Assembly: GCA_022841915.1 (NCBI GenBank)
Contig: JALHQN010000008.1
Span: 200,713 to 264,712 of the forward strand
From: Burkholderiales bacterium
GTDB lineage: Bacteria; Pseudomonadota; Gammaproteobacteria; Burkholderiales; WYBJ01
Length of the DNA stretch: 64,000 nt
Direction: 5' to 3'
Positions within the stretch are counted from its first letter, which is position 1, and each line of letters opens with the position of its first letter. This document shows positions 1-64,000 of the stretch, one piece after another. The position numbers and the translations under genes are program-made. Under the pieces are notes generated by a model. That model did not search any database. It saw only the letters and a program-made list of their open reading frames with translations, and was not told the origin of the DNA.

Positions 1-2267
1 ATCATGCCGCCCAACGCGGCCGCCCCCGGCATGCGGATGAGCCGGTCGGCCTCGATCGCGCTCTCGACCGCCGTCGAGGGCAGGCCGTACCAGTTGCCGC
101 CGATATAGAACGTCGCCACCTCGATGCGCTCTTCATCGCCGGCGGCTTGCGGCCACGACCAGCGCTGCGTGGCTTCGTCGGTGACGGCCGGCGCCCGCAC
201 CGCTTCGCCGCAGGCTGCCGTCAAGGGCACGAGGATGAGCGCGACGATGTCGTTGCGATACTCGTCCGCGCTCGACTTGTATTCACGATATCCCGAAGAC
301 ATGCGAGCGCCGAGCGCCCAGAGCGCGCCATCGAGCCGCACGATCATAGAGACCTGCTCCCCGGCCGCCAGCGCACGCACGCGCTCGTGCAACTCGAACC
401 GATCGCCCACGGGGTAACGCCGGTCGGTGCTGGCGACGATACGCCCGTCGCGTTGCACGAAGAGGCCAAGACAGCCTTCGCGGACCGCACCGCCCTGATC
501 CCTGGGCAGCGCATCGCTGAGCATCGCCTCGAACTGCGGCTCGCTGTCGAACACGATCGCCACGCCACCGACGTTGCCCTGCCCGCGGACATCACGCACC
601 GCGGCGCAATAAACATAGGTGCTGCGATCGGCATAGAGCGGCGTCGGCGCGAACGTCGACACGGCGTACTGCTGCGTATCGCGCAGCCGCAGGGTGTGGG
701 CCACCCACTCGTCGTCGAGCGCACGCCCGACCAGCCCTCGCGAAGCTGCGTTCGACACAGCCACCACGCGACCGCTGCGATCGAAGAGCAGCAGATCCGT
801 GTACACGGTATACAGCCGGTTGATCGCGTCCAGCACGGCGCACATGCGCTCGCCGTCTGCCGCGGAGACCTCGGGCTGCGAGAGCGTGGCCCGAAACAGA
901 CTGGTCAACGCCCACCACCGGCAGTCGTTCGCCCGCTCATAGAGATTGCGATCCATGATGTCGATCGCGAGCGCCGCCTGCGCGCCGCAATCGTCCAGCA
1001 TGGACGACACCACCGTCTCGTTGAGATGCCGGATCGAGCGCGCGAACACGTCGCGCGTGCGCCCGCCGACGCGCCCGATCTCCCACAGCAGCGCCTTGGA
1101 GAAGACATGGTTACCGGCACCCGCGGCCTTGCCCTGACGGATGTTGCCGTTCCAGACCGCGCGCGTCAGATTGGACCGGATGGAATCGGCCAACGCGGGG
1201 ATCTCGCGCAACGTCTGCGGAAACAACTGCTCGCTCGCCAGCAACTCGGAGAGCACCGCGGCATCGAGCCCCGCCGAGACGGCGGCTTCGTCGGCATCGA
1301 ACGCATGCTCGACAGGCACCATCGCGTGGCCGCGCCACCCCGGCCCGCCATACCCCTGATAACCGACCGTCTCGCGAGTGGCGGCGATGTACGCCCGCCC
1401 GCCGAACCGAAAGAGCCGCTCGCCCTCGCCGGGCGTGAACTCGAACCGGGCGCCGGGCGGCACATGATGCGTGTCGCTGCTCGCCACCACGCACCCCTGC
1501 GCGTCGACCAGCGCGATCAGCGTCCAGTCGCCCGGCCTGCGCAGGTTGGCGAAGATGCGCTCGCACTCGTTCTGCAGCCGAAAGCACAGGCACAGCACGC
1601 CGACAGGGCGCGAGCCGTCCACGGCCATGACACGGTAAGCGTAGATCAGTTGCGGCCCCGCGCCGGGCGCCAGATCGGTGGGACCATAAACCTCGATGTA
1701 GGGCGCTTGCGCCTGCAGGGCCTGAGCGATCAGCGGATCCTGGCTGTCCGTGACATCGGCGCGCTCGTCGAGTCGCGCAAGCACGCGGCCCTCGGGAGAG
1801 AGAAGAATGACGTCATGATAGACCGAGTACTTGCGCACGTACTCCTGCATGCGCGCGACGATGCGATCGCGGCTCGCGCCGCCGCCGGCGCCCTCCCCCT
1901 GCTCGCAGAACTCGGCCAGATCGGTATCCATGGCGAGGAAGCCGATGTCGGCCGTGCGCTCGAAGAGGTTGCGCACGAGGATGTCGATCGCCACCTGCGC
2001 GCGAAACCGGATGTCGATCTGAGTCTTGCGCCGCAATTCAGCGGCGAGGCTGCCGAGAAGGCGGGTGGACAAGCCTTCGAAGCCGGCGCGCGTCTCGCCG
2101 ATATCGATGCCCGCGCCGGACAATTGCCCGAGCAGCGCGAGGTTGTCCCAAACGGCCTGGAGTTTCTGCAATGCCTCGCGATACTCGTCCACCTGCCCCA
2201 TGTATCTGATGCAAGCGGCGACATCTGCGGATACTTCGACGCCCTTGTAGATGGCGGTTGTCGTCAT
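1..2267 (-). CDS. cache-domain protein with C-terminal CheW-like domain (3' end outside window)
   Basis: Reading the minus strand from the ATG at 2267 gives an open frame of about 755 codons that runs off the window edge, so the C-terminus is missing. About 90 residues of helical N-terminus precede two similar halves. Each half has sensor-like stretches typical of double-cache ligand-binding domains (for example VYHDVILLSPEGRVLARLD and its partner VYTDLLLFDRSGRVVAVSN). The last readable residues (ATFYIGGNWYGLPSTAVESA) resemble the start of a CheW domain, which docks chemoreceptors and CheA. No transmembrane segment is evident in the part read, which suggests a cytoplasmic protein. A weak AGGG lies before the start. 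Likely role: a chemotaxis-array coupling protein with its own ligand or redox sensing. The domain calls are inferred from residue pattern. Confidence 0.72.
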   Translation of the reverse strand, partial: MTTTAIYKGVEVSADVAACIRYMGQVDEYREALQKLQAVWDNLALLGQLSGAGIDIGETRAGFEGLSTRLLGSLAAELRRKTQIDIRFRAQVAIDILVRNLFERTADIGFLAMDTDLAEFCEQGEGAGGGASRDRIVARMQEYVRKYSVYHDVILLSPEGRVLARLDERADVTDSQDPLIAQALQAQAPYIEVYGPTDLAPGAGPQLIYAYRVMAVDGSRPVGVLCLCFRLQNECERIFANLRRPGDWTLIALVDAQGCVVASSDTHHVPPGARFEFTPGEGERLFRFGGRAYIAATRETVGYQGYGGPGWRGHAMVPVEHAFDADEAAVSAGLDAAVLSELLASEQLFPQTLREIPALADSIRSNLTRAVWNGNIRQGKAAGAGNHVFSKALLWEIGRVGGRTRDVFARSIRHLNETVVSSMLDDCGAQAALAIDIMDRNLYERANDCRWWALTSLFRATLSQPEVSAADGERMCAVLDAINRLYTVYTDLLLFDRSGRVVAVSNAASRGLVGRALDDEWVAHTLRLRDTQQYAVSTFAPTPLYADRSTYVYCAAVRDVRGQGNVGGVAIVFDSEPQFEAMLSDALPRDQGGAVREGCLGLFVQRDGRIVASTDRRYPVGDRFELHERVRALAAGEQVSMIVRLDGALWALGARMSSGYREYKSSADEYRNDIVALILVPLTAACGEAVRAPAVTDEATQRWSWPQAAGDEERIEVATFYIGGNWYGLPSTAVESAIEADRLIRMPGAAALGGM

Positions 2268-2638
2268 GGATTAGCCCTGAACATTTAGCGCCCCGAAGCC
2301 CCGCCTTCGAGGATGATCAACGTGTGCCGTGTTGATAGCGTCGACGGAAACAACGACTTGAGAGATAAGCGGAATTGCACTGTTGCGGTGCCTATCACGC
2401 ACCATGACGAAGCGACATCGGATGGAGCAAGGCAGCAATCGTACTCGCCGCGGGTAGAGGCGAGATACCGGCAGCGAACGAGGTGCATCGAGTCGGCTCG
2501 TCGGCGCGCACCGGCCAGCCGTGCCAAAGGCGACTCCCGCATCAGGGCGCATGAGGGTAGCAGCATCGCCGCATGCCATCCTGTAACACCGGTGACGCAA
2601 GATCGCGCTTCTACCCCAGCGAACACAAGGAGCCCCCA
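2268..2638. other. intergenic region between divergent genes
   Basis: About 370 bases lie between the minus-strand cache-CheW gene and the plus-strand VOC gene, so both promoters should be here. I saw no convincing -10/-35 pair, no sigma-28-type chemotaxis promoter and no credible open frame. The short frames here have arginine- and cysteine-rich products with no ribosome-binding site. Confidence 0.5.
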
Positions 2639-3034
2639 ATGATCGGCTACGTCACTCTCGGCACCAATGATCTGCCCCGCGCCTGCGCCTATTACGATGC
2701 CTTGTTCGGCACGCTCGGCATCGGCCGCTTCATGGAACAGCCGGGCTATTTCGTCGCTTGGGCACCCAACGCCGAATCACCTTCGGTGGCGGTAGCCGTG
2801 CCCTTCAACAAGGAACCCGCTACGGTCGGCAATGGCGTAATGGTGGCGCTGTACATGGATACGCCGGAAAAGGTCGATGCCCTGTACCGCAAGGCGCTCG
2901 AACTAGGGGGCACCGACGAAGGGGCCCCGGGCTTCCGACCGGCAGACGCCACATCCGGCTTCTACGCGGCCTATTTTCGCGACCGGGATGGCAACAAGCT
3001 GAACGCGTTCTGCATCGTGCCGAAGACCGAGTAA
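2639..3034 (+). CDS. VOC-family (glyoxalase/bleomycin-resistance fold) protein
   Basis: The 131-residue product opens with MIGYVTLGTNDLPRACAYYD and ends with YFRDRDGNKLNAFCI, the usual beginning and end of single-domain vicinal-oxygen-chelate proteins. It has the paired beta-alpha-beta-beta-beta layout and a final acidic/DGN metal-site strand. An AAGGAG sequence sits just before the ATG, which decides the start. Members of this subfamily are mostly uncharacterised lactoylglutathione-lyase-like proteins. No substrate can be deduced. It appears to be a single-gene unit, since nothing is coded downstream on this strand for about 600 bases. Confidence 0.85.
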   Translation: MIGYVTLGTNDLPRACAYYDALFGTLGIGRFMEQPGYFVAWAPNAESPSVAVAVPFNKEPATVGNGVMVALYMDTPEKVDALYRKALELGGTDEGAPGFRPADATSGFYAAYFRDRDGNKLNAFCIVPKTE

Positions 3035-3496
3035 CCCCGCTGTCCCCACGCCATGCCGGCATGGCAGGCGCGTGTCGAAGCGCCGTTCGTCATCGCCCGA
3101 TCTGATTTGGAATTCCCAAAAGGCTTCGACGACCTTCGAAGCGGCCCGCAGCCGAGCCTCGGGATTCGCGCCCTGCCACGATGCCGATACCTCGGCGTGG
3201 CGGGAATCGGTACGCCACGCCGAGGCATCACTGTGTCCGGAGAAGAGAAGCGGCTCGATGTGACCGCGCGGACCGAACTCCGGACGGCCGACCCGTGCAT
3301 TCGCCCAGGCCTCGAACCCGATCGACAGGCGCCTGCGGCGCCGGCCGGGAGAAGAAGCTGCGAAGGGTGATCAGCAGACGTGACTGCACTCGGCCTCGTC
3401 GCGAGCGAAGCAGTCGTCTTCGAAAGCTCACAGGTGCATCAGCAGCGTCACCCGCGGCGAGTAGCCCCCAAGCCGCACCCCACCTCAGCCTCGACG
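3035..3496. other. long non-coding stretch upstream of the EpsL-like gene
   Basis: I find no gene with a plausible start and product. The notable content is a perfect 13-base inverted repeat at 3190-3225. The remainder is ordinary GC-rich sequence. The transition from chromosomal backbone to the exopolysaccharide locus falls here. Confidence 0.5.
3190..3225. repeat. 13-bp perfect inverted repeat
   Basis: The left arm CCTCGGCGTGGCG (3190-3202) is exactly complementary to CGCCACGCCGAGG (3213-3225), with a 10-base loop. There is no T-run on either side, so it is not a classical intrinsic terminator. It could be a structured repeat, an operator, or the hairpin end for the VOC gene about 155 bases upstream. 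Confidence 0.7.
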
Positions 3497-3514
3497 ACTG
3501 CAACTAAATGCAAC
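3497..3514 (+). promoter_or_regulatory. direct repeat ACTGCAACT-NNN-TGCAAC, candidate regulator site
   Basis: Two TGCAAC hexamers start ten bases apart (3499 and 3509), one helical turn. The same 18-base arrangement, identical at 15 positions, occurs at 31496-31513 upstream of a PEP-CTERM gene. A third TGCAAC lies at 3593, near the possible start codons of the EpsL-like gene. A shared binding site for an EPS/exosortase regulator is an inference. Confidence 0.4.
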
Positions 3515-3633
3515 ACCCCGCGACGCGAACGTGAAGAATCCGCTGACAAATTCAAGACTTCGATAGCAGGTGGCACCTCGCCTCTCGTAAAATGCAACCT
3601 GTCGACAAACCAACCAGAATCGATCTCTCGACG

Positions 3634-4839
3634 ATGCACGCCCGCCGCTTCTGGCTCTTCCTGATCCTCGCGTGTTGCCCGCATGCAGCTATTGCCGCGC
3701 TGGATCCCACCGACGTGATCCAGATCCAGGCCACGGGCAGCCTCATCCGCGACAACAATCTCTTCAGATTGCCGGATGTCGATTCCCGGCTGTTCGGCAT
3801 CGATCCGGCGAATCGGGCCGACACCGCGCGTGTGCTCGGCGTAGGTCTCAAGTTCGACAAGTTCGTCAGTCGGCAACGCTTGATCGCCGACCTCAATCTG
3901 AGCGAGACCACGTACGACAAGAACACGAATCTGGATTTCTTCGGCGGAGACGGGCGCTTGCTTTGGTTGTGGCAGCTAGGCAACCACTGGAACGGCGAGG
4001 CGAGCTATAGCAAGCGCCGAACGCTGGCAGGATTCAGCGACTTCCAGCGAAGTATTCAAGACTTGGTCGATACAGACACGTATAAGCTCACCGGCGGCTA
4101 TCAGTTCCATCCACGGTGGCGCGCCAGCGCCGAGTTCATGGAGATCGATTTTGTCCATAGCGAAATTAGTCGAAACCGGCTCAATTACAACGCGAAGGTT
4201 GCGGGCGCCGAACTAAGGTATCGCACTCCGGCAGAGAGTTCGATCGGATTGCAGGTGCGGCACACCGACCGCTCTTACCCGAATCGCGCCACGGTCGGCG
4301 CAATCACGGTAGACAATGGCCATAGCGAGAGGCGCCTCAATGCCCTTGCGGCGTGGCAATACACGCCCACGATGAAGCTCGATGGACAAATCGGGCACGT
4401 AGATGTACAGCACGATCAATTGGCGATTCGAGATTTTTCGGGCGTTGCTTGGCAAGCAGGCGCTACGTGGGACACCACGTCCAAGCTTCGTTTCAGACTG
4501 CGGACATTGAAGGACATCCGGCTCTACGAAGATATCTCGACGAGTTATGTCGTCGTACATGAAGTAGGGCTAGATCCAACCTACGCCGTTACTTCGAAGG
4601 TAGTAGTGCAAGGAACAATCTCTTTCACTAAACGCGAATTTCGAGGCGACCCGGGGTTCATCGTCAACAACATCAATCGTGAAGACAACGCTCGGCTTGG
4701 GCGAATTGGCCTCACTTACTCCCCTCTCCGAAACGTGGATCTCTCCTTATCCTATGAAATCGGCGACCGCAAATCGAACCGAGCGCTGAATTCCTTCGAC
4801 TACGAAACCTGGTTTGGCACTCTTCGGATAGGATTTTGA
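3634..4839 (+). CDS. epsL: EpsL-like exopolysaccharide outer-membrane beta-barrel protein
   Basis: The product begins with a textbook signal peptide (MHARRFWLFLILACC... cleaved near AIA/ALDP). It continues as about 370 residues of alternating beta-strand sequence and ends in phenylalanine (TLRIGF), the C-terminal signature of outer-membrane barrels. Size and position next to an exosortase-B locus fit the EpsL family (putative beta-barrel porin type), thought to serve exopolysaccharide export or surface retention. The ATG at 3634 is preferred because it starts the signal peptide. An in-frame ATG at 3592 would add 14 residues. Neither start has a strong ribosome-binding site. It converges with rfbD. 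Confidence 0.75.
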   Translation: MHARRFWLFLILACCPHAAIAALDPTDVIQIQATGSLIRDNNLFRLPDVDSRLFGIDPANRADTARVLGVGLKFDKFVSRQRLIADLNLSETTYDKNTNLDFFGGDGRLLWLWQLGNHWNGEASYSKRRTLAGFSDFQRSIQDLVDTDTYKLTGGYQFHPRWRASAEFMEIDFVHSEISRNRLNYNAKVAGAELRYRTPAESSIGLQVRHTDRSYPNRATVGAITVDNGHSERRLNALAAWQYTPTMKLDGQIGHVDVQHDQLAIRDFSGVAWQAGATWDTTSKLRFRLRTLKDIRLYEDISTSYVVVHEVGLDPTYAVTSKVVVQGTISFTKREFRGDPGFIVNNINREDNARLGRIGLTYSPLRNVDLSLSYEIGDRKSNRALNSFDYETWFGTLRIGF

Positions 4840-4947
4840 GCAGCTGTTGACTCGATCGGCAACAGCGCTCCCGTTTCTAATGCGGTCGCCCGAAGTCGAG
4901 GCAGGGAACAAGAAACGGATGCGACGACTCCCGATCATGTGCCACGA

Positions 4948-5838
4948 TCACGATGCAGGGCCTCGGGCCCCGATTTTGGTAAGACACAAGTCGAGCGCGT
5001 CCCGCCAGTCAGGTAGCACGATTCGAAATCCCTCTCGCAGTCGCGCATTACTCAATATTGAATTCACCGGGCGGGCGGCTGGAGTTGGGTACTGCGCGCT
5101 GCCAATAGGCAGCACCCTCGGGGCCTTGTCCGCGCAACTGCGCTCGAAGATGGCACACGCAAAATCGTACCAGGTCGCACTGCCGGCACATGTCAGGTTG
5201 TAGATTCCGGAGAGCTGACCGATCGCCTCCGTCTTTCCCGACAATTGCACCACAGCTGCAGCCGTAGCTTCTGCGATCATCCGTGCCCAGGTGGGCGCCC
5301 CGCGCTGATCGGCGACAACCTTGAGTTCATCGCGCTCCTGCGCCATCCGCAGCATGGTCAGCAAAAAATTGCGGCCGCGATCAGCGTAAACCCAGCTCGT
5401 CCTAAACACGATATGGCGCTCCGATATCTCCCGGATAGCGCGCTCTCCGGCAAGCTTCGTGCGACCATAAACATTCAAAGGATTCGGCTCGTCATCCTCG
5501 ACGTATGGCCCTTCCTTCCGGCCATCGAATACGTAATCGGTCGAATAGTGGACGACCCATGCCCCGACGCATTGCGCCTCTTCGGCAAGGACGCGTGGGA
5601 CCTCGGCATTGATTCGGAAAGCAAGAGCCTCCTCGGATTCCGCACGATCGACGGCGGTGTAAGCCGCCGCGTTAACGATCAGATCCGGCACAAGCTCGCG
5701 CACGGTCGCCCGCAGACGATCAAGGTCTGCCAAGTCGAGTTGGCCACGATCAAGCGCTAAGACATTCCCTAGCGGTGCAAGCGTTCGACGCAATTCCCAT
5801 CCGACCTGCCCTTCTGCGCCCGTGAGGAGAATACGCAT
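4948..5838 (-). CDS. rfbD: dTDP-4-dehydrorhamnose reductase
   Basis: This 296-residue protein catalyses the last step of dTDP-L-rhamnose synthesis, the NAD(P)H reduction of dTDP-4-keto-L-rhamnose. The N-terminus MRILLTGAEGQVGWELRR carries the nucleotide-binding glycine motif. The short-chain dehydrogenase pieces follow: YSTDYVFDG, then YGRTKLAGE with the catalytic Tyr-x3-Lys. Length is normal for RmlD. Its ATG overlaps the rfbC stop codon by one base, so the two are translationally coupled in the rfbBACD operon. It converges on the EpsL-like gene. Confidence 0.96.
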   Translation of the reverse strand: MRILLTGAEGQVGWELRRTLAPLGNVLALDRGQLDLADLDRLRATVRELVPDLIVNAAAYTAVDRAESEEALAFRINAEVPRVLAEEAQCVGAWVVHYSTDYVFDGRKEGPYVEDDEPNPLNVYGRTKLAGERAIREISERHIVFRTSWVYADRGRNFLLTMLRMAQERDELKVVADQRGAPTWARMIAEATAAAVVQLSGKTEAIGQLSGIYNLTCAGSATWYDFACAIFERSCADKAPRVLPIGSAQYPTPAARPVNSILSNARLREGFRIVLPDWRDALDLCLTKIGARGPAS

Positions 5839-6383
5839 TATGGATAAACCTCGGCCTCAGACAGCTGGGGGGCATCACGGTCCTTGCCCGATAGGAGTGG
5901 CTCCCCGTCCAAGGGCCACGTGATCTTCAGGGTGGGATCGTTCCAGCAAATGCTTCGCTCGAAATGGGGTGCCCAATAGTCGGTTGTCTTGTACAGGAAC
6001 TCGCACGAGTCGGACGTCACCAGGAAGCCGTGGGCGAAGCCCGGAGGGACCCACAACATGCGCTTGTTTTCCTCGGAGAGCGTCGTACCGAACCAGCGCC
6101 CGAAATGCGGAGAGGTCTTCCGAATATCCACCGCGACATCGAAAACTTCTCCTCGGACGACACGAACAAGCTTTCCCTGCGCTTGCTGGACTTGATAATG
6201 CAGACCGCGCAGCACGTGCTTCACCGACTTCGAATGGTTGTCTTGGACAAAGTCGACGTCATAGCCGACTAATTCGGCGAACCTGCGGCGATTGAAGGTC
6301 TCCATAAAGAAACCACGCTGATCGCCAAACACAGCGGGCTCGATAATGATCACACCGGGTAGGGATGTCTCAACCACCTTCAC
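5838..6383 (-). CDS. rfbC: dTDP-4-dehydrorhamnose 3,5-epimerase
   Basis: The 181-residue cupin enzyme epimerises dTDP-4-keto-6-deoxyglucose at C3 and C5. Visible family motifs are FGDQRGFFMETFN near the N-terminus, VLRGLHYQ with the catalytic histidine, and the C-terminal WNDPTLKITWP. Length matches RmlC. It follows rfbA after 28 bases and overlaps rfbD by one base (TAATG), in one rhamnose operon. Confidence 0.97.
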   Translation of the reverse strand: MKVVETSLPGVIIIEPAVFGDQRGFFMETFNRRRFAELVGYDVDFVQDNHSKSVKHVLRGLHYQVQQAQGKLVRVVRGEVFDVAVDIRKTSPHFGRWFGTTLSEENKRMLWVPPGFAHGFLVTSDSCEFLYKTTDYWAPHFERSICWNDPTLKITWPLDGEPLLSGKDRDAPQLSEAEVYP

Positions 6384-6411
6384 AATTCGTGTCTCCGTCG
6401 CGGCGAGCGAT

Positions 6412-7287
6412 TCAATAAATTGGTTCCTGCAACACGCTCATCAGATACTGCCCGTATCCGTTCTTGAGCATTGGCGCCGCCAGCTTCTCCAATTGCCCCG
6501 CATCAATGTAGCCCATCCGATAAGCGATCTCTTCCAGACACGCAATCTTGAGCCCTTGTCTACGCTCAAGCGTCTGCACGAAGTTCGCGGCTTCGACGAG
6601 CGAATCATGCGTACCGGTATCGAGCCATGCGTGCCCACGCCCCATTACCTTGACATCAAGCTCGCCCCAGTCGAGGTACTTACGGTTGACGTCTGTAATC
6701 TCGAGTTCGCCCCGGGCGGAAGGCTTCAAGGACTTAGCGACCTCGACCACCCGCTCGTCATAGAAATACAAGCCAGTGACAGCATACCGCGACTTCGGCC
6801 GCGCCGGCTTCTCCTCCAAGCTGATCGCCCTGCCTTGTGCGTCGAATTCTACGACCCCGTACCGCTCGGGGTCATTGACCGGGTATGCAAACACAGTTGC
6901 TCCGCTGGGCTGCGCAGCGGCGCTTCGCAGCCCAGCGACCAGATCGTGGCCGTAGAAAATGTTGTCACCAAGTACCAGCGCGCTTCTACGCCCGCCGACA
7001 AAGTCGGCTCCGATGATAAAAGCCTGTGCGAGACCATCCGGCGAGGGCTGAACCGCGTAAGAAAAAGATACTCCCCAGCGCGAGCCATCCCCCAAAAGCT
7101 GCTCGAACCGGGGTGTATCCGACGGCGTAGAAATGATCAAGATCTCTTTGACGCCGGCGAGCATCAACGTACTGAGCGGGTAGTAAATCATCGGCTTGTC
7201 GTAAACGGGAAGCAACTGCTTCGATACGACTTGTGTCGCAGGGTAAAGACGCGTTCCCGAGCCTCCGGCGAGAATGATACCTCTCAT
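6412..7287 (-). CDS. rfbA: glucose-1-phosphate thymidylyltransferase
   Basis: The 291-residue enzyme makes dTDP-glucose from dTTP and glucose-1-phosphate. The start [19 protein letters not shown] holds the nucleotidyltransferase signature, followed by [16 protein letters not shown]. The ATG at 7287 was chosen because it begins this motif and overlaps the rfbB stop codon by four bases (ATGA). Further upstream in-frame codons belong to the rfbB coding region. First committed step of dTDP-rhamnose supply for the adjacent EPS glycosyltransferases. Confidence 0.97.
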
Positions 7288-8357
7288 GCTGCCCCCCGAT
7301 TCTCGTAGTTCCGATCCATCCAAGTTCGATAGCTGCCACTGGTAATGTTGTCGCACCAGGCCCGGTTGTCGAGATACCAAGAGACGGTCTTGCGCAGCCC
7401 AGAAGCAAAGGTTTCGGACGGCTCCCAGCCGAGTTCCGTTCGGATTTTGGTGGCATCGATGGCGTAGCGACGGTCGTGACCGGGGCGATCCTTAACGTAG
7501 GTGATCAGCTTCTCGTGCGGTCGGTACGAAGACGTCGGGACAAGTTCGTCAAGTAAAGCGCAGAGCGTACGAACCACGTCAAGATTGCGCTGCTCGCTGT
7601 TGCCGCCGATGTTGTAGGTTTCGCCTACGCGGCCCTTTTCCAGGACCACCCGGATCGCCGCACAATGATCACCGACAAACAGCCAGTCGCGCACGTTTTG
7701 GCCGTCACCGTACACCGGCAGCGGCTTGCCGGACAATGCATTGAGAATCATCAGTGGGATCAGCTTCTCGGGAAACTGATATGGCCCGTAGTTGTTCGAG
7801 CAGTTCGTGGTAAGGGTCGGCACACCATAAGTGTGAAGGTATGCACGAACGAGGTGATCCGACGCGGCCTTCGAGGCGGAATACGGACTGTTGGGAGCGT
7901 AGGCCGTTGTTTCCCGGAACGCTGGATCGGTCGGGCCGAGCGAGCCATATACCTCGTCGGTCGAGACGTGCAAGAACCGAAAGTCGCGCTGCTGCGGCTC
8001 AGGCAGTGCAGCCCAATAAGACCGCACCTCTTCCAGCAAATGAAAGGTGCCGACAACATTGGTCTGAATGAAGTCCTCAGGGCCGTAAATGGAGCGGTCA
8101 ACATGGCTCTCTGCAGCGAAGTTAAGCACTGCGCGTGGCCTATGGTCCGCTAGCAATTCGGCTAGCAGTCGACGATCACCGATGTCACCTCGCACGAAGG
8201 TGTAACTGGGATGCGTGCCTAATGAGACTAAGTTGCCGGGGTTGCCAGCGTACGTCAGCTTGTCGAGGTTGACGATAGGTTCGGTAGCGCTCTGCGCCCA
8301 ACTGAGGACGAAGTTCGCACCGATGAAACCTGCTCCCCCGGTGACGATAATACTCAT
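7284..8357 (-). CDS. rfbB: dTDP-glucose 4,6-dehydratase
   Basis: The 357-residue extended short-chain dehydrogenase converts dTDP-glucose to dTDP-4-keto-6-deoxyglucose. It shows [11 protein letters not shown] at the N-terminus (NAD binding), STDEVYG, and [15 protein letters not shown] with the Tyr-x3-Lys pair. It is the first gene of rfbBACD, with about 600 non-coding bases upstream that should carry the operon promoter. Confidence 0.97.
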
Positions 8358-8964
8358 GCAGTTTCCTCAACAATTCAGCAAGCAAGCGAAAGGTGAAAAT
8401 TACCTTGCGAAATTCGTGCCAAGCCAGTAAGCCATGAACGATTCACAAGATTCGATGACAATAGGCGACCGGATAGTCCTCAGCAAGCCTACCATGCTCT
8501 CATGCCACTCGTTCGCGCGTTGATTTGATGCCGCGACGCGACTTATAGCGATGGCCAATATACTCGCGCCACTGGCCCCTGCAGCTCTGGGCACAATGCG
8601 ACTCCAATATTGTGGAATCCCATAACGCAATCTGAATCGAGCCGGCTTAGCCTTCAACCGTCAGTTCCGCGAGACCATTACAAGGGTCGATTATCAGCCT
8701 TTCGTCTTTCGACTTAATGCTGTCACGGTTGAGCGAGGCTGGCCAGTTCGATATGCGCTCGACTATCATCAGACTCATAACATAACGCTGCCCAACGGCA
8801 TCGGAAACATTTCTGCCATGCCATTTTACTCCTCCGCCCTCGTCGGGCAGGATAATGGCACCCACGCCTTCAGAGAACATACCGTAGCAGCACCTAAGTG
8901 AGACAAGACCAAGTCCAGTCATAGCATCGGCTGATCTTCCATTGGAATTTTAAGGTAAACCACG
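8358..8964. other. 607-base gap between rfbB and ugd, possible gene remnants
   Basis: No recognisable gene. Two short minus-strand frames lie head to tail in different frames (8647-8922, 91 codons, and 8400-8657, 85 codons). The first contains protein-like stretches such as YVMSLMIVERISNWPASLN but has no ribosome-binding site. They may be the debris of a decayed gene. The region is visibly more AT-rich than the flanking backbone. Promoters for both rfbB (minus) and ugd (plus) should be here; none is clear. Confidence 0.35.
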
Positions 8965-10320
8965 ATGAACTTGACCGTTATCGGCACAGGCTACGTTGGC
9001 TTAGTGACCGGCGCTTGCTTCGCTGAGATGGGAAACAATGTCACGTGCGTCGACACCAATCGGCGCCGCATCGAAGACCTTCGCCAGGGCATCATCCCGA
9101 TTCACGAGCCGGGGCTCGATGCCATCGTGCACCGAAACACTGCCGAAGGACGTCTACACTTCGAGTCAGAGCTAAGCGCGGCAACAACAGATGTGGACAT
9201 TTACTTCATTGCGGTAGGCACTCCATCCAACGAAGACGGCTCGGCAGACCTTGGCTACGTACTTTCTGCGGCGCGCGACATTGGGCGACAAATTCAATCT
9301 GACGCACTGGTCGTCGGGAAGTCGACCGTACCGGTAGGTACCGGCGATCGGGTCAAGCACGCCATTGTCGATGAACTTACGAAACGAGAATCTGATGTTC
9401 GTGTGCATTACGTAAGCAATCCGGAATTCCTGAAGGAAGGCGCCGCCATCGCAGATTTCATGCGCCCGGATAGAGTAGTCGTAGGTGCCGACCACCCAGA
9501 TGCTATCCAGTTTATGCGTGAACTCTATGCTTCAATCACGCGTAACCACGAGCGGATGATTGTAATGACAGTTCGAGATGCCGAAATGACCAAATACGCC
9601 GCAAACGCGATGTTGGCCACGCGCATTTCGTTTATGAATGAAATCGCGGACATCTGCGAAAGCGTGGGTGCCGATATAGAGAACGTTCGATTGGGAATAG
9701 GGTCCGATTCGCGCATCGGGTACTCATTCATTTACGCCGGCTGTGGCTATGGTGGATCTTGCTTCCCGAAAGACGTAAAGGCCTTGATCCATATGGCCGG
9801 CATGGCGAAGCGCCCATCCCGCATTCTAGAAGCCGTTGAAGCCCGCAACGAGGCACAGAAGCACGTTCTGGCGCAGAAGATCTTTTCGAAATTCGGTCCA
9901 GACCTCTCCGGTAAAACGATCGGCGTGTGGGGTCTAGCGTTTAAACCTGGAACGGACGACATGCGGGAAGCCCCCTCGCTCGTCATCATTCGAGACGTTA
10001 TACGCTCTGGGGGCAGAGTGCGTGCCTACGATCCTGTCGCGAATACAGCTGCCCGAGAACACATTTCGCCAAGATGGCTCGCCGAAGGCTTGGTAGAGCT
10101 CGTATCACACCAATACGAGGCCGCCGAAGGTGCCGACGCCATTGTGCTTGTTACGGAATGGAAGCCGTTCCGTCAACCCGACTTCAGGGCGGTAAAGCGG
10201 CTAATGCGAGGAAACGCAATCTTCGACGGGAGGAACCAGTATGACCCTCTGCAAGTCCGCCGTAGTGGGTTAGAGTATTACGGCATCGGGCGCCCAGTGC
10301 AGAATGAACAAGTAGCGTAG
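8965..10320 (+). CDS. ugd: UDP-glucose 6-dehydrogenase
   Basis: The 451-residue enzyme oxidises UDP-glucose to UDP-glucuronate with two NAD+. The N-terminal MNLTVIGTGYVGLVTGACFA is the Rossmann motif. Lys210 lies in EMTKYAANAM, and the catalytic Cys266 lies in GYGGSCFPKDVKAL. The C-terminal UDP-binding domain has the WGLAFKPGTDDMREAPS motif. An AAGG lies before the ATG. It is followed after 60 bases by the heparinase-like gene on the same strand, opposite to the rest of the EPS genes. It would supply glucuronic acid to the polymer. Confidence 0.97.
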   Translation: MNLTVIGTGYVGLVTGACFAEMGNNVTCVDTNRRRIEDLRQGIIPIHEPGLDAIVHRNTAEGRLHFESELSAATTDVDIYFIAVGTPSNEDGSADLGYVLSAARDIGRQIQSDALVVGKSTVPVGTGDRVKHAIVDELTKRESDVRVHYVSNPEFLKEGAAIADFMRPDRVVVGADHPDAIQFMRELYASITRNHERMIVMTVRDAEMTKYAANAMLATRISFMNEIADICESVGADIENVRLGIGSDSRIGYSFIYAGCGYGGSCFPKDVKALIHMAGMAKRPSRILEAVEARNEAQKHVLAQKIFSKFGPDLSGKTIGVWGLAFKPGTDDMREAPSLVIIRDVIRSGGRVRAYDPVANTAAREHISPRWLAEGLVELVSHQYEAAEGADAIVLVTEWKPFRQPDFRAVKRLMRGNAIFDGRNQYDPLQVRRSGLEYYGIGRPVQNEQVA

Positions 10321-10380
10321 TACCACTTCATTTAGTGCCCATTTGATTGAGACCCTGTCTAAGCGTAAGGAGGTAGCTCG

Positions 10381-12408
10381 GTGAGGCCCTTGCGAAATTC
10401 AACTGTTACAACATTATGCTTAGTAGCAGTATGTGCGACCCTTCATTGGACCTCGTTGCACGCGGCAGCTACTGAATCCTCTACCAAGCCAGAGCCCACT
10501 AGCCGAACTGCGACAGACCTAGCGGCGATGCAGAGTGATGCCAGCATAACCGGAGTGAGCGAGCTGGCTCGGCCGGAAACCGGCGTTTTTTTTGGCTTCC
10601 GATCAGCTACAGAAAACTGGGACGCGTTGCTGAATCGCTCTCGCCACGACAAGGCAATCGCCAATTGGATTAGCGCTGAAGCAAGACGAGTAGATCGGTG
10701 GATTGCCAGAAATTTCGAACGCCCCGATTTCGTCGGAGGATGGATACACGACTACGTTGATCCGAATACCGGGATTCCTCAAAAATGGACGCCTGATACA
10801 GCGGCTCCTGCAGAAGGAGCATCGGATAGAGCCAAGCGGTTTCTGGGCGCGTGGGTCGCGTTCGGACGTGGATACAATGTCCGACAGATGCATGCCGCCG
10901 CGCGGATTTATCGGGTAACTGGGGAGAGAAAGTATGCTGAATGGGCGGCTACACAACTCGATTTTTACGCAGAGAACTATAGTAAATGGCCGCTACAAAC
11001 GAAGGACGGGAAAAGTCGGTTGTATGCACAGGGCTTGGATGAAGCGGTTGACGCTTTTGCACTCTTGGATGTAGCCCGTCTCCTCTCCCACTACGCGAGT
11101 GAGAGTCGGCAGTCCAACTGGAAGAATAATCTTTTCCTTCCAATGGCAGCCAATCTTCCTCCCTCCATGGCGCCGATGAGCAATATTGGCCTTTGGCATC
11201 ATGCCGCCATAGCCGCAATCGCAATGCGCTTTCGCGACGATGCTTTGCTAGATCAGGCTCTGAATAGTCCAATCGGCATTCGAAAGGTCTTGGCTTTTGG
11301 CGTAACGGCCGATAACGTTTGGATCGAGGGCACTTTTGGGTATAACTACTATGTCACCAATGTGCTCTCCCAACTGCTTGTCCAGGCCGATCTCGAGGGT
11401 TATGGTGCACGATTCGATGTTGAACGAAATGCCGCGTTGCGGTTGCTCTTGGGCCCCCTTCTCTTTCGATTCGATAACAACACTCTCCCAAATCCCGCAG
11501 ACAGCACGAGTCGTTTCAACCCTACTGACGCGACTATTCATTGGCAGCTTTACCGAACCGTGCCGACCTACTGGGGGCGCAAGCGCGCGCGAGATCGACT
11601 GACTTGGGAATCACTTCTCGACCCCTCACCTCCAGTCCCATCTATCCCCCCAGCTCTTCCACAGCAGATAACCCGGAATTTCCCGGCGATTCGTTACGCA
11701 GTACTCCGCGCCGGCCAATGGCAAGCGTTCGTTCATTATGGCCAAGTGCATGGTCATCATGCACAGCATGAAATGACGAATTACGAACTTCACCTAGAAG
11801 ACGCTCCGATTACAATGGATCCTGGGACGGTTAGATACGGATCCCCCTATCACAAAGGCTATTTCGCTCAAGGCCCTGCGAACAATGTTCCCCTCGTCGA
11901 CGGGGCAGGCCAATTGATTTGGGCGCCTGGAACACTGCGGAGTTTTTCCGAGGATTCGAACCACTTGATCGTAGAACAGGCGAAGTATCAGAAGGATGCC
12001 AAAGTCGTTCGTGAATATCGCCTTGAGGACAGTGGGTTCACGGAAACCTCTACGATCACGGTGCCGTCAGGACAGAAGAGACGCCTTGGAGTAGTGTTCA
12101 ACACGGCGTGCGGAGTCTCAGCGGGATCAATCGTTAGAGTGGAGCCTGCGCCTCTATCCTTGCCTGACGTGAAGGCCTTCAGCTATTGGAGCAATGTTAA
12201 AGCATACTTGGGTGATAAGCGCTGGACCTTAGTGCTCGATTGCGGTCGGCATCGCTATAGCTATGAGGTCACCGGACCACAGAATCAACGGATCTACATA
12301 GGAACGGCGCCGAATACGCCACTACCGTCGCAACGCAACTCGGTCTATTACGAAACTGAAGGTGCAGAAGCTCAGTTCACCGCGCGGATTCGCCGTACCT
12401 CGCAATAA
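10381..12408 (+). CDS. heparinase II/III-family polysaccharide lyase
   Basis: The 675-residue protein starts at a GTG with a strong AAGGAGG ahead of it. A hydrophobic segment (about 10-29) is probably a signal peptide. An alpha-helical toroid of about 400 residues follows, then a beta-sandwich. Motifs at the places expected for this lyase fold are NIGLWHHA (268-275), GTFGYNYYV (317-325) and HGHHAQHE (457-464), matching the Asn/His/Tyr/His active-site pattern. Such enzymes cleave uronic-acid polysaccharides by beta-elimination. Beside ugd, it may trim or degrade the locus's own uronate-containing EPS in the periplasm or outside. Its TAA abuts the stop of the opposing glycosyltransferase with no gap. 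Confidence 0.82.
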   Translation: MRPLRNSTVTTLCLVAVCATLHWTSLHAAATESSTKPEPTSRTATDLAAMQSDASITGVSELARPETGVFFGFRSATENWDALLNRSRHDKAIANWISAEARRVDRWIARNFERPDFVGGWIHDYVDPNTGIPQKWTPDTAAPAEGASDRAKRFLGAWVAFGRGYNVRQMHAAARIYRVTGERKYAEWAATQLDFYAENYSKWPLQTKDGKSRLYAQGLDEAVDAFALLDVARLLSHYASESRQSNWKNNLFLPMAANLPPSMAPMSNIGLWHHAAIAAIAMRFRDDALLDQALNSPIGIRKVLAFGVTADNVWIEGTFGYNYYVTNVLSQLLVQADLEGYGARFDVERNAALRLLLGPLLFRFDNNTLPNPADSTSRFNPTDATIHWQLYRTVPTYWGRKRARDRLTWESLLDPSPPVPSIPPALPQQITRNFPAIRYAVLRAGQWQAFVHYGQVHGHHAQHEMTNYELHLEDAPITMDPGTVRYGSPYHKGYFAQGPANNVPLVDGAGQLIWAPGTLRSFSEDSNHLIVEQAKYQKDAKVVREYRLEDSGFTETSTITVPSGQKRRLGVVFNTACGVSAGSIVRVEPAPLSLPDVKAFSYWSNVKAYLGDKRWTLVLDCGRHRYSYEVTGPQNQRIYIGTAPNTPLPSQRNSVYYETEGAEAQFTARIRRTSQ

Positions 12409-13548
12409 CTATCGAGACCATTGTGACAGTAACGCTTCATAATCGGCCAAGACACCAGGCCAAGTGAACGCATCCTCAAACCGCGATATGCTAGCCTTCC
12501 GCATCTCCCCCAACCTCCGCGGCGACGCGAGTAGCTGCTCCAAGCAGTCCGAAAAGTCATCGGCCCCTTTGAAGTAACAAGCGCCATCCCCTGCAACCCA
12601 TCGATTAAATCGGTTGTCGTGGGTGATCACCGCATTGCCAGCACCCAGCGCTTCAACAAGAGAAGGATTCGTACCGCCCACTTGATGACCGTGCACATAG
12701 GCCATGCAATGAAAGCGCAACGCCTGAACAATGTGACGATCGTATATCGCTCCAAGGAACAACACCTCGCTACTCGCCGCTTGCTGAACAGCGTTGTGGT
12801 AGGCGTCGTCCTGATTGTAGTTTCCCAACACAACTAGCTGAATATCTCGTTTGTGGCGAGAAAACCCCTCAACCACTTCCAGAATCGAGTTCTCTGGTTC
12901 TGGTCTTGCAATTAGGGTCAGATATCGGTTGGGCTCAAGTCCCAAGGCGCGCACCGGCCCTTCCTCCACAGATGTTAAGCGATCCGCCCCATACGCAATT
13001 GTTGATACCTTGCTCGCACTTACTCTCGAACAAAGATGGCGCTTGATTTCAGGATGGTCCGCAATCAAATGATTTCCTAGCCAGCAGCCAACCCATTCGT
13101 TAATCCAAAACCAAAGCTTCGCCGTCCGTCCCCACTTCGCGCGAGACCACTCAATACCATCCATATTGATGATGTTTGTGAGACCCCGAAGTCGTAGCGC
13201 CGCAGTAAACGCGGCCGTGTTGTATCCAAGCGTCAGACACGTATCACGATGTCTAATCGAGTGCGCAATAGACCTCCAGTCAAAAATCATCGTACTCCCC
13301 GCTCCGCGCCCGCGAACTGGGATATGAATGCGCTCGACCCCCTGCCACACATCCTCCCACGGGGCGCCGCCCCCCTCTTCCTGGCAGTAAACGATGACCT
13401 TCCAACCCTTGCCTACAAGGTGTACTGCTAGGTGCTCGGCAAAAGTCTCGAAGCCGCCATGAGCAGCCGGGATGCCTCTCGTGCCCAGTATTCGAATTGT
13501 CCTACTTGCGTTGGAAGCTATGGTTGGTGAAGCATTGATTCGAACCAT
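12409..13548 (-). CDS. glycosyltransferase family 4 with DUF1972 N-terminal domain
   Basis: The 379-residue protein has IRILGTRGIPAAHGGFETFAEHLA near the N-terminus, the mark of DUF1972 glycosyltransferases (often rhamnosyltransferases). The C-terminal GT-B donor site contains GTNPSLVEALGAGNAVI. The ATG at 13548 is chosen because it overlaps the upstream gene's TGA by one base. Longer in-frame extensions lie inside that gene. It is the last gene of the minus-strand glycosyltransferase run. The acceptor and sugar are unknown, but dTDP-rhamnose is made by the neighbouring rfb operon. Confidence 0.85.
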   Translation of the reverse strand: MVRINASPTIASNASRTIRILGTRGIPAAHGGFETFAEHLAVHLVGKGWKVIVYCQEEGGGAPWEDVWQGVERIHIPVRGRGAGSTMIFDWRSIAHSIRHRDTCLTLGYNTAAFTAALRLRGLTNIINMDGIEWSRAKWGRTAKLWFWINEWVGCWLGNHLIADHPEIKRHLCSRVSASKVSTIAYGADRLTSVEEGPVRALGLEPNRYLTLIARPEPENSILEVVEGFSRHKRDIQLVVLGNYNQDDAYHNAVQQAASSEVLFLGAIYDRHIVQALRFHCMAYVHGHQVGGTNPSLVEALGAGNAVITHDNRFNRWVAGDGACYFKGADDFSDCLEQLLASPRRLGEMRKASISRFEDAFTWPGVLADYEALLSQWSR

Positions 13549-14777
13549 CAAGCCCTCGCAACCGAAGTTAAACAGGCTGCAACCCCGTCCGCATAGGCCT
13601 GAACAGAGAACTGTGACCGTTGACGATGCCGAGCGCGTTCCCCCATCTGCATACGCAGATCCCAATTCATCGTCAGTTGCCGCATCGCCTCGCACAACGC
13701 TACCGGATTCTTCGGTTCAAACAAGAGCCCAGTCTCCTCGTGCACGACAATGTCGATCAGCCCGCCGTGAGCCGCTGCTATCACTGGTCGCGAATAGGCC
13801 ATCGCCTCGATTGCGACTCGCCCGAAAGGCTCCGGCTCCGTAGAGGGCACGACGACCACGTCAGATGCTTGCCAAATCGCTTCAATGTCATCACGAAACG
13901 GGAGCATCGAGATCGCATCGGGGTGACGACAATTCTGAATCCTACTTCGCAACTCGTCTTCGTAGTGCTCTTGACCTCGATACGCGGATCCCACCATGAC
14001 AAGTCGTATTGTCTCCTGACACTCATCGCGCAGCCGACAGAATGCATCGACCAACAACCCTTGCCCCTTCCAGTTGTTGATCCGTCCAACCATCACAAAG
14101 AGAATATCGCGAGCCGCCACGCCTAATGCCATACGTTCGGCGTTTCGAACGTCTGTTATCACCACTGAATCCCGCACTCCGTTCCAGACAACACGACATA
14201 GCTGTTCACTTCCAGGATTCTTGATCCACTCTCGTGTCTGATTCGAATTGCAGATTACGGCGTCCGACATACGACCCACCACAGATTTGAAAACAGAGGC
14301 CAACTTTGGTGAATTCGCCACAATTTCCCTGATATGCCACACATGCGGCGTATTAGTTAGCTTTGCATACAACGCCCCTCCCAACACAGCCACTGTATTT
14401 GAGTAGACGACATCGAACCCACGATCCCCTGCTAAACGCTTCATCAGCTTTAGCGATCGAACCGCAGAACTTACTGCGCGCGCGAAGCCGCGTACAGAAA
14501 ACATCGACCTCTGCACTTTGCATACATCACCCACGTCGACTTTCGCCCCCGCATTCTGCAGCAGCGGCGCTAGAGGCCCGTCCTCCGCAAGCACGACGAC
14601 AATTTCGAATTGCGCTCCATGAATAGCGACAAAGTCGAGCAACGACCGATCCGAACCGTACAAGTCGGCAGAGGAGTGCACAATTAGCAGACGTCTTCTC
14701 GTGAGGTAGCGCAAACGAAACTCTTGAATATTAGGTCGACATCGGGAAACGATCGCACACTTGTTCCAACGCAGCAT
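13548..14777 (-). CDS. glycosyltransferase family 4
   Basis: GT-B fold protein, 409 residues from the ATG at 14777. The N-terminal domain begins LLIVHSSADLYGSDRSLLDF, typical of GT4 enzymes. The donor-binding domain shows GRINNWKGQGLLVDAF and the EPFGRVAIEAMAYSRPVIA motif with the conserved E-x7-E. The ATG would give a 47-base overlap with the upstream gene. A TTG at 14714 preceded by AAGAG gives 388 residues and no overlap, and is a serious alternative. Probably adds one sugar of the EPS repeat on the cytoplasmic face of the membrane. Confidence 0.85.
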   Translation of the reverse strand: MLRWNKCAIVSRCRPNIQEFRLRYLTRRRLLIVHSSADLYGSDRSLLDFVAIHGAQFEIVVVLAEDGPLAPLLQNAGAKVDVGDVCKVQRSMFSVRGFARAVSSAVRSLKLMKRLAGDRGFDVVYSNTVAVLGGALYAKLTNTPHVWHIREIVANSPKLASVFKSVVGRMSDAVICNSNQTREWIKNPGSEQLCRVVWNGVRDSVVITDVRNAERMALGVAARDILFVMVGRINNWKGQGLLVDAFCRLRDECQETIRLVMVGSAYRGQEHYEDELRSRIQNCRHPDAISMLPFRDDIEAIWQASDVVVVPSTEPEPFGRVAIEAMAYSRPVIAAAHGGLIDIVVHEETGLLFEPKNPVALCEAMRQLTMNWDLRMQMGERARHRQRSQFSVQAYADGVAACLTSVARA

Positions 14778-15933
14778 TCAATGCATGGGTCGAAAACGTT
14801 CGCCGCATGGATGCTCTATGCACCATGTCAAACGACGGATCATCAAACGCACGAACAATCTCCGTTGCGAATGACGAGACATCATCTGCCACTCGAAACA
14901 AAGAACAACACTCCGGCGGAAGTCCTCGGACACCCTGGCGCCTAGTTACAATGGGAGCATCTGTCGCTAACATATCCAGCATCTTCACTTGCACCCCGCT
15001 CCCGACTGAAACGGGATTCACAAGCACACGCGCACCAAAGAGATAAGGGGCGACATCCTCCACATCGAACGCCACGTCAATCGCGTCTTGCGAGCCCAGT
15101 AATTTTCTTATCTCTGGCAACGGCGAGGAACCCACTATGCGTAATCGAAGGGATGGCCTGGCCTTCCTTAATAACGGCAGAATCTCGTTCACCAGCCAAC
15201 TCACCCCGAGTGCATTGTTCGGGGTGCGGAGATTGCCGACAAACAGCACGTCCGAATGGATCGTGGGGCCGTTCTCTGCCGAAAGCGCTAGGTGGGCCAA
15301 TGGCGGCAACCACGTTCCATGCCGCACACCTCTACTTCTCCAGTACTGAAGGTCGTCCACAGATATGTCGAACACTGCACGCGCCTGCCTCATCAAGTTC
15401 AGCTCGTAGCCTTCGAGACCAATACAAGCCACCCGCCACGCAAGCTGGTTGCGCCAAGACTTTGCCGCACTCGCCTGTCCTCGGAGGTATTGAAACTCGA
15501 TGTTATGTGATCGGTAGAGGATCGGGATCCCTTGCGTGCGCGCCACGTGCTTTGCCACTTCGCCAAACCATGGCCCGTCCAGCCACACCAGTCCCGGCTG
15601 AAACGACGAAACGCGCCGGTCAATCTCTTCCCACTCTTGGTGATTGGGGACACGCGTCGCGGCATGCCAGGGGAGCGACCGCGCATGAATTAACTGCCGT
15701 ATAGTTCGGCCTACCCCCCTCTTGATGGGAAACGAGTAGCGCATCGAGACTACACGATCTATTTCCCCCCAGTCCGTGTCGGTCGGCGCCGACGCCCCTT
15801 CCGGCTCGTGCAAGCTAAGAAGCATTACTTGATGCCCCAGTTGTGAAAACGCTAGCACTCTTCGCCATACGTCCGCGCGCCCGCCGCGATTTGGGGGATA
15901 AGGGACATCAGGAGCACAAACCAGAATTCTCAT
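14731..15933 (-). CDS. glycosyltransferase (GT4-like)
   Basis: The 400-residue protein starts MRILVCAPDVPYPPNRGGRADVW, the donor-independent N-terminal half of a GT-B enzyme. It contains YRSHNIEFQYLRG and, in the C-terminal half, VLFVGNLRTPNNALGVSWLV and VNPVSVGSGVQVKMLDMLA. This form is common in sugar transferases of the 'PEP-CTERM/exopolysaccharide' type. It lies between a GT2 and a GT4 gene in one run on the minus strand. Substrate not deducible. Confidence 0.82.
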   Translation of the reverse strand: MRILVCAPDVPYPPNRGGRADVWRRVLAFSQLGHQVMLLSLHEPEGASAPTDTDWGEIDRVVSMRYSFPIKRGVGRTIRQLIHARSLPWHAATRVPNHQEWEEIDRRVSSFQPGLVWLDGPWFGEVAKHVARTQGIPILYRSHNIEFQYLRGQASAAKSWRNQLAWRVACIGLEGYELNLMRQARAVFDISVDDLQYWRSRGVRHGTWLPPLAHLALSAENGPTIHSDVLFVGNLRTPNNALGVSWLVNEILPLLRKARPSLRLRIVGSSPLPEIRKLLGSQDAIDVAFDVEDVAPYLFGARVLVNPVSVGSGVQVKMLDMLATDAPIVTRRQGVRGLPPECCSLFRVADDVSSFATEIVRAFDDPSFDMVHRASMRRTFSTHALNAALEQVCDRFPMST

Positions 15934-15989
15934 CTAAGGTGCAGCATCTGGATCGACCAATACATTCAGAGTGAACAGATTGTTGAACG

Positions 15990-17021
15990 CTAGGACTGCC
16001 GCGGCTCGTATGGTCTCATTGTAGGCTCGGCCAGAATCCCTCGAAACGCAGCTCGCGCTTTCCGAGGGCGACCTCTAAGTAGTAACTTCGTCGCGTCCCA
16101 GAGCAATGCTATGAGCGCACTAGGGTAAAGGGCTGGATGGTGTGATCTTGTAAAGGCTAGCTTGTTACGAAACAAATAGAAAAGAGAAAGATTCGACCCA
16201 CCGGATGCAGCGGTCCCGATTGTTGCCCCATGCTTATGGTATACGATCGACCGTGGAGCATACCCCAGTTTGAATTTCTCCCGACCACGATGCGCCCAAT
16301 CATGCTCCTCAGAATACAAAAAGTATCGCTCATCCATTAAGCCAACCTCTTCGATGTACCGCCTCGACACCAACATGGCGGCACCAATGACATACGCAAG
16401 GCGCTTCTCCACAAGCTCAGGAACATCTGGGATATCGCTGACAAGGGCGTTGAATCCAATAGCGCGAGAACGCGCAAGCCATGGATTGTAGCTCGCCCCA
16501 CCAAATGCTTGAATGCGGCTCCGATCGTGATACAAAACCAAACTAGATCCACAAATACCAATATCTTCCCTCCCCTTAGTCCTCTCGACGAGCGCACGCA
16601 AAGATTGCCGCTCTACCACCGTGTCATTGTTTAGCACCCAGAAGAACTCCACGCTTCTGTCCAGGAGAGCATACCGCAAACCAACATTCATGCCACCAGC
16701 GTAGCCTAGATTAGCGCCGGTCTGAATAATCGACACTAATGGCAAATTGTCCACCATAGCTAACGCATCACTTGGCGAGGAGAATGCTCTTACCTGCCCG
16801 GGCACTTTGTGACTCAGTTCCAGCAATGTAGCCCAGGAACCCGGTTCAGATGCGTTGTCGCACACGACTATCCTGAGCTCGGGATAGTTCATCTCCAGCA
16901 AAGACAACACACAGTTGGTAGTATCTGCGGCGTTGTTCCAATTGAGAGTGACCGCGACTACCTTAGCCGAAAACTCGGAGGCGCACATACAGTCCCAAGC
17001 CATGTCTGATACTTGATGCAA
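15990..17021 (-). CDS. glycosyltransferase family 2 (rhamnosyltransferase-like)
   Basis: GT-A fold protein of about 343 residues. It shows VVAVTLNWNNAADTTNCV, FFWVLNNDTVVE (the DxD-like metal site) and YFLYSEEHDWAHRGR, which together mark the WbbL-like subgroup of dTDP-rhamnosyl transferases. The start is uncertain. The frame opens with TTG at 17021 preceded by a GGGGCGAG; an ATG seven codons in (17003) has no such site. Given the adjacent rfb operon, dTDP-L-rhamnose is the likely donor (inference). Confidence 0.85.
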   Translation of the reverse strand: MHQVSDMAWDCMCASEFSAKVVAVTLNWNNAADTTNCVLSLLEMNYPELRIVVCDNASEPGSWATLLELSHKVPGQVRAFSSPSDALAMVDNLPLVSIIQTGANLGYAGGMNVGLRYALLDRSVEFFWVLNNDTVVERQSLRALVERTKGREDIGICGSSLVLYHDRSRIQAFGGASYNPWLARSRAIGFNALVSDIPDVPELVEKRLAYVIGAAMLVSRRYIEEVGLMDERYFLYSEEHDWAHRGREKFKLGYAPRSIVYHKHGATIGTAASGGSNLSLFYLFRNKLAFTRSHHPALYPSALIALLWDATKLLLRGRPRKARAAFRGILAEPTMRPYEPRQS

Positions 17022-17061
17022 TCATCTCGCCCCTATCTACCATGATCCCAATTAACGCACC

Positions 17062-18573
17062 TTATTTGTTCACGCCCGCTCGGGCTTTTCTGATGTAAGG
17101 CAACCCCATTGCAATCAATAGCCATAGTAGAGTCATATTGTGCACTATCGATAGGCCCGCAAAAGTCGCGAAGATTGCCAGTACCGAAGCAACGATCATC
17201 CCCACTTTGAAGCCATCAGCACCCCGTAGGCGCACGGCAGCCACTGTACCTTGATATGAAAACAGTCCGACGATTCCGATAAAGATGAGCAGACCAACGT
17301 ATCCCGAGTCCAGAGCCACTGAAAGCCAGTAACTATCGATCGTAGCTATACCAGCAGAGTTCAATAATCCTGCTTTGCCAATAGCCATCCCTTGGCCAAA
17401 CCCCCAAATTGGGCTCTCCCAGAGGGCTTGAATACCGCGCTCAATCATCAATAGACGCGTGCCGGTGCTCCCGACTTCCATCGCAGTACGTCCTTGAACC
17501 AGTTCGGACACCAACCACATTACCATTCCAACAATCGAGAGGAATGCAGGAATCGCTAACACGGCCAAAACCCGACGCAAACCGCGCGTCGAAATTGCCC
17601 GCAACCACACGATCAACCCGCCGAAAAGACATGCCGCCGCGAGACTTACAAGACTAGCGCGCGAGCCTGCTGTAACGAGGGCAAGTATGCCTATTGGCAC
17701 TAAGCTCAGCGCCATTAAACGCCATAACACACGTCGACCATAGATCGCGTAACTCATCCCGAGTGGCAGGACCGCTGCGATGAACTGCCCGAACGAAATC
17801 GGATGACTGAACACGGATTGAGCACGAAATCCCCCATCTCGAATTCGTTCAACGGCGAGCTGGCTCAGGGAATCGGCAGCCTCGGCATCGCCGCGGGCGA
17901 ATTGCACGAGGACGTTTTGTTGCATGAGGGCTTCGAGAAGGCCTATCAACGCAACGACTAGTCCTGTCGAAATTAGTGTCTTATGTAGCTGATCCTCACC
18001 ATGGTCGTAGCAGACGAGCGCGATACCAATCAAGAAGAAACTCGCCAGGTAAACGGATTCCCGTACAAAATCAATAGTCGAATACATGGGATGCTCGCCA
18101 GCCAATGCCGCTAGTAAGCGCCAAGCAAACCAGATAACAATCAAAACCCCAATGGCGGTGCCGAAGGTGTATTCGCGCACTGCGGCCCCGAGCCTTGGAG
18201 AATAGATTAACCAGAACATCACTGCGCCGAGGGATGCGACTGCCGTGATAGTTTGAGGACTTACATGTATGACGCCAAGTGAAAAGTGAATGTATCTCGG
18301 CCAAAGCACGGAAAGTGCGACCGTTGCAAGCAAGAGATAAACGATCGCTTTCGGGAGCAGCGTCGCCCTTGAATCTCGCATGGCCCAGGCCACGAGTACA
18401 AAGCCCACTCCCAAAGGAAGGATTGCGATGCGCAAAACGAACCCAGGTGGAAAAACGGCAGTGATCAGCCCGAGCAAGCCGCTTGCTCCAAGCAACACGA
18501 CACCAAGACCGATCGCGCCAATGAAGGAGGTTGAACGTCTACCTGCGGCGCGCGGGTAATGTCCGATTCTCAT
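17062..18573 (-). CDS. O-antigen ligase/polymerase-type membrane protein (Wzy-like)
   Basis: The 503-residue protein is almost entirely hydrophobic, with roughly a dozen membrane segments. A large periplasmic loop near the middle-to-C-terminal part contains GSTGTRLLMIERGIQALWE and SPIWGFGQGMAIG. These are typical of the Wzy_C/O-antigen-ligase family. GAGG precedes the ATG and the gap from the upstream gene is three bases. It would polymerise lipid-linked EPS repeat units in the periplasm. It is the only polymerase candidate in the locus, which fits a Wzx/Wzy-dependent pathway. Confidence 0.85.
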   Translation of the reverse strand: MRIGHYPRAAGRRSTSFIGAIGLGVVLLGASGLLGLITAVFPPGFVLRIAILPLGVGFVLVAWAMRDSRATLLPKAIVYLLLATVALSVLWPRYIHFSLGVIHVSPQTITAVASLGAVMFWLIYSPRLGAAVREYTFGTAIGVLIVIWFAWRLLAALAGEHPMYSTIDFVRESVYLASFFLIGIALVCYDHGEDQLHKTLISTGLVVALIGLLEALMQQNVLVQFARGDAEAADSLSQLAVERIRDGGFRAQSVFSHPISFGQFIAAVLPLGMSYAIYGRRVLWRLMALSLVPIGILALVTAGSRASLVSLAAACLFGGLIVWLRAISTRGLRRVLAVLAIPAFLSIVGMVMWLVSELVQGRTAMEVGSTGTRLLMIERGIQALWESPIWGFGQGMAIGKAGLLNSAGIATIDSYWLSVALDSGYVGLLIFIGIVGLFSYQGTVAAVRLRGADGFKVGMIVASVLAIFATFAGLSIVHNMTLLWLLIAMGLPYIRKARAGVNK

Positions 18574-18576
18574 AGC

Positions 18577-19752
18577 TCAGACCTCGCTCATTGCATTTTC
18601 CATAAACGCTTCGTAGCGCTCAATTCGCGCGTCAACCGCCTTCAACGAATCGCGGACTTCTATTGCGGCTAGTTTTCGCTCCTCAAAAGCTCTAAGTATT
18701 TTCTTGATTATGATTTCTTGATCGTCGGTTCGACAATCGGCGATTCGATGGTAATTAAGACTGTTAAATAAGCCGTTAAATTTTCTACTATAGGCCATTG
18801 GAACGACAGGAACGCCACTCGAGAATGCCGCAATGCACGCATGCATCCTGGCACCGACAAAGAAGTCGAGTCCTGCAATGAAGCTCTTTGCTTGGGATGG
18901 GCGGGAAAATTTCGGCCCTAAAAGTACGTTAGGGAATTCTGCAGCTAGTATCTCGCACGCACGAACATCATCTTCCACCCTATGCGATGCGGCGAACACG
19001 TGACTCACCAACACGACCACCGCTCCTGGTCGCGCGCACAATTCCCGCAAGATCGCGCGGATCGCAATAGCGTAGTCAATACGTAGGCCGAACTGATTTC
19101 CCCCGCTATAGCCACCGTTGAATAACAGTCCTGAGACGTTGAGTCCGATGCGTATCAAAGGGCGAACGGTTGAAGTAGAGGAGTTCTCGAATGGCAGCCG
19201 GAACGCCACGTCAGTTGCCTCCTGGACATTGGCATGAATGCCCAGCGACCTGAGGTATTCGGTCGACAATGAATCGCGGGTAAATATTACTGCACTGCGA
19301 CGCAGCACCTGCTTTGCCAGAACGCGAGCCATAATCGAGTCGAAGGGTCCGATGGTTTGTGGCGCGAGTACTAGCGGCTTGCCTAACGCGATTACGATGT
19401 TCTTGCTAAGCCAGTAGTGGAAAAAGCGCTTGAACCCGTAGAGATCGGCAAAGCTATCACCTTCACCGATATCGACTATAAGGTCACACCCTCTGATTGC
19501 GCTCCGGAACCCCGATCGGAAGGTTCTAATTCGTAGAACCTCTAGGTCATGGCCAGCCTCATTGAGCGCCACCTTAAGGTCGGCGCGAGTTACTTCGCTG
19601 GTTCCCAGAACAACGAATTGAACACTCAGCCCCTTGCGCTCAGCGATTGATCTAAGAATGGCAATATTGGCTTCAGTTAGGGCACCCACACCAAGGTTTC
19701 CGGATCCTAGGGAGTGCCAAAGCAGCCCGATCCTGATTACATTTCGCGCCAC
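18577..19752 (-). CDS. polysaccharide pyruvyl transferase family protein
   Basis: The product of 391 residues contains IGLLWHSLGSGNLGVGALTEAN, PLVLAPQTIGPF and a C-terminal FFVGARMHACIAAFSSGVPVVPMAYSRKF. These are the three hallmarks of the polysaccharide pyruvyl transferase family, which transfers pyruvate ketal from phosphoenolpyruvate to sugars. The start was set at GTG 19752 because GGAGGG precedes it by five bases. A TTG twenty codons upstream (19812) is the longer alternative. It follows the nitroreductase-like gene closely and precedes the polymerase. An acidic pyruvyl group on the EPS is therefore possible but unproved. Confidence 0.85.
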   Translation of the reverse strand: MARNVIRIGLLWHSLGSGNLGVGALTEANIAILRSIAERKGLSVQFVVLGTSEVTRADLKVALNEAGHDLEVLRIRTFRSGFRSAIRGCDLIVDIGEGDSFADLYGFKRFFHYWLSKNIVIALGKPLVLAPQTIGPFDSIMARVLAKQVLRRSAVIFTRDSLSTEYLRSLGIHANVQEATDVAFRLPFENSSTSTVRPLIRIGLNVSGLLFNGGYSGGNQFGLRIDYAIAIRAILRELCARPGAVVVLVSHVFAASHRVEDDVRACEILAAEFPNVLLGPKFSRPSQAKSFIAGLDFFVGARMHACIAAFSSGVPVVPMAYSRKFNGLFNSLNYHRIADCRTDDQEIIIKKILRAFEERKLAAIEVRDSLKAVDARIERYEAFMENAMSEV

Positions 19753-19814
19753 TTCGACCCTCCGGGACGATGAGTTACTGCATTTTTCTTCGGCATCCAG
19801 GTGCCTTGGCAAGA

Positions 19815-20864
19815 CTAGGACTCGAGACTTCGGTACTGTAGTACTTCCTCAATACCCCTTCGCACCGAGCAAGCAACGGCCAGCTGCCTTGGCGGGCGGC
19901 CTGCCGCCACGAACATAACAATGATTTCGTGGTTGGGCAGCTTAATGAGGGAGCGCATCTCTCTGTCCTCTTCGGGACTCTTGCTCCAATTCAAGCAGCA
20001 GGAGCCGAGACCTTGCATATGTAATCCGAGCAAAAAATTCATCGCAAACAATCCGCCGTCGATCCAGGCTTGATATCGTTCACCAACCCCGAAAAAATTC
20101 CTTACATCGACAGTCACACAAAATAGGGCGGGCACCTCACTCGCGAAGCCTTTCGCGCCCCCCTGTAGGTCCAGAATTTTTTGGATATCGTCACGATCGA
20201 GGAACGCATAGATGCGCCCCGACTGCCGATTGCAGACGGCCGGCGCGGTTTGCGCTATCTCAACTGCCTCCTCAATATCCTTGGCATCTAGTGGCTCGCT
20301 CGAGAATTGTCGACAACTGTGCCGAGCCCTAAAAAAGGCACTTGTTGTGCCGACTAGGTTCTCAGCCACGTCAGCATAGTCGATTGCAACGACTCCTCCG
20401 CACAATGTCGGAACACGGCCTTCGGCATTCTTCTGCACTAGTTGCGCCCACTTCTGCCGAATTTCGGCGACATCGTGTCCGCGCGCTTCATGATGAAGGA
20501 TGTAAGCGGAAAGCGCCCCCAACGGTGCATCCAAATAGCTGCGCGGGCCGAACCGTTTGTGAGCCTCCTCCACAAATGCGATTAGGCGCGCTAAATGAGC
20601 TTTACCAAAACCTAACCGCGGGGAAGACAACGCCAATCCCTTCTCGAGCGAATGATAGGTCGCAGTTATCAGTGCCCTTAGCTTTTCCTCCTCATCCTCG
20701 TAATTCACTACGGACGAACTTCGAACATAGATTCCAAGATCATAGACACCAGCAAACACCAATGCTGGTAATCGCCTGATGTAACGCAGCCCACGAATGA
20801 GCTGTTGCGGAAGTACGGCTCGCAACCTCTTCCGTACTTCTAGACTTCGAGTCGGATTGAGCAT
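19815..20864 (-). CDS. nitroreductase-like protein with helical N-terminal domain
   Basis: The 349-residue protein has two parts. Residues 1-170 are a helical region with the motif TYHSLEKGL (69-77) and SPRLGFG. Residues 175-349 resemble a nitroreductase domain: FFRARHSCRQFSSEPL (FMN phosphate binding), QTAPAVCNRQ, and AWIDGGLFAMNFLLGLHMQGLGSCCLNW. Plain nitroreductases are about 170-220 residues, so the N-terminal half is an addition. The ATG at 20864 lies 17 bases after the flippase stop and avoids overlap; a longer frame upstream exists. Its role in the EPS cluster is unknown; a flavin-dependent modification of a sugar or lipid intermediate is speculative. Confidence 0.8.
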   Translation of the reverse strand: MLNPTRSLEVRKRLRAVLPQQLIRGLRYIRRLPALVFAGVYDLGIYVRSSSVVNYEDEEEKLRALITATYHSLEKGLALSSPRLGFGKAHLARLIAFVEEAHKRFGPRSYLDAPLGALSAYILHHEARGHDVAEIRQKWAQLVQKNAEGRVPTLCGGVVAIDYADVAENLVGTTSAFFRARHSCRQFSSEPLDAKDIEEAVEIAQTAPAVCNRQSGRIYAFLDRDDIQKILDLQGGAKGFASEVPALFCVTVDVRNFFGVGERYQAWIDGGLFAMNFLLGLHMQGLGSCCLNWSKSPEEDREMRSLIKLPNHEIIVMFVAAGRPPRQLAVACSVRRGIEEVLQYRSLES

Positions 20865-20881
20865 CGTAAAGCGGCTTCGTT

Positions 20882-22165
20882 TTATACTGCCTTTTGTCGT
20901 GCTTTCATTACGACAATCCATTGCATCGCTGCAATACACGCATATGCCCAGCACATCGCGATCGCAGCCCCCGGCGCCCCCTGCTCACTCATGAGGGGTG
21001 CGCCAACCCCACAAAGCACCAAAAGCCCCGCTGCACTTGAAGCTGCTCGAGCGCCCTGCCGCCCGCTTACTATAAGCAGAACGCCGGCAGCGGCACCAAG
21101 GAATCTAATGGCCAGAAAGAACGCGAGGATGTTCAACACTGGCCCGACCAACAAGAAGCCTTCGCCGAACACCCGAGCCGCGATGAAGTCGGAAGCAAGA
21201 AACAATCCACCTCCCAAAACGACTCCGGCCATTCCGAACAATAGCGTAACCTTCGTCATAGCTCCGCTGGTTGGCAGCGGGCCGCGAGTTGATCGAGAAA
21301 GCCTCGGCAATACGACGTTTACAAGTATCGAAATCGTCTGGGATAACCCATGTGCGATGCGCATGCCAGCTTGGTATAGACCCACGGCGACCGTTCCGGC
21401 ATAGGCGTTCAACAGAACGACATCGACCTGTACCAAGGAAGCCTGTAGGCCATAGTCTACAAAGTAGGCTTTCGCCATTTTTACTATATTCGCCATTTTT
21501 GAAAAAACGGGACGAGGCCATGCTCCAATAACAAGAAACAGCGTTCGAGCCGCTAGCAGTAGTCCCACAATTCTCGACACAAAAAACGCGAAAGCGACTG
21601 CAATGGGATCAGTCCATACAAGGGCTGCTGCTGAAACAACGACCAGATACATTAGGCTCTGGACAGTCACATTACGCGTCTCGCGAGAGAACGCCCCGGC
21701 AACTCTCAGGCGAGCGCATATAAGTTCGGTAAATGACTCGGTCGCATGAGTAAGGAACAGAGGCCAAAGTAGTAACTTAGCGCCAGGATATAGCGAACCT
21801 GCCAGCAGCAATCCAAAGCTGGTTATTGCCAGTAGCACCAACTTGAGGCCTATCGCTCGGCCGAGAATTTCGTTGCCTCCGTCAGGAGCTCGGGAACCTT
21901 CTCGCAACAAGAACGGTGTGAGACCAAAGTTCGTAGGTAGAGCAACCAAAGCGCCAACCGCGAACCAAGTAACTACAACACCAAAATTCTCCAGCCCCAG
22001 AACTCGCGCAAGCACTACGAAAAGAAGAAGTCCGGAGCCCAACCTTAAGGTAGTGCTACCGCCCATCCATGCAAGATCAGCGACAATGCCGCGACGCTCA
22101 CTCAAGACCGTCACCTTGGTGACGCTACGCTCAAGGGTGGACGCATAGGCCGCTCTGCGGCCCAT
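20882..22165 (-). CDS. polysaccharide flippase (Wzx/MATE-type)
   Basis: The 427-residue integral membrane protein has about twelve predicted hydrophobic segments. The N-terminal VADLAWMGGSTTLRLGSGLLLFVVLARVLG is typical of the oligosaccharide flippase family (segments of it are cited here in short form only). It would carry undecaprenyl-linked repeat units across the inner membrane. It starts the variable cassette, after a 213-base gap downstream of epsI. The first codons (to about residue 14) may not be translated, since the conserved hydrophobic core starts later. Confidence 0.85.
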   Translation of the reverse strand: MGRRAAYASTLERSVTKVTVLSERRGIVADLAWMGGSTTLRLGSGLLLFVVLARVLGLENFGVVVTWFAVGALVALPTNFGLTPFLLREGSRAPDGGNEILGRAIGLKLVLLAITSFGLLLAGSLYPGAKLLLWPLFLTHATESFTELICARLRVAGAFSRETRNVTVQSLMYLVVVSAAALVWTDPIAVAFAFFVSRIVGLLLAARTLFLVIGAWPRPVFSKMANIVKMAKAYFVDYGLQASLVQVDVVLLNAYAGTVAVGLYQAGMRIAHGLSQTISILVNVVLPRLSRSTRGPLPTSGAMTKVTLLFGMAGVVLGGGLFLASDFIAARVFGEGFLLVGPVLNILAFFLAIRFLGAAAGVLLIVSGRQGARAASSAAGLLVLCGVGAPLMSEQGAPGAAIAMCWAYACIAAMQWIVVMKARQKAV

Positions 22166-22378
22166 CCCAAGATAAAGTTACCGGTCACATGGACGCGGGA
22201 AACAGCGGAAGTCGACAAAGTGTTTGAAGTCATATCCGCAGCAGGCTCGATGACCGAACTAACTGCGTCTTTATGCGGCCGGAGCTTCGATACTCTAGAC
22301 TGCAGTTCAGTGCGGGCGTAGCGTTCGTAATTCAATTGCATGCATATATGATATCGGCATGCTTGATTCGCAGGGTCC

Positions 22379-23065
22379 TCACGGCACACCTTTTCCAGCT
22401 AGCCTCTCCCGTGCCTGAGGCGTCATCGCTTGTAACATCTCGTGCAGAAACGTTTTCTGAGCCTCATAGGCAAGGTCTGCATCGCGACCGATTGAAGATG
22501 CACGCACGAGCATACCGTCTGGCACGCTGCCAGCCATCCCAAACTTAAGCTGTGCGAGCTTTCTCCGTATCCCATTGTTTACGACTTGATCGCCCACTGT
22601 GATCCAATAGGTAATTGGCTCCACTCGGTTACCAAGAGTCGCGATCACTTGACGGATCGGAATTAACGTCCCATTGAAATCCATCCGCGCCTCGGCGGAT
22701 TTTTTTACTTGAAACCCTTGGGCCGCATAGCACACTTCGGGCAGATGCACCTGCATTGCATCGCTCTGGTCGCCACCATAAGCGACCGACAGCATGATGC
22801 GCTGCCCGCGAGCATTCACATAAGTTCTGGCTAACGTTTGATTGTACAACTTGTCAAGTTGAGCCTGAACATCTGGCGAAGGCAACAGAGGAACGACGGT
22901 GTTGTCCAAGCGCCATTCTCCGAACTGCTTGGGAACCATCGCCTCCAGATCGACTTTCGGCCCGACGTCGGCGAGCATTTCAGTGGGTCGCAGTGCGACG
23001 GCCGAGACGCTCGCCGCCACCATCAGGGCAGCCATGAAAATGGCAGTGCGCAGTTGCGGGATCAT
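22379..23065 (-). CDS. epsI: EpsI family exosortase-associated protein
   Basis: The 228-residue protein has an N-terminal membrane/signal segment (LRTAIFMAALMVAASVSAVAL). The family features follow: VPKQFGEWRLD, then LARTYVNARGQRIMLSVAYG, and LPEVCYAAQGF with an invariant cysteine. EpsI proteins accompany exosortases and are fused to them in some systems; here they are separate. The ATG overlaps the xrtB stop codon by one base (TAATG). The function of EpsI is not established. The cysteine and the periplasmic location suggest a role in exosortase activity or EPS modification. Confidence 0.93.
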   Translation of the reverse strand: MIPQLRTAIFMAALMVAASVSAVALRPTEMLADVGPKVDLEAMVPKQFGEWRLDNTVVPLLPSPDVQAQLDKLYNQTLARTYVNARGQRIMLSVAYGGDQSDAMQVHLPEVCYAAQGFQVKKSAEARMDFNGTLIPIRQVIATLGNRVEPITYWITVGDQVVNNGIRRKLAQLKFGMAGSVPDGMLVRASSIGRDADLAYEAQKTFLHEMLQAMTPQARERLAGKGVP

Positions 23066-23958
23066 TACGAGGGGCTCCCTTCGATAGCTACCGGCGCCGC
23101 GCGCCGTTTGCGAAAATCCAAGACGTACTGAATCAATGAATCGATCGCCATGATCAGAATCAGCGCGGAGACGAACAGCACGATGCCTGCGAAGCCATGC
23201 AGAAAGCCCTGCCCCGCCTCGTCGCCGAAGTGATATGTCACAAGGGATAACGTGACGACGCGGATCACGTTGGCGGTCAGGGAGATCGGGATGATCAAGG
23301 TCGCCAACAGCACGTTGCGCCACCACGAGCCGCGCTGGGTGAGGTGCAGATAGAACAGCCCCATCGCCTCCAGCGAAAAGAGCGTGTGCAGCCCGGCGCA
23401 CGCGTCGGCCACGAGCAATTGGTACTGGCCCAGGTAGAGGATCACGCCGCTTCGGGATATGGGGTAGCCTACGGCATACAGCACGTGCTCGGTCGCCCAC
23501 GATACGAAAGTCTTCATGGGAAGCGTGAGGCTGTCTACCACCGGCCCGGGCAGCGGAATCATGAACAACAGAAAGAAGATCGGGAACCAGACCGCCTTCA
23601 GCGCTTGCGTACCCCGCTGCGCCAGAATCAAGGCGGGAATCACCACAAGCAGCGAGCCCAACTCGAAAATCATGATCGCTTGCGAGCGGCCGATCACGTA
23701 AAGGAGTAATCCAAACACAAGCAGCGGCCACGCAACCGCGTGGCGCGGCGCTACAGGCGCTTCATCGATCTTGGTGCGCAGCGACCAGAAGATGTAGAGC
23801 GCCACGGCGAACACGATCGGCCCGTGCATCTGGTCGTCGTTCTTCCACAAGCCGTTGGCCAAGTCGATGAACGTCGGCACATACATCGCCAGCAGGCCGA
23901 GCAGGTAAGGCACCCATTCGCCGATACGAAGATTCAAGTGGCCTGCGATCGCATTCAT
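23065..23958 (-). CDS. xrtB: exosortase B (XrtB)
   Basis: Inner-membrane cysteine transpeptidase of about 297 residues with some eight membrane segments. It carries the catalytic cysteine in ADACAGLHTLFSLEA, the arginine in TANVIRVV and the histidine in GFLHGFAGI, the Cys-Arg-His set of exosortases. Exosortases process proteins with a PEP-CTERM tail; two such proteins are coded nearby. The ATG at 23958 is preferred. A GTG three codons upstream (23967) would also serve, and neither has a clear ribosome-binding site. The flanking epsDEFG and epsI genes identify the B type. Confidence 0.95.
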   Translation of the reverse strand: MNAIAGHLNLRIGEWVPYLLGLLAMYVPTFIDLANGLWKNDDQMHGPIVFAVALYIFWSLRTKIDEAPVAPRHAVAWPLLVFGLLLYVIGRSQAIMIFELGSLLVVIPALILAQRGTQALKAVWFPIFFLLFMIPLPGPVVDSLTLPMKTFVSWATEHVLYAVGYPISRSGVILYLGQYQLLVADACAGLHTLFSLEAMGLFYLHLTQRGSWWRNVLLATLIIPISLTANVIRVVTLSLVTYHFGDEAGQGFLHGFAGIVLFVSALILIMAIDSLIQYVLDFRKRRAAPVAIEGSPS

Positions 23959-24226
23959 CGATAGCACAATCCGCGAAATGTCGCGTTAGGTAGAGCCGCC
24001 AGCGAAAGACGAGCCAGGGTTCGGCTCGTGCTCGGGCGATAGCGGATGGACTTTGATTCGGTTGCAGTGGAAGCTAGCGCGCAGGTAGATACACCCGTTG
24101 GCGCCGAGTTGTATCGGCCTGGCGAAACCCGGCGCATGCACGGCGGCGAAATCTTGCTTCCCATGGATACGAGCGTCATGCGAGCGAAATAGTTTCCGGG
24201 TTTATTGGCAAAGCGACCGTCGACAC
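23959..24226. other. 268-base gap between epsG and xrtB
   Basis: The gap interrupts an otherwise tightly packed run. It contains a 7-base-arm hairpin (ACGAGCC at 24009-24015, GGCTCGT at 24023-24029) without a T-run. A minus-strand open frame spans it, but its product is rich in serine and arginine, has no recognisable motif, and I do not call it. Confidence 0.4.
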
Positions 24227-25111
24227 CTAGAACCGGTTGAGCACGCATCCGACGATTTCGGCGTGCGTGCTCTGGATGGAAGCAGTGAGCCTCGAAATCG
24301 CTTCGACTCGTGATCGATCCTCCCGCGCCACGACCAGGGCGCCGCCTGCCCGAGCGGCGATGGCCTGTGCATCGGAGGAGGTGGCGGCAGCGGGCGTGTC
24401 GATCAGGATCACGTCGAAGTTCGACGACTCGTGAGCCAACACGTCCTTGAACTCTGCCCGGCTCACGAGTTCGAGCGGGTTGGGGGGCGTCGCCCCGGCG
24501 GGGATCACGGAGAGGTTGGCGAAATGGTTCACGCGCGCTATACCCGCACCGTTCATGCGGCCTGTGAGCAGCGCGGAGAGGCCGTACTGATTCGGAAGGC
24601 CGAACAGTTCATGCTGGCGGGCATCGCGCATGTCCGCGTCGATCAGAAGCGTGCGCTCCCCGAGCTGCGAGAAGACGATCGCCAGATTGGCCGCCAGGTA
24701 GCTGCGGCCGTCTCCGCGGGAGGGGCTCACGATCGCGAGCACCTTGCGCTCGGGGGTGAACCAGCGCAGCAGCAGTTGCGTGCGCAAGGCGCGCAAGGCT
24801 TCCACCTGTTTGCTGAACGGCTGATAGGCGGCCACGAGCTCCTCGCTCATATTGGCTTCGCCCGGGTGCAGGTAGGGATAATCGAACTGCCGCGAGAGCG
24901 CGTTATCGATGTCGGCTTGCGATACGAGCTTCAACTGCAGGCAGGCCGCACCGAAGCGTATCGACTTCTCTTTCGACAAACGCAGGGCTCGCTCGGCATC
25001 GCCCGGCTTGAGTTTGCCCGCATCGAGGAGAATCTTGCCGATCGAACGATCGGCCGAGTGCAGCCCCGGCACCGGTGTTTCTTCGCCCAGCCGCTCTATC
25101 ATGCTGCTCAT
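24227..25111 (-). CDS. epsG: EpsG: chain-length-determinant tyrosine-kinase-like ATPase
   Basis: The 294-residue protein has an N-terminal domain of about 90 residues (SIGKILLDAGKLKPGDAERAL), like the N-domain of type II secretion ATPases. A BY-kinase-type P-loop ATPase follows: SPSRGDGRSYLAANLA (Walker A variant), LLIDADMR (Walker A') and DVILIDTPAA (Walker B). It ends at VLNRF with no tyrosine-rich tail, so autophosphorylation on a tyrosine cluster is doubtful. It pairs with EpsF, 12 bases upstream, to control chain length and export, as Wzc does in a single chain. Confidence 0.93.
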   Translation of the reverse strand: MSSMIERLGEETPVPGLHSADRSIGKILLDAGKLKPGDAERALRLSKEKSIRFGAACLQLKLVSQADIDNALSRQFDYPYLHPGEANMSEELVAAYQPFSKQVEALRALRTQLLLRWFTPERKVLAIVSPSRGDGRSYLAANLAIVFSQLGERTLLIDADMRDARQHELFGLPNQYGLSALLTGRMNGAGIARVNHFANLSVIPAGATPPNPLELVSRAEFKDVLAHESSNFDVILIDTPAAATSSDAQAIAARAGGALVVAREDRSRVEAISRLTASIQSTHAEIVGCVLNRF

Positions 25112-25123
25112 TCTTGTTCTCCC

Positions 25124-26533
25124 TTATGCGCCCTGGGGGGCCGGCAATGCACGACTGCGACGCCATCCGCGACGCTCGCGGCCGAGCACGCCGAGCACGG
25201 GCATTCCCAATGTCTCCGCGAGATCGGCCTCCGAGCGGACGATCCGGTCCGACATCTCGCGCAGCAGCGCGAAGCCGACGGCCAGCATCGACCCGAGAAT
25301 CACCGAGAGGATCGTGTTCAGGAGGATCTTCGGGCTGGAATGTTCCAAAGGCTCGACGGCCTCGTTGATCACCATGACGTTCGTCTGGCTGCTCTGGCTT
25401 TCGAGCTTGGTCTGCGTCATGCGCCCTTGCGCGCCGTCGTAGGCGCGCTGGGAGTTCTCCACTTCGCGCAGCAGCACGGTGAGGTCGTCGCGCACGCGCT
25501 TCATCTCGAGCACCTTGCCGCGCTGCGCGGCGAGCGAGGCCCGGATCTGATCCTCGCGCTTCTGAGCCAGACTGGCCGCATTGCCCAGTGTGGAGCTGAT
25601 CGTCTTCATCTCGGAGACGATCTGATTTCTCACCCCGGCGATTTCGGCCACTACCGATTGGTACGAGGGGTGATTCTTGCCCACCTTGCTCGTCAGCTCG
25701 TTCTGCTTGGCTTCGAGCTGCGTGAGGTTCGCCTTCAGCCCCTGGATCACCGGATTGCTCAAGACGTCCGGCAGGCTGTCGGGCACCTGCCCACGCGCCA
25801 CGAAATCCTGCACCTGGCGCTGGCGCGATTGCGCATCGAACATCTGCGCCTGAGCCTGCACGAGTTGGCTGGAGAGGTCGTTCAGCCGATTGTTCTCGAC
25901 ATCGAGCCGCTCGTCGGTCGCGATGATGCCGTGCTGGCGCTGATAGGCCGACAACTTCGCCTGCGCGTTCTCCAGGTTGTCTTGCAGCGACTTGATCTGC
26001 TCGTTGAAGAACGCGTTGGTCTGCCGAGCCGGTGCGATCTTGAGCTCGAGATTGGTGTTGATGTAAGCCTGCACGAAGGCGTTGGTTACCGCTGCCGCGA
26101 AGCGGGGATCGTTGCCGGTGTACGAGACGTTGATGACGCTGCTCTCGCGCGAAGGCTCGACTTCGAGATACTTCAGCATCAGCTCCGCCAGAAAGTCGCG
26201 GATGTTGCCCCGGCCCTGGGTCTCGTTCATGAACAGTTCTTTGGCGCCGGGGTTCTCGGCCAGCTTCAGCAGATCGACGGCTTTGCGCGCTACGTTGTGG
26301 CTGCGGATGATGTCGACTTGCGTCGCCAGGTAGCCCGCCATCGGCATGGTCGGCAGCATGATGCCCGAGATCTGATCGATGCCCTTGATGTCGACGACCA
26401 CCGTCGCCGTCGCCGTGTAGCGCTTGGGCATCAACGTACTGACGACGATCGTGGTGCCCACCGTGATGATCAGCGTCAGCAGAATCAACAGCCAGCGCGC
26501 ACGCAGTATCCGCAGGAATTGGTGTAGGTTCAT
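25124..26533 (-). CDS. epsF: EpsF: chain-length determinant protein (Wzz/Wzc-like)
   Basis: The 469-residue inner-membrane polysaccharide co-polymerase has membrane segments near residues 15-35 (WLLILLTLIITVGTTIVVST) and near the C-terminus (ILLNTILSVILGSMLAVGFA). Between them lies a long, Gln/Glu/Lys-rich coiled-coil region of about 250 residues. It begins one base after the epsE reading frame ends on the genomic map, so it is co-transcribed. It governs polymer length and links the polymerase to EpsE and EpsG. Domain layout and length match the family. Confidence 0.94.
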   Translation of the reverse strand: MNLHQFLRILRARWLLILLTLIITVGTTIVVSTLMPKRYTATATVVVDIKGIDQISGIMLPTMPMAGYLATQVDIIRSHNVARKAVDLLKLAENPGAKELFMNETQGRGNIRDFLAELMLKYLEVEPSRESSVINVSYTGNDPRFAAAVTNAFVQAYINTNLELKIAPARQTNAFFNEQIKSLQDNLENAQAKLSAYQRQHGIIATDERLDVENNRLNDLSSQLVQAQAQMFDAQSRQRQVQDFVARGQVPDSLPDVLSNPVIQGLKANLTQLEAKQNELTSKVGKNHPSYQSVVAEIAGVRNQIVSEMKTISSTLGNAASLAQKREDQIRASLAAQRGKVLEMKRVRDDLTVLLREVENSQRAYDGAQGRMTQTKLESQSSQTNVMVINEAVEPLEHSSPKILLNTILSVILGSMLAVGFALLREMSDRIVRSEADLAETLGMPVLGVLGRERRGWRRSRALPAPQGA

Positions 26534-26534
26534 G

Positions 26535-27341
26535 TTAGAACAAGCTTTCCCTGACGTAGATCACATCGTTTTCCTGCACCAGATCGCTCATCGTGGTTTC
26601 GAGCACCCTGACCTTGCCGCCATCCACGGGACGGTTGATGCGTATGCCGCGCTGCGTGCCGCGAGGATTCAAGCCGCCTCCCACGGATAATGCCTGCATC
26701 ACCGTCATGTCTTTCTCCAGACGATAGGCGCCGGGCCGGTTGACCTCGCCGTAGATGTAGAAAAGCGGCGCACGCGGCACGAAGATGATGTCGCCGTTGA
26801 CCACCGGGAAGTTCTTCTCCATCTCCCCGTTGCGCAGGGCCTGGGCGATATCGATGTCACGCTTGGTGGATTTGCCGTCGGCCGCCTTGGTGATGTGGGT
26901 GATGATGTCGCCGCCGTTCGCGGAGATCCCGCCCGCGATGGCGAGCAGATCGGCGAGCGTGCTGGCCTGCTCGATCGGATACTTGCCGGGCCGATTGACC
27001 TGGCCCAGCACCGAGATCTGCTGGCTCTTGAACCCCAGCACCAGCACGTTGACCTGAGGCTTGATCACGAAGCCGCCTTCGCCCAAGCGCCGTGCGATGA
27101 CTTGCTCGGCCTGCCCTTTCTCCAAGCCACCGATCTGAATCTGGCCGATGAGCGGGAAGGTGATACGCCCCTCCTGAGTGATCTGGGCCTCGGTGGTCAA
27201 GTCGGGGTTGTTGTAGACGGAGATTCGAACGACGTCGCCCGGCCCGAGCCGGTATTCCGCACCCACTTGCTGAGCGTGCGCGGCATGGGGCAGAAACGAG
27301 AGGCTCAACCAAGTGAGTATGAGGAGGATCGATCTTTTCAA
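26535..27341 (-). CDS. epsE: EpsE: outer-membrane polysaccharide export protein (Wza-like)
   Basis: The 268-residue secreted protein has a signal peptide ending AAHA/QQ. The polysaccharide-export domain follows (YRLGPGDVVRISVYNNPDLT), then two SLBB-type repeats (VLGQVNRPGKYPIEQASTLA and IYGEVNRPGAYRLEKDMTVM). No lipobox cysteine is seen, unlike Wza of E. coli. It should form the export channel or its periplasmic portion, taking polymer from EpsF. It lies two bases from the epsF start and 255 bases after epsD. Confidence 0.94.
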   Translation of the reverse strand: MKRSILLILTWLSLSFLPHAAHAQQVGAEYRLGPGDVVRISVYNNPDLTTEAQITQEGRITFPLIGQIQIGGLEKGQAEQVIARRLGEGGFVIKPQVNVLVLGFKSQQISVLGQVNRPGKYPIEQASTLADLLAIAGGISANGGDIITHITKAADGKSTKRDIDIAQALRNGEMEKNFPVVNGDIIFVPRAPLFYIYGEVNRPGAYRLEKDMTVMQALSVGGGLNPRGTQRGIRINRPVDGGKVRVLETTMSDLVQENDVIYVRESLF

Positions 27342-27596
27342 GGCTGGTCTCCCGCTTTGATGCCGTTGCGCTGGGTGCTTTCGGTCATTCTGGTGCCTCT
27401 GGTTCGTTGCCCGGGGTGGGCAGTGCAGGCGCTGCGCCCAATCGATCGGTTGCGCCCCTCGTCCTCGCCTGCCACGAGCGGCCTTCGACGCAAAAAATCG
27501 GCCCGCGAATTACGCTCGGTGAGCACATACCGGCCCTGTATCGCGTCACACCTCGGGGCGCTCGCGGGCCTGCAGACTGTCGAAGGGCAAGCCATT

Positions 27597-28559
27597 TCAA
27601 CGCAATCCCGACACGCCCTTGTCCATATGGTCAGCCTTGGCAGGCTCCGCCGGTGGCGCAAGCATGGCAGGCGGGGCTTCCGCGGGCTTGGACTCGGCCG
27701 CTTTGCTGTCGCCTTCGGGCTTTACGAAATTGCCCACGTATTCGACCTTGCCCTTGGCGCGCAGATCCTTGACGGCATTCTGGGCGATGTCGCGCTTCTT
27801 CTGATTGACCAGGTATTGCTGGATCAGCGGGGTTGCCTTATCGAACGGCACCGACTGCTCTGCGAAATCGAGCAGCATGAACACATTGGCCACGTTCTGA
27901 TCGGTGAATGCAAGCGTGTCGCCCTTGTTCATTTGCGCGATTCGGGGCAGCGCTTCGATCGGCAGCGACTCGGCCGCCCGCCGGCTGTTCGACTCACGAT
28001 ACTTGATGCCTGCGTCGTTCAGCACCTTGGCCACGTCGGCCGGGCCCTTGGCCGCGTTGAGTTGCGCGCGCACCTCGTCGGTAAACCTTGCGCGCTCGAA
28101 CAGAAATTCGCGGAAGGCGTAGACCTTGCGCCGCTCGAACAGATCGGGGTTCTTGGCATAGAAGGCCTGGATCTCCTCGGGCGTCGGCGGCGTCGCTGCG
28201 GCTTGGCGATCGACGTAGGCTTGCGCAAGAATCTGGCGCCGCGCGGCTTCGAGCAACTGGTACACCTGCGGATCGCGGTCGATCTTGGCTTCTTTGGCCT
28301 GCTGCACGAGCAGCGTCTGGTCGATCAGGTTTTCGAGGATGCGCTTGCTGACGGCGTCGGTGTCGGCGCCCTGCGGGATGCTGGCCGCGGCACGCTGCAT
28401 TTCCGCATTGATCTGGTGGACGGTGATTTCGTCGCCGTTCACCTTGGCGGCGGTCTGGCTCGCCGGCTTGGTTGCGTCGTCGTCGCCGCCCCCGCAGCCG
28501 GCCAGCAAGGAAGCCGCCGTAAGGATCGCGAGCGTTATGCGAGTCGTCGGTCTGATCAT
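27597..28559 (-). CDS. epsD: EpsD: PpiC/SurA-type peptidyl-prolyl isomerase lipoprotein
   Basis: The 320-residue lipoprotein has a lipobox LLAGC with Cys22. A SurA N-terminal chaperone-like region follows (AAKVNGDEITVHQINAEMQR), then a degenerate parvulin-like region (TPEEIQAFYAKNPDLFERRK...), and a Pro/Ala/Glu-rich tail. This is the EpsD family found in exosortase-B loci. It probably assists folding or assembly of the secreted and outer-membrane EPS proteins (EpsE, EpsL) in the periplasm. AAGGAAAA lies eight bases before the ATG. A 230-base gap separates it from the upstream phosphotransferase gene. Confidence 0.92.
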   Translation of the reverse strand: MIRPTTRITLAILTAASLLAGCGGGDDDATKPASQTAAKVNGDEITVHQINAEMQRAAASIPQGADTDAVSKRILENLIDQTLLVQQAKEAKIDRDPQVYQLLEAARRQILAQAYVDRQAAATPPTPEEIQAFYAKNPDLFERRKVYAFREFLFERARFTDEVRAQLNAAKGPADVAKVLNDAGIKYRESNSRRAAESLPIEALPRIAQMNKGDTLAFTDQNVANVFMLLDFAEQSVPFDKATPLIQQYLVNQKKRDIAQNAVKDLRAKGKVEYVGNFVKPEGDSKAAESKPAEAPPAMLAPPAEPAKADHMDKGVSGLR

Positions 28560-28789
28560 TTAAGAGTTTTCCTTGAATTCGTTCTACAACGCTATGATAT
28601 ACCTGTAAATCGTAAGAAACGGAAGCTCGGCAGAGCGCCTACGCGTCATGCCGGGCGCATTCGTCGTCGAAGCGCCACACCGGCATCGCTCGCGGCCTTG
28701 CCGACCTTCCCTGAAACTCCGAACGCTGCCGACTGCGAGGGAGGTACCCGGGGCTGTGCCCCGCGCCACCTTACCCAACCATGGCGGGG

Positions 28790-30334
28790 TCAATAGGCGT
28801 TGCGGTCCTTGATGACCGTGATGACCGTCTTGACCATGATCCACGCGTCGAGCGAAACCGACCAGTTTCGCAGGTAATCGAGATCGTACTCGATACGCTT
28901 CTGCATCTTCTCGATGGTATCGGTTTCGCCGCGGAAGCCGTTGACCTGAGCCCATCCCGTGATACCTGGCTTCACTTTGTGACGAATCATGTAACCGTCG
29001 ATCAGCTTGCGATATTGCTCGTTATGGGCGACGGCATGGGGGCGAGGCCCGACGATGCTCATGGTACCGCCGATCACGTTAAGGAATTGTGGCAGCTCAT
29101 CGAGCGAGGTGCGCCGCAGGAAGGCGCCGAAGCGGGTCACGCGCATGTCGTTCTTCTGCGCCTGCACCACCGCTGCACCGTCCTCCATGACGCTCATGGA
29201 GCGGAACTTGTAGACCATGATTTCTTCGCCACCCAAGCCGTAGCGGCGCTGCTTGAAGAGCACCGGACCGGGCGAAGTCAGCTTCACGCCGGCGGCGATC
29301 AGCAGCATCACGGGCCAGATCAGCAGCAGGATCAGCGAACCCATGACCAGATCGAACGCGCGCTTGAGCACGGCGTTGACGCCGAAGATCGGCGTTTCGC
29401 ACACCGCAACGACAGGAATGCCGCTCACCGAATCGACCCGGGCTTGAATGAGATCGAACACGAATAGATGCGGCACGAAATAGACCGAGGCGGTGCTGTC
29501 GCGCAGCGAGTTGATCAGCGAAACGATCCGCGGCTGGGCGGCGATGGGTAACGCGACGTAGACGCAGTCGATGTGGTTGCGGCGCACATAGTCGGCCGCG
29601 TCCTTGACCTTGCCGAGAACCTCGCCCGGATCGAGGCCGACGAGGCGCTCCGGATTGCGGTCTTCGAAGTAGCCCCGCACGCTGATGCCCGAATAGAGAT
29701 TGCGGCGCAGCCGTGCCGCCAGCTCGCGGCCAAGTTCGTTGGCACCGACCACGACGGCCGTGCGGGCGATGACGCCCGTCACCACGGCGCGCCGAACGAG
29801 TGACCGCGCGATCTTGGTGCCTGCGAGCAGCACCAGCGGCGTCGCCGCGAACCAGGTGAGGATCACCTGCTGATCGAAGTTGTTCGTGAGCTGCGTGGCA
29901 TAGCCCAGGAACAGCATGATCGCCGCCACGATGGCCCAGCCGACCACGATGCCACGAATCAGCCGCGTGAGATGGAAGGAACTCCAGGGCACCAGGATAT
30001 CGATCTCGTCGAACACCTGAGACGAGATGAAGAAGGTGAGTACGGCGAGGAGCAGGTAGAGCCCGGTAAAGTTCTCGCCGAAGGCGTAGACACACACTAT
30101 GAGCGTGAGTGAAGCCAGAATCGGATGAAGGAGACTGTTGACCATTGCGGTCAGCGGCGTCTCGGAGCCGGTCGTGATCGACCCGTGCCCCGCCTCGGCA
30201 GAGAGCGAAGGACGCCGATTCGGCAATTGCAGCTCTTTCGATTCCATGGACTGCATCAATCTCGTAATGACTTGCCGGGACTCGAGGCTGCCGTTTCGGG
30301 AGATGGGTTCAAACTTGAAACGATTTCCCGGCAT
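28790..30334 (-). CDS. undecaprenyl-phosphate glucose-1-phosphate transferase
   Basis: The 514-residue polyprenyl-phosphate sugar transferase starts EPS repeat-unit synthesis. It has four N-terminal membrane segments, a central CoA-binding-like domain ([15 protein letters not shown]), a fifth membrane segment ([21 protein letters not shown]) and the cytoplasmic catalytic domain with [19 protein letters not shown] and [15 protein letters not shown]. It is first in the minus-strand eps run. A -10-like TATACT lies about 35 bases upstream. The start ATG at 30334 has only a weak GGGAACG; internal ATGs at residues 27 and 30 are possible. Confidence 0.93.
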
Positions 30335-30363
30335 TCGTCGTTCCCGACGTTCCCGTGTTTCCG

Positions 30364-30388
30364 AGTATATCGGTTCGCAACATATGTT
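30364..30388 (-). promoter_or_regulatory. -10-like box and AACATATGTT palindrome upstream of the eps run
   Basis: On the minus strand TATACT (30364-30369) could be a -10 box for the phosphotransferase gene. The perfect 10-base palindrome AACATATGTT (30379-30388) covers the place between it and a -35. This is the sort of position taken by an operator. No good -35 hexamer is visible, so this is tentative. Confidence 0.35.
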
Positions 30389-30506
30389 CAGTGCATTACG
30401 TCACTTGCCGAGGAATAGACGTACTCTAGGGGCAGCACGTTACGTTTTGACGTTGAATCTGTCGGGTCACCCCGACCTTCGACACCCACGATCCCTCGCA
30501 AAAGAA

Positions 30507-30539
30507 TTTGGGCCGACGGCGTTTAGCCGACGGCCCAAA
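30507..30539 (-). terminator. intrinsic terminator after the PEP-CTERM gene
   Basis: TTTGGGCCG (30507-30515) pairs with CGGCCCAAA (30531-30539). An inner CGGC/GCCG stem, one A-A mismatch and a GTTTA loop complete it. On the minus strand it is followed by AAATTCTTTT. It lies 48 bases beyond the PEP-CTERM stop codon and insulates that gene from the eps run. Confidence 0.75.
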
Positions 30540-30586
30540 CATTTTACAGCGCTACCGCCAGACGTAAGGGCTTGTGCCCGCGCCGC

Positions 30587-31327
30587 TTAAGCGAAGCGTT
30601 GTGCCGCGGTCTTCTTGCTGCGATTGCGTAGGCGGAAGCCCACCAGGCCGGCACCGATCAGCATCATGGCCCAAGCTTCGGGCTCAGGGATGGGGCTGAC
30701 GTTGACATCAATCGACACGAATTTCTTCTCGATCAAAGCCAATGAAGGATCCGGGCCTTGCGGTGTCGCCGCGAAAGCCGCGAGGATGTTCTGAACCGAG
30801 AAACTTAGCTCCCGCGTGTTCGCGAAACTTGCACCCGAAAGATCGGAAAAAGTGGATGCCGTCCAGTTCGTCGTGGTCAGGTCTGCCACCGTATTCACCG
30901 TGCCGAGACCAGTTGCCGCCAACGGCTTAATGATCCCGGGAGGGACCTGCGCCGTGTCGAACACGCGTGTTTGCCCGCCGACGCTGACGAAACTGCCCGC
31001 CCCCCACATGACATAGTCGCCGCCCTCGCTGAAGTCGATCGACTGGACGCGATAGCCATCGCGCACAACGATTTTCAGATTGACGGTATTTGCCTCGATG
31101 TCGAGACCGCCATTGGTTGCAAGCGCCTTGAAGTTGGAGGGCGAGAACGTGATCAGATCTCCGACCAAGGTCGGTGTTCCGAACGCCAGGAGGGTGGGCT
31201 GCGCATCGTCGTAAATGACATCGATGTTTGAACCGTTGAGAGTAATCAGTGCTGCCGAAGCCGGCAGCGACCCGGCTCCTACCAAGGCTAGGGCCGCTGC
31301 CCATTGCCTAAACGAAGCGTTTTTCAT
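30587..31327 (-). CDS. PEP-CTERM domain protein, candidate exosortase substrate
   Basis: The 246-residue secreted protein has a signal peptide (MKNASFRQWAAALALVGAG, cleaved near ASA/ALI). A beta-rich body and a C-terminal sorting tail follow: PEP at 214-216, then AWAMMLIGAGLVGFRL and the basic cluster RNRSKK. The tail continues nine residues past the basic cluster, longer than usual. The ATG at 31327 is chosen because AGAGGTGG precedes it and the signal peptide starts there. It stands alone, ending in a terminator, just upstream of the eps run. It may be an EPS-associated surface protein processed by XrtB. Confidence 0.85.
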   Translation of the reverse strand: MKNASFRQWAAALALVGAGSLPASAALITLNGSNIDVIYDDAQPTLLAFGTPTLVGDLITFSPSNFKALATNGGLDIEANTVNLKIVVRDGYRVQSIDFSEGGDYVMWGAGSFVSVGGQTRVFDTAQVPPGIIKPLAATGLGTVNTVADLTTTNWTASTFSDLSGASFANTRELSFSVQNILAAFAATPQGPDPSLALIEKKFVSIDVNVSPIPEPEAWAMMLIGAGLVGFRLRNRSKKTAAQRFA

Positions 31328-31421
31328 AATCCACCTCTTTCGATTTCTTGAGCCGCTAAATTGTTTAACGTGATACCTGCCGTCGGATGGAGACCGCTTG
31401 AAATCCCCAACTGCACTCAAA

Positions 31422-31436
31422 GCAAATATCCTGCCC
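31422..31436 (-). promoter_or_regulatory. possible sigma-54 promoter of the PEP-CTERM gene
   Basis: The minus strand reads GGGCAG-GATAT-TTGC. The sigma-54 consensus is TGGCAC-N5-TTGC. The GG/GC spacing of the consensus is kept, with two mismatches in the -24 box. Transcription would begin near 31410, about 80 bases before the ATG at 31327. It remains a weak match. Confidence 0.3.
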
Positions 31437-31495
31437 TGATTTTGCTACGTCAAGGTGACAGGAGTCTAGGACTGCCCATCTCGCCTCTCCTGGCT

Positions 31496-31513
31496 ACTGC
31501 AACTCGGTGCAAC
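31496..31513 (+). promoter_or_regulatory. direct repeat ACTGCAACT-NNN-TGCAAC, second copy
   Basis: TGCAAC at 31498 and 31508, ten bases apart, within the same 18-base frame as at 3497-3514. It lies about 60-80 bases upstream of the sigma-54-like element, where an activator site would be expected. Relative to the PEP-CTERM gene the motif is inverted compared with the EpsL-side copy. Confidence 0.4.
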
Positions 31514-31833
31514 GTATTGAACCTGCTTCGGATTCGGCAGGTTTTTCGGCTCCTACCACAGTTACCGAACCAATACTTAAGGACCTACGCCCCGAATGTA
31601 GCGCCAATCCCCTAGTGCGCGCTGTTAATTCCTTCACGGCTCCACTACCTAATCCCGATATTTTTTCAAGAGCTTAGGCACTACCTTGAGGCGAGTATGC
31701 ACCATTATCGTGAATCACAAGTCCGCAGTCACTAGCTCGCGAGGCCTATGACGGCTGCCGCCCGGAAAACTTGCTCTTCGCATCGGGTTTGCGATTCGGC
31801 ACAGGCCGGTGCTAAGATTGCCGCCTTTCCTCG

Positions 31834-31908
31834 GGGCGGTTAGCTCAGTGGTAGAGCACTGCCTTCACACGGCAGGGGTCGCAGGTTCAAATCCTGCACC
31901 GCCCACCA
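31834..31908 (+). tRNA. tRNA-Val (anticodon CAC)
   Basis: The 75-base cloverleaf folds fully: acceptor GGGCGGT/ACCGCCC, D stem GCTC/GAGC, anticodon stem CTGCC/GGCAG with loop TTCACAC, T stem GCAGG/CCTGC. The anticodon CAC at 31866-31868 reads GUG valine codons. The CCA end is encoded. Confidence 0.96.
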
Positions 31909-32162
31909 ATAAATCAAGCACTTGCATGATCCCCGAGGCGCCTGTCGCGCGACATCGCCGCGATTGGCGAGCGAGCGTGACCGCCCTCATGCGTCGATCT
32001 GAGACCGGATTGACCGCCTCGGCTCGCGATCTACCGTAGGCTAAGTCTTCCTACCGGACGGTCCAATTTTGCTGCGGCGTCGTTTAGCGGGCGCTGGCCC
32101 GAGGCCTGCAGATTGGCTGGCGCAGCGCCTTTCGAGCCAGCAAACGACTATGCCTGTGCGCT
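31909..32162. other. non-coding stretch after tRNA-Val
   Basis: About 250 bases with no recognised gene, terminator or promoter. The short open frames show no ribosome-binding sites and no family resemblance. Confidence 0.4.
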
Positions 32163-32447
32163 TCAGGCCGAGGATCGCGCTGCGCAAACAGGGGGTGCGG
32201 CCAGCAACTCAAGGCAAGCCTGCACCGCTGCAGCGCGCGCCTCGATTGTCTGCGCGCGGTCCGGGGCGACTTGCGCTTTAGCCAGAGCTTCGCTCACTAC
32301 CGAAAGAGCCGTTGCCGCGAAGCGCATGTTGCGTGCCGACGCTTCGGGCGTACTTGCGAGTTGAGCCATATCCAGGAACGTCCGCGCCATCGACAACTGT
32401 GTGACCAGAAACGCCTCGCTGCCGTGGACTTTTCGAATCGCGTTCAT
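32163..32447 (-). CDS. small helical hypothetical protein
   Basis: The 94-residue product (starting MNAIRKVHGSEAFLVTQLSM) is alanine-rich and predicted helical. It resembles small conserved proteins of betaproteobacteria in which a TFLDMAQLASTPEASARN-type helix recurs; I cannot name a family. GGGGAGG precedes the ATG by seven bases, a strong site that supports this start. Its first 170 bases overlap the end of the upstream gene in another frame. Cytoplasmic; function unknown. Confidence 0.6.
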   Translation of the reverse strand: MNAIRKVHGSEAFLVTQLSMARTFLDMAQLASTPEASARNMRFAATALSVVSEALAKAQVAPDRAQTIEARAAAVQACLELLAAPPVCAARSSA

Positions 32448-32754
32448 CGTTTTGCCTCCCCGAGGGTCTCTGCTTGCCTTTACGCACGCTCTGCTGCGAC
32501 AACGGGAGTTGCTCTGAGCTGACCGATGCTATTCCTGCAGCGTACGGCGCTATAGGTACAAATGCCTCCTGCGCGAGCGAATCGGCAGCGGGATCCTTGT
32601 GCACCACGATACGCCCCCCATTGTGCCGAGCGAGCGAGCGGGCCGCCTTGACGACAGCCGTGCGCTCCGGGTCGGCCATGAGGGCGCTGACGGCATTGCC
32701 TGCATAGAGGTGCCACTGCCCCTGCTTCTTGATGATGTGGTAGTACCGGCTCAT
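32278..32754 (-). CDS. DUF2188-like small protein with doubtful C-terminal extension
   Basis: Residues 1-50 (MSRYYHIIKKQGQWHLYAG, then AARSLARHNGGRIVVHKD) look like a DUF2188 domain, a small alpha/beta module. GGGAGG lies before the ATG at 32754. The frame goes on to 158 codons, but after about residue 95 the sequence is low-complexity (Arg/Ser/Gly) and overlaps the next gene, which has its own strong ribosome-binding site. The extension may be an artefact of a lost stop codon or a frameshift. Function unknown. Confidence 0.55.
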   Translation of the reverse strand: MSRYYHIIKKQGQWHLYAGNAVSALMADPERTAVVKAARSLARHNGGRIVVHKDPAADSLAQEAFVPIAPYAAGIASVSSEQLPLSQQSVRKGKQRPSGRQNDERDSKSPRQRGVSGHTVVDGADVPGYGSTRKYARSVGTQHALRGNGSFGSERSSG

Positions 32755-32928
32755 CTTCGACCTCCCGTGCAATGTTTTCCACGCACCAGGTTGCATCGCC
32801 CGAGTATTTCCAGATGCCCGCCTCTGCAGCCCGATGAGAGCCTCTCGCACACGTTGTACCCGACGATGCTCGTTCCCTCCATTAACGCGATATGCCTTTC
32901 GCATTGACACGAAACGATGCTTCCTCTG

Positions 32929-32955
32929 AAAAAAAAGCCCCGCCGAAGCGGGGCT
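32929..32955 (-). terminator. strong intrinsic terminator after the second PEP-CTERM gene
   Basis: On the minus strand AGCCCCG (32955-32949) and CGGGGCT (32942-32936) form a stem with a six-base loop, followed by eight T residues. It lies 26 bases beyond the stop codon at 32982. A textbook rho-independent terminator. Confidence 0.93.
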
Positions 32956-32981
32956 CTCACTAAGCGCTGTGTCGTACCCGA

Positions 32982-33770
32982 TCAGGCGCGACGACGCCGA
33001 CGCTTCACCACATAGCCGATCACCCCAAGGGCGGACAGCATCAGGGCGTACGTCTCCGGCTCGGGAACCGGTACGGCCGAGAAGTCCGCGCTTCCACGCA
33101 GACAGCCTGCCGGGCCGCATTCGCCTTGGCCGACGTAGAGCGGATTTACGCCGCTGAACGACGAGTTGAACTGGAAGTCCGCCGCGCCGCCGTACTGCGC
33201 GGTGATACCGTTGCCGTTGAAGTAGGCATTGGCAATGCCCCCTGCGCTGGTGTCGACGCTGGCAAGCCCGGTGCCGAAGGCGACCGGGTTGCTCGTGCCG
33301 ATGTTCACGCCGGTGCTCACGAACGTATTGCCCGCTGCGTCGACCTGATGGCCTCGCAAGGTGAGGAACAGCGTGCCGTTCGTCGCCTCGTTGATATCAC
33401 CTGCAAGACCGCCCGCGTTCGAGGTCGAGAAGTCCTTGGTTGCGCCCGTGCCCAGGTACACCTGGATCAGACCACCGTCGAAGGTGATCGCATTGGGCCC
33501 AATCGAGGTCACCGTGTAGTCGCTGAACCTGTAGGTCAGTTCACAATCGGCGCACAGGTCGCCCACCGCTTGCGAGTTGATCGAATCGATCTTCCCGTAA
33601 CCCGACAACGCCTCGCCGACCGCAGTCGGGATATTGGAATAGATCTGGCCCGCGGTGAACACCGAACTCGACGGCAACTCGATCCCGCCGATGTTGATGG
33701 CCAACGCCGGACTGGCCGCGGCGAGCAACAGGGACCCTGCTGCCAAGGCTTGCTTCGAACTTTTCTTCAT
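32982..33770 (-). CDS. PEP-CTERM domain protein, candidate exosortase substrate
   Basis: The 262-residue protein has a signal peptide (MKKSSKQALAAGSLLLAAASPALA, cleaved before INIGG). The tail is a standard sorting tag: PEP at 236-238, then TYALMLSALGVIGYVV and KRRRRRA. Two cysteine pairs stand out (CADC near residue 75, and CGPAGC near residue 222), which could form disulfides outside the cytoplasm. AAGGAG precedes the ATG at 33770; a GTG five codons earlier overlaps this site and is less likely. A single-gene unit closed by a strong terminator. Confidence 0.9.
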   Translation of the reverse strand: MKKSSKQALAAGSLLLAAASPALAINIGGIELPSSSVFTAGQIYSNIPTAVGEALSGYGKIDSINSQAVGDLCADCELTYRFSDYTVTSIGPNAITFDGGLIQVYLGTGATKDFSTSNAGGLAGDINEATNGTLFLTLRGHQVDAAGNTFVSTGVNIGTSNPVAFGTGLASVDTSAGGIANAYFNGNGITAQYGGAADFQFNSSFSGVNPLYVGQGECGPAGCLRGSADFSAVPVPEPETYALMLSALGVIGYVVKRRRRRA

Positions 33771-34078
33771 TACTGGCTCCTTCACGTGGTGTGGAGCGGA
33801 AAGAATGAACCGGCGGATTGCACGCGCTTGCCAATTCAGTCACCTTCCGCAGATAAACAACATCGACGCCCGGGCATGCGCCGTGCCTTGCCTGAACGTC
33901 TAGCGGAGGTACGCAACTGCTGTGCACGCCCTACGCGCCGACTCAGTCGCATACCGTCGCTGAAGAGCGACAGTCTCACGACCTGGAAGTGAAGAAAATG
34001 CCTATGGCATGTTTCCTGCGGGCACTGGTTCGGCTGCTTCGCGCCTTACTCGAAGCGGGGACTTTCTCTATCGAGAAC
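33771..34078. other. intergenic region upstream of the second PEP-CTERM gene
   Basis: About 308 bases hold the PEP-CTERM promoter. A site at 33912-33928 (CGCAACTGCTGTGCACG) faintly resembles the TGCAAC repeat, but the spacing is eleven and the second half differs. No open frame is credible. Confidence 0.4.
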
Positions 34079-35398
34079 TCAGGAGGCGAGCAGTTCCAGC
34101 ACGCGAGATGCCAGGCAAGCGCCGGCGACATCTCGGGCGTGAAATCGCGCGAAGGCGACGGGATGCGGGATCTCGATCAGCCGATCCAGCGGCGCGGGCG
34201 TGCCGATCAGCACCGCCTCGCACTCGGCATGCGCTATCGTTGCCGCGAGGTCTTCGAGTTGGCGTGCGCCATAGCCGAGCGCAGGCAGGACGTGGCCGAT
34301 CCGGGGATAAGCCGCGAAGGCATCCGCGATCGTTCCGACCGCGTACTTACGCGGATCGACCAACTGCGCATCCAACAGACGGGCGGCTCGGCCCGCGACA
34401 CCCTCGGCCATGCCCCCGTGGGTCAACGAGGGACCATCGTCGATGGCAAGGACGCGACGCCCGCGTATAAGTTCGGGCCGATCCACCGTCTCGACCGACT
34501 GCATGCAGATCACATCGGCCCGCTCGTTCAACGCGCGCGCCTCGGCGATGCAGGCACGGATCGCGTCGTCCCCAACGGTGTTGACTTTGTTCACCACCAG
34601 CACGTCGGCGGCGCGGATGTTGACCTCGCCGGGAAAGTAGCGAGCGCCTTCGTCGGGACGCGCGGGATCCAGCACCGTGACCGTGACGTCGGGGCGCACG
34701 AACGGCATGTCGTTGTTGCCGCCGTCCCAGACGACGACATCGGACTCACGCTCGGCCGCAGCCAGGATCAACGCGTAGTCGACACCCGCATAAACTACCG
34801 AGCCCTCGCTCACGTGCTGCTGATACTCCTCCAGCGCTTCGATGCTCAGGCCGGCGCCGAGCAGATCCTCGATGCTGGCGTAGCGCTCCACTCGCGCACT
34901 GAGCTCTTCGTAGGGCATGGGGTGGCGAACGGCCACCGGGCGACGCCCCGCCTGCTTGAGCGCGGCCATCAGGTACCGCGAGAGAGTGCTCTTGCCCGCC
35001 CCCGTGCGGGCCGCGACCACGGCGACCACGGGCAACGAACACGAAAGCATGGTGTCGCGTGGCCCAAGCAGAGAGAACGAAGCGCCGGCGGCGAGCGCTG
35101 CCGAGGCCAGGTGCATGACGTGCTCATGGGTGGAATCGCTGTAGGCGAAGATCACGTCGTCGACGGCACGCGCGCGGATGAGGGCCACGAGTTCGCTCTC
35201 CGGCACGATGGGGATTCCGAGCGGGTAGCGCGCCCCGCTCAGCGCCGGCGGATAGAGGCGCCCCGCGATGCCGGGGATCTGTGTGGCCGTGAACGCGACC
35301 ACATCGTATTGAGCGTTGTCGCGAAAGAAGACGTTGAAGTTATGGAAGTCGCGCCCCGCCGCGCCCAGGATGATTGCCTTGCGCACATGATCGGCCAT
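34079..35398 (-). CDS. cyclic 2,3-diphosphoglycerate synthetase-like P-loop protein
   Basis: The 439-residue cytoplasmic protein resembles the CpgS family of methanogens. An N-terminal Rossmann-like domain is seen (KAIILGAAGRDFHNFNVFF), then a P-loop VVAVVAARTGAGKSTLSRYL, a Walker B-like VVVWDGGNNDMPFV and ADVLVVNKVNTV. The methanogen enzyme cyclises 2,3-diphosphoglycerate with ATP; its role in mesophilic bacteria is unknown, and a GTPase/metallochaperone-like role is equally possible. GGAGGG precedes the ATG at 35398. It is divergent from nudC. Confidence 0.75.
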   Translation of the reverse strand: MADHVRKAIILGAAGRDFHNFNVFFRDNAQYDVVAFTATQIPGIAGRLYPPALSGARYPLGIPIVPESELVALIRARAVDDVIFAYSDSTHEHVMHLASAALAAGASFSLLGPRDTMLSCSLPVVAVVAARTGAGKSTLSRYLMAALKQAGRRPVAVRHPMPYEELSARVERYASIEDLLGAGLSIEALEEYQQHVSEGSVVYAGVDYALILAAAERESDVVVWDGGNNDMPFVRPDVTVTVLDPARPDEGARYFPGEVNIRAADVLVVNKVNTVGDDAIRACIAEARALNERADVICMQSVETVDRPELIRGRRVLAIDDGPSLTHGGMAEGVAGRAARLLDAQLVDPRKYAVGTIADAFAAYPRIGHVLPALGYGARQLEDLAATIAHAECEAVLIGTPAPLDRLIEIPHPVAFARFHARDVAGACLASRVLELLAS

Positions 35399-35598
35399 GG
35401 ATGTTCCCTCCCACAGGCGGTTATCGAGTCCCGATTGCTTCGCTGAGCGTACCGGCGCGTGCATGCCCACCCCGCGCTCTCGCTAGTGTGACAGGTAAAC
35501 GGCGCTACAATTCATGCACGGATAAGCCTATCCAAGTATTCGCATGCCGGGCCACGTCCGCGCCTGAGCCATTCCACCGATCGGGGGAGTCTACCCAG

Positions 35599-36438
35599 AT
35601 GAGCGTTTTCACCAATCCACCCTTCATGCCTGGCGTGCGCCATGCCGGGGAGCCGGTGCCGAGCCTGTGGTTCATCTTCCACGAAGGACGCATGCTGGTG
35701 GTGGCCCAGGGCGAGGAGTTGCTCCTGCCCCGCTGCAGCGACTTGAACGAACTCGGACTGGAGCCGGCCCGGGTGCAGTACTTGGGCACCTGGCACGGTG
35801 AACCCGCATTCTCCGCCGAAATCGCCGCGCCGAGCACCCCACCCGGGATGATCTGGCACGGCTTGAGAACCCTGCTCGGGCGCTTCGATACGCCGCTGGT
35901 CGCGGTCGCGAGCCGGGCCGCCCAGATCATCGAATGGGATCGCACGCACCAGTTCTGCGGGCGCTGCGGCACGCCGACCGTGATTCGCGGCGAGGAGCGC
36001 GCACGCTCGTGTCCGAGCTGCCGGCTGCGGGTCTATCCGCGGATCAACCCGGCGGTCATGGTGCTGGTCACGCGCGGTGCCGAGGTGCTGCTGGCGCGCA
36101 AACCCAGTTCACCGAAGAATCGGTTCAGCGCGCTGGCCGGTTTCGTCGAAGCCGGCGAATCGCTCGAAGACACCGTGGCGCGCGAGACGCTCGAAGAAGT
36201 GGGCGTGCACGTGAAGAACATCCGCTACTTCGGCAGCCAGTCGTGGCCTTTCCCCAACTCGCTGATGATCGCGTTCACGGCCGAGTATGCGGGCGGCGAG
36301 ATGCGCCCCGATGGCGTGGAGATCGAGGAGGCGCGCTGGTTCGCGCCCGATCAGTTGCCGACCATCCCCGAGGGCATCAGCATCTCGCGCTGGCTGATCG
36401 ATTCGGTGACGGCCGAGATGCTTCGCAATCTGCGCTGA
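35599..36438 (+). CDS. nudC: NAD+ diphosphatase NudC
   Basis: The 279-residue Nudix hydrolase has a four-cysteine zinc site (Cys120, Cys123, Cys138, Cys141), the Nudix box GFVEAGESLEDTVARETLEE (181-200, ending VGV), and the NADH-specific signature SQSWPFPNSLM (213-223). The enzyme cleaves NAD(H) to NMN and AMP and also removes NAD caps from RNA 5' ends. GGGGGAG before the ATG at 35599 decides the start. A frame to 35374 also exists but adds non-family sequence. Confidence 0.95.
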   Translation: MSVFTNPPFMPGVRHAGEPVPSLWFIFHEGRMLVVAQGEELLLPRCSDLNELGLEPARVQYLGTWHGEPAFSAEIAAPSTPPGMIWHGLRTLLGRFDTPLVAVASRAAQIIEWDRTHQFCGRCGTPTVIRGEERARSCPSCRLRVYPRINPAVMVLVTRGAEVLLARKPSSPKNRFSALAGFVEAGESLEDTVARETLEEVGVHVKNIRYFGSQSWPFPNSLMIAFTAEYAGGEMRPDGVEIEEARWFAPDQLPTIPEGISISRWLIDSVTAEMLRNLR

Positions 36439-36480
36439 AGCCTGCGCGGGATCTTTCGAGCGAAGCCCTCCTCGGCGCGA

Positions 36481-37191
36481 TCAGGAGGCCTCCGCGCCGA
36501 GCCGATTCCATACGCACGACTGTTTGCACGCCTTGTCCAGATCCCGCAGATACTGCTCGTGCGCCGCCATCTCGTCGGCGCTCGCCGCGAGCACGGTCAA
36601 TGCATAGTGCTCGACCACCGCGGCATCGACCGTGGTCACGGATTGTTCGCCCCATCCGATGAGCAGGCTGTCCTGCCCGCGCGTCATCGCCAGATACACC
36701 TCGGCGAGCAGCTCCGCATCGAGGAGCGCGCCGTGCAGCGTGCGGTGGGAGTTGTCGATCGCGTAGCGGTCGCACAGCGCATCGAGACCGTTGCGCTTGC
36801 CCGGATGCAGTTCGCGCGCAAGCCGCAGCGTGTCCGTCACCGACGGACAACAGTCGGCGATCGGCGCCAAGCCGCACCGTGCCAGCTCATGGTTCAGAAA
36901 CGCGATATCGAATGCCGCGTTGTGGATGATGAGCTCGGCCCCGCGTATGTAGTCGATAAACTGTTGGGCGATCTCGGGAAACTTGGGCTTGTCGAGCAAG
37001 AACTCGTTCGCGATGCCGTGCACGCGCAGCGCGGCTTCGTCGCTCTCGCGCTCCGGGTTGACGTAGTAATGGAAGTGATTGCCCGTGGGGCGCCGGTTGA
37101 ACAGTTCAACCGCGCCCAGTTCGATGATGCGATGGCCGAGCTCCGGCTCGAGGCCGGTGGTCTCGGTGTCGAGTACGATCTGGCGAGTCAT
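36481..37191 (-). CDS. dnaQ: DNA polymerase III epsilon subunit (proofreading exonuclease)
   Basis: The 236-residue 3'-5' exonuclease starts MTRQIVLDTETTGLEPELGH, with the catalytic Asp8 and Glu10 of ExoI, then IIHNAAFDIAFLNHEL (ExoII) and HRTLHGALLDAELLAEVYL (ExoIII with the conserved His-Asp). The ATG at 37191 is the family start; the longer upstream frame is rnhA sequence in another frame. It lies 64 bases downstream of rnhA on the same strand, the classic arrangement. Confidence 0.96.
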   Translation of the reverse strand: MTRQIVLDTETTGLEPELGHRIIELGAVELFNRRPTGNHFHYYVNPERESDEAALRVHGIANEFLLDKPKFPEIAQQFIDYIRGAELIIHNAAFDIAFLNHELARCGLAPIADCCPSVTDTLRLARELHPGKRNGLDALCDRYAIDNSHRTLHGALLDAELLAEVYLAMTRGQDSLLIGWGEQSVTTVDAAVVEHYALTVLAASADEMAAHEQYLRDLDKACKQSCVWNRLGAEAS

Positions 37192-37255
37192 GGGTGGCGG
37201 GCCGGCTGATCGTGTTGCACGGGTCGGCACGCTGTCGACCAGCGGGTCGGATAAA

Positions 37256-37738
37256 TCATAATGGCATATCCGAGGCGTCGGTCGCGTTGCGGCCCGCGAT
37301 GACGCCCAGATTGGCCAGCGCGTCGGCGCGCTCGTTGCCGGGGTGGCCGGCGTGGCCCTTGACCCAGATCCAGTCGATCTGATGCTGCGCGGCCAGCTCA
37401 TCCAGCTCGCGCCACAGTTCCGCGTTCTTGACGGGCTTTTTGTCGGCGGTTTTCCAGCCGCGCCTTTTCCAATCGTGAATCCATACACTGATGCCCTTCT
37501 GCACATATTGGGAATCGGTATGGACGCGCACGCACGAGGCGCGCTTGAGCGCTTCGAGTGCGCGGATCACCGCGGTGAGTTCCATGCGATTGTTGGTGGT
37601 ATTCGCCTGGCCTCCGTAGATTTCCTTGCTGCTGTTGCCGCAACGCAAGAGCGCGCCCCAGCCACCCGCGCCCGGATTGCCCTTGCACGCACCGTCGGCA
37701 AAGATGTCGACCACTTCTTGTTCTTGTTCTGGATTCAT
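37256..37738 (-). CDS. rnhA: ribonuclease HI
   Basis: The 160-residue enzyme removes RNA from RNA-DNA hybrids. The catalytic acids are all present: Asp15 in [11 protein letters not shown], Glu53 in [11 protein letters not shown], Asp75 in HTDSQYV and Asp139 in ERADALA. The ATG at 37738 overlaps the methyltransferase stop codon by four bases (ATGA). Order methyltransferase-rnhA-dnaQ is as in E. coli. Confidence 0.97.
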
Positions 37739-38496
37739 CGTTTCGTTGTTATTTGACGAGCCGCGATGCCGCGGCCCCGAAAGCGTCGCAAAGCGACTAC
37801 GTTGCCACTGGCGGCGAGCCTGGGGCGCCAACTGGGCTTGATGAGCCTCATGCCTCGCACATGCTTGACGGCCTGCAGGAAGTACACCCCGCCCGCGAAA
37901 GGCCACCAGCGATCGCCGGCGGCATCCATGAAACCGAACCGGCGCAGCCAGCGCTCCTGCGAGAACGGAGGCGCATACCCCTGCATGCGCCCGCCGATCA
38001 CATCCAGAGAGAGCAGCGACAGCCAATCCTTGAGCCGCGGCAACTGGATGAAGTGCCCGCACCACGGCATCTGACCGCGCGCACGAGGAATCAGGCGCTT
38101 CATGCCCAACAGGCTCCAGGGATTGAAGCCGGAGATGACCACCTGTCCTTCCGGCACGAGGATGCGAACGACCTCGCGCAAGATCTGGTGCGGATCGGCG
38201 CTGAACTCCAGCACATGAGGCAAGACGACCAGATCCACGCTGTTGGCGGCAATCGGCAGATCGGTGAAGTCGGCCTGCAAGGCGATCGGCCCGCTGGCTC
38301 CGACACACCAGCGCGAGGTTATCCGAGACGCGCGCAGCAGATCGATTTGCGCCAAGCCGCACTGCAATGCGTTGAAGCCGAAAATGTCGGCCACGACCCG
38401 ATCGAAGTATTCGTGCTCGCGCGCCAGCAGGTACTGCCCGAGCGGCGTGCCGAACCAGGCGCTCAGTTGATCCGAATCTTGCTGATCTGTTGACAT
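37735..38496 (-). CDS. SAM-dependent methyltransferase (YafS-like)
   Basis: The 253-residue protein has a degenerate class I methyltransferase fold. It includes [48 protein letters not shown] (cited in parts: PHVLEF and RILVPEGQ) and [12 protein letters not shown]. The glycine-rich SAM loop is not clear, a known feature of this family next to rnhA. The ATG at 38496 starts at [10 protein letters not shown]. Substrate unknown. Confidence 0.85.
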
Positions 38497-38876
38497 CGTT
38501 GCGTGTCGGAAAGTGGGTCGACTGGAGCACTGTGCCTGCAAAGAGCGTACTCAAAGCAGTGCCCACTGCAAGCTGTCGGGGTGAAGCAGAGCATAGCAAA
38601 CCCGGATTAGGCCCCGCTATCGGCGACAACACAATGGTTCGCGATCGTCGATTGGCCTTTACAATAGGGAGGTATTCGAACTTGGCATCGGCACAAGCTG
38701 GATCGCGTGACGAGTGTCGGCTGCAGGCCTGCCGACTTGCCGCGCTCAGGGGAACTCGGAGGCTGCCGACAGCGGCCGCGGACATTGAAGTCACACCCCA
38801 AGAACAACTTCTAACTTATTGACCTGCCTGTTATTTGTTACTAACATCGGGTCGCTCAGTCGCTACCGGGGGTTGC
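38497..38876. other. 380-base region between the methyltransferase and mltD (no gloB)
   Basis: The two divergent genes share this region. A TACAAT (38660-38665) followed by GGGAGG on the plus strand could begin a short product (from TTG 38680, about 47 codons) but I do not call a gene. In E. coli and many relatives gloB sits here; no trace is visible. Confidence 0.4.
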
Positions 38877-40550
38877 ATGCACCATTGGACGGCCCTACGC
38901 GCCGTATGCGCGTTCTTTTTCGTCTTCGTCGCAAGCAGCGCCTGGTCCCAGGGATTCGGCGACGATGAAATCAATATCGAACCTGAAATCGTCGACGTCA
39001 ACTCGCTCAAGCTCGTGCCCGATGCGCCACGCACGCGCGTCCCCACCCTGCTCCCCCGCCCCCATCTGCCGCTGCACGGCGAGCAGAACGATCCCGGACC
39101 AGCCCATCTGCTCCTGGGTGACATCCCCTTCAGCGCGAGCACGAATCCCGCCGCATCGGCCGATTCGCTCTGGGAGCGGATCCGCGGATCGTTCGGCATG
39201 CGGGAATTGCCCTCGCCCCTGGTCAAGGAATGGGAGACCTGGTACGCGAGCCGGCCCGACTATCTCGCGCGCATGATCGCGCGCAGCGAACGCTATCTGT
39301 TCTTCGTCGTCGAGGAAGTCGAAAAGCGCGGCATGCCGAGCGAGATCGCTCTATTGCCCATGATCGAGAGCGCGTACAACCCCAAGGCGTATTCGCATGC
39401 GCATGCGGCTGGCATGTGGCAGTTCATTCCTTCCACCGGCAAGCATTTCGGTCTGAGACAGAACTGGTGGCAGGACGAGCGCCGGGATGTGCTCGCGGCG
39501 ACACGCGCGGCCCTCGATTACCTCGAAAAGCTCTTCGAGATGTTTGGCTCCTGGGAACTCGCGCTCGCCTCCTACAACTGGGGTGAAGGCGCGGTCGGTC
39601 GGGCGATACAACGCAACGAGGCCCGCGGCTTGCGCACCGACTACCTGAGCCTCGACATGCCGGCCGAGACCCGCAATTACATCCCGAAGCTGATGGCGGT
39701 GAAGAACATCCTCGCCCGCCCCGAGAACTTCAACCTCCGTCTGGCCGACATTGCGAACCGCCCGTATTTCACGGTGGTGCACGCTGACAGACACATCGAC
39801 GTTACCCTCGCGGCCCGGCTGGCGGAGATGCCGCTGGCGGATTTCCAGGCGCTGAACCCCTCGCACAACCGGCCGGTGATCCGCTCCGAGGGCGCCCAAC
39901 CCATCCTTCTGCCCACCGACCGCGCCGAGAGGTTCCAGGCGAACCTCCAAGCCCACGGCTCCAGACTGACGTCCTGGCAGTCATACCGGATCAACCAAGA
40001 CGACAGGCTGGATCAGATCGCCGAGCGCTTCGGCATCACACTGGCTCAACTCAAGGAAGTGAACAGCATCCCGGCGCGTCTGCGCAACCTGGTGGGCTTG
40101 ACCATACTCGTCCCCGATAACGCCGAAGCCGCTGGGGGCGATATCTCCGCAGCCGGCTTTGCCCTGCCCGCGCTTGCGGCAGCCTTGCAGCAATCGGCGG
40201 CCACCGTTGCGCGGTATACCGTGAGACGAGGCGACACGCTATCGAGCATCGCGCAGCGGCACAACGTGCCCATGGCCCAGTTGGCCGCACGCAACGGCAT
40301 CCGCAACGGCAAGGTCCGCCTCGGCCAGACGCTCATCGTGAGCGAAACAGCGGGACGGGCAGCCTCCGCCGCACCGGAGCCTGTACAGCGCACTGCGGCA
40401 AAAGCGTCGAGGCGCGGCGCATCGAACCAAGTGGCCCGTGCAGCGCCTGCCGCGAAGAGAAGCACGAAGACTCAAGGCAAGGCGCCAGCGCGTGTCAACC
40501 AGGCCCCGTCGAAGCGCACACAAGTCGCCCTTTCGGGACGTCGCAACTAG
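38877..40550 (+). CDS. mltD: membrane-bound lytic murein transglycosylase D
   Basis: The 557-residue secreted enzyme has a hydrophobic signal segment (about 5-24), no clear lipobox, an SLT domain with catalytic Glu164 in PMIESAYNPKAYSHAHAAG and the MWQFIPSTGKHFGL motif, and two LysM modules (YRINQDDRLDQIAERFGI and YTVRRGDTLSSIAQRHNV). A Ser/Ala/Lys-rich C-terminal tail ends the protein. It cleaves peptidoglycan glycan strands. The ATG at 38877 matches the signal start; the frame also opens at 38835 with TTG. Confidence 0.92.
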   Translation: MHHWTALRAVCAFFFVFVASSAWSQGFGDDEINIEPEIVDVNSLKLVPDAPRTRVPTLLPRPHLPLHGEQNDPGPAHLLLGDIPFSASTNPAASADSLWERIRGSFGMRELPSPLVKEWETWYASRPDYLARMIARSERYLFFVVEEVEKRGMPSEIALLPMIESAYNPKAYSHAHAAGMWQFIPSTGKHFGLRQNWWQDERRDVLAATRAALDYLEKLFEMFGSWELALASYNWGEGAVGRAIQRNEARGLRTDYLSLDMPAETRNYIPKLMAVKNILARPENFNLRLADIANRPYFTVVHADRHIDVTLAARLAEMPLADFQALNPSHNRPVIRSEGAQPILLPTDRAERFQANLQAHGSRLTSWQSYRINQDDRLDQIAERFGITLAQLKEVNSIPARLRNLVGLTILVPDNAEAAGGDISAAGFALPALAAALQQSAATVARYTVRRGDTLSSIAQRHNVPMAQLAARNGIRNGKVRLGQTLIVSETAGRAASAAPEPVQRTAAKASRRGASNQVARAAPAAKRSTKTQGKAPARVNQAPSKRTQVALSGRRN

Positions 40551-40654
40551 GCTGCGCTGGCTTTAGCGCTGCCCGCTGGCGACGGCAGCGGCGTGCGCAG
40601 CGCGGCAGGCATTCGCGCCGTCCACACCGTCGATTCGGCCGTGCCCGATGCGCG

Positions 40655-42715
40655 TCAGCGAGCGACTTCCCGCCCCGACTCGTCGTAGAGATGACACCGC
40701 ACGCCGTGGTTCGGGCTCACCTTTCGCTCTGCGGGAAAGTCCGAGCGACATTGCTCGAACGCATGCGGGCAGCGCGGATTGAAATGACACCCCTTCGGCG
40801 GCGAGACCGGTGACGGCAGATCGCCGGGAATTCGCAAGACCTCGCGTCGGGCCTGCGGATCGGGCACCGGCACGGCCGACAACAAGGCCCGGGTATAGGG
40901 ATGCCTCGGTCCGGCGAACACCTCCTCGACGCTGCCCTGCTCGACCACGCGCCCGAGGTACATCACCGCGACCTCGTGGGCGAGGAACTCGACGACGCCC
41001 ATGTTGTGGGTAATGAACAGATAAGCGATGCCGTGGCGACGCTGCAGATCGAGCAGCAGATTGAGAATCTGCGCCTGCACGGAGACATCGAGCGCGCTGG
41101 TCGGCTCGTCGCAGACGATAAGCTTGGGCTCCACCGCCAAGGCGCGCGCGATCGCGATCCGCTGTCGTTGTCCGCCAGAGAACTCGTGCGGATAACGCGA
41201 CTTCGATGCCGGATCGAGCCCGACCTCCTTCAACAACGCGTCGATGCGCCCTGCGCGCTGCTCGGGTGTATCCCCCACGCGCAGCGCGCTCATGCCCTCT
41301 TCGATGATCTCGTTGACGCGCATGCGAGGATTGAGCGAGGCGTAGGGATCCTGGAACACGATCTGCAAGTCGCGCCGTCGTGCGCGCAGCGCCGATGCGC
41401 TCAGCGAGGCGAGATCGACGCCATCGAAGCGCACTTCGCCGCCCGTGGGCGGAAGCAGCTGCAGAATGCCCTTGCCCACCGTGGTCTTGCCGCAACCCGA
41501 CTCGCCCACCAGCGCGAGCGTGCGACCGGCGGGGATGCTCAGGGACACGCCATCCACCGCTCTCACATACCCGACGACACGCCGCAATAAACCGCGATGG
41601 ATGGGAAAGTGAACGCGCAGATCGCTCACCGCCAAGAGCGCCTCGGTGCCCGGAGCCATGTGTTCGGACCCCACTGCCGCTGCGGATGCTGAACTCGTCC
41701 CGTTCGTGCCGTCCGCGCCCGCTCGGGGCAACCCCTCGGTGCCCAGCACGCCGGAATAGTAATGACAGCGAACGGCGCGCCCACCTGCCGTGGCCACGAG
41801 CGTCGGCACGATGGAGCGGCACTCCGGTTGAGCGTAATCGCAGCGATCGACGAAGCGGCAGCCCTCGAACGTCTGCGCGAGCGAAGGCACGTTGCCGCCG
41901 ATCACCGACAGGGCTTGACCGCGCTTTCCGACCGAGGGCAGCGAGGCGAACAGCTTGCGCGAATACGGATGCTGCGCAGCGCGGAAGAAATCTTCGCACG
42001 GCGCCGTCTCGACGATTTGTCCGGCATACATGACACCGACGCGATGCGCGGTTTGCGCCACCACACCGAGATCGTGGGTGATGAGCAGCATCGACATGCC
42101 ACGGCGACGTTGCAGCTCGCGCAGCAGCTCGAGAACCTGGGCCTGTATCGTCACATCGAGCGCGGTGGTGGGCTCGTCGGCGATGAGCAGCTCCGGCTCG
42201 CATGCGAGCGACATGGCGATCATCACGCGCTGGCGCAGCCCGCCGGAGAGCTGGAAGGGAAACTCGGTGAGGCGGCGCTCGGCGTCGGGCACACCGACGG
42301 AATCGAGCAGCTCGCGCGCCTTGCGCTTCGCCTCGTCAGCCCGAACGCGGGTGTGCCGCTCGATGACTTCGACGATCTGCGCGCCTATGGTCAGCACCGG
42401 ATTGAGCGAGAGCATCGGCTCCTGGAAGATCATGCCGATGCGCGCGCCGCGGATCGTTCGCATCCGGGCTTCGGACAGCTGCAGCAAGTCGGTATCGCCG
42501 AGGCTGATCCGACCGTCGACCACGCGACCGGCGTCAGGCAGCAAGCGCATGATGGACAGCGCCGTGATCGACTTGCCGCAGCCCGATTCGCCGAGCAAGG
42601 CGAACGTCTCGCCACGCTGCACGGTCAAGCTCAAGCCGTCGACCGCTCGCACGGGCTCCCGCCCGGCGTCGATCCAGGTGGAGAGGTTTTCGATATCGAG
42701 CAGCGTATCGCTCAT
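40655..42715 (-). CDS. ABC importer double ATPase (dipeptide/oligopeptide type)
   Basis: The 686-residue protein has two complete ATPase halves. The first has GESGCGKS (42-49) and LSGGLRQRV; the second has GESGCGKT and FSGGQRQRI. Each half ends in the oligopeptide-type C-terminal domain with CRFVDRCDYAQPEC and CHFNPRCPHAFEQC cysteine motifs. Fused ATPases of this kind occur as YejF and related proteins. The ATG overlaps the permease stop codon by four bases. Energises the import of peptides or similar ligands together with the three genes upstream. Confidence 0.93.
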   Translation of the reverse strand: MSDTLLDIENLSTWIDAGREPVRAVDGLSLTVQRGETFALLGESGCGKSITALSIMRLLPDAGRVVDGRISLGDTDLLQLSEARMRTIRGARIGMIFQEPMLSLNPVLTIGAQIVEVIERHTRVRADEAKRKARELLDSVGVPDAERRLTEFPFQLSGGLRQRVMIAMSLACEPELLIADEPTTALDVTIQAQVLELLRELQRRRGMSMLLITHDLGVVAQTAHRVGVMYAGQIVETAPCEDFFRAAQHPYSRKLFASLPSVGKRGQALSVIGGNVPSLAQTFEGCRFVDRCDYAQPECRSIVPTLVATAGGRAVRCHYYSGVLGTEGLPRAGADGTNGTSSASAAAVGSEHMAPGTEALLAVSDLRVHFPIHRGLLRRVVGYVRAVDGVSLSIPAGRTLALVGESGCGKTTVGKGILQLLPPTGGEVRFDGVDLASLSASALRARRRDLQIVFQDPYASLNPRMRVNEIIEEGMSALRVGDTPEQRAGRIDALLKEVGLDPASKSRYPHEFSGGQRQRIAIARALAVEPKLIVCDEPTSALDVSVQAQILNLLLDLQRRHGIAYLFITHNMGVVEFLAHEVAVMYLGRVVEQGSVEEVFAGPRHPYTRALLSAVPVPDPQARREVLRIPGDLPSPVSPPKGCHFNPRCPHAFEQCRSDFPAERKVSPNHGVRCHLYDESGREVAR

Positions 42716-44172
42716 GTCGCCGCCTTCTTGCGCAGGGCCCCGCGCAAACTGAAGCGAAACGGCTTGACCGCGACACGCGGATCGAAGGCATCGCGCACCG
42801 CATCGGCGAAGAGGTTCGCCGACAGCACCAGCAGGAACATGAAGCCGAAAGCGGATGCGAGCGACCACCAGACCATGGGATCGCGCGCCATTTCGAGCCG
42901 CGCCGCGTTGATCATGGTGCCGAAGCTCGTCATGGAGGGATCGACGCCGACGCCGACATACGACAACACGGCTTCGGCCAGGACCAGGCCGCTGAACTCC
43001 ATCACCACGGCGATCAGGACGATGTGCATCACGTTCGGGAGGATGTGCCGGGTGATGATGCGCGCATGCCCGACGCCGAATGCCTGCGCCGCCTGGATGT
43101 AGTCGAGCTCGCGCAGCTTGAGCGTCTCACCTCGCAGCAGGCGGCACAAGCCTGTCCAACTCGTCACGCCGAGGATGGCGCACAGGAACAGCAAGCGCAG
43201 ATCCGCGCGCTCCATGGCCGTGGGGAACGCCTGCGGTCGGGTATCGATGTACACCTGCATCATGAGCACCGCGGCCGCGATCAGCAGCACCGCGGGAATG
43301 GCGTTGAGGGTCGTGTACAGGTACTGGATGATGTCGTCGGCCCAGCCTTTGAAGTAGCCGGCCGCGATGCCGAGAAGAATCGCGAAGGGCAGCATGACCA
43401 GCGTCGTGAGCGTCCCGATCACCAAAGCCGTGCGTATGCTCTTCAGCGATTGGTAGAGCACGTCCTCGCCCACCTTGCTGGTGCCGAGCACGTGGTACTT
43501 GGCGGCCAGCGTCGCGGTGATGGAGGCGAGGATGAGCAATAGGCCGACGGTCATGAGGATCGCTCGCCACGGCACATCGAGCTCGCCACGCATCACGGAG
43601 AGCCAGGCCCGATCGAGGCTGCTGCCCGACCTGTGCGCGATCGCGGCGCACAGGATCGTGCCTGTCAGCAGCCACAGTATGAACCCGATCGCCCCGCCGG
43701 CGAGAACGCGCCGGCCGACGTCGCCGGCCCACTCCTTCTCGGGATCCTTCAGGTGAGCGCCGCCGTGCGTCAGGCGGGGGTACTCGCGCACTTGGCGCCC
43801 GCCGGGCAACTCCACGGTCTCGCGCGCGTAGGAGCGATACGCCAGCGGCGCGGAATAGGTCTTCTCGGGGCGCTGGCGCAGCGAACTCAACATCTGATCG
43901 AGCACGCTGGTGATCTCGACCGCATAGACGCTCTTTCCGGCGGGTGCCGCGCCATCGAGCCGGACGCGAAAGTGCAGCGAGTCGAGCAGCCCGATGACGA
44001 CGAAGAAGGCGAGCACCACCGCGCCCACCATCCCCGAGGGGCTCTGGCTCACCCGCTGCCAGGGCTTGCGCAGGTGCTCGCGCTTGCGCACGTAGACAAC
44101 CACGCCGATCAGCACCGCCAGCAGCAGGAACACCAGCGCGTCGGTCCACAGAATGACAGGTTGAAAGGGCAT
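42712..44172 (-). CDS. ABC importer permease (YejE/OppC-like, with long N-terminal insert)
   Basis: The 486-residue inner-membrane protein has the BPD-transport domain (VIGTLTTLVMLPFAILLGIA... and the EAA-loop-like REL DYIQAAQAFGVGHARII). About 150 extra residues sit between the first membrane segments, including a segment with RLDGAAPAGKSVYAVEIT that may be periplasmic. YejE of E. coli is about 340 residues, so this is a longer variety. It is six bases after the YejB-like gene and overlaps the ATPase gene, in one operon. Confidence 0.88.
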   Translation of the reverse strand: MPFQPVILWTDALVFLLLAVLIGVVVYVRKREHLRKPWQRVSQSPSGMVGAVVLAFFVVIGLLDSLHFRVRLDGAAPAGKSVYAVEITSVLDQMLSSLRQRPEKTYSAPLAYRSYARETVELPGGRQVREYPRLTHGGAHLKDPEKEWAGDVGRRVLAGGAIGFILWLLTGTILCAAIAHRSGSSLDRAWLSVMRGELDVPWRAILMTVGLLLILASITATLAAKYHVLGTSKVGEDVLYQSLKSIRTALVIGTLTTLVMLPFAILLGIAAGYFKGWADDIIQYLYTTLNAIPAVLLIAAAVLMMQVYIDTRPQAFPTAMERADLRLLFLCAILGVTSWTGLCRLLRGETLKLRELDYIQAAQAFGVGHARIITRHILPNVMHIVLIAVVMEFSGLVLAEAVLSYVGVGVDPSMTSFGTMINAARLEMARDPMVWWSLASAFGFMFLLVLSANLFADAVRDAFDPRVAVKPFRFSLRGALRKKAAT

Positions 44173-44178
44173 GGTCGG

Positions 44179-45156
44179 CTAGGTCAGGCGCACACGCGGA
44201 TCGACCAGCGTGTAGGAGATATCGGTCAGCAGCAGGCCGAGAATGTAGAGCACCGCTCCGAGGAACACCATGGCGCGCACGATGGCGAAATCCTGCGCCT
44301 GGATGGCGTCGATCGTGTAGCTGCCCAGCCCCGGGATGCCGAAGAAGGATTCCATCAACAAGCTGCCCAGGAAGAGCGTCGGGATCACCACCACGGCCCC
44401 GGTCAGGATGGGAATCATGCCGTTCTTGAGCACGTGTCCGAAGAGCACGGCCGACTCGCGCAGCCCCTTGGCCCGGGCCGTGCGGACGTAATCCTTGCCG
44501 ATCTCCTCCAGGAAGATGGTGCGATACCAGCGCGCTCCGGCACCGATCCCGCCGATGACGCCGATCACGACCGGGAGGATGACGAATTTGAGCGCATCGG
44601 TGCCCCCGGCGAAGCCCGAGATGGGCACCAGATGCCACACCTTGCTGATCAGATACTGGCCGCCGATGATGTAGAACAGACCGGAGATGGACATCATCGC
44701 CACGCACGAGACCACCCCCCAGAAATCGAGATAGGTGGCGCGAAAGAATGCCATCATGAGCGCGAAGCTGATGTTGACGAGAATCCCGATGATGAAGACA
44801 GGCACCGCGAGGGCGAGGCTCGGGCCCATGCGGGTCGAAATCTCGTGCGCGATATCGCGGCCGTCGTCGGCATTGCCGAAGTCGAACACGAACAGTCGTA
44901 CCGATTTGTCATAGAAGATGGTATCGGTCAGCCGCTCGATGCCATCGGCGGAATCGTTCCAGAGCAGCGGCTTGTCGTAGCCGCGCTCGGCCTTCCAGCG
45001 CTCGATGGCCTCCGGCGTGACCCGCTTCGCTCCCAGCTGCATGCGGGCCATGTCGTCGGGCGTGTTCACCACGAAGAACAGCGCGAAGGTGAGCAGATTC
45101 ACGCCGATCAGGATCGGGATCGCATAGAGCACCCGCCGGACGATATACCCGATCAT
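44179..45156 (-). CDS. ABC importer permease (YejB/OppB-like)
   Basis: The 325-residue inner-membrane protein begins [20 protein letters not shown], the typical OppB/DppB opening. Six hydrophobic segments and the EEIGKDYVRTARAKGLRESA coupling (EAA) loop follow. It overlaps the substrate-binding-protein gene by four bases. With the next gene it forms the heterodimeric channel. Slightly shorter than E. coli YejB. Confidence 0.92.
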   Translation of the reverse strand: MIGYIVRRVLYAIPILIGVNLLTFALFFVVNTPDDMARMQLGAKRVTPEAIERWKAERGYDKPLLWNDSADGIERLTDTIFYDKSVRLFVFDFGNADDGRDIAHEISTRMGPSLALAVPVFIIGILVNISFALMMAFFRATYLDFWGVVSCVAMMSISGLFYIIGGQYLISKVWHLVPISGFAGGTDALKFVILPVVIGVIGGIGAGARWYRTIFLEEIGKDYVRTARAKGLRESAVLFGHVLKNGMIPILTGAVVVIPTLFLGSLLMESFFGIPGLGSYTIDAIQAQDFAIVRAMVFLGAVLYILGLLLTDISYTLVDPRVRLT

Positions 45157-47354
45157 GCGCGCTCCCGGCCTGCCATGCGCTCACGACGGCGGTAGCTCAA
45201 GTACGCCGGCACGCACAAGGCCATCAAGATCAGGGCGATCAGCACCAGCGGCCCGACCACGGGCTGATTCCATTCGTTGCGCTTGCGCTCCCGCAGCTCA
45301 GGATCGATGCGCTGATACTTGAGCCCGTTGCGCGCGATCTGGTTCGGCTTGGTGTTCGAAATCCACTGGTGCGACAAGCCGTAGTTCAGCGGATGGAAGC
45401 CCCAAGCCCAAGGGGCGTCCTCGCGCGCGATCTTCAACATCTGATCGATGAGCTGCTGGCGCTCCGGGCCGTTGTCGAGGTTCTTCATGCGCTCGAACAG
45501 ACGATCGTATTCGGGGTTCTGGTAGTTCGCCGTGTTCTCGCCCCCCGTCTTGGCCCGGCTCTGCGGGCCGTTCAACAAAAACATGAAGTTCTCGGGATCG
45601 GGGTAGTCCGCGTTCCAGCCGAGAAAGAAGATCTGCGTATTGCCGGTGCGGACCTTCTCCTGAAAGCGGTTCCAGTCGGTGGCGCGTATCTCCAGCTGAA
45701 TGTTGAGCTTGGCGAACTGCCTGCGATACCACTCCAGTCGGGAGGCATCTCCGGGCCCGCGAGTCACGGTATCGAGGCTCAACACCAGCGGCTGTCCGGA
45801 CTTGCTGTCGCGCCCGTTGTCGTAGCCGGCTTGCGCTAGCAGCTTGCGGGCATGGTCGATCGACTTGCGCCTGGGTTTGCCGTCGATCCACTCGTAGACC
45901 ACCGGATTGATGCCGGCCTCGCCGTCCCGATAGCCGAACAGCCCCGGCGGAATCGGGCCCATGGCGGGAATGCCCCGGCCATTGGCGAAGATGCTGATGA
46001 ACTCTTCGTAGTCGACTGCGATCGAGATCGCCTGGCGCACTTTCTTTGCACGATCGGTGAGACCGCCCACCACCGGATCGAGGAAGTTGAACGCAAGATA
46101 GAAGGTGCTGGTGCCCACCGAGGTACGCAGCGTGATGCCCTTGCGCTCCATCTCGGGCGTCAGCGTAGCCTGGCCCTCGACGCTCAACTGCACGGCCTGG
46201 TCGAAGTTGTCGGAAGCGATCGCCGAGCGGTCGTAGTACCCCTGCAGGAACTTGTTCCAGTACGGGATGCTTTCCTTCTCGCGACTGAACACGACGCGGT
46301 CGATGAACGGCATGGGCTTGCCTGCATCGCGCAACAAGCCGGCCTGCTCATCGCCCGGTTCGCCTTCGGCGGGGTAGGCTTCACCTCGGAAGTTGGGATT
46401 GCGAGTGAGCACCATGCGAGCGTTCGGATTGTTCTCGGTCAGCATGTACGGACCGGTGCCAACCGGATACCAGTCCAGTGTGAGATTGCGGCCGTCGTTC
46501 ATGCCGCGCTGGGCATAGAACTGGTCGGCTTCGTACGGAATCGGGGAGAAGAAGGGCATCGCCAGCCAGTAGACGAACTGCGGGTACTTGCCCTTGATGC
46601 GGATGCGATAGGTATAGCGATCGACGAGCTTGACGCCGCTCAACTCGTACTGGCGCAAGTCGATCCAAGGCAGCCCCTTGTCGCCGCTGCCGTAGCGCGC
46701 CCGATGCTCGGCCAGGAGCTTGTCGTTGTCCTTGCGCAATGCCGCCGCGAGCTCCTTCAAGCCGATCACATACTCGCTCAGGTGCCCGAATACCGGTGAT
46801 GTGCCGCGCGGGTTGGCGAGCCGCTTGATCTGGTAGATGAAGTCTTCCGCGGTGACTTCCCGCGTGCCCGTCTGCGGGAAATCGGACAACCGGTAACGGG
46901 AGCGGATATCGGCTTCGGACAGCGCGAGATACAGCGGCTTGCCCGAGGCATCCTGCGCGAATGCCGGGTGGGGTTGGAAGCGCAGACCGGGGCGGATGCG
47001 CACCTCGAACTCGGACTGTGCGACCTGCTCTGGCGGCGCATCGGCCGCAATCTCGCGCCCGTCCGCAGAGAAATAGCGCACCGTGGGCAGGCTCTCGGCG
47101 CTCTGAGGGATCAGCTCATACGGCCGCTTCAGGTAGTGATACTGCAGCGGCGGCTCATAGATCTGGGTGATGAAATCCCACTCGTCGGACGCGTATGACA
47201 AGGCGGGATCCAGATGCCTCGGCCGCTCGACGAATGCCGAGAAGAGCGTATTGGATCCTCGGTCGGCCGCTGGATAGGGATCGTTCCAAAGTGCGTCACC
47301 ACATCCAGCAAGCACCCAGACAAGAGCGAGAACCGCTGCGAGTCGAAACGTCAT
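45153..47354 (-). CDS. ABC importer substrate-binding protein, probably anchored at both ends
   Basis: The 733-residue protein belongs to the family-5 solute-binding type. A signal peptide with lipobox VLAGC (Cys18) opens it. Family motifs follow: [33 protein letters not shown] and [16 protein letters not shown]. The unusual feature is a C-terminal hydrophobic segment ([20 protein letters not shown], near 699-718) followed by [12 protein letters not shown], which looks like a membrane anchor with a cytoplasmic tail. The ATG at 47354 is preferred over the TTG at 47372. Ligand unknown; peptide-like. Confidence 0.9.
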
Positions 47355-47412
47355 GCGGCCATTGTAGTTCAAGCGAACACGCTTTTGCGCGGTCCGGGAT
47401 CGGCGTCTCGGC

Positions 47413-47418
47413 TATAAT
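47413..47418 (+). promoter_or_regulatory. -10 box of fabI
   Basis: A perfect TATAAT lies 41 bases before the fabI ATG. No recognisable -35 hexamer precedes it, so the promoter may depend on an activator or an extended -10. Confidence 0.5.
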
Positions 47419-47458
47419 TCGCCCGCTCTTGAGACCCGCCTCACTAGGAGACGTCCCC

Positions 47459-48241
47459 ATGGGATTCCTCGCCGGCAAGAAGATCCTCGTCACTGGCCTG
47501 CTCAGCAACCGCTCCATCGCATACGGCATCTCGCGCGCACTGCAGCGCGAGGGCGCCGAACTCGCGTTCACCTATCAGGGCGATGCGGTCAAGGACCGCG
47601 TCACGGCGCTGGCCAAAGATCTCGGCTCGGAACTGGTCTTCCCCTGCGACGTGGCCAAGGACGAAGAGATCGAGGCTCTTTTCACCGAGTGCGCTCGCCA
47701 CTGGGATGGTCTGGACGGACTCATTCATTCGATCGCCTTCGCACCGCGCGAGGCGCTCAATGGAAACCTCCTCGACGGACTCTCCCGCGAGGCGTTTCGC
47801 ACCGCGCACGAGGTGAGCGCGTACAGCTTCCCTGCCTTGGCCAAGGCGGCCTTGCCGATGATGAAAGATCGCAAAGGCGCAATGCTCACGCTGAGCTATC
47901 TGGGCTCGGTGCGTACCGTGCCCCATTACAACGTCATGGGTATGGCCAAGGCGAGCCTGGAGGCGTCGGTGCGCTACCTGTGCAGCGCCCTCGGCCCGCA
48001 GGGGATCCGGGTCAATGCCATCTCGGCAGGGCCCATCAAGACGCTCGCCGCCGCCGGCATCGCCGGCATGGGCAAGATCCTCAACTTCGTGGGGGAGCAT
48101 GCGCCTTTGCGGCGCAACGTCACCATCGACGACGTAGGCAACGCGGCGGCGTTCCTGATGAGCGACTTGGCCGGCGGCATCACCGGCGAAGTCATGTACG
48201 TCGACGGCGGATTCAACACCGTCGTGGCGGGCATGGAGTAG
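47459..48241 (+). CDS. fabI: enoyl-[acyl-carrier-protein] reductase (NADH)
   Basis: The 260-residue short-chain dehydrogenase reduces enoyl-ACP in fatty-acid elongation. Catalytic residues are Tyr147, Tyr157 and Lys164 (SYLGS and [10 protein letters not shown]), one more than the E. coli numbers. [12 protein letters not shown] is the cofactor site. AGGAG before the ATG at 47459 decides the start. It is divergent from the ABC importer operon and convergent with ppiD (25-base gap). Confidence 0.97.
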
Positions 48242-48266
48242 GCCGACCGGCCTGCTCTAGCGCGAG

Positions 48267-50162
48267 TTACTTCTTCTCGATCAGATCAGGCTGGGTCTTC
48301 ACTTCGACCCGGCGCTTGAGCGCGGCCACGTAGTCGGCGAGCAGTTCCTGGCCCATCATGCGCTTGAGCTGTTCGGCGGTCGCGGCACGCGCCTCCGGAC
48401 TGACCTCGGCGGGCTGGTTGACGGCCGACACGCGAAGCAGCTGATAGCCTAGCTTGGGATCCTCGGCGCCGACGTAAGCGGGCAGCTTGCTGGTGTCGGC
48501 ACGAAAAGCCTCCTTGAAGGCCGCCTCGCCCAGCCCTTGCGAATCGGTGCGGCCGACCATGACGGGCTTGCCCCAGGTCACGCCAGCCGCCTCGCCCTTG
48601 CGCAAATTCTCGAGCTTTTCGAGGCCGGCGGCCACAGCACGCTTGCGTGCCTCCACTTCGATCAGGCGTTTGCGGATATCGGCCTGGACTTCTTCGAACG
48701 GCCGGGTCGCTGCGGGCTTGAACTCGAGCGCTCGAGCGCTGATCAAGGTGCCCGGCGCGACCTCCACGACCTCGCTGTTGCGGTTGTTCTTGATCACGTC
48801 CTCGGAGAACGCCGCATTGATAAACCGCTCGCTGGTCAGGGGTGAGCCCGGCATAGGCACACGGGAGATCCAGGGACTTTGCTGGACGGCGACCTTCAAA
48901 ACCTCGGCCGCTGGCTTGAGGCTGTCCGACTGCTCGTAGGCCGTGTTGTTGAGCTGCTCCGCCAGCTCAGCGTACCTCTTCTGCGCCGCGCCCCGCCTCA
49001 TCTCGGCCTCGATGCCGGCACGCACTTCTTCGAAGGGTTTGGTCGCGCCGCCACGAACGCCGTTGAGCCGAATGATGTGATAGCCGAACTCGGTTTCGAC
49101 CGGGCCTCTGATCTCGCCGGCCTTCATGCTGAACAAGGCTTCGTCGAAGCTCTGCTTCGTGGCACCTCGCTCGAGAAAGCCCAGGTCGCCCCCGCTCTTG
49201 GCCGAGCCCGGATCATCCGAGTGCGCACGCGCAATCTCGGCGAAACGATCCGGCTTGGCCTGCAGCTGCTTGGAGAGGTCGGCCGCCTTTGCCTGGGCTG
49301 CCGCTTTTGCTTCAGCCGTGGCGCTAGTCGCCACTTGCACGAGGATATGGCTCGCATCGCGCTCTTCCGGCGCCGTGAACCGAGCCGAACTCTGCTCGTA
49401 GGCCTGGCGCACTTCTTCTGGCGACACCTGCATCTGCGCGGCAAGATTGTCCAGCGACAACACCACGTATTCCAGACGCACCTGCTCGGGCACCCGGAAC
49501 TCGGCGGCACGGCTATCGTAGTAGGCCTTGACCGCGGAATCGTCCACGCTCACCTGAGCCTCGAAGGCCGCAGGCGCGATGATCGCGACCGAGACTTCCC
49601 GAGTCTGCTCGGACAGGCGCACGATTCGGTCCACGACAGTCTTCGAAAGAAAGCCGCTCGACGAAAACGCATCCATGAGCGGCTGCTGCAACAAGTCATG
49701 ACGCAGCCGCGCCTCGAATGCGAGCGGACTCATGCCTTGATTGCGCAGGAAGGCGTCATACAGTTCCGATGAAAACTTGCCGTCCTGTTGGAAGGCCTGC
49801 TGAGACATGATGAGTTCGCGCAACTGCTCGTCCGTGACTCGCATCCCTGCGCGCACGGCCTGGGAGAGCAGCAGCCGCTCACGGACAATCTGCTCCAGCG
49901 CCGCGAAGCGCATCTCCGGCGAATCGAGCACCGACTGGTCGAGCGGCGCATTGTTGACCATGCGCCGCATGGCATCCTGGCGCTCACGCAAGGTTTCCTG
50001 GAACTGCTGCTGAGTGACTCGATAGTCCCCCACACGAGCAACCTCGGCGCCGAGTTCGTTACTCGTGAAGTAACTCTCCATGCCGAAGAACGCAAACGGC
50101 AGGAAGATCAGGAACAGCACGAACTGGATCAGCCGCTTGTTGTTATGAACTAGATTGAACAT
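48267..50162 (-). CDS. ppiD: periplasmic folding chaperone / peptidyl-prolyl isomerase PpiD
   Basis: The 631-residue inner-membrane protein has one N-terminal membrane segment (LIQFVLFLIFLPFAFFGM). A SurA-like N-domain and a parvulin domain (APEERDASHILVQVATSATA ... FGYHIIRLNG) follow, then a C-terminal beta-rich part. PpiD helps folding of newly exported proteins at the Sec translocon. Position next to the lon-hup-tRNA block is usual for betaproteobacteria. The ATG has no Shine-Dalgarno sequence and is preceded ten bases earlier by a terminator hairpin. Confidence 0.93.
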   Translation of the reverse strand: MFNLVHNNKRLIQFVLFLIFLPFAFFGMESYFTSNELGAEVARVGDYRVTQQQFQETLRERQDAMRRMVNNAPLDQSVLDSPEMRFAALEQIVRERLLLSQAVRAGMRVTDEQLRELIMSQQAFQQDGKFSSELYDAFLRNQGMSPLAFEARLRHDLLQQPLMDAFSSSGFLSKTVVDRIVRLSEQTREVSVAIIAPAAFEAQVSVDDSAVKAYYDSRAAEFRVPEQVRLEYVVLSLDNLAAQMQVSPEEVRQAYEQSSARFTAPEERDASHILVQVATSATAEAKAAAQAKAADLSKQLQAKPDRFAEIARAHSDDPGSAKSGGDLGFLERGATKQSFDEALFSMKAGEIRGPVETEFGYHIIRLNGVRGGATKPFEEVRAGIEAEMRRGAAQKRYAELAEQLNNTAYEQSDSLKPAAEVLKVAVQQSPWISRVPMPGSPLTSERFINAAFSEDVIKNNRNSEVVEVAPGTLISARALEFKPAATRPFEEVQADIRKRLIEVEARKRAVAAGLEKLENLRKGEAAGVTWGKPVMVGRTDSQGLGEAAFKEAFRADTSKLPAYVGAEDPKLGYQLLRVSAVNQPAEVSPEARAATAEQLKRMMGQELLADYVAALKRRVEVKTQPDLIEKK

Positions 50163-50164
50163 GG

Positions 50165-50191
50165 AATTAAAAAGGCGAACTCAGTTCGCCT
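50165..50191 (-). terminator. terminator-like hairpin immediately upstream of ppiD
   Basis: On the minus strand AGGCGAAC (50191-50184) pairs with GTTCGCCT (50180-50173) around a three-base loop and is followed by TTTTTAATT. The T-run ends just before the ppiD ATG (50162). It could act as a terminator of the upstream transcript or as an attenuator for ppiD. Confidence 0.75.
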
Positions 50192-50326
50192 CTGTCAAGT
50201 TGGGGGCCGGCATCGGTGCGCCGCGACACTTGCTCCAGACCCATGTTGAAAACCCAACCGACCGCTCCCCCGCATGCGACGATGCTTCGTGAACCGGCAC
50301 GGCCGGCCCAGGGCGGATCGCGGCCG

Positions 50327-50332
50327 ATTATA
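50327..50332 (-). promoter_or_regulatory. -10-like TATAAT between the tRNA genes and ppiD
   Basis: Minus-strand TATAAT, about 165 bases upstream of the ppiD start. No -35 box is recognisable. It would drive a leader that includes the terminator hairpin at 50165-50191. Confidence 0.4.
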
Positions 50333-50429
50333 CGGCACGAAGTCTGGCGCGGATACGGTCACGGAACGTATACGGATCGCCTCGGGAAAGCGCGGTTCCC
50401 GCACGGGCCCGAAGGGGAGGCACAAAGCA

Positions 50430-50455
50430 ATAACGCCTGACTAGGCAGGCGTTAT
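50430..50455 (-). terminator. hairpin at the end of the tRNA-Val/tRNA-Asp unit
   Basis: ATAACGCCTG (50430-50439) is complementary to CAGGCGTTAT (50446-50455), a ten-base stem with a six-base loop. It lies nine bases after the tRNA-Asp CCA. On the minus strand the following sequence is TGCTTTG, so the T-run is poor; it may work as a processing hairpin. Confidence 0.6.
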
Positions 50456-50463
50456 CTGAAAGC

Positions 50464-50540
50464 TGGCGGAGTGGACGGGACTCGAACCCGCGACCCCCGG
50501 CGTGACAGGCCGGTATTCTAACCAACTGAACTACCACTCC
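50464..50540 (-). tRNA. tRNA-Asp (anticodon GTC)
   Basis: 77 bases with acceptor GGAGTGG/CCACTCC, T-loop TTCGAGT, and anticodon loop CTGTCAC; the anticodon is GTC. The CCA is encoded. It is 17 bases downstream of tRNA-Val in the same unit. Confidence 0.96.
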
Positions 50541-50557
50541 ATGTTATTGCAATCGGC

Positions 50558-50632
<75 letters not shown>

Positions 50633-50681
50633 GACAAACATCTTCGACGCCACCGAAAACCACGTCTACCGACTAAGCTCG

Positions 50682-50954
50682 CTAGTTTACCGCGCCCTTT
50701 AATTCCTTACCAGCCCGAAACTTCGGAACTTTCGCAGCGCGGATCTTGATCTCCGCGCCCGTGCGGGGGTTGCGACCGACACGTGCGGCCCGACGAGCGA
50801 CCGAGAACGTGCCGAAACCGACCAACGTGACGCTCTGCCCTTTGCGCAAGGAAACCGTGATTGCCCCGAGCGCCCCGTTGACTGCGCGCTCGGCAGCGGC
50901 CTTAGAAATGTCTGCGGCTTTGGCGACCGCTTCGATCAATTCGGCCTTGTTCAC
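50682..50954 (-). CDS. hupB: DNA-binding protein HU (beta type)
   Basis: The 90-residue histone-like protein begins [20 protein letters not shown] and has the DNA-minor-groove arm [20 protein letters not shown] with the conserved intercalating proline. Dimeric nucleoid protein. The promoter at 51019-51048 drives it. It follows lon as in many proteobacteria. Confidence 0.97.
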
Positions 50955-51018
50955 GTGATCTCCCTTTCCTGGCTTTTAGTCACTGACCGCATGTGAGCCA
51001 GCTACGTTGCGAAGGCGC

Positions 51019-51048
51019 TTTATAGCAAGTCGAAAATGTCGATGTCAA
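51019..51048 (-). promoter_or_regulatory. sigma-70 promoter of hupB
   Basis: On the minus strand TTGACA (51048-51043), an 18-base spacer and TATAAA (51024-51019), about 65 bases upstream of the hupB ATG. A strong match to the consensus. Confidence 0.75.
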
Positions 51049-51110
51049 GACAAGCTCGCGAACGCAAAACCGCCTCTTGCGGGCGCGAGCCGTCAAGCTG
51101 ACACCACCTG

Positions 51111-53528
51111 CTAATGCTTCATGACTACGCCATCTTTATCCGGCGCAGCGGGTAGCGGGGCAACCTCTTTACCGTCCGCTGGCTCGGGCAAGGACTCCGG
51201 CAACCGCTCGAGCGCCAATTCGAGGACTCGATCGATCCACCGCACTGGATGGATATCCAGCCGGTTCTTCACGTTTTCGGGGATATCGGCGAGATCCTTG
51301 GTGTTCTCCTCGGGGATCAATACCGTCTTGATGCCGCCTCGGTGTGCAGCAAGCAGCTTTTCCTTGAGGCCGCCGATCGGCAAAACCTCTCCGCGAAGCG
51401 TAATCTCGCCTGTCATGGCGACATCGGCGCGCACGGGAATGCCGGTAAATACCGAAACGAGCGCCGTGCAGATGGCGATACCCGCGCTCGGCCCATCCTT
51501 GGGCGTCGCCCCTTCGGGCAAGTGTATGTGGATATCGTTCTTCTGATAGAAATCAGGTTCGATACCGAGTTTGCGCGAACGATTGCGCACCACGCTCAGT
51601 GCAGCTTGCACGGATTCCTGCATTACCTCGCCGAGCTTTCCGGTGGTGATCGTCTTGCCTTTTCCCGGCATGACCACGGTTTCGATGGTGAGCAGTTCCC
51701 CGCCGACCTCGGTCCACGCGAGCCCGGTGACCTGCCCGATCTGGTTATTGGTTTCCGCTTGACCGTAGGTGAAGCGCCGAACCCCCAGATGCTTTTCAAG
51801 GTTGCGCGAAGTAATGTTGACCTTGCCGCTCTTCTCCTGCTTGAGCAGCAACGCTTTCACCACCTTGCGGCATATCTTGGAGATCTCGCGTTCGAGCGCT
51901 CGAACGCCGGCCTCACGCGTGTAGTAACGGAGCATGTCGCGAATCGCGCTCTCCGAAACCGTCAATTCGTCGGCCTTGAGCCCGTGGTTCTTCATCTGCT
52001 TGGGAATCAGATAACGCTGGGCGATATTGACCTTCTCGTCTTCGGTATAACCCGAGAGGCGAATGACCTCCATCCGGTCGAGCAATGCCGGCGGAATATT
52101 CAGCGTATTGGCCGTCGCGACGAACATCACGTCGGAGAGGTCGTACTCGACTTCGACGTAATGGTCGACGAATGTGTTGTTCTGCTCGGGATCGAGCACC
52201 TCGAGCAGAGCCGAGGCGGGATCGCCGCGGAAATCCATGCCCATCTTGTCGACTTCGTCGAGCAGGAAGAGCGGATTGCGTACGCCGACCTTGGACATGT
52301 TTTGCAGGATCTTGCCGGGCATGGAGCCGATGTACGTGCGCCGATGCCCGCGGATCTCGGCCTCGTCACGCACCCCACCCAAGGACATGCGCATGAACTT
52401 GCGATTCGTGGCCCGTGCGATCGACTGCCCGAGGGAGGTCTTGCCGACGCCCGGAGCGCCGACCAAGCAAAGGATCGGCGCTTTGACTTTCTCGACGCGC
52501 TGCTGCACGGCAAGGTATTCGAGGATGCGCTCTTTGACCTTTTCCAGGCCGTAATGATCCTTCTCCAGCACGGCCTCGGCGACTTTGAGATCCTTGCTGA
52601 TCTTGCTCTTCTTGCGCCAGGGCAGCGAAACCAGCGCATCGATGTAATTGCGCACGACGGTCGCTTCGGCGGACATCGGCGACATGAGCCTGAGCTTGCG
52701 CAATTCGGCCTCGGCCTTGAGTCGCGCGTCTTTGGGCATGCCGGCCTTGGCGATCTTCTTGGCCAGTTCGTCGAGATCGGCGCCCTCTTCGAGTTCGCCC
52801 AGTTCTTTCTGGATGGCCTTGACCTGCTCGTTCAGATAGTACTCGCGCTGACTCTTCTCCATTTGCCGCTTCACGCGGCCGCGGATGCGCTTCTCCACCT
52901 GCAGGATGTCCAGTTCGCCCTCGATCAGACCGAGCAAATGCTCCAGGCGCTTGCGCACATCGAAGATCTCCAGGGCTTCCTGCTTCTGCTCGAGTTTGAG
53001 CGGCAGATGGGCGACGATGGTGTCGGCGAGACGGCCGGCGTCGTCGATGCCCGAGAGCGAAGTGAGGATTTCCGGGGGAATCTTCTTGTTGAGCTTCACG
53101 TACTGATCGAACTGCGCCAGCATCGCCCGGCGCATCGCTTCGACCTCCGTGGTCTGCACGGGCTCCAACGGCACCGGAACCACGGATGCCGTGAAATGCG
53201 TGCGTACGTCGGCCACCTCGAGCACGCGAGCGCGCTGAGCGCCTTCGACCAGCACCTTCACCGTGCCGTCCGGCAGTTTCAGCATCTGGAGAATATTGGC
53301 AATGCTGCCCGTGTCGTAAAGATCTTCGGGACTGGGCTCGTCCTTCGCGGCAGATTTCTGCGCAATGAGCATGATGCTCTTGCCCGCTTCCATCGCCGCC
53401 TCCAGCGCCTTGATGGACTTGGGACGACCCACAAAGAGCGGAATGACCATGTGCGGAAAGACCACGACGTCCCGCAAGGGCAGCAACGGCAACGTCAATG
53501 GACTGGCAGGGGAAACGGCTTCGGACAT
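51111..53528 (-). CDS. lon: ATP-dependent protease Lon
   Basis: The 805-residue protein has the N-terminal substrate-binding LON domain ([20 protein letters not shown]), a coiled-coil region, the AAA+ module ([13 protein letters not shown]) and the protease domain with the catalytic pair Ser681 ([11 protein letters not shown]) and Lys724 (GGLKEKLL). Degrades misfolded and regulatory proteins. GAGG precedes the ATG. Between clpX and hupB, as in most betaproteobacteria. Confidence 0.98.
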
Positions 53529-53560
53529 GATGAGATGACCTCGGAAAGATGCATAAGACT

Positions 53561-53588
53561 ACCTGGGGGTGCGGGAGGAAATATCAAC
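53561..53588 (-). promoter_or_regulatory. possible sigma-32 (heat-shock) promoter of lon
   Basis: On the minus strand GTTGATA (53588-53582) and CCCCCAGGT (53569-53561) are separated by twelve bases. The sigma-32 consensus is CTTGAAA-N11-15-CCCCATNT. Both boxes are partial matches, so the call rests partly on lon being a heat-shock gene elsewhere. Confidence 0.3.
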
Positions 53589-53637
53589 CGCACGCCCAGC
53601 AGGGCTGGCTCGTAGACCTTGCCGCTGCGTGCTTTTG

Positions 53638-54903
53638 TCACGCAGTCCCAGCAATCTTGGGCTGTTCGGAGTAGATCAGGATGGGACGCACGTCGTCGCC
53701 CCCGGCGCCCTCGTCGATGACGACCTTGATGACATTTTCCATCGAAGGCAGTTCGAACATCGTATCGAGCAGCGCTTGTTCGAGGATCGAGCGCAAGCCG
53801 CGCGCCCCGGTCTTGCGGACCAGCGCACGGCGAGAGATGGCATGCAACGCCTCGTCGCGCACCTCGAGTTCGACGCCTTCCATGGAGAACATGCGCTGAT
53901 ATTGCTTGATCAGCGCATTCTTGGGCTCGGTCAGGATCTGGATCAGCGCGCGCTCATCGAGCTCCTCCAACGTAGCGACCACCGGCAACCGACCGACGAA
54001 CTCGGGGATCAAACCATACCGAATCAGATCTTCGGGCTGGACGTCCTTGAGCACGGAGCCGATGTCCTTGCGGTTGTCGCGACTGTGGACTTCGGCACCG
54101 AAGCCGATGCCGCCCTTTTCGGAGCGCGCTCGTATGACTTTGTCGAGCCCGTCGAACGCGCCGCCGCACACGAACAGGATGTTAGTCGTATCGACTTGAA
54201 CGAATTCCTGATTCGGATGCTTGCGACCGCCCTGGGGCGGCACGGACGCGATCGTGCCTTCGATGAGCTTCAGCAACGCCTGCTGCACGCCTTCGCCCGA
54301 GACGTCTCGGGTGATCGAGGGGTTGTCCGACTTGCGGGAGATCTTGTCGATTTCGTCGATGTAGACGATACCGCGCTGCGCTTTCTCGACATCGTAGTCG
54401 CACTTCTGCAGCAGCTTCTGAATGATGTTCTCGACGTCTTCGCCCACATAGCCCGCTTCCGTGAGCGTGGTGGCGTCGGCAATTACGAATGGCACGTTGA
54501 GCAGACGCGCGAGCGTCTGAGCCAGCAATGTCTTGCCCGAACCGGTCGGTCCGACCAGCAGAATGTTGCTTTTCGCCAGCTCGACGTCGTCGCTCTTCGA
54601 CATCGTCTTCAATCGCTTGTAGTGATTGTAGACGGCAACGGAGAGAATCTTCTTGGCGTGGTGCTGCCCGATCACATAGTTGTCGAGAATCTTGCAGATT
54701 TCATGTGGAACGGGAAGATCGGACTTTCCGCCCTTGACGCCGTGGTCGGTCTGCGCCTCTTCGCGAATGATGTCGTTGCACAGCTCGATGCATTCATCGC
54801 AGATGAACACCGAGGGGCCGGCAATAAGCTTGCGAACTTCATGCTGGCTCTTACCGCAGAAGGAGCAGTACAGAAGCTTTTCACCGCCGATCTTTTCTGA
54901 CAT
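53638..54903 (-). CDS. clpX: ATP-dependent Clp protease ATP-binding subunit ClpX
   Basis: The 421-residue AAA+ unfoldase has an N-terminal zinc-binding domain (Cys13, Cys16, Cys35, Cys38), Walker A GPTGSGKT (118-125), Walker [11 protein letters not shown], and the IGF-type ClpP-binding tripeptide in [10 protein letters not shown]. It unfolds substrates for ClpP. The ATG at 54903 gives the usual length; a TTG at 54954 would add 17 residues without family resemblance. Between clpP and lon. Confidence 0.98.
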
Positions 54904-55022
54904 GTCCGCCAAATCAACCGTCTTGGGTTTGAGGAAAATCCACCGTGGATCCAATTAGTCGCCGAGGACAAGCCCAGGGTTCCATCATTCTGCTCCCCTG
55001 AGCCTGTGGGCGACGCCGCCGA

Positions 55023-55667
55023 TCAACGAGCCGTTATCGCTTCTGCACGACTGGACAACACGCGATCCACCAAACCATAGCGGACCGCGTCGTCCCCAGC
55101 CAGGAAGTTATCACGATCCGTATCCCGCTCGACCTGATCGACCTTCTGCCCGGTGTGCTGAGCGAGAATTTCGTTCAGGCGCCCCTTCAGATACAGGATT
55201 TCCCGCGCATGGATTTCGATGTCCGAGGCCTGCCCTTGGAACCCGCCCATCGGCTGGTGAATCATCACGCGTGAATTCGGCAGGCAGAAGCGCTTGCCCT
55301 TCGCGCCCGCCGCCAGCAACAACGCGCCCATGCTCGCGGCCTGACCGATGCAAAGCGTGCTGACATCCGGCTTCACGAACTGCATCGTGTCGTAGATCGC
55401 CAATCCGGCGGAAACCGATCCGCCCGGGGAATTGATATAGAAATAGATGTCTTTGTCCGGATTTTCGGATTCGAGAAAGAGCAATTGCGCCACGATCAAG
55501 TTGGCCGACACTTCGTTCACCGGCCCCACCAGAAACACAACTCGCTCTTTGAGCAGGCGCGAATAAATGTCGTAAGCGCGCTCGCCTCGCCCGCTCTGCT
55601 CGATCACCATCGGAACGAGGCCGAGGCCTTGCGGCTCGAACCTATCGCCTGTTGCGCGCACGATCAT
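55023..55667 (-). CDS. clpP: ATP-dependent Clp protease proteolytic subunit
   Basis: The 214-residue serine protease has the triad Ser112 ([10 protein letters not shown]), His137 (MIHQPMGG) and Asp186 (RDTDRDNF). An N-terminal extension of about 13 residues is presumably processed as in E. coli. The ATG overlaps the tig stop codon by four bases. Forms the tetradecameric chamber with ClpX. Confidence 0.98.
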
Positions 55668-56974
55668 GCGTTGCTCTTCCCCATCAGTTCGTCGAAATCA
55701 ACAGGCGAATCTTGCGTCTTGGCCGCAGATGTCACCCAATCGACCACATTTTGCTCGATGACCGCGGTCTCGAACTCTTGCAGGCGCTCCGGCGAAGAAT
55801 AGTACCACTTCACCACTTCCTGGGGCTGCTCGAAGCTCTTGGCGTGCCCTTCGACCGCGGCGCGCACCTGTTCCGGCTTGGCCTGGAGAGAATTCGCCCG
55901 GACTACCTCCGCCAATATCAGCCCCAACCTGACCCTGCGCTCTGCCTGAGTCTTCAGTATATCGGCCGGAATGGGCACATCTTTCATCTTTACGCCCCGC
56001 GCTTCGAGATCGCGCTGGGCGGCCTGCGCCAGCGACTGCATCTCCATCTCGACCAGCGACTGCGGGACTTCGAGCGTCGCACGCTCGCCCAAGAGCTTGA
56101 AGACCTGCTCTTTCAACCGAGCCTTGATGCGCGCCTCGACTTCGCGCTCGACGTTCACGCGAACTTCGGAGCGCATCTTGTCCACGTCGCCGTCCGTCAC
56201 CCCGAGAACTTTGGCGAACTCGGCGTCGAGCGCCGGCAGCTTGGGCTCGGAAACAAGCTTCAAGGTCAGGGAGAATTGCGCGGTCTTGCCGGCGACTTCC
56301 TTGGCGTGATAATCATCGGGATAGGTCAGATCGAAGCTGCGCGATTCGCCCGCCTTCATGCCGACGATCGTTTTCTCGAACTCCGGCAGCATCCGTCCGG
56401 CGCCGAGCAACATTTGCAGATCCTTGGCTTCCCCGCCCTGAAAGGGCTTGCCATCGATCTGGCCGGTGAAATCGACGACGACCATATCGTCGGCCTGCGC
56501 CGCGCGCTCGGCGGTATCGAAGGTCGCCCGCTGCTTTCTGAGGACCTCGATGGTCTTCTCGACCTCGGCGTCGGTCACCGCGAGCACAGGACGAGCGATC
56601 TCGGCGTCAGCAACAGAACCGAGGACGACCTCGGGATAGACTTCGAAGGTTGCGCTGTACTCGTACTGGCCGCTGCCCTCGCCGGCGGGTTTGGTCTCGA
56701 ACTTCGGATACCCCGCCACCCGCAAATTGTTGTCCCGCACGGCGTCGCCGAAGCACTTTTGCAGCTTGTCGGCGAGCACTTCCTGCCTGACTTGGAGCCC
56801 GTACTGCTGCTCCACCACCTTCATCGGCACTTTGCCCGGACGGAAACCGTGCATCTTCACCGTCTGGGCCAGCCGTTTCAGGCGACTGCTCACTTCACCA
56901 TCGATATCGTTCGACGGCACGCTGATATTCAGGCGCCGCTCGAGATTACTTACTGTTTCAAGATTTGCTTGCAT
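55664..56974 (-). CDS. tig: trigger factor
   Basis: The 436-residue ribosome-associated chaperone has the ribosome-binding signature [17 protein letters not shown], a central FKBP-type isomerase domain ([19 protein letters not shown] ... LTYPDDYHA) and a long helical C-domain. GAGG lies seven bases before the ATG at 56974; the preceding ATG at 56977 is the other choice. It starts 25 bases after the tRNA-Leu end, so it may be read through from the tRNA. Confidence 0.96.
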
Positions 56975-56998
56975 CATGCAGCCTCGAAGATTTCCACT

Positions 56999-57083
<85 letters not shown>

Positions 57084-57354
57084 ACGGCTGGAAAGACCGT
57101 CCTGGTGGGACTGACCTTCCGGCCGGAAGGCAAACTTTATCGCCCGGGAGCCATCCGCGTCCGGGCAAGTCACGTTCAGGCCGTGGCCACGGAAATGCTG
57201 GTCGCATCAACGTCCGGGGGCCTGGCAGCCAAGCCCCGCTACGCCCGGGACTGGCAGCAGACAAGTGTAATATTATTAGAGACTTGCCGCCAGCGTCAGA
57301 TTGCCCTGCCGCTCCTTGCCTTATACCTAAGCATTTGTTCCGAGGTCGCTTTTC

Positions 57355-58182
57355 ATGGGGGTTGGACATTACGAGAACTTCCCGGTGGCCTCCATCCTGC
57401 TGCCAGAACCCTTGCGGCGCCCGATCGCGGCAGTCTATCGGTTCGCCCGTACGGCCGATGACATGGCCGATGAGGGCGATCTGCCCGCCGAGGCCAGGCT
57501 GGAGCAATTGGCCGAGTTTGACCGCCAACTGATACGCCTGGAACGCGGAGAACCCCTGCAAGACCCGCTCTTTCTCGAGCTTGCGGAAGCGATCCGCCGC
57601 CACCGTCTGCCGATGCAGTACTTTCACGACCTGCTGGACGCCTTCTCGCAGGACTGCGTCAAGACGCGCTACCGCGACTTCGCCGAGTTGCAGGACTACT
57701 CGCGGCGCTCGGCCGATCCGATCGGCCGGCTGCTGCTCCACCTGTTCGGCACGACGAGCGCGGAAGCCTTCCGCTGTTCGGACAACATCTGCAGCGCCTT
57801 GCAATACATCAACTTCTGGCAAGACGTCGCCATCGACTATCGCAAGCAGCGCATCTATCTGCCGACAGAGGACATGCAGGCCTTCGGTGTTGCCGAAGGC
57901 GATATCGCCAGCGGCATGGCCACCGATCGCTTCAAGGCGCTCATGGCGTTCCAGGTGACGCGCACCCGCCGAATGCTGCATGAGGGCGCCGCGCTGGGAC
58001 GCATGCTCAAAGGACGGGCCGGCCTTGAAATCCGCACCGTCGTCGCCGGTGGCGACACCATCCTTCAGCGGGTCGTCGAAGCCGATTACGATGTTTTCCA
58101 CTGCCGCCCCGTGCTGCGAGCTCGCGATTGGGTAGCCATGCTCGCTCGCGCGATCTTCGGCGATGGCAGGATTCGCACCTGA
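57355..58182 (+). CDS. hpnC: hydroxysqualene synthase HpnC
   Basis: The 275-residue protein of the squalene/phytoene synthase superfamily has the first acidic motif DDMAD (35-39) and the second NFWQDVAIDYRKQRIYLP (153-170). HpnC turns presqualene diphosphate into hydroxysqualene in the bacterial three-step route. GAGG lies ten bases before the ATG. First gene of hpnCDE, divergent from tRNA-Leu/tig. Confidence 0.93.
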   Translation: MGVGHYENFPVASILLPEPLRRPIAAVYRFARTADDMADEGDLPAEARLEQLAEFDRQLIRLERGEPLQDPLFLELAEAIRRHRLPMQYFHDLLDAFSQDCVKTRYRDFAELQDYSRRSADPIGRLLLHLFGTTSAEAFRCSDNICSALQYINFWQDVAIDYRKQRIYLPTEDMQAFGVAEGDIASGMATDRFKALMAFQVTRTRRMLHEGAALGRMLKGRAGLEIRTVVAGGDTILQRVVEADYDVFHCRPVLRARDWVAMLARAIFGDGRIRT

Positions 58183-58241
58183 TGCTCGAACACCAGACGC
58201 CGTGCTTGCCAAGCTGACCCCAATTCGTGGACCCTGCCCCC

Positions 58242-59075
58242 ATGGACCCGCACAAATACTGCGCTGACCGGGCCGCCCGCAGCGGGTCGAGCTTCTACTA
58301 CAGCTTCATGTTTCTTCCGCAGCCGCGTCGGCGCGCCATCACCGCGCTGTACGCGTTCTGCCGTGAGGTGGACGATGTGGTCGACGAGACCTCGGATACC
58401 GAAGTCGCCCGTACCAAGCTGGCATGGTGGCGCAACGAAATCGCCTCGGTCTACGGGGGCACGCCGCAGCATCCGGTCGCACGTGCGTTGACCGACGTCG
58501 TGGGCGATTTCGGCCTCCCGCAGTCGATGCTCGAGGAGATCATCGACGGCATGCAGATGGATCTGGAGCAGAATCGCTATCCCGACTTCGAGTCGCTGCT
58601 CGCCTATTGCCACCGCGTCGCCGGCGTCGTGGGCTTGCTCTCGGCGAAAATCTTCGGCCATACCAGTCCGGCCACGCTCGATTACGCCCACGATCTGGGC
58701 ATCGCGTTCCAGTTGACGAACATCGTCCGTGACATCGGCGAGGACGCCCGGCGCGACCGGATCTACCTGCCACTCGACGACATGACCCGCTATGGCGTTC
58801 GTCCGGCAGACATTTTGCAAGGGCGCGACTCGGAGTCCATGCGCAATCTGCTGCAGTTTCAGATTGCCCGTGCCCGCAGCTACTACACCCAGGCACTCGA
58901 CAAGCTGCCTGCGGCCGATCGACGCGCCCAACGCGCGGGACTGATCATGGCCGCGATCTACCGCCGGCTGCTCGACGAGATCGACACCGAGGCCACGCGC
59001 GTGCTTTCGGCGAGAGTGTCGCTGACCCCGATGACGAAGCTTTGGCTAGCCTTCAAGACCTGGCTGAAGACTTAG
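58242..59075 (+). CDS. hpnD: presqualene diphosphate synthase HpnD
   Basis: The 277-residue enzyme condenses two farnesyl diphosphates. The acidic motif DDVVDE (44-49) and the second motif LTNIVRDIGEDARRDRIYLP are intact, as is RVAGVVG. It follows hpnC by 59 bases. The ATG at 58242 was chosen; a GTG at 58227 in the same frame would add five residues. Confidence 0.94.
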   Translation: MDPHKYCADRAARSGSSFYYSFMFLPQPRRRAITALYAFCREVDDVVDETSDTEVARTKLAWWRNEIASVYGGTPQHPVARALTDVVGDFGLPQSMLEEIIDGMQMDLEQNRYPDFESLLAYCHRVAGVVGLLSAKIFGHTSPATLDYAHDLGIAFQLTNIVRDIGEDARRDRIYLPLDDMTRYGVRPADILQGRDSESMRNLLQFQIARARSYYTQALDKLPAADRRAQRAGLIMAAIYRRLLDEIDTEATRVLSARVSLTPMTKLWLAFKTWLKT

Positions 59076-59265
59076 TGACCCGGCGCATGAATGGTCTGCA
59101 CGATGCGGCCGAGGCTCGGTGCCATGCGAGGCCGCGCATTTGCGCCGGCCGTCGCAGCCAGGATGGGGTTCACGATCCACGGGCGCCGATCTCGCCCTGG
59201 GCACCTCAGGGCCGCTCGGCGCGACCGGCCATGAAGCGGCGAATTCCGGCTCAGGGTGCTCGCCG

Positions 59266-60651
59266 GTGAGGCGGCATCGAAGTAGCCCGCCACGCGTCGC
59301 CGTCGTCGGCGGCGGCTATGCGGGCATGGCCGCCGCGGTCGAACTGGTCGACTTGGGTGTGCCAGCCACCGTCTACGAGGCCGCGGGGTCGCTCGGCGGA
59401 CGGGCGCGGCGAGTCAGCCGTCACGGGTTCATGCTCGACAACGGTCAGCATATCCTCATCGGCGCATACACGCAGACCTTGGCGCTGCTCGAACGCATCG
59501 GCAGCGACGATCGACATGTCTTGCGCCTGCCCCTGCAATGGAGGTTTCCGCCCCACTTCGATCTGCGGGCGTTTGCTGCGCCGGCACCGTGGCACCTTGC
59601 CCTGGGCCTGCTGACCGCACGCGGATTGAGCATCACCGCCCGGCTTCGCTGTGCGAGCTTCCTGCAGTGGTGCAAGCGAGTGCAGTTTCGACTACCCGCG
59701 GATACCTGCGTCGCCGATCTGCTCGTTCAGCACCGCCAGGATCGCGAAGCGATCCGCTTCTTGTGGGATCCGCTATGCGTCGCGGCATTAAACACGCCCT
59801 CGCAGGAAGCCTCGGCGCAGGTCTTCCTGAGCGTGCTCCGCGACGGGCTCGCCTCGACGCGTGCCGCCTCCGAGCTGATACTGCCGCGGACAGACCTGAC
59901 GAGCCTCTTCCCCGAGCCCGCAGCCGAGTACGTGGCGCAGCATGGCGGCGAGATACGCTTGGGATGCGCCGTCCAGCGCATCGATCATGACGCCGACGGG
60001 TTCCGGCTGCGATGCTCGACGGACGAGCAATGCTACGACGTCGTCATCATCGCCACCGCGCCGTCGCAGGTCGCCCCGTTGGCGGCCCACTTGCCGCAGC
60101 TCGGTGCCCAGCTGCAGCAGATCGCCGCGCTCGACTACCAGCCGATCGTCACGCTCTATCTGCACTACCCCGAGCTGCCTGCATTGCCCTTTCCGATGAT
60201 CGGGATGTCGGGCGAGTTCGGCCAATGGCTGTTCGACCGGTCGGCGATCAGCGGCCAGCAAGGCTTGCTCGCCGTCGTGATCAGCGCCCGAGGACGCGCG
60301 CAGCGCTTGAAGCGGGAAGACCTGGCCACCCGCGTGCAAGCCGAGGTGAGCGCGCTCCTGCCGGGGATCGGGACCCCGGACTGGGTGCAAGTCATCGAGG
60401 AGAAACGCGCGACCTTCGCCTGTATCCCGAATCTGGATCGCCCCGCCAACCAGACGGGGCTGCGCGGCCTGTACCTGGCCGGGGACTACACCGCAAGCGA
60501 CTATCCCGCCACGATCGAGGCGGCCGTACGCAGCGGGCGCTGCTGCGCACGGCTCGCCCACGACGAGGCAGGCGCCGCGCCGAGCCCCGAACACCCGACG
60601 CGCGCCGAGCCCGCGAGTGCGGCGCCGCATCTTGCGCCTGGAAGCCACTGA
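59266..60651 (+). CDS. hpnE: hydroxysqualene dehydroxylase HpnE
   Basis: The 461-residue flavoprotein has an N-terminal dinucleotide-binding motif [17 protein letters not shown], followed by the amine-oxidase-like motif GSLGGRARR and C-terminal [20 protein letters not shown]. HpnE reduces hydroxysqualene to squalene. The GTG at 59266 is preferred since the Rossmann motif starts a few residues later. The frame opens at ATG 59119, but the extra 49 residues are low-complexity. 190 bases separate it from hpnD. Confidence 0.88.
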
Positions 60652-60730
60652 TTCTTCGACCAGGCGGCTGAGCCCTGGTGAGCCGGTGTAAGATATCGGG
60701 GATCAAGAGCAAAGCCCCGGGAGAGCGAAG

Positions 60731-62380
60731 TTGACGCAGCGCGAATCGATGGAGTATGACGTTGTAGTGGTCGGCGGCGGACCGGCCGGACTGGCTGCAG
60801 CCATTCGGATCAAGCAGCTTGCCGCGGAAAAAGGCACCGAGACCAGTGTCTGTGTCCTGGAAAAGGGCTCCGAGATCGGCGCCCATATCCTGTCCGGTGC
60901 CGTCATGGACCCGCGTGCCCTGACCGAACTCATTCCTGACTGGAAGGAAAAGGGCGCGCCTCTCAACGCCCCCGTGACCGAGGACAGATTCATGTTCCTG
61001 TCCGAGTCCGGCGGCTGGCAAGTTCCCGACGCGATGCTGCCCGGCTGCTTTCGCAACCACGGCAACTACGTCGTCAGCCTTGCGAACGTTTGCCGTTGGC
61101 TGGGACAACAGGCCGAGGCGGTGGGCGTGGAGATTTTTCCCGGTTTCGCGGCGGCGGAGGTCTTGTTCAACGACGATGGCAGCGTCAAGGGCGTGGCCAC
61201 CGGCAACATGGGCGTAGGCAAGGAAGGCGAAGAGACCGAGAACTTCCAGCCCGGGATGGAACTGCATGCCAAGTACACCTTCTTCGCCGAAGGCTGCCGA
61301 GGCCACCTGGGCAAACAGATCCAGGAACGATTCAAGCTTCGCGAGGGTGTCGATCCGCAGGTCTACGGCATCGGCCTCAAGGAGCTGTGGCAGATCGATC
61401 CGGCGAAGCACAAGCCCGGCCTCGTCATGCACACCGCTGGCTGGCCACTGGAAAGCGACACCTATGGCGGGTCCTTCCTCTATCACATGGAAGACAACCT
61501 GGTGGCCGTGGGCTTCGTCGTCGGCTTGGGTTACAAGAACCCCTACCTGAGCCCGTACGAAGAATTCCAGCGCTACAAGACGCATCCGAAAATCCGGACC
61601 TTCTTCGAAGGCGGCAAGCGCCTGGCCTACGGCGCACGCGCGATCTCGGCCGGCGGCATCCAATCGCTGCCGAAGCTGGTGTTTGCGGGTGGCGCATTGA
61701 TCGGTGACGACGCCGGTTTCCTCAATGCGTCCCGAATCAAAGGCAGCCACGCGGCGATCAAATCCGGAATGATGGCCGCCGAGGCAGCCTTCGAGGCCAT
61801 CGGGGCCGGACGCACGAGCGATGAGTTGACCGCGTATCCCGAGGCATTCCGCTCCAGCTGGCTGCACGACGAATTGCATCGCGCGCGCAACTTCAAACCC
61901 TGGATGAGCAAAGGCTTGGTCACCGGGACGATCATGGTGGGCGTCGACCAGATCCTGTTCGGCGGGAAGGCCCCCTGGACCCTGCACCACCATCATTCCG
62001 ACAACGAGACGCTGGTCAACAAGCGCGACGCCAAGCCGATCACGTATCCGAAGCCCGACGGCGTGATCACGTTCGATCGCTTGTCGTCCGTGTTCGTCTC
62101 GAACACGAACCACGAAGAGAACCAGCCCTGCCACCTGACGCTGAAGGATCCGAGCGTGCCGGTGAACGTGAACCTGGAGCTCTACGACGCGCCGGAGCAG
62201 CGGTATTGCCCCGCCGGGGTCTACGAAATCGTGCGCGACGACGACGGCACCAATCCCCGGCTGCAGATCAACGCGCAAAATTGCGTGCACTGCAAGACTT
62301 GCGACATCAAGGACCCGACACAGAACATCGTCTGGGTCGTCCCCGAGGGCGGCGGCGGACCGACCTATCCGAATATGTAG
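60731..62380 (+). CDS. etfD: electron transfer flavoprotein-ubiquinone oxidoreductase
   Basis: The 549-residue membrane-associated enzyme passes electrons from reduced ETF to ubiquinone. FAD site [20 protein letters not shown], ubiquinone-domain GAVMDPRAL, and the C-terminal 4Fe-4S ligands in RYCPAGVYE and CVHCKTCD are visible. The frame begins with TTG at 60731, with GGGAGAG nearby; an ATG at 60749 has no such site. Confidence 0.93.
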
Positions 62381-62547
62381 GCGATCCCCCAGTGCCCCAG
62401 CCGGGGCAAAAGCACCACGGCTGCCTCGCCCGGCGAACCAGGCGGCCGTGCTTGGGCCTGTGTTTCTCCCCCTGCCCCCGGGCCCCTCGGCGCGAATTGC
62501 CGCCGCCTCTTCTTTGTCGGTCGTCGCCGTGGCGGCCGACAACCTGC

Positions 62548-62553
62548 TACAAT
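62548..62553 (+). promoter_or_regulatory. -10 box of typA
   Basis: TACAAT lies 27 bases before the typA ATG, giving a short leader. The -35 region shows no TTGACA. The 60-odd bases upstream are GC-rich. Confidence 0.45.
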
Positions 62554-62579
62554 CGCGCCCCCTCTGAAGGCCCGCCCCC

Positions 62580-64000
<1,421 letters not shown>

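Follow-up and report, generated by a model that had tools for sequence, protein, structure and literature searches.

Some capsules and O antigens are known to carry lactyl (1-carboxyethyl) ethers. A described route to such an ether is that of MurA and MurB in muramic acid synthesis, in which enolpyruvyl transfer is followed by flavin reduction to a lactyl ether. By analogy, the reaction proposed here for a nitroreductase-like protein (NTR) and an adjoining polysaccharide pyruvyl transferase family protein (PPT) would follow the same logic and give the same type of product. The proteins themselves differ: neither NTR nor PPT matches the MurA or MurB family, and MurA and MurB act on UDP-GlcNAc. 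WcaK and CsaB, which form ketals, belong to the same PF04230 family as PPT and share its conserved R, D and H residues. No NTR or FrhB gene is present among the colanic-acid neighbours of WcaK (wcaL, wcaM, and wzxC). We know of no PF04230 enzyme that makes an enolpyruvyl ether instead of a ketal. A search of open-licence papers found neither biochemical evidence for an enolpyruvyl product of PF04230 nor enzymes proposed for lactyl ethers outside peptidoglycan, and for nitroreductases together with pyruvyl or O-antigen it returned one relevant paper (PMC4616057). In Enterococcus faecalis, the capsule operon contains the gene for a MurB-family protein, cpsG (PMC2766626), and the CPS-C/D glycan of this lactylated capsule carries lactic acid on Galf O-3 (PMC3060912).

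The window analyzed here is a 64,000-nucleotide stretch of DNA from a Burkholderiales bacterium. The initial annotation placed a gene at 19815-20864 between a flippase and a pyruvyl transferase, and described its residues 175-349 as FMN nitroreductase-like and its residues 1-170 as an unusual helical domain containing TYHSLEKGL and SPRLGFG. Open reading frames and Pfam matches confirmed the position, with the strand corrected to minus, and the two-domain description agreed with the analyses below. Translation of the reverse complement gave an ATG start at 20864 and a stop at 19815, and the plus strand of the same interval was riddled with stops. Starting from an alternative GTG at 20954 would lengthen the protein by 30 residues. 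The features are listed in Table 1. Flippase, NTR and PPT lie on one strand; the gap between flippase and NTR is 17 bp, and the first possible PPT start lies 2 bp beyond NTR. The setting is an EPS cluster of the XrtB exosortase type that includes Wzy and glycosyltransferases; reading the translations identified a CpsD-like kinase there, as well as an export protein. The XrtB exosortase and, farther along, two proteins with PEP-CTERM-like tails were located at 23065-23967, 30587-31420 and 32982-33785.

Table 1. Features of the NTR locus: feature, position in the window, strand, and basis of assignment
Two-domain nitroreductase-like gene (NTR)	19815..20864	-	349 aa; ORF calls, PF00881, AF2 model
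N-terminal six-helix domain, residues 1-165	20370..20864	-	AF2; without known family or fold
HxxEKGL motif (H71, E74, K75)	20634..20654	-	Homologue alignment; K75 kept in 55/55 EPS-linked homologues
SPRLGFG motif, residues 81-87	20604..20624	-	Alignment; F86 and G87 nearly invariant
C-terminal nitroreductase domain, residues 175-349	19818..20342	-	PF00881 E=6e-19; Foldseek PDB matches are nitroreductases
R181-x-S183-x-R185	20310..20324	-	Alignment; invariant or nearly so
P208-A-V-C211-N212-R213-Q-S	20220..20243	-	Alignment; invariant core, predicted flavin pocket region
Wzx-type flippase	20882..22165	-	PF01943/PF13440; upstream member of conserved flippase-NTR-PPT triad
Polysaccharide pyruvyl transferase family gene (PPT), partner	18577..19812	-	PF04230 E=5e-30; R179, D201, H324 conserved
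Wzy-type polymerase / O-antigen ligase family	17062..18573	-	PF04932

PF00881 (Nitroreductase) matched NTR from residue 179 with E=6e-19 and 69.3 bits, against a curated cut-off of 23.5, and was the sole Pfam family above cut-off. An AlphaFold2 model of the whole protein, built with 69 homologues, had a mean pLDDT of 95.4. It predicted helices at residues 4-17, 20-49, 59-77, 88-105, 109-127 and 133-147, followed by an alpha/beta nitroreductase domain. Foldseek matched the model to many nitroreductases in the PDB (E to 1e-10, TMt up to ~0.8); the query-normalised TM-score of ~0.4 corresponds to about half of the protein being covered. The N-terminal half modelled alone (58 homologues) again gave six helices, with a pLDDT of 92.3. 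In none of the 58 homologues did residues 1-165 match a Pfam family, the best Foldseek hit of this domain against PDB folds had an E of 0.77 and was no match, and a search against PDB sequences returned nothing convincing. Family searches with NTR gave no match to the MurB domain or to PF04422/PF04432, the FrhB/FdhB-type families.

The C-terminal 175 residues resemble PF00881 members (PDB 8cqt, 4dn2 and 9exv; CLA-ER, 4qlx) in sequence, fold, R-x-S-x-R and PSxxNxQ. In all 69 homologues, R181, R185, P208, C211, N212, R213, E262, R263 and D269 of the flavin domain were invariant, and S183 was conserved in at least 90%. The position of R181-x-S183-x-R185 is presumably that of the nitroreductase FMN-phosphate motif. 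NTR differs from those nitroreductases in its extra six-helix N-terminal domain, where D42, H71, E74 and K75 were invariant across the EPS-type set (TYHSLEKGL being residues 69-77), and in its EPS/PPT context, which holds for all clades but one. Sequence and predicted fold place NTR in the nitroreductase superfamily, with the addition of a domain that has no known family.

NTR is sporadic, being found in 8/300 genomes of the same order and 6/369 of the class. From GTDB species genomes and plasmid records, 80 NTR loci were collected, covering Pseudomonadota, Cyanobacteriota, Planctomycetota, Verrucomicrobiota, Bacteroidota, Bacillota, Actinomycetota and other phyla. Neighbours were surveyed by profiles for PPT, flippase and glycosyltransferases, and the flippase-NTR-PPT order recurred across the loci. 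A PPT was present in 53 of the 55 non-redundant EPS-type loci (51 by profile and two, L035 and L074, by Pfam); the loci were chosen by NTR presence, so this figure measures PPT given NTR and not NTR given PPT. Among the 97 PPTs collected, 75 were within 3.5 kb of NTR, 49 were within 100 bp, and four were fused to it in single polypeptides (L011, L012, L095 and L109). The NTR-linked PPTs split into two deep PPT clades, so inheritance of a single operon among close relatives does not explain the pairing. Exactly one PF04230 gene was found in the window's genome, and it adjoins NTR; only 13/60 related genomes had any PF04230 gene. In the alignment, linked PPTs all had R179 and D201, and 73/74 had H324, residues that the ketal-forming WcaK also has; the partner PPT thus belongs to PF04230 by profile match and by its conserved R, D and H. 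Among the most conserved alignment columns, no residue signature parted NTR-linked from unlinked PPTs.

The initial annotation had suggested a flavin-dependent step linked to pyruvylation, which would imply co-occurrence with pyruvyl transferase genes, an EPS association of homologues and retention of the FMN-binding residues. The PPT counts bear out the first, the association was found with the exception of one lone alphaproteobacterial clade, and R-x-S-x-R and PSxCNRQ are retained in homologues. Together with the PPT-NTR fusions, these observations strongly support the link to PPT and support such a step. Nitroreductases are common and promiscuous, and a generic nitroreductase or flavin reductase might sit in an EPS cluster by chance. 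We give this explanation almost no credence, as it is opposed by the conservation of the two-domain family and its cluster-specific lysine, by dozens of adjoining PPTs in many phyla, and by the position of the genome's one PF04230 gene next door.

Several further arrangements were observed among the NTR loci. One EPS cluster (L094) contained two NTR-PPT pairs, with NTR at ~9.8 and 18.8 kb and PPT at 10.9 and 17.0 kb. In an exosortase cluster, a 742-aa protein (L084:8678-10906) had NTR at its C-terminal end and ~400 N-terminal residues without a Pfam match. In Anabaena sp. 4-3 (L022:8032-9129), an FMN-dependent dehydrogenase gene (PF01070) lies upstream of NTR before the end of the contig, beyond which a PPT could lie.

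The NTR slot can be occupied by another flavoprotein. In a genome of the window's genus (G055), a PPT 48% identical to that of the window overlaps by 29 bp an FrhB gene (PF04422/PF04432), and no NTR match was found in this assembly, which is 87% complete. The remaining two genomes of the same order with close FrhB relatives both had a PPT alongside. Loktanella salsilacus (L164) and Pseudorhodobacter turbinis (L013) share the cassette flippase-X-PPT-GT2, with identities of 71% for PPT, 61% for flippase and 68% for GT2. Slot X holds FrhB in the former and NTR in the latter, and the two sequences are unrelated. FrhB proteins, of the coenzyme F420 hydrogenase beta type, are like NTR predicted flavoproteins and take the same slot in flippase-X-PPT cassettes; unlike NTR, they have a Cys-rich, Fe-S-like N-terminal stretch, and the two have no sequence similarity. 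The partner role of NTR is exchangeable with an FrhB-type flavoprotein. That one slot is filled by two unrelated redox families argues that PPT needs a redox step.

FrhB-type genes directly beside PPT were located in L140 (G055:C263), L164 (4-6.2 kb), L168 (6.8-9.3 kb) and L169 (8.1-10.6 kb); these include two different E. coli galF-gnd loci, those of O124/O164 and of strain IAI1. In E. coli, a search with the window's NTR found only three copies, all plasmid-borne, and searches with two other NTR queries found no match. The plasmid L170 has a PPT adjoining an NTR remnant and, separately, flippase-FrhB-PPT; some FrhB relatives on plasmids are without an adjoining PPT. The small E. coli plasmids L170 and L014 carry IS-flanked flippase-NTR-PPT and flippase-FrhB-PPT fragments, which are perhaps movable surface-sugar cassettes.

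The exchange also bears on whether NTR merely protects or activates PPT, as a redox sensor, chaperone or structural partner that itself catalyses no redox step. The unusual additional helical domain would suit such a helper. The nitroreductase core residues are nevertheless invariant over many phyla, and the substitute is another flavin/Fe-S family and no structural protein. We consider the helper role very unlikely.

Loci of polysaccharides with lactyl groups were then compared. The O antigen of E. coli O124/O164 (Shigella dysenteriae 3) contains 4-O-[(R)-1-carboxyethyl]-D-glucose and is not known to carry a pyruvate ketal. Its locus, found with a PPT query, reads wzx-FrhB-PPT-GT2 onward, and besides the sugar-backbone genes no further modification gene is visible in it. 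Among Klebsiella capsules, lactyl groups occur only in K22, K37 (both on GlcA) and K66 (on Glc) (PMC6856556, Table 1). That of K22 is 4-O-[(S)-1-carboxyethyl]-D-glucuronic acid, as named in the title of its structure paper, which PMC3857182 cites. In a survey of 79 Klebsiella cps loci (PMC4616057), the types with a PPT gene among 46 unpyruvylated ones were K8, K22, K37 and K66; for K8, PMC6856556 gives Galp-pyr. The chance that three given types would all be among 4 of 46 is 4/15180, or ~3e-4 as calculated by hand. K22 and K37 have near-identical cps and count once, which gives ~3e-3. Of the genes that the same survey counts across the 79 loci, two are nitroreductases and one is a coenzyme F420 hydrogenase homologue; its text leaves their K types unnamed (PMC4616057). 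The nitroreductases likely sit in K22 and K37. K22, K37 and K66 carry a PPT gene without pyruvate, indicating that PF04230 membership is no proof of a ketal product.

These loci help to weigh the possibility that NTR and FrhB oxidise or reduce some other pathway compound, such as a lipid-linked or nucleotide sugar, with PPT making plain ketals and the partnership being with a repeat-unit type and not with pyruvyl chemistry. Consistent with it, the flippase is an equally constant neighbour, and Wzx-dependent clusters have many genes in common. Four observations speak against it: the direct PPT fusions, the coupling to two deep PPT clades, the swap of the partner while PPT was kept, and the PPT genes of K22, K37 and K66 without pyruvate. 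We regard this possibility as rather improbable.

The FrhB swap and the correlation with lactyl polysaccharides suggest that the step is a reduction yielding a lactyl ether, and not one that helps to form a ketal. We propose that NTR is probably the flavin-dependent reductase in a pair of enzymes that decorates EPS repeat units: PPT would transfer an enolpyruvyl group, which NTR would convert by reduction into a 1-carboxyethyl (lactyl) ether. Through the PF04230 enzyme, a sugar hydroxyl would receive a three-carbon unit derived from PEP; PEP-dependent transfer would pass via a tetrahedral or oxocarbenium-like centre, and proton loss would give the enolpyruvyl ether. The FMN of the NTR domain would be charged by NAD(P)H. 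A hydride from the reduced flavin would then go to the CH2= carbon, and protonation at the neighbouring carbon would yield the lactyl ether. This reduction of the C=C bond would precede export of the lipid-linked unit by the flippase. The helical N-terminal domain, with H71, E74 and K75, is a candidate for supplying the proton and for gripping the carboxylate, the lipid-linked sugar or both. In this scheme, we infer the substrate, the C=C reduction, the lactyl product, the electron donor and the role of the N-terminal domain.

There are precedents for such a reduction in both families. CLA-ER (4qlx), a nitroreductase-fold enone reductase, was among the weak sequence matches of NTR, and BciB, of the FrhB family, is a vinyl reductase. 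These precedents show that the nitroreductase and FrhB families are both able to reduce C=C bonds. Alternatively, PPT might form an ordinary pyruvate ketal that the flavoenzyme then opens reductively to the lactyl ether. This sequence of steps would leave the gene association and the product class the same, and it fits the R/D/H residues that PPT shares with the ketal-forming WcaK. For flavin reduction of an unactivated ketal, however, there is no known precedent, whereas for that of an alpha,beta-unsaturated carboxylate there is one (MurB). We find ketal opening quite unlikely.

The most likely reading is that NTR reduces an enolpyruvyl ether within a lactyl-ether module; this reading supports and sharpens the earlier interpretation. 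More broadly, the chances seem evenly balanced that PF04230 with NTR or FrhB constitutes an enolpyruvyl transferase/reductase pathway that is widespread and has so far gone unrecognised, analogous but unrelated to MurA/MurB, with NTR as one of at least two interchangeable reductases and with many 'pyruvyl transferase' genes leading to lactyl ethers and not to ketals. If true, the lactyl ethers of surface polysaccharides would gain a biosynthetic pathway, and an uncharacterised two-domain flavoprotein family would be assigned a function. Capsules with lactate could be told from those with pyruvate by sequence alone, and the annotation of many 'pyruvyl transferases' would be corrected.

We also considered whether all NTR homologues are EPS-linked. 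This was rejected, as a well-supported alphaproteobacterial clade stands apart from EPS genes. It comprises 11 homologues from Hyphomicrobiales and Rhodobacterales (L040, L049, L058, L064, L065, L067, L068, L072, L080, L086 and L091), and their neighbours are ABC transporter, Asp/Glu racemase, amidase, hydantoinase or regulator genes. In the tree, they formed one supported, derived clade. K75 of HxxEKG is replaced by H, Y or G in this clade. Retention of K75 in the alignment appears to track EPS linkage, a correlation that is suggestive only, being a single event on the tree. The proteins of the lone clade probably act on a different substrate.

Another gene of the window, at 10381-12408, lies on the opposite strand beside EPS glycosyltransferases. 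Its product resembles heparinase II/III in its C-terminal domain and matches alginate lyase weakly; it is possibly an EPS-degrading or trimming enzyme.
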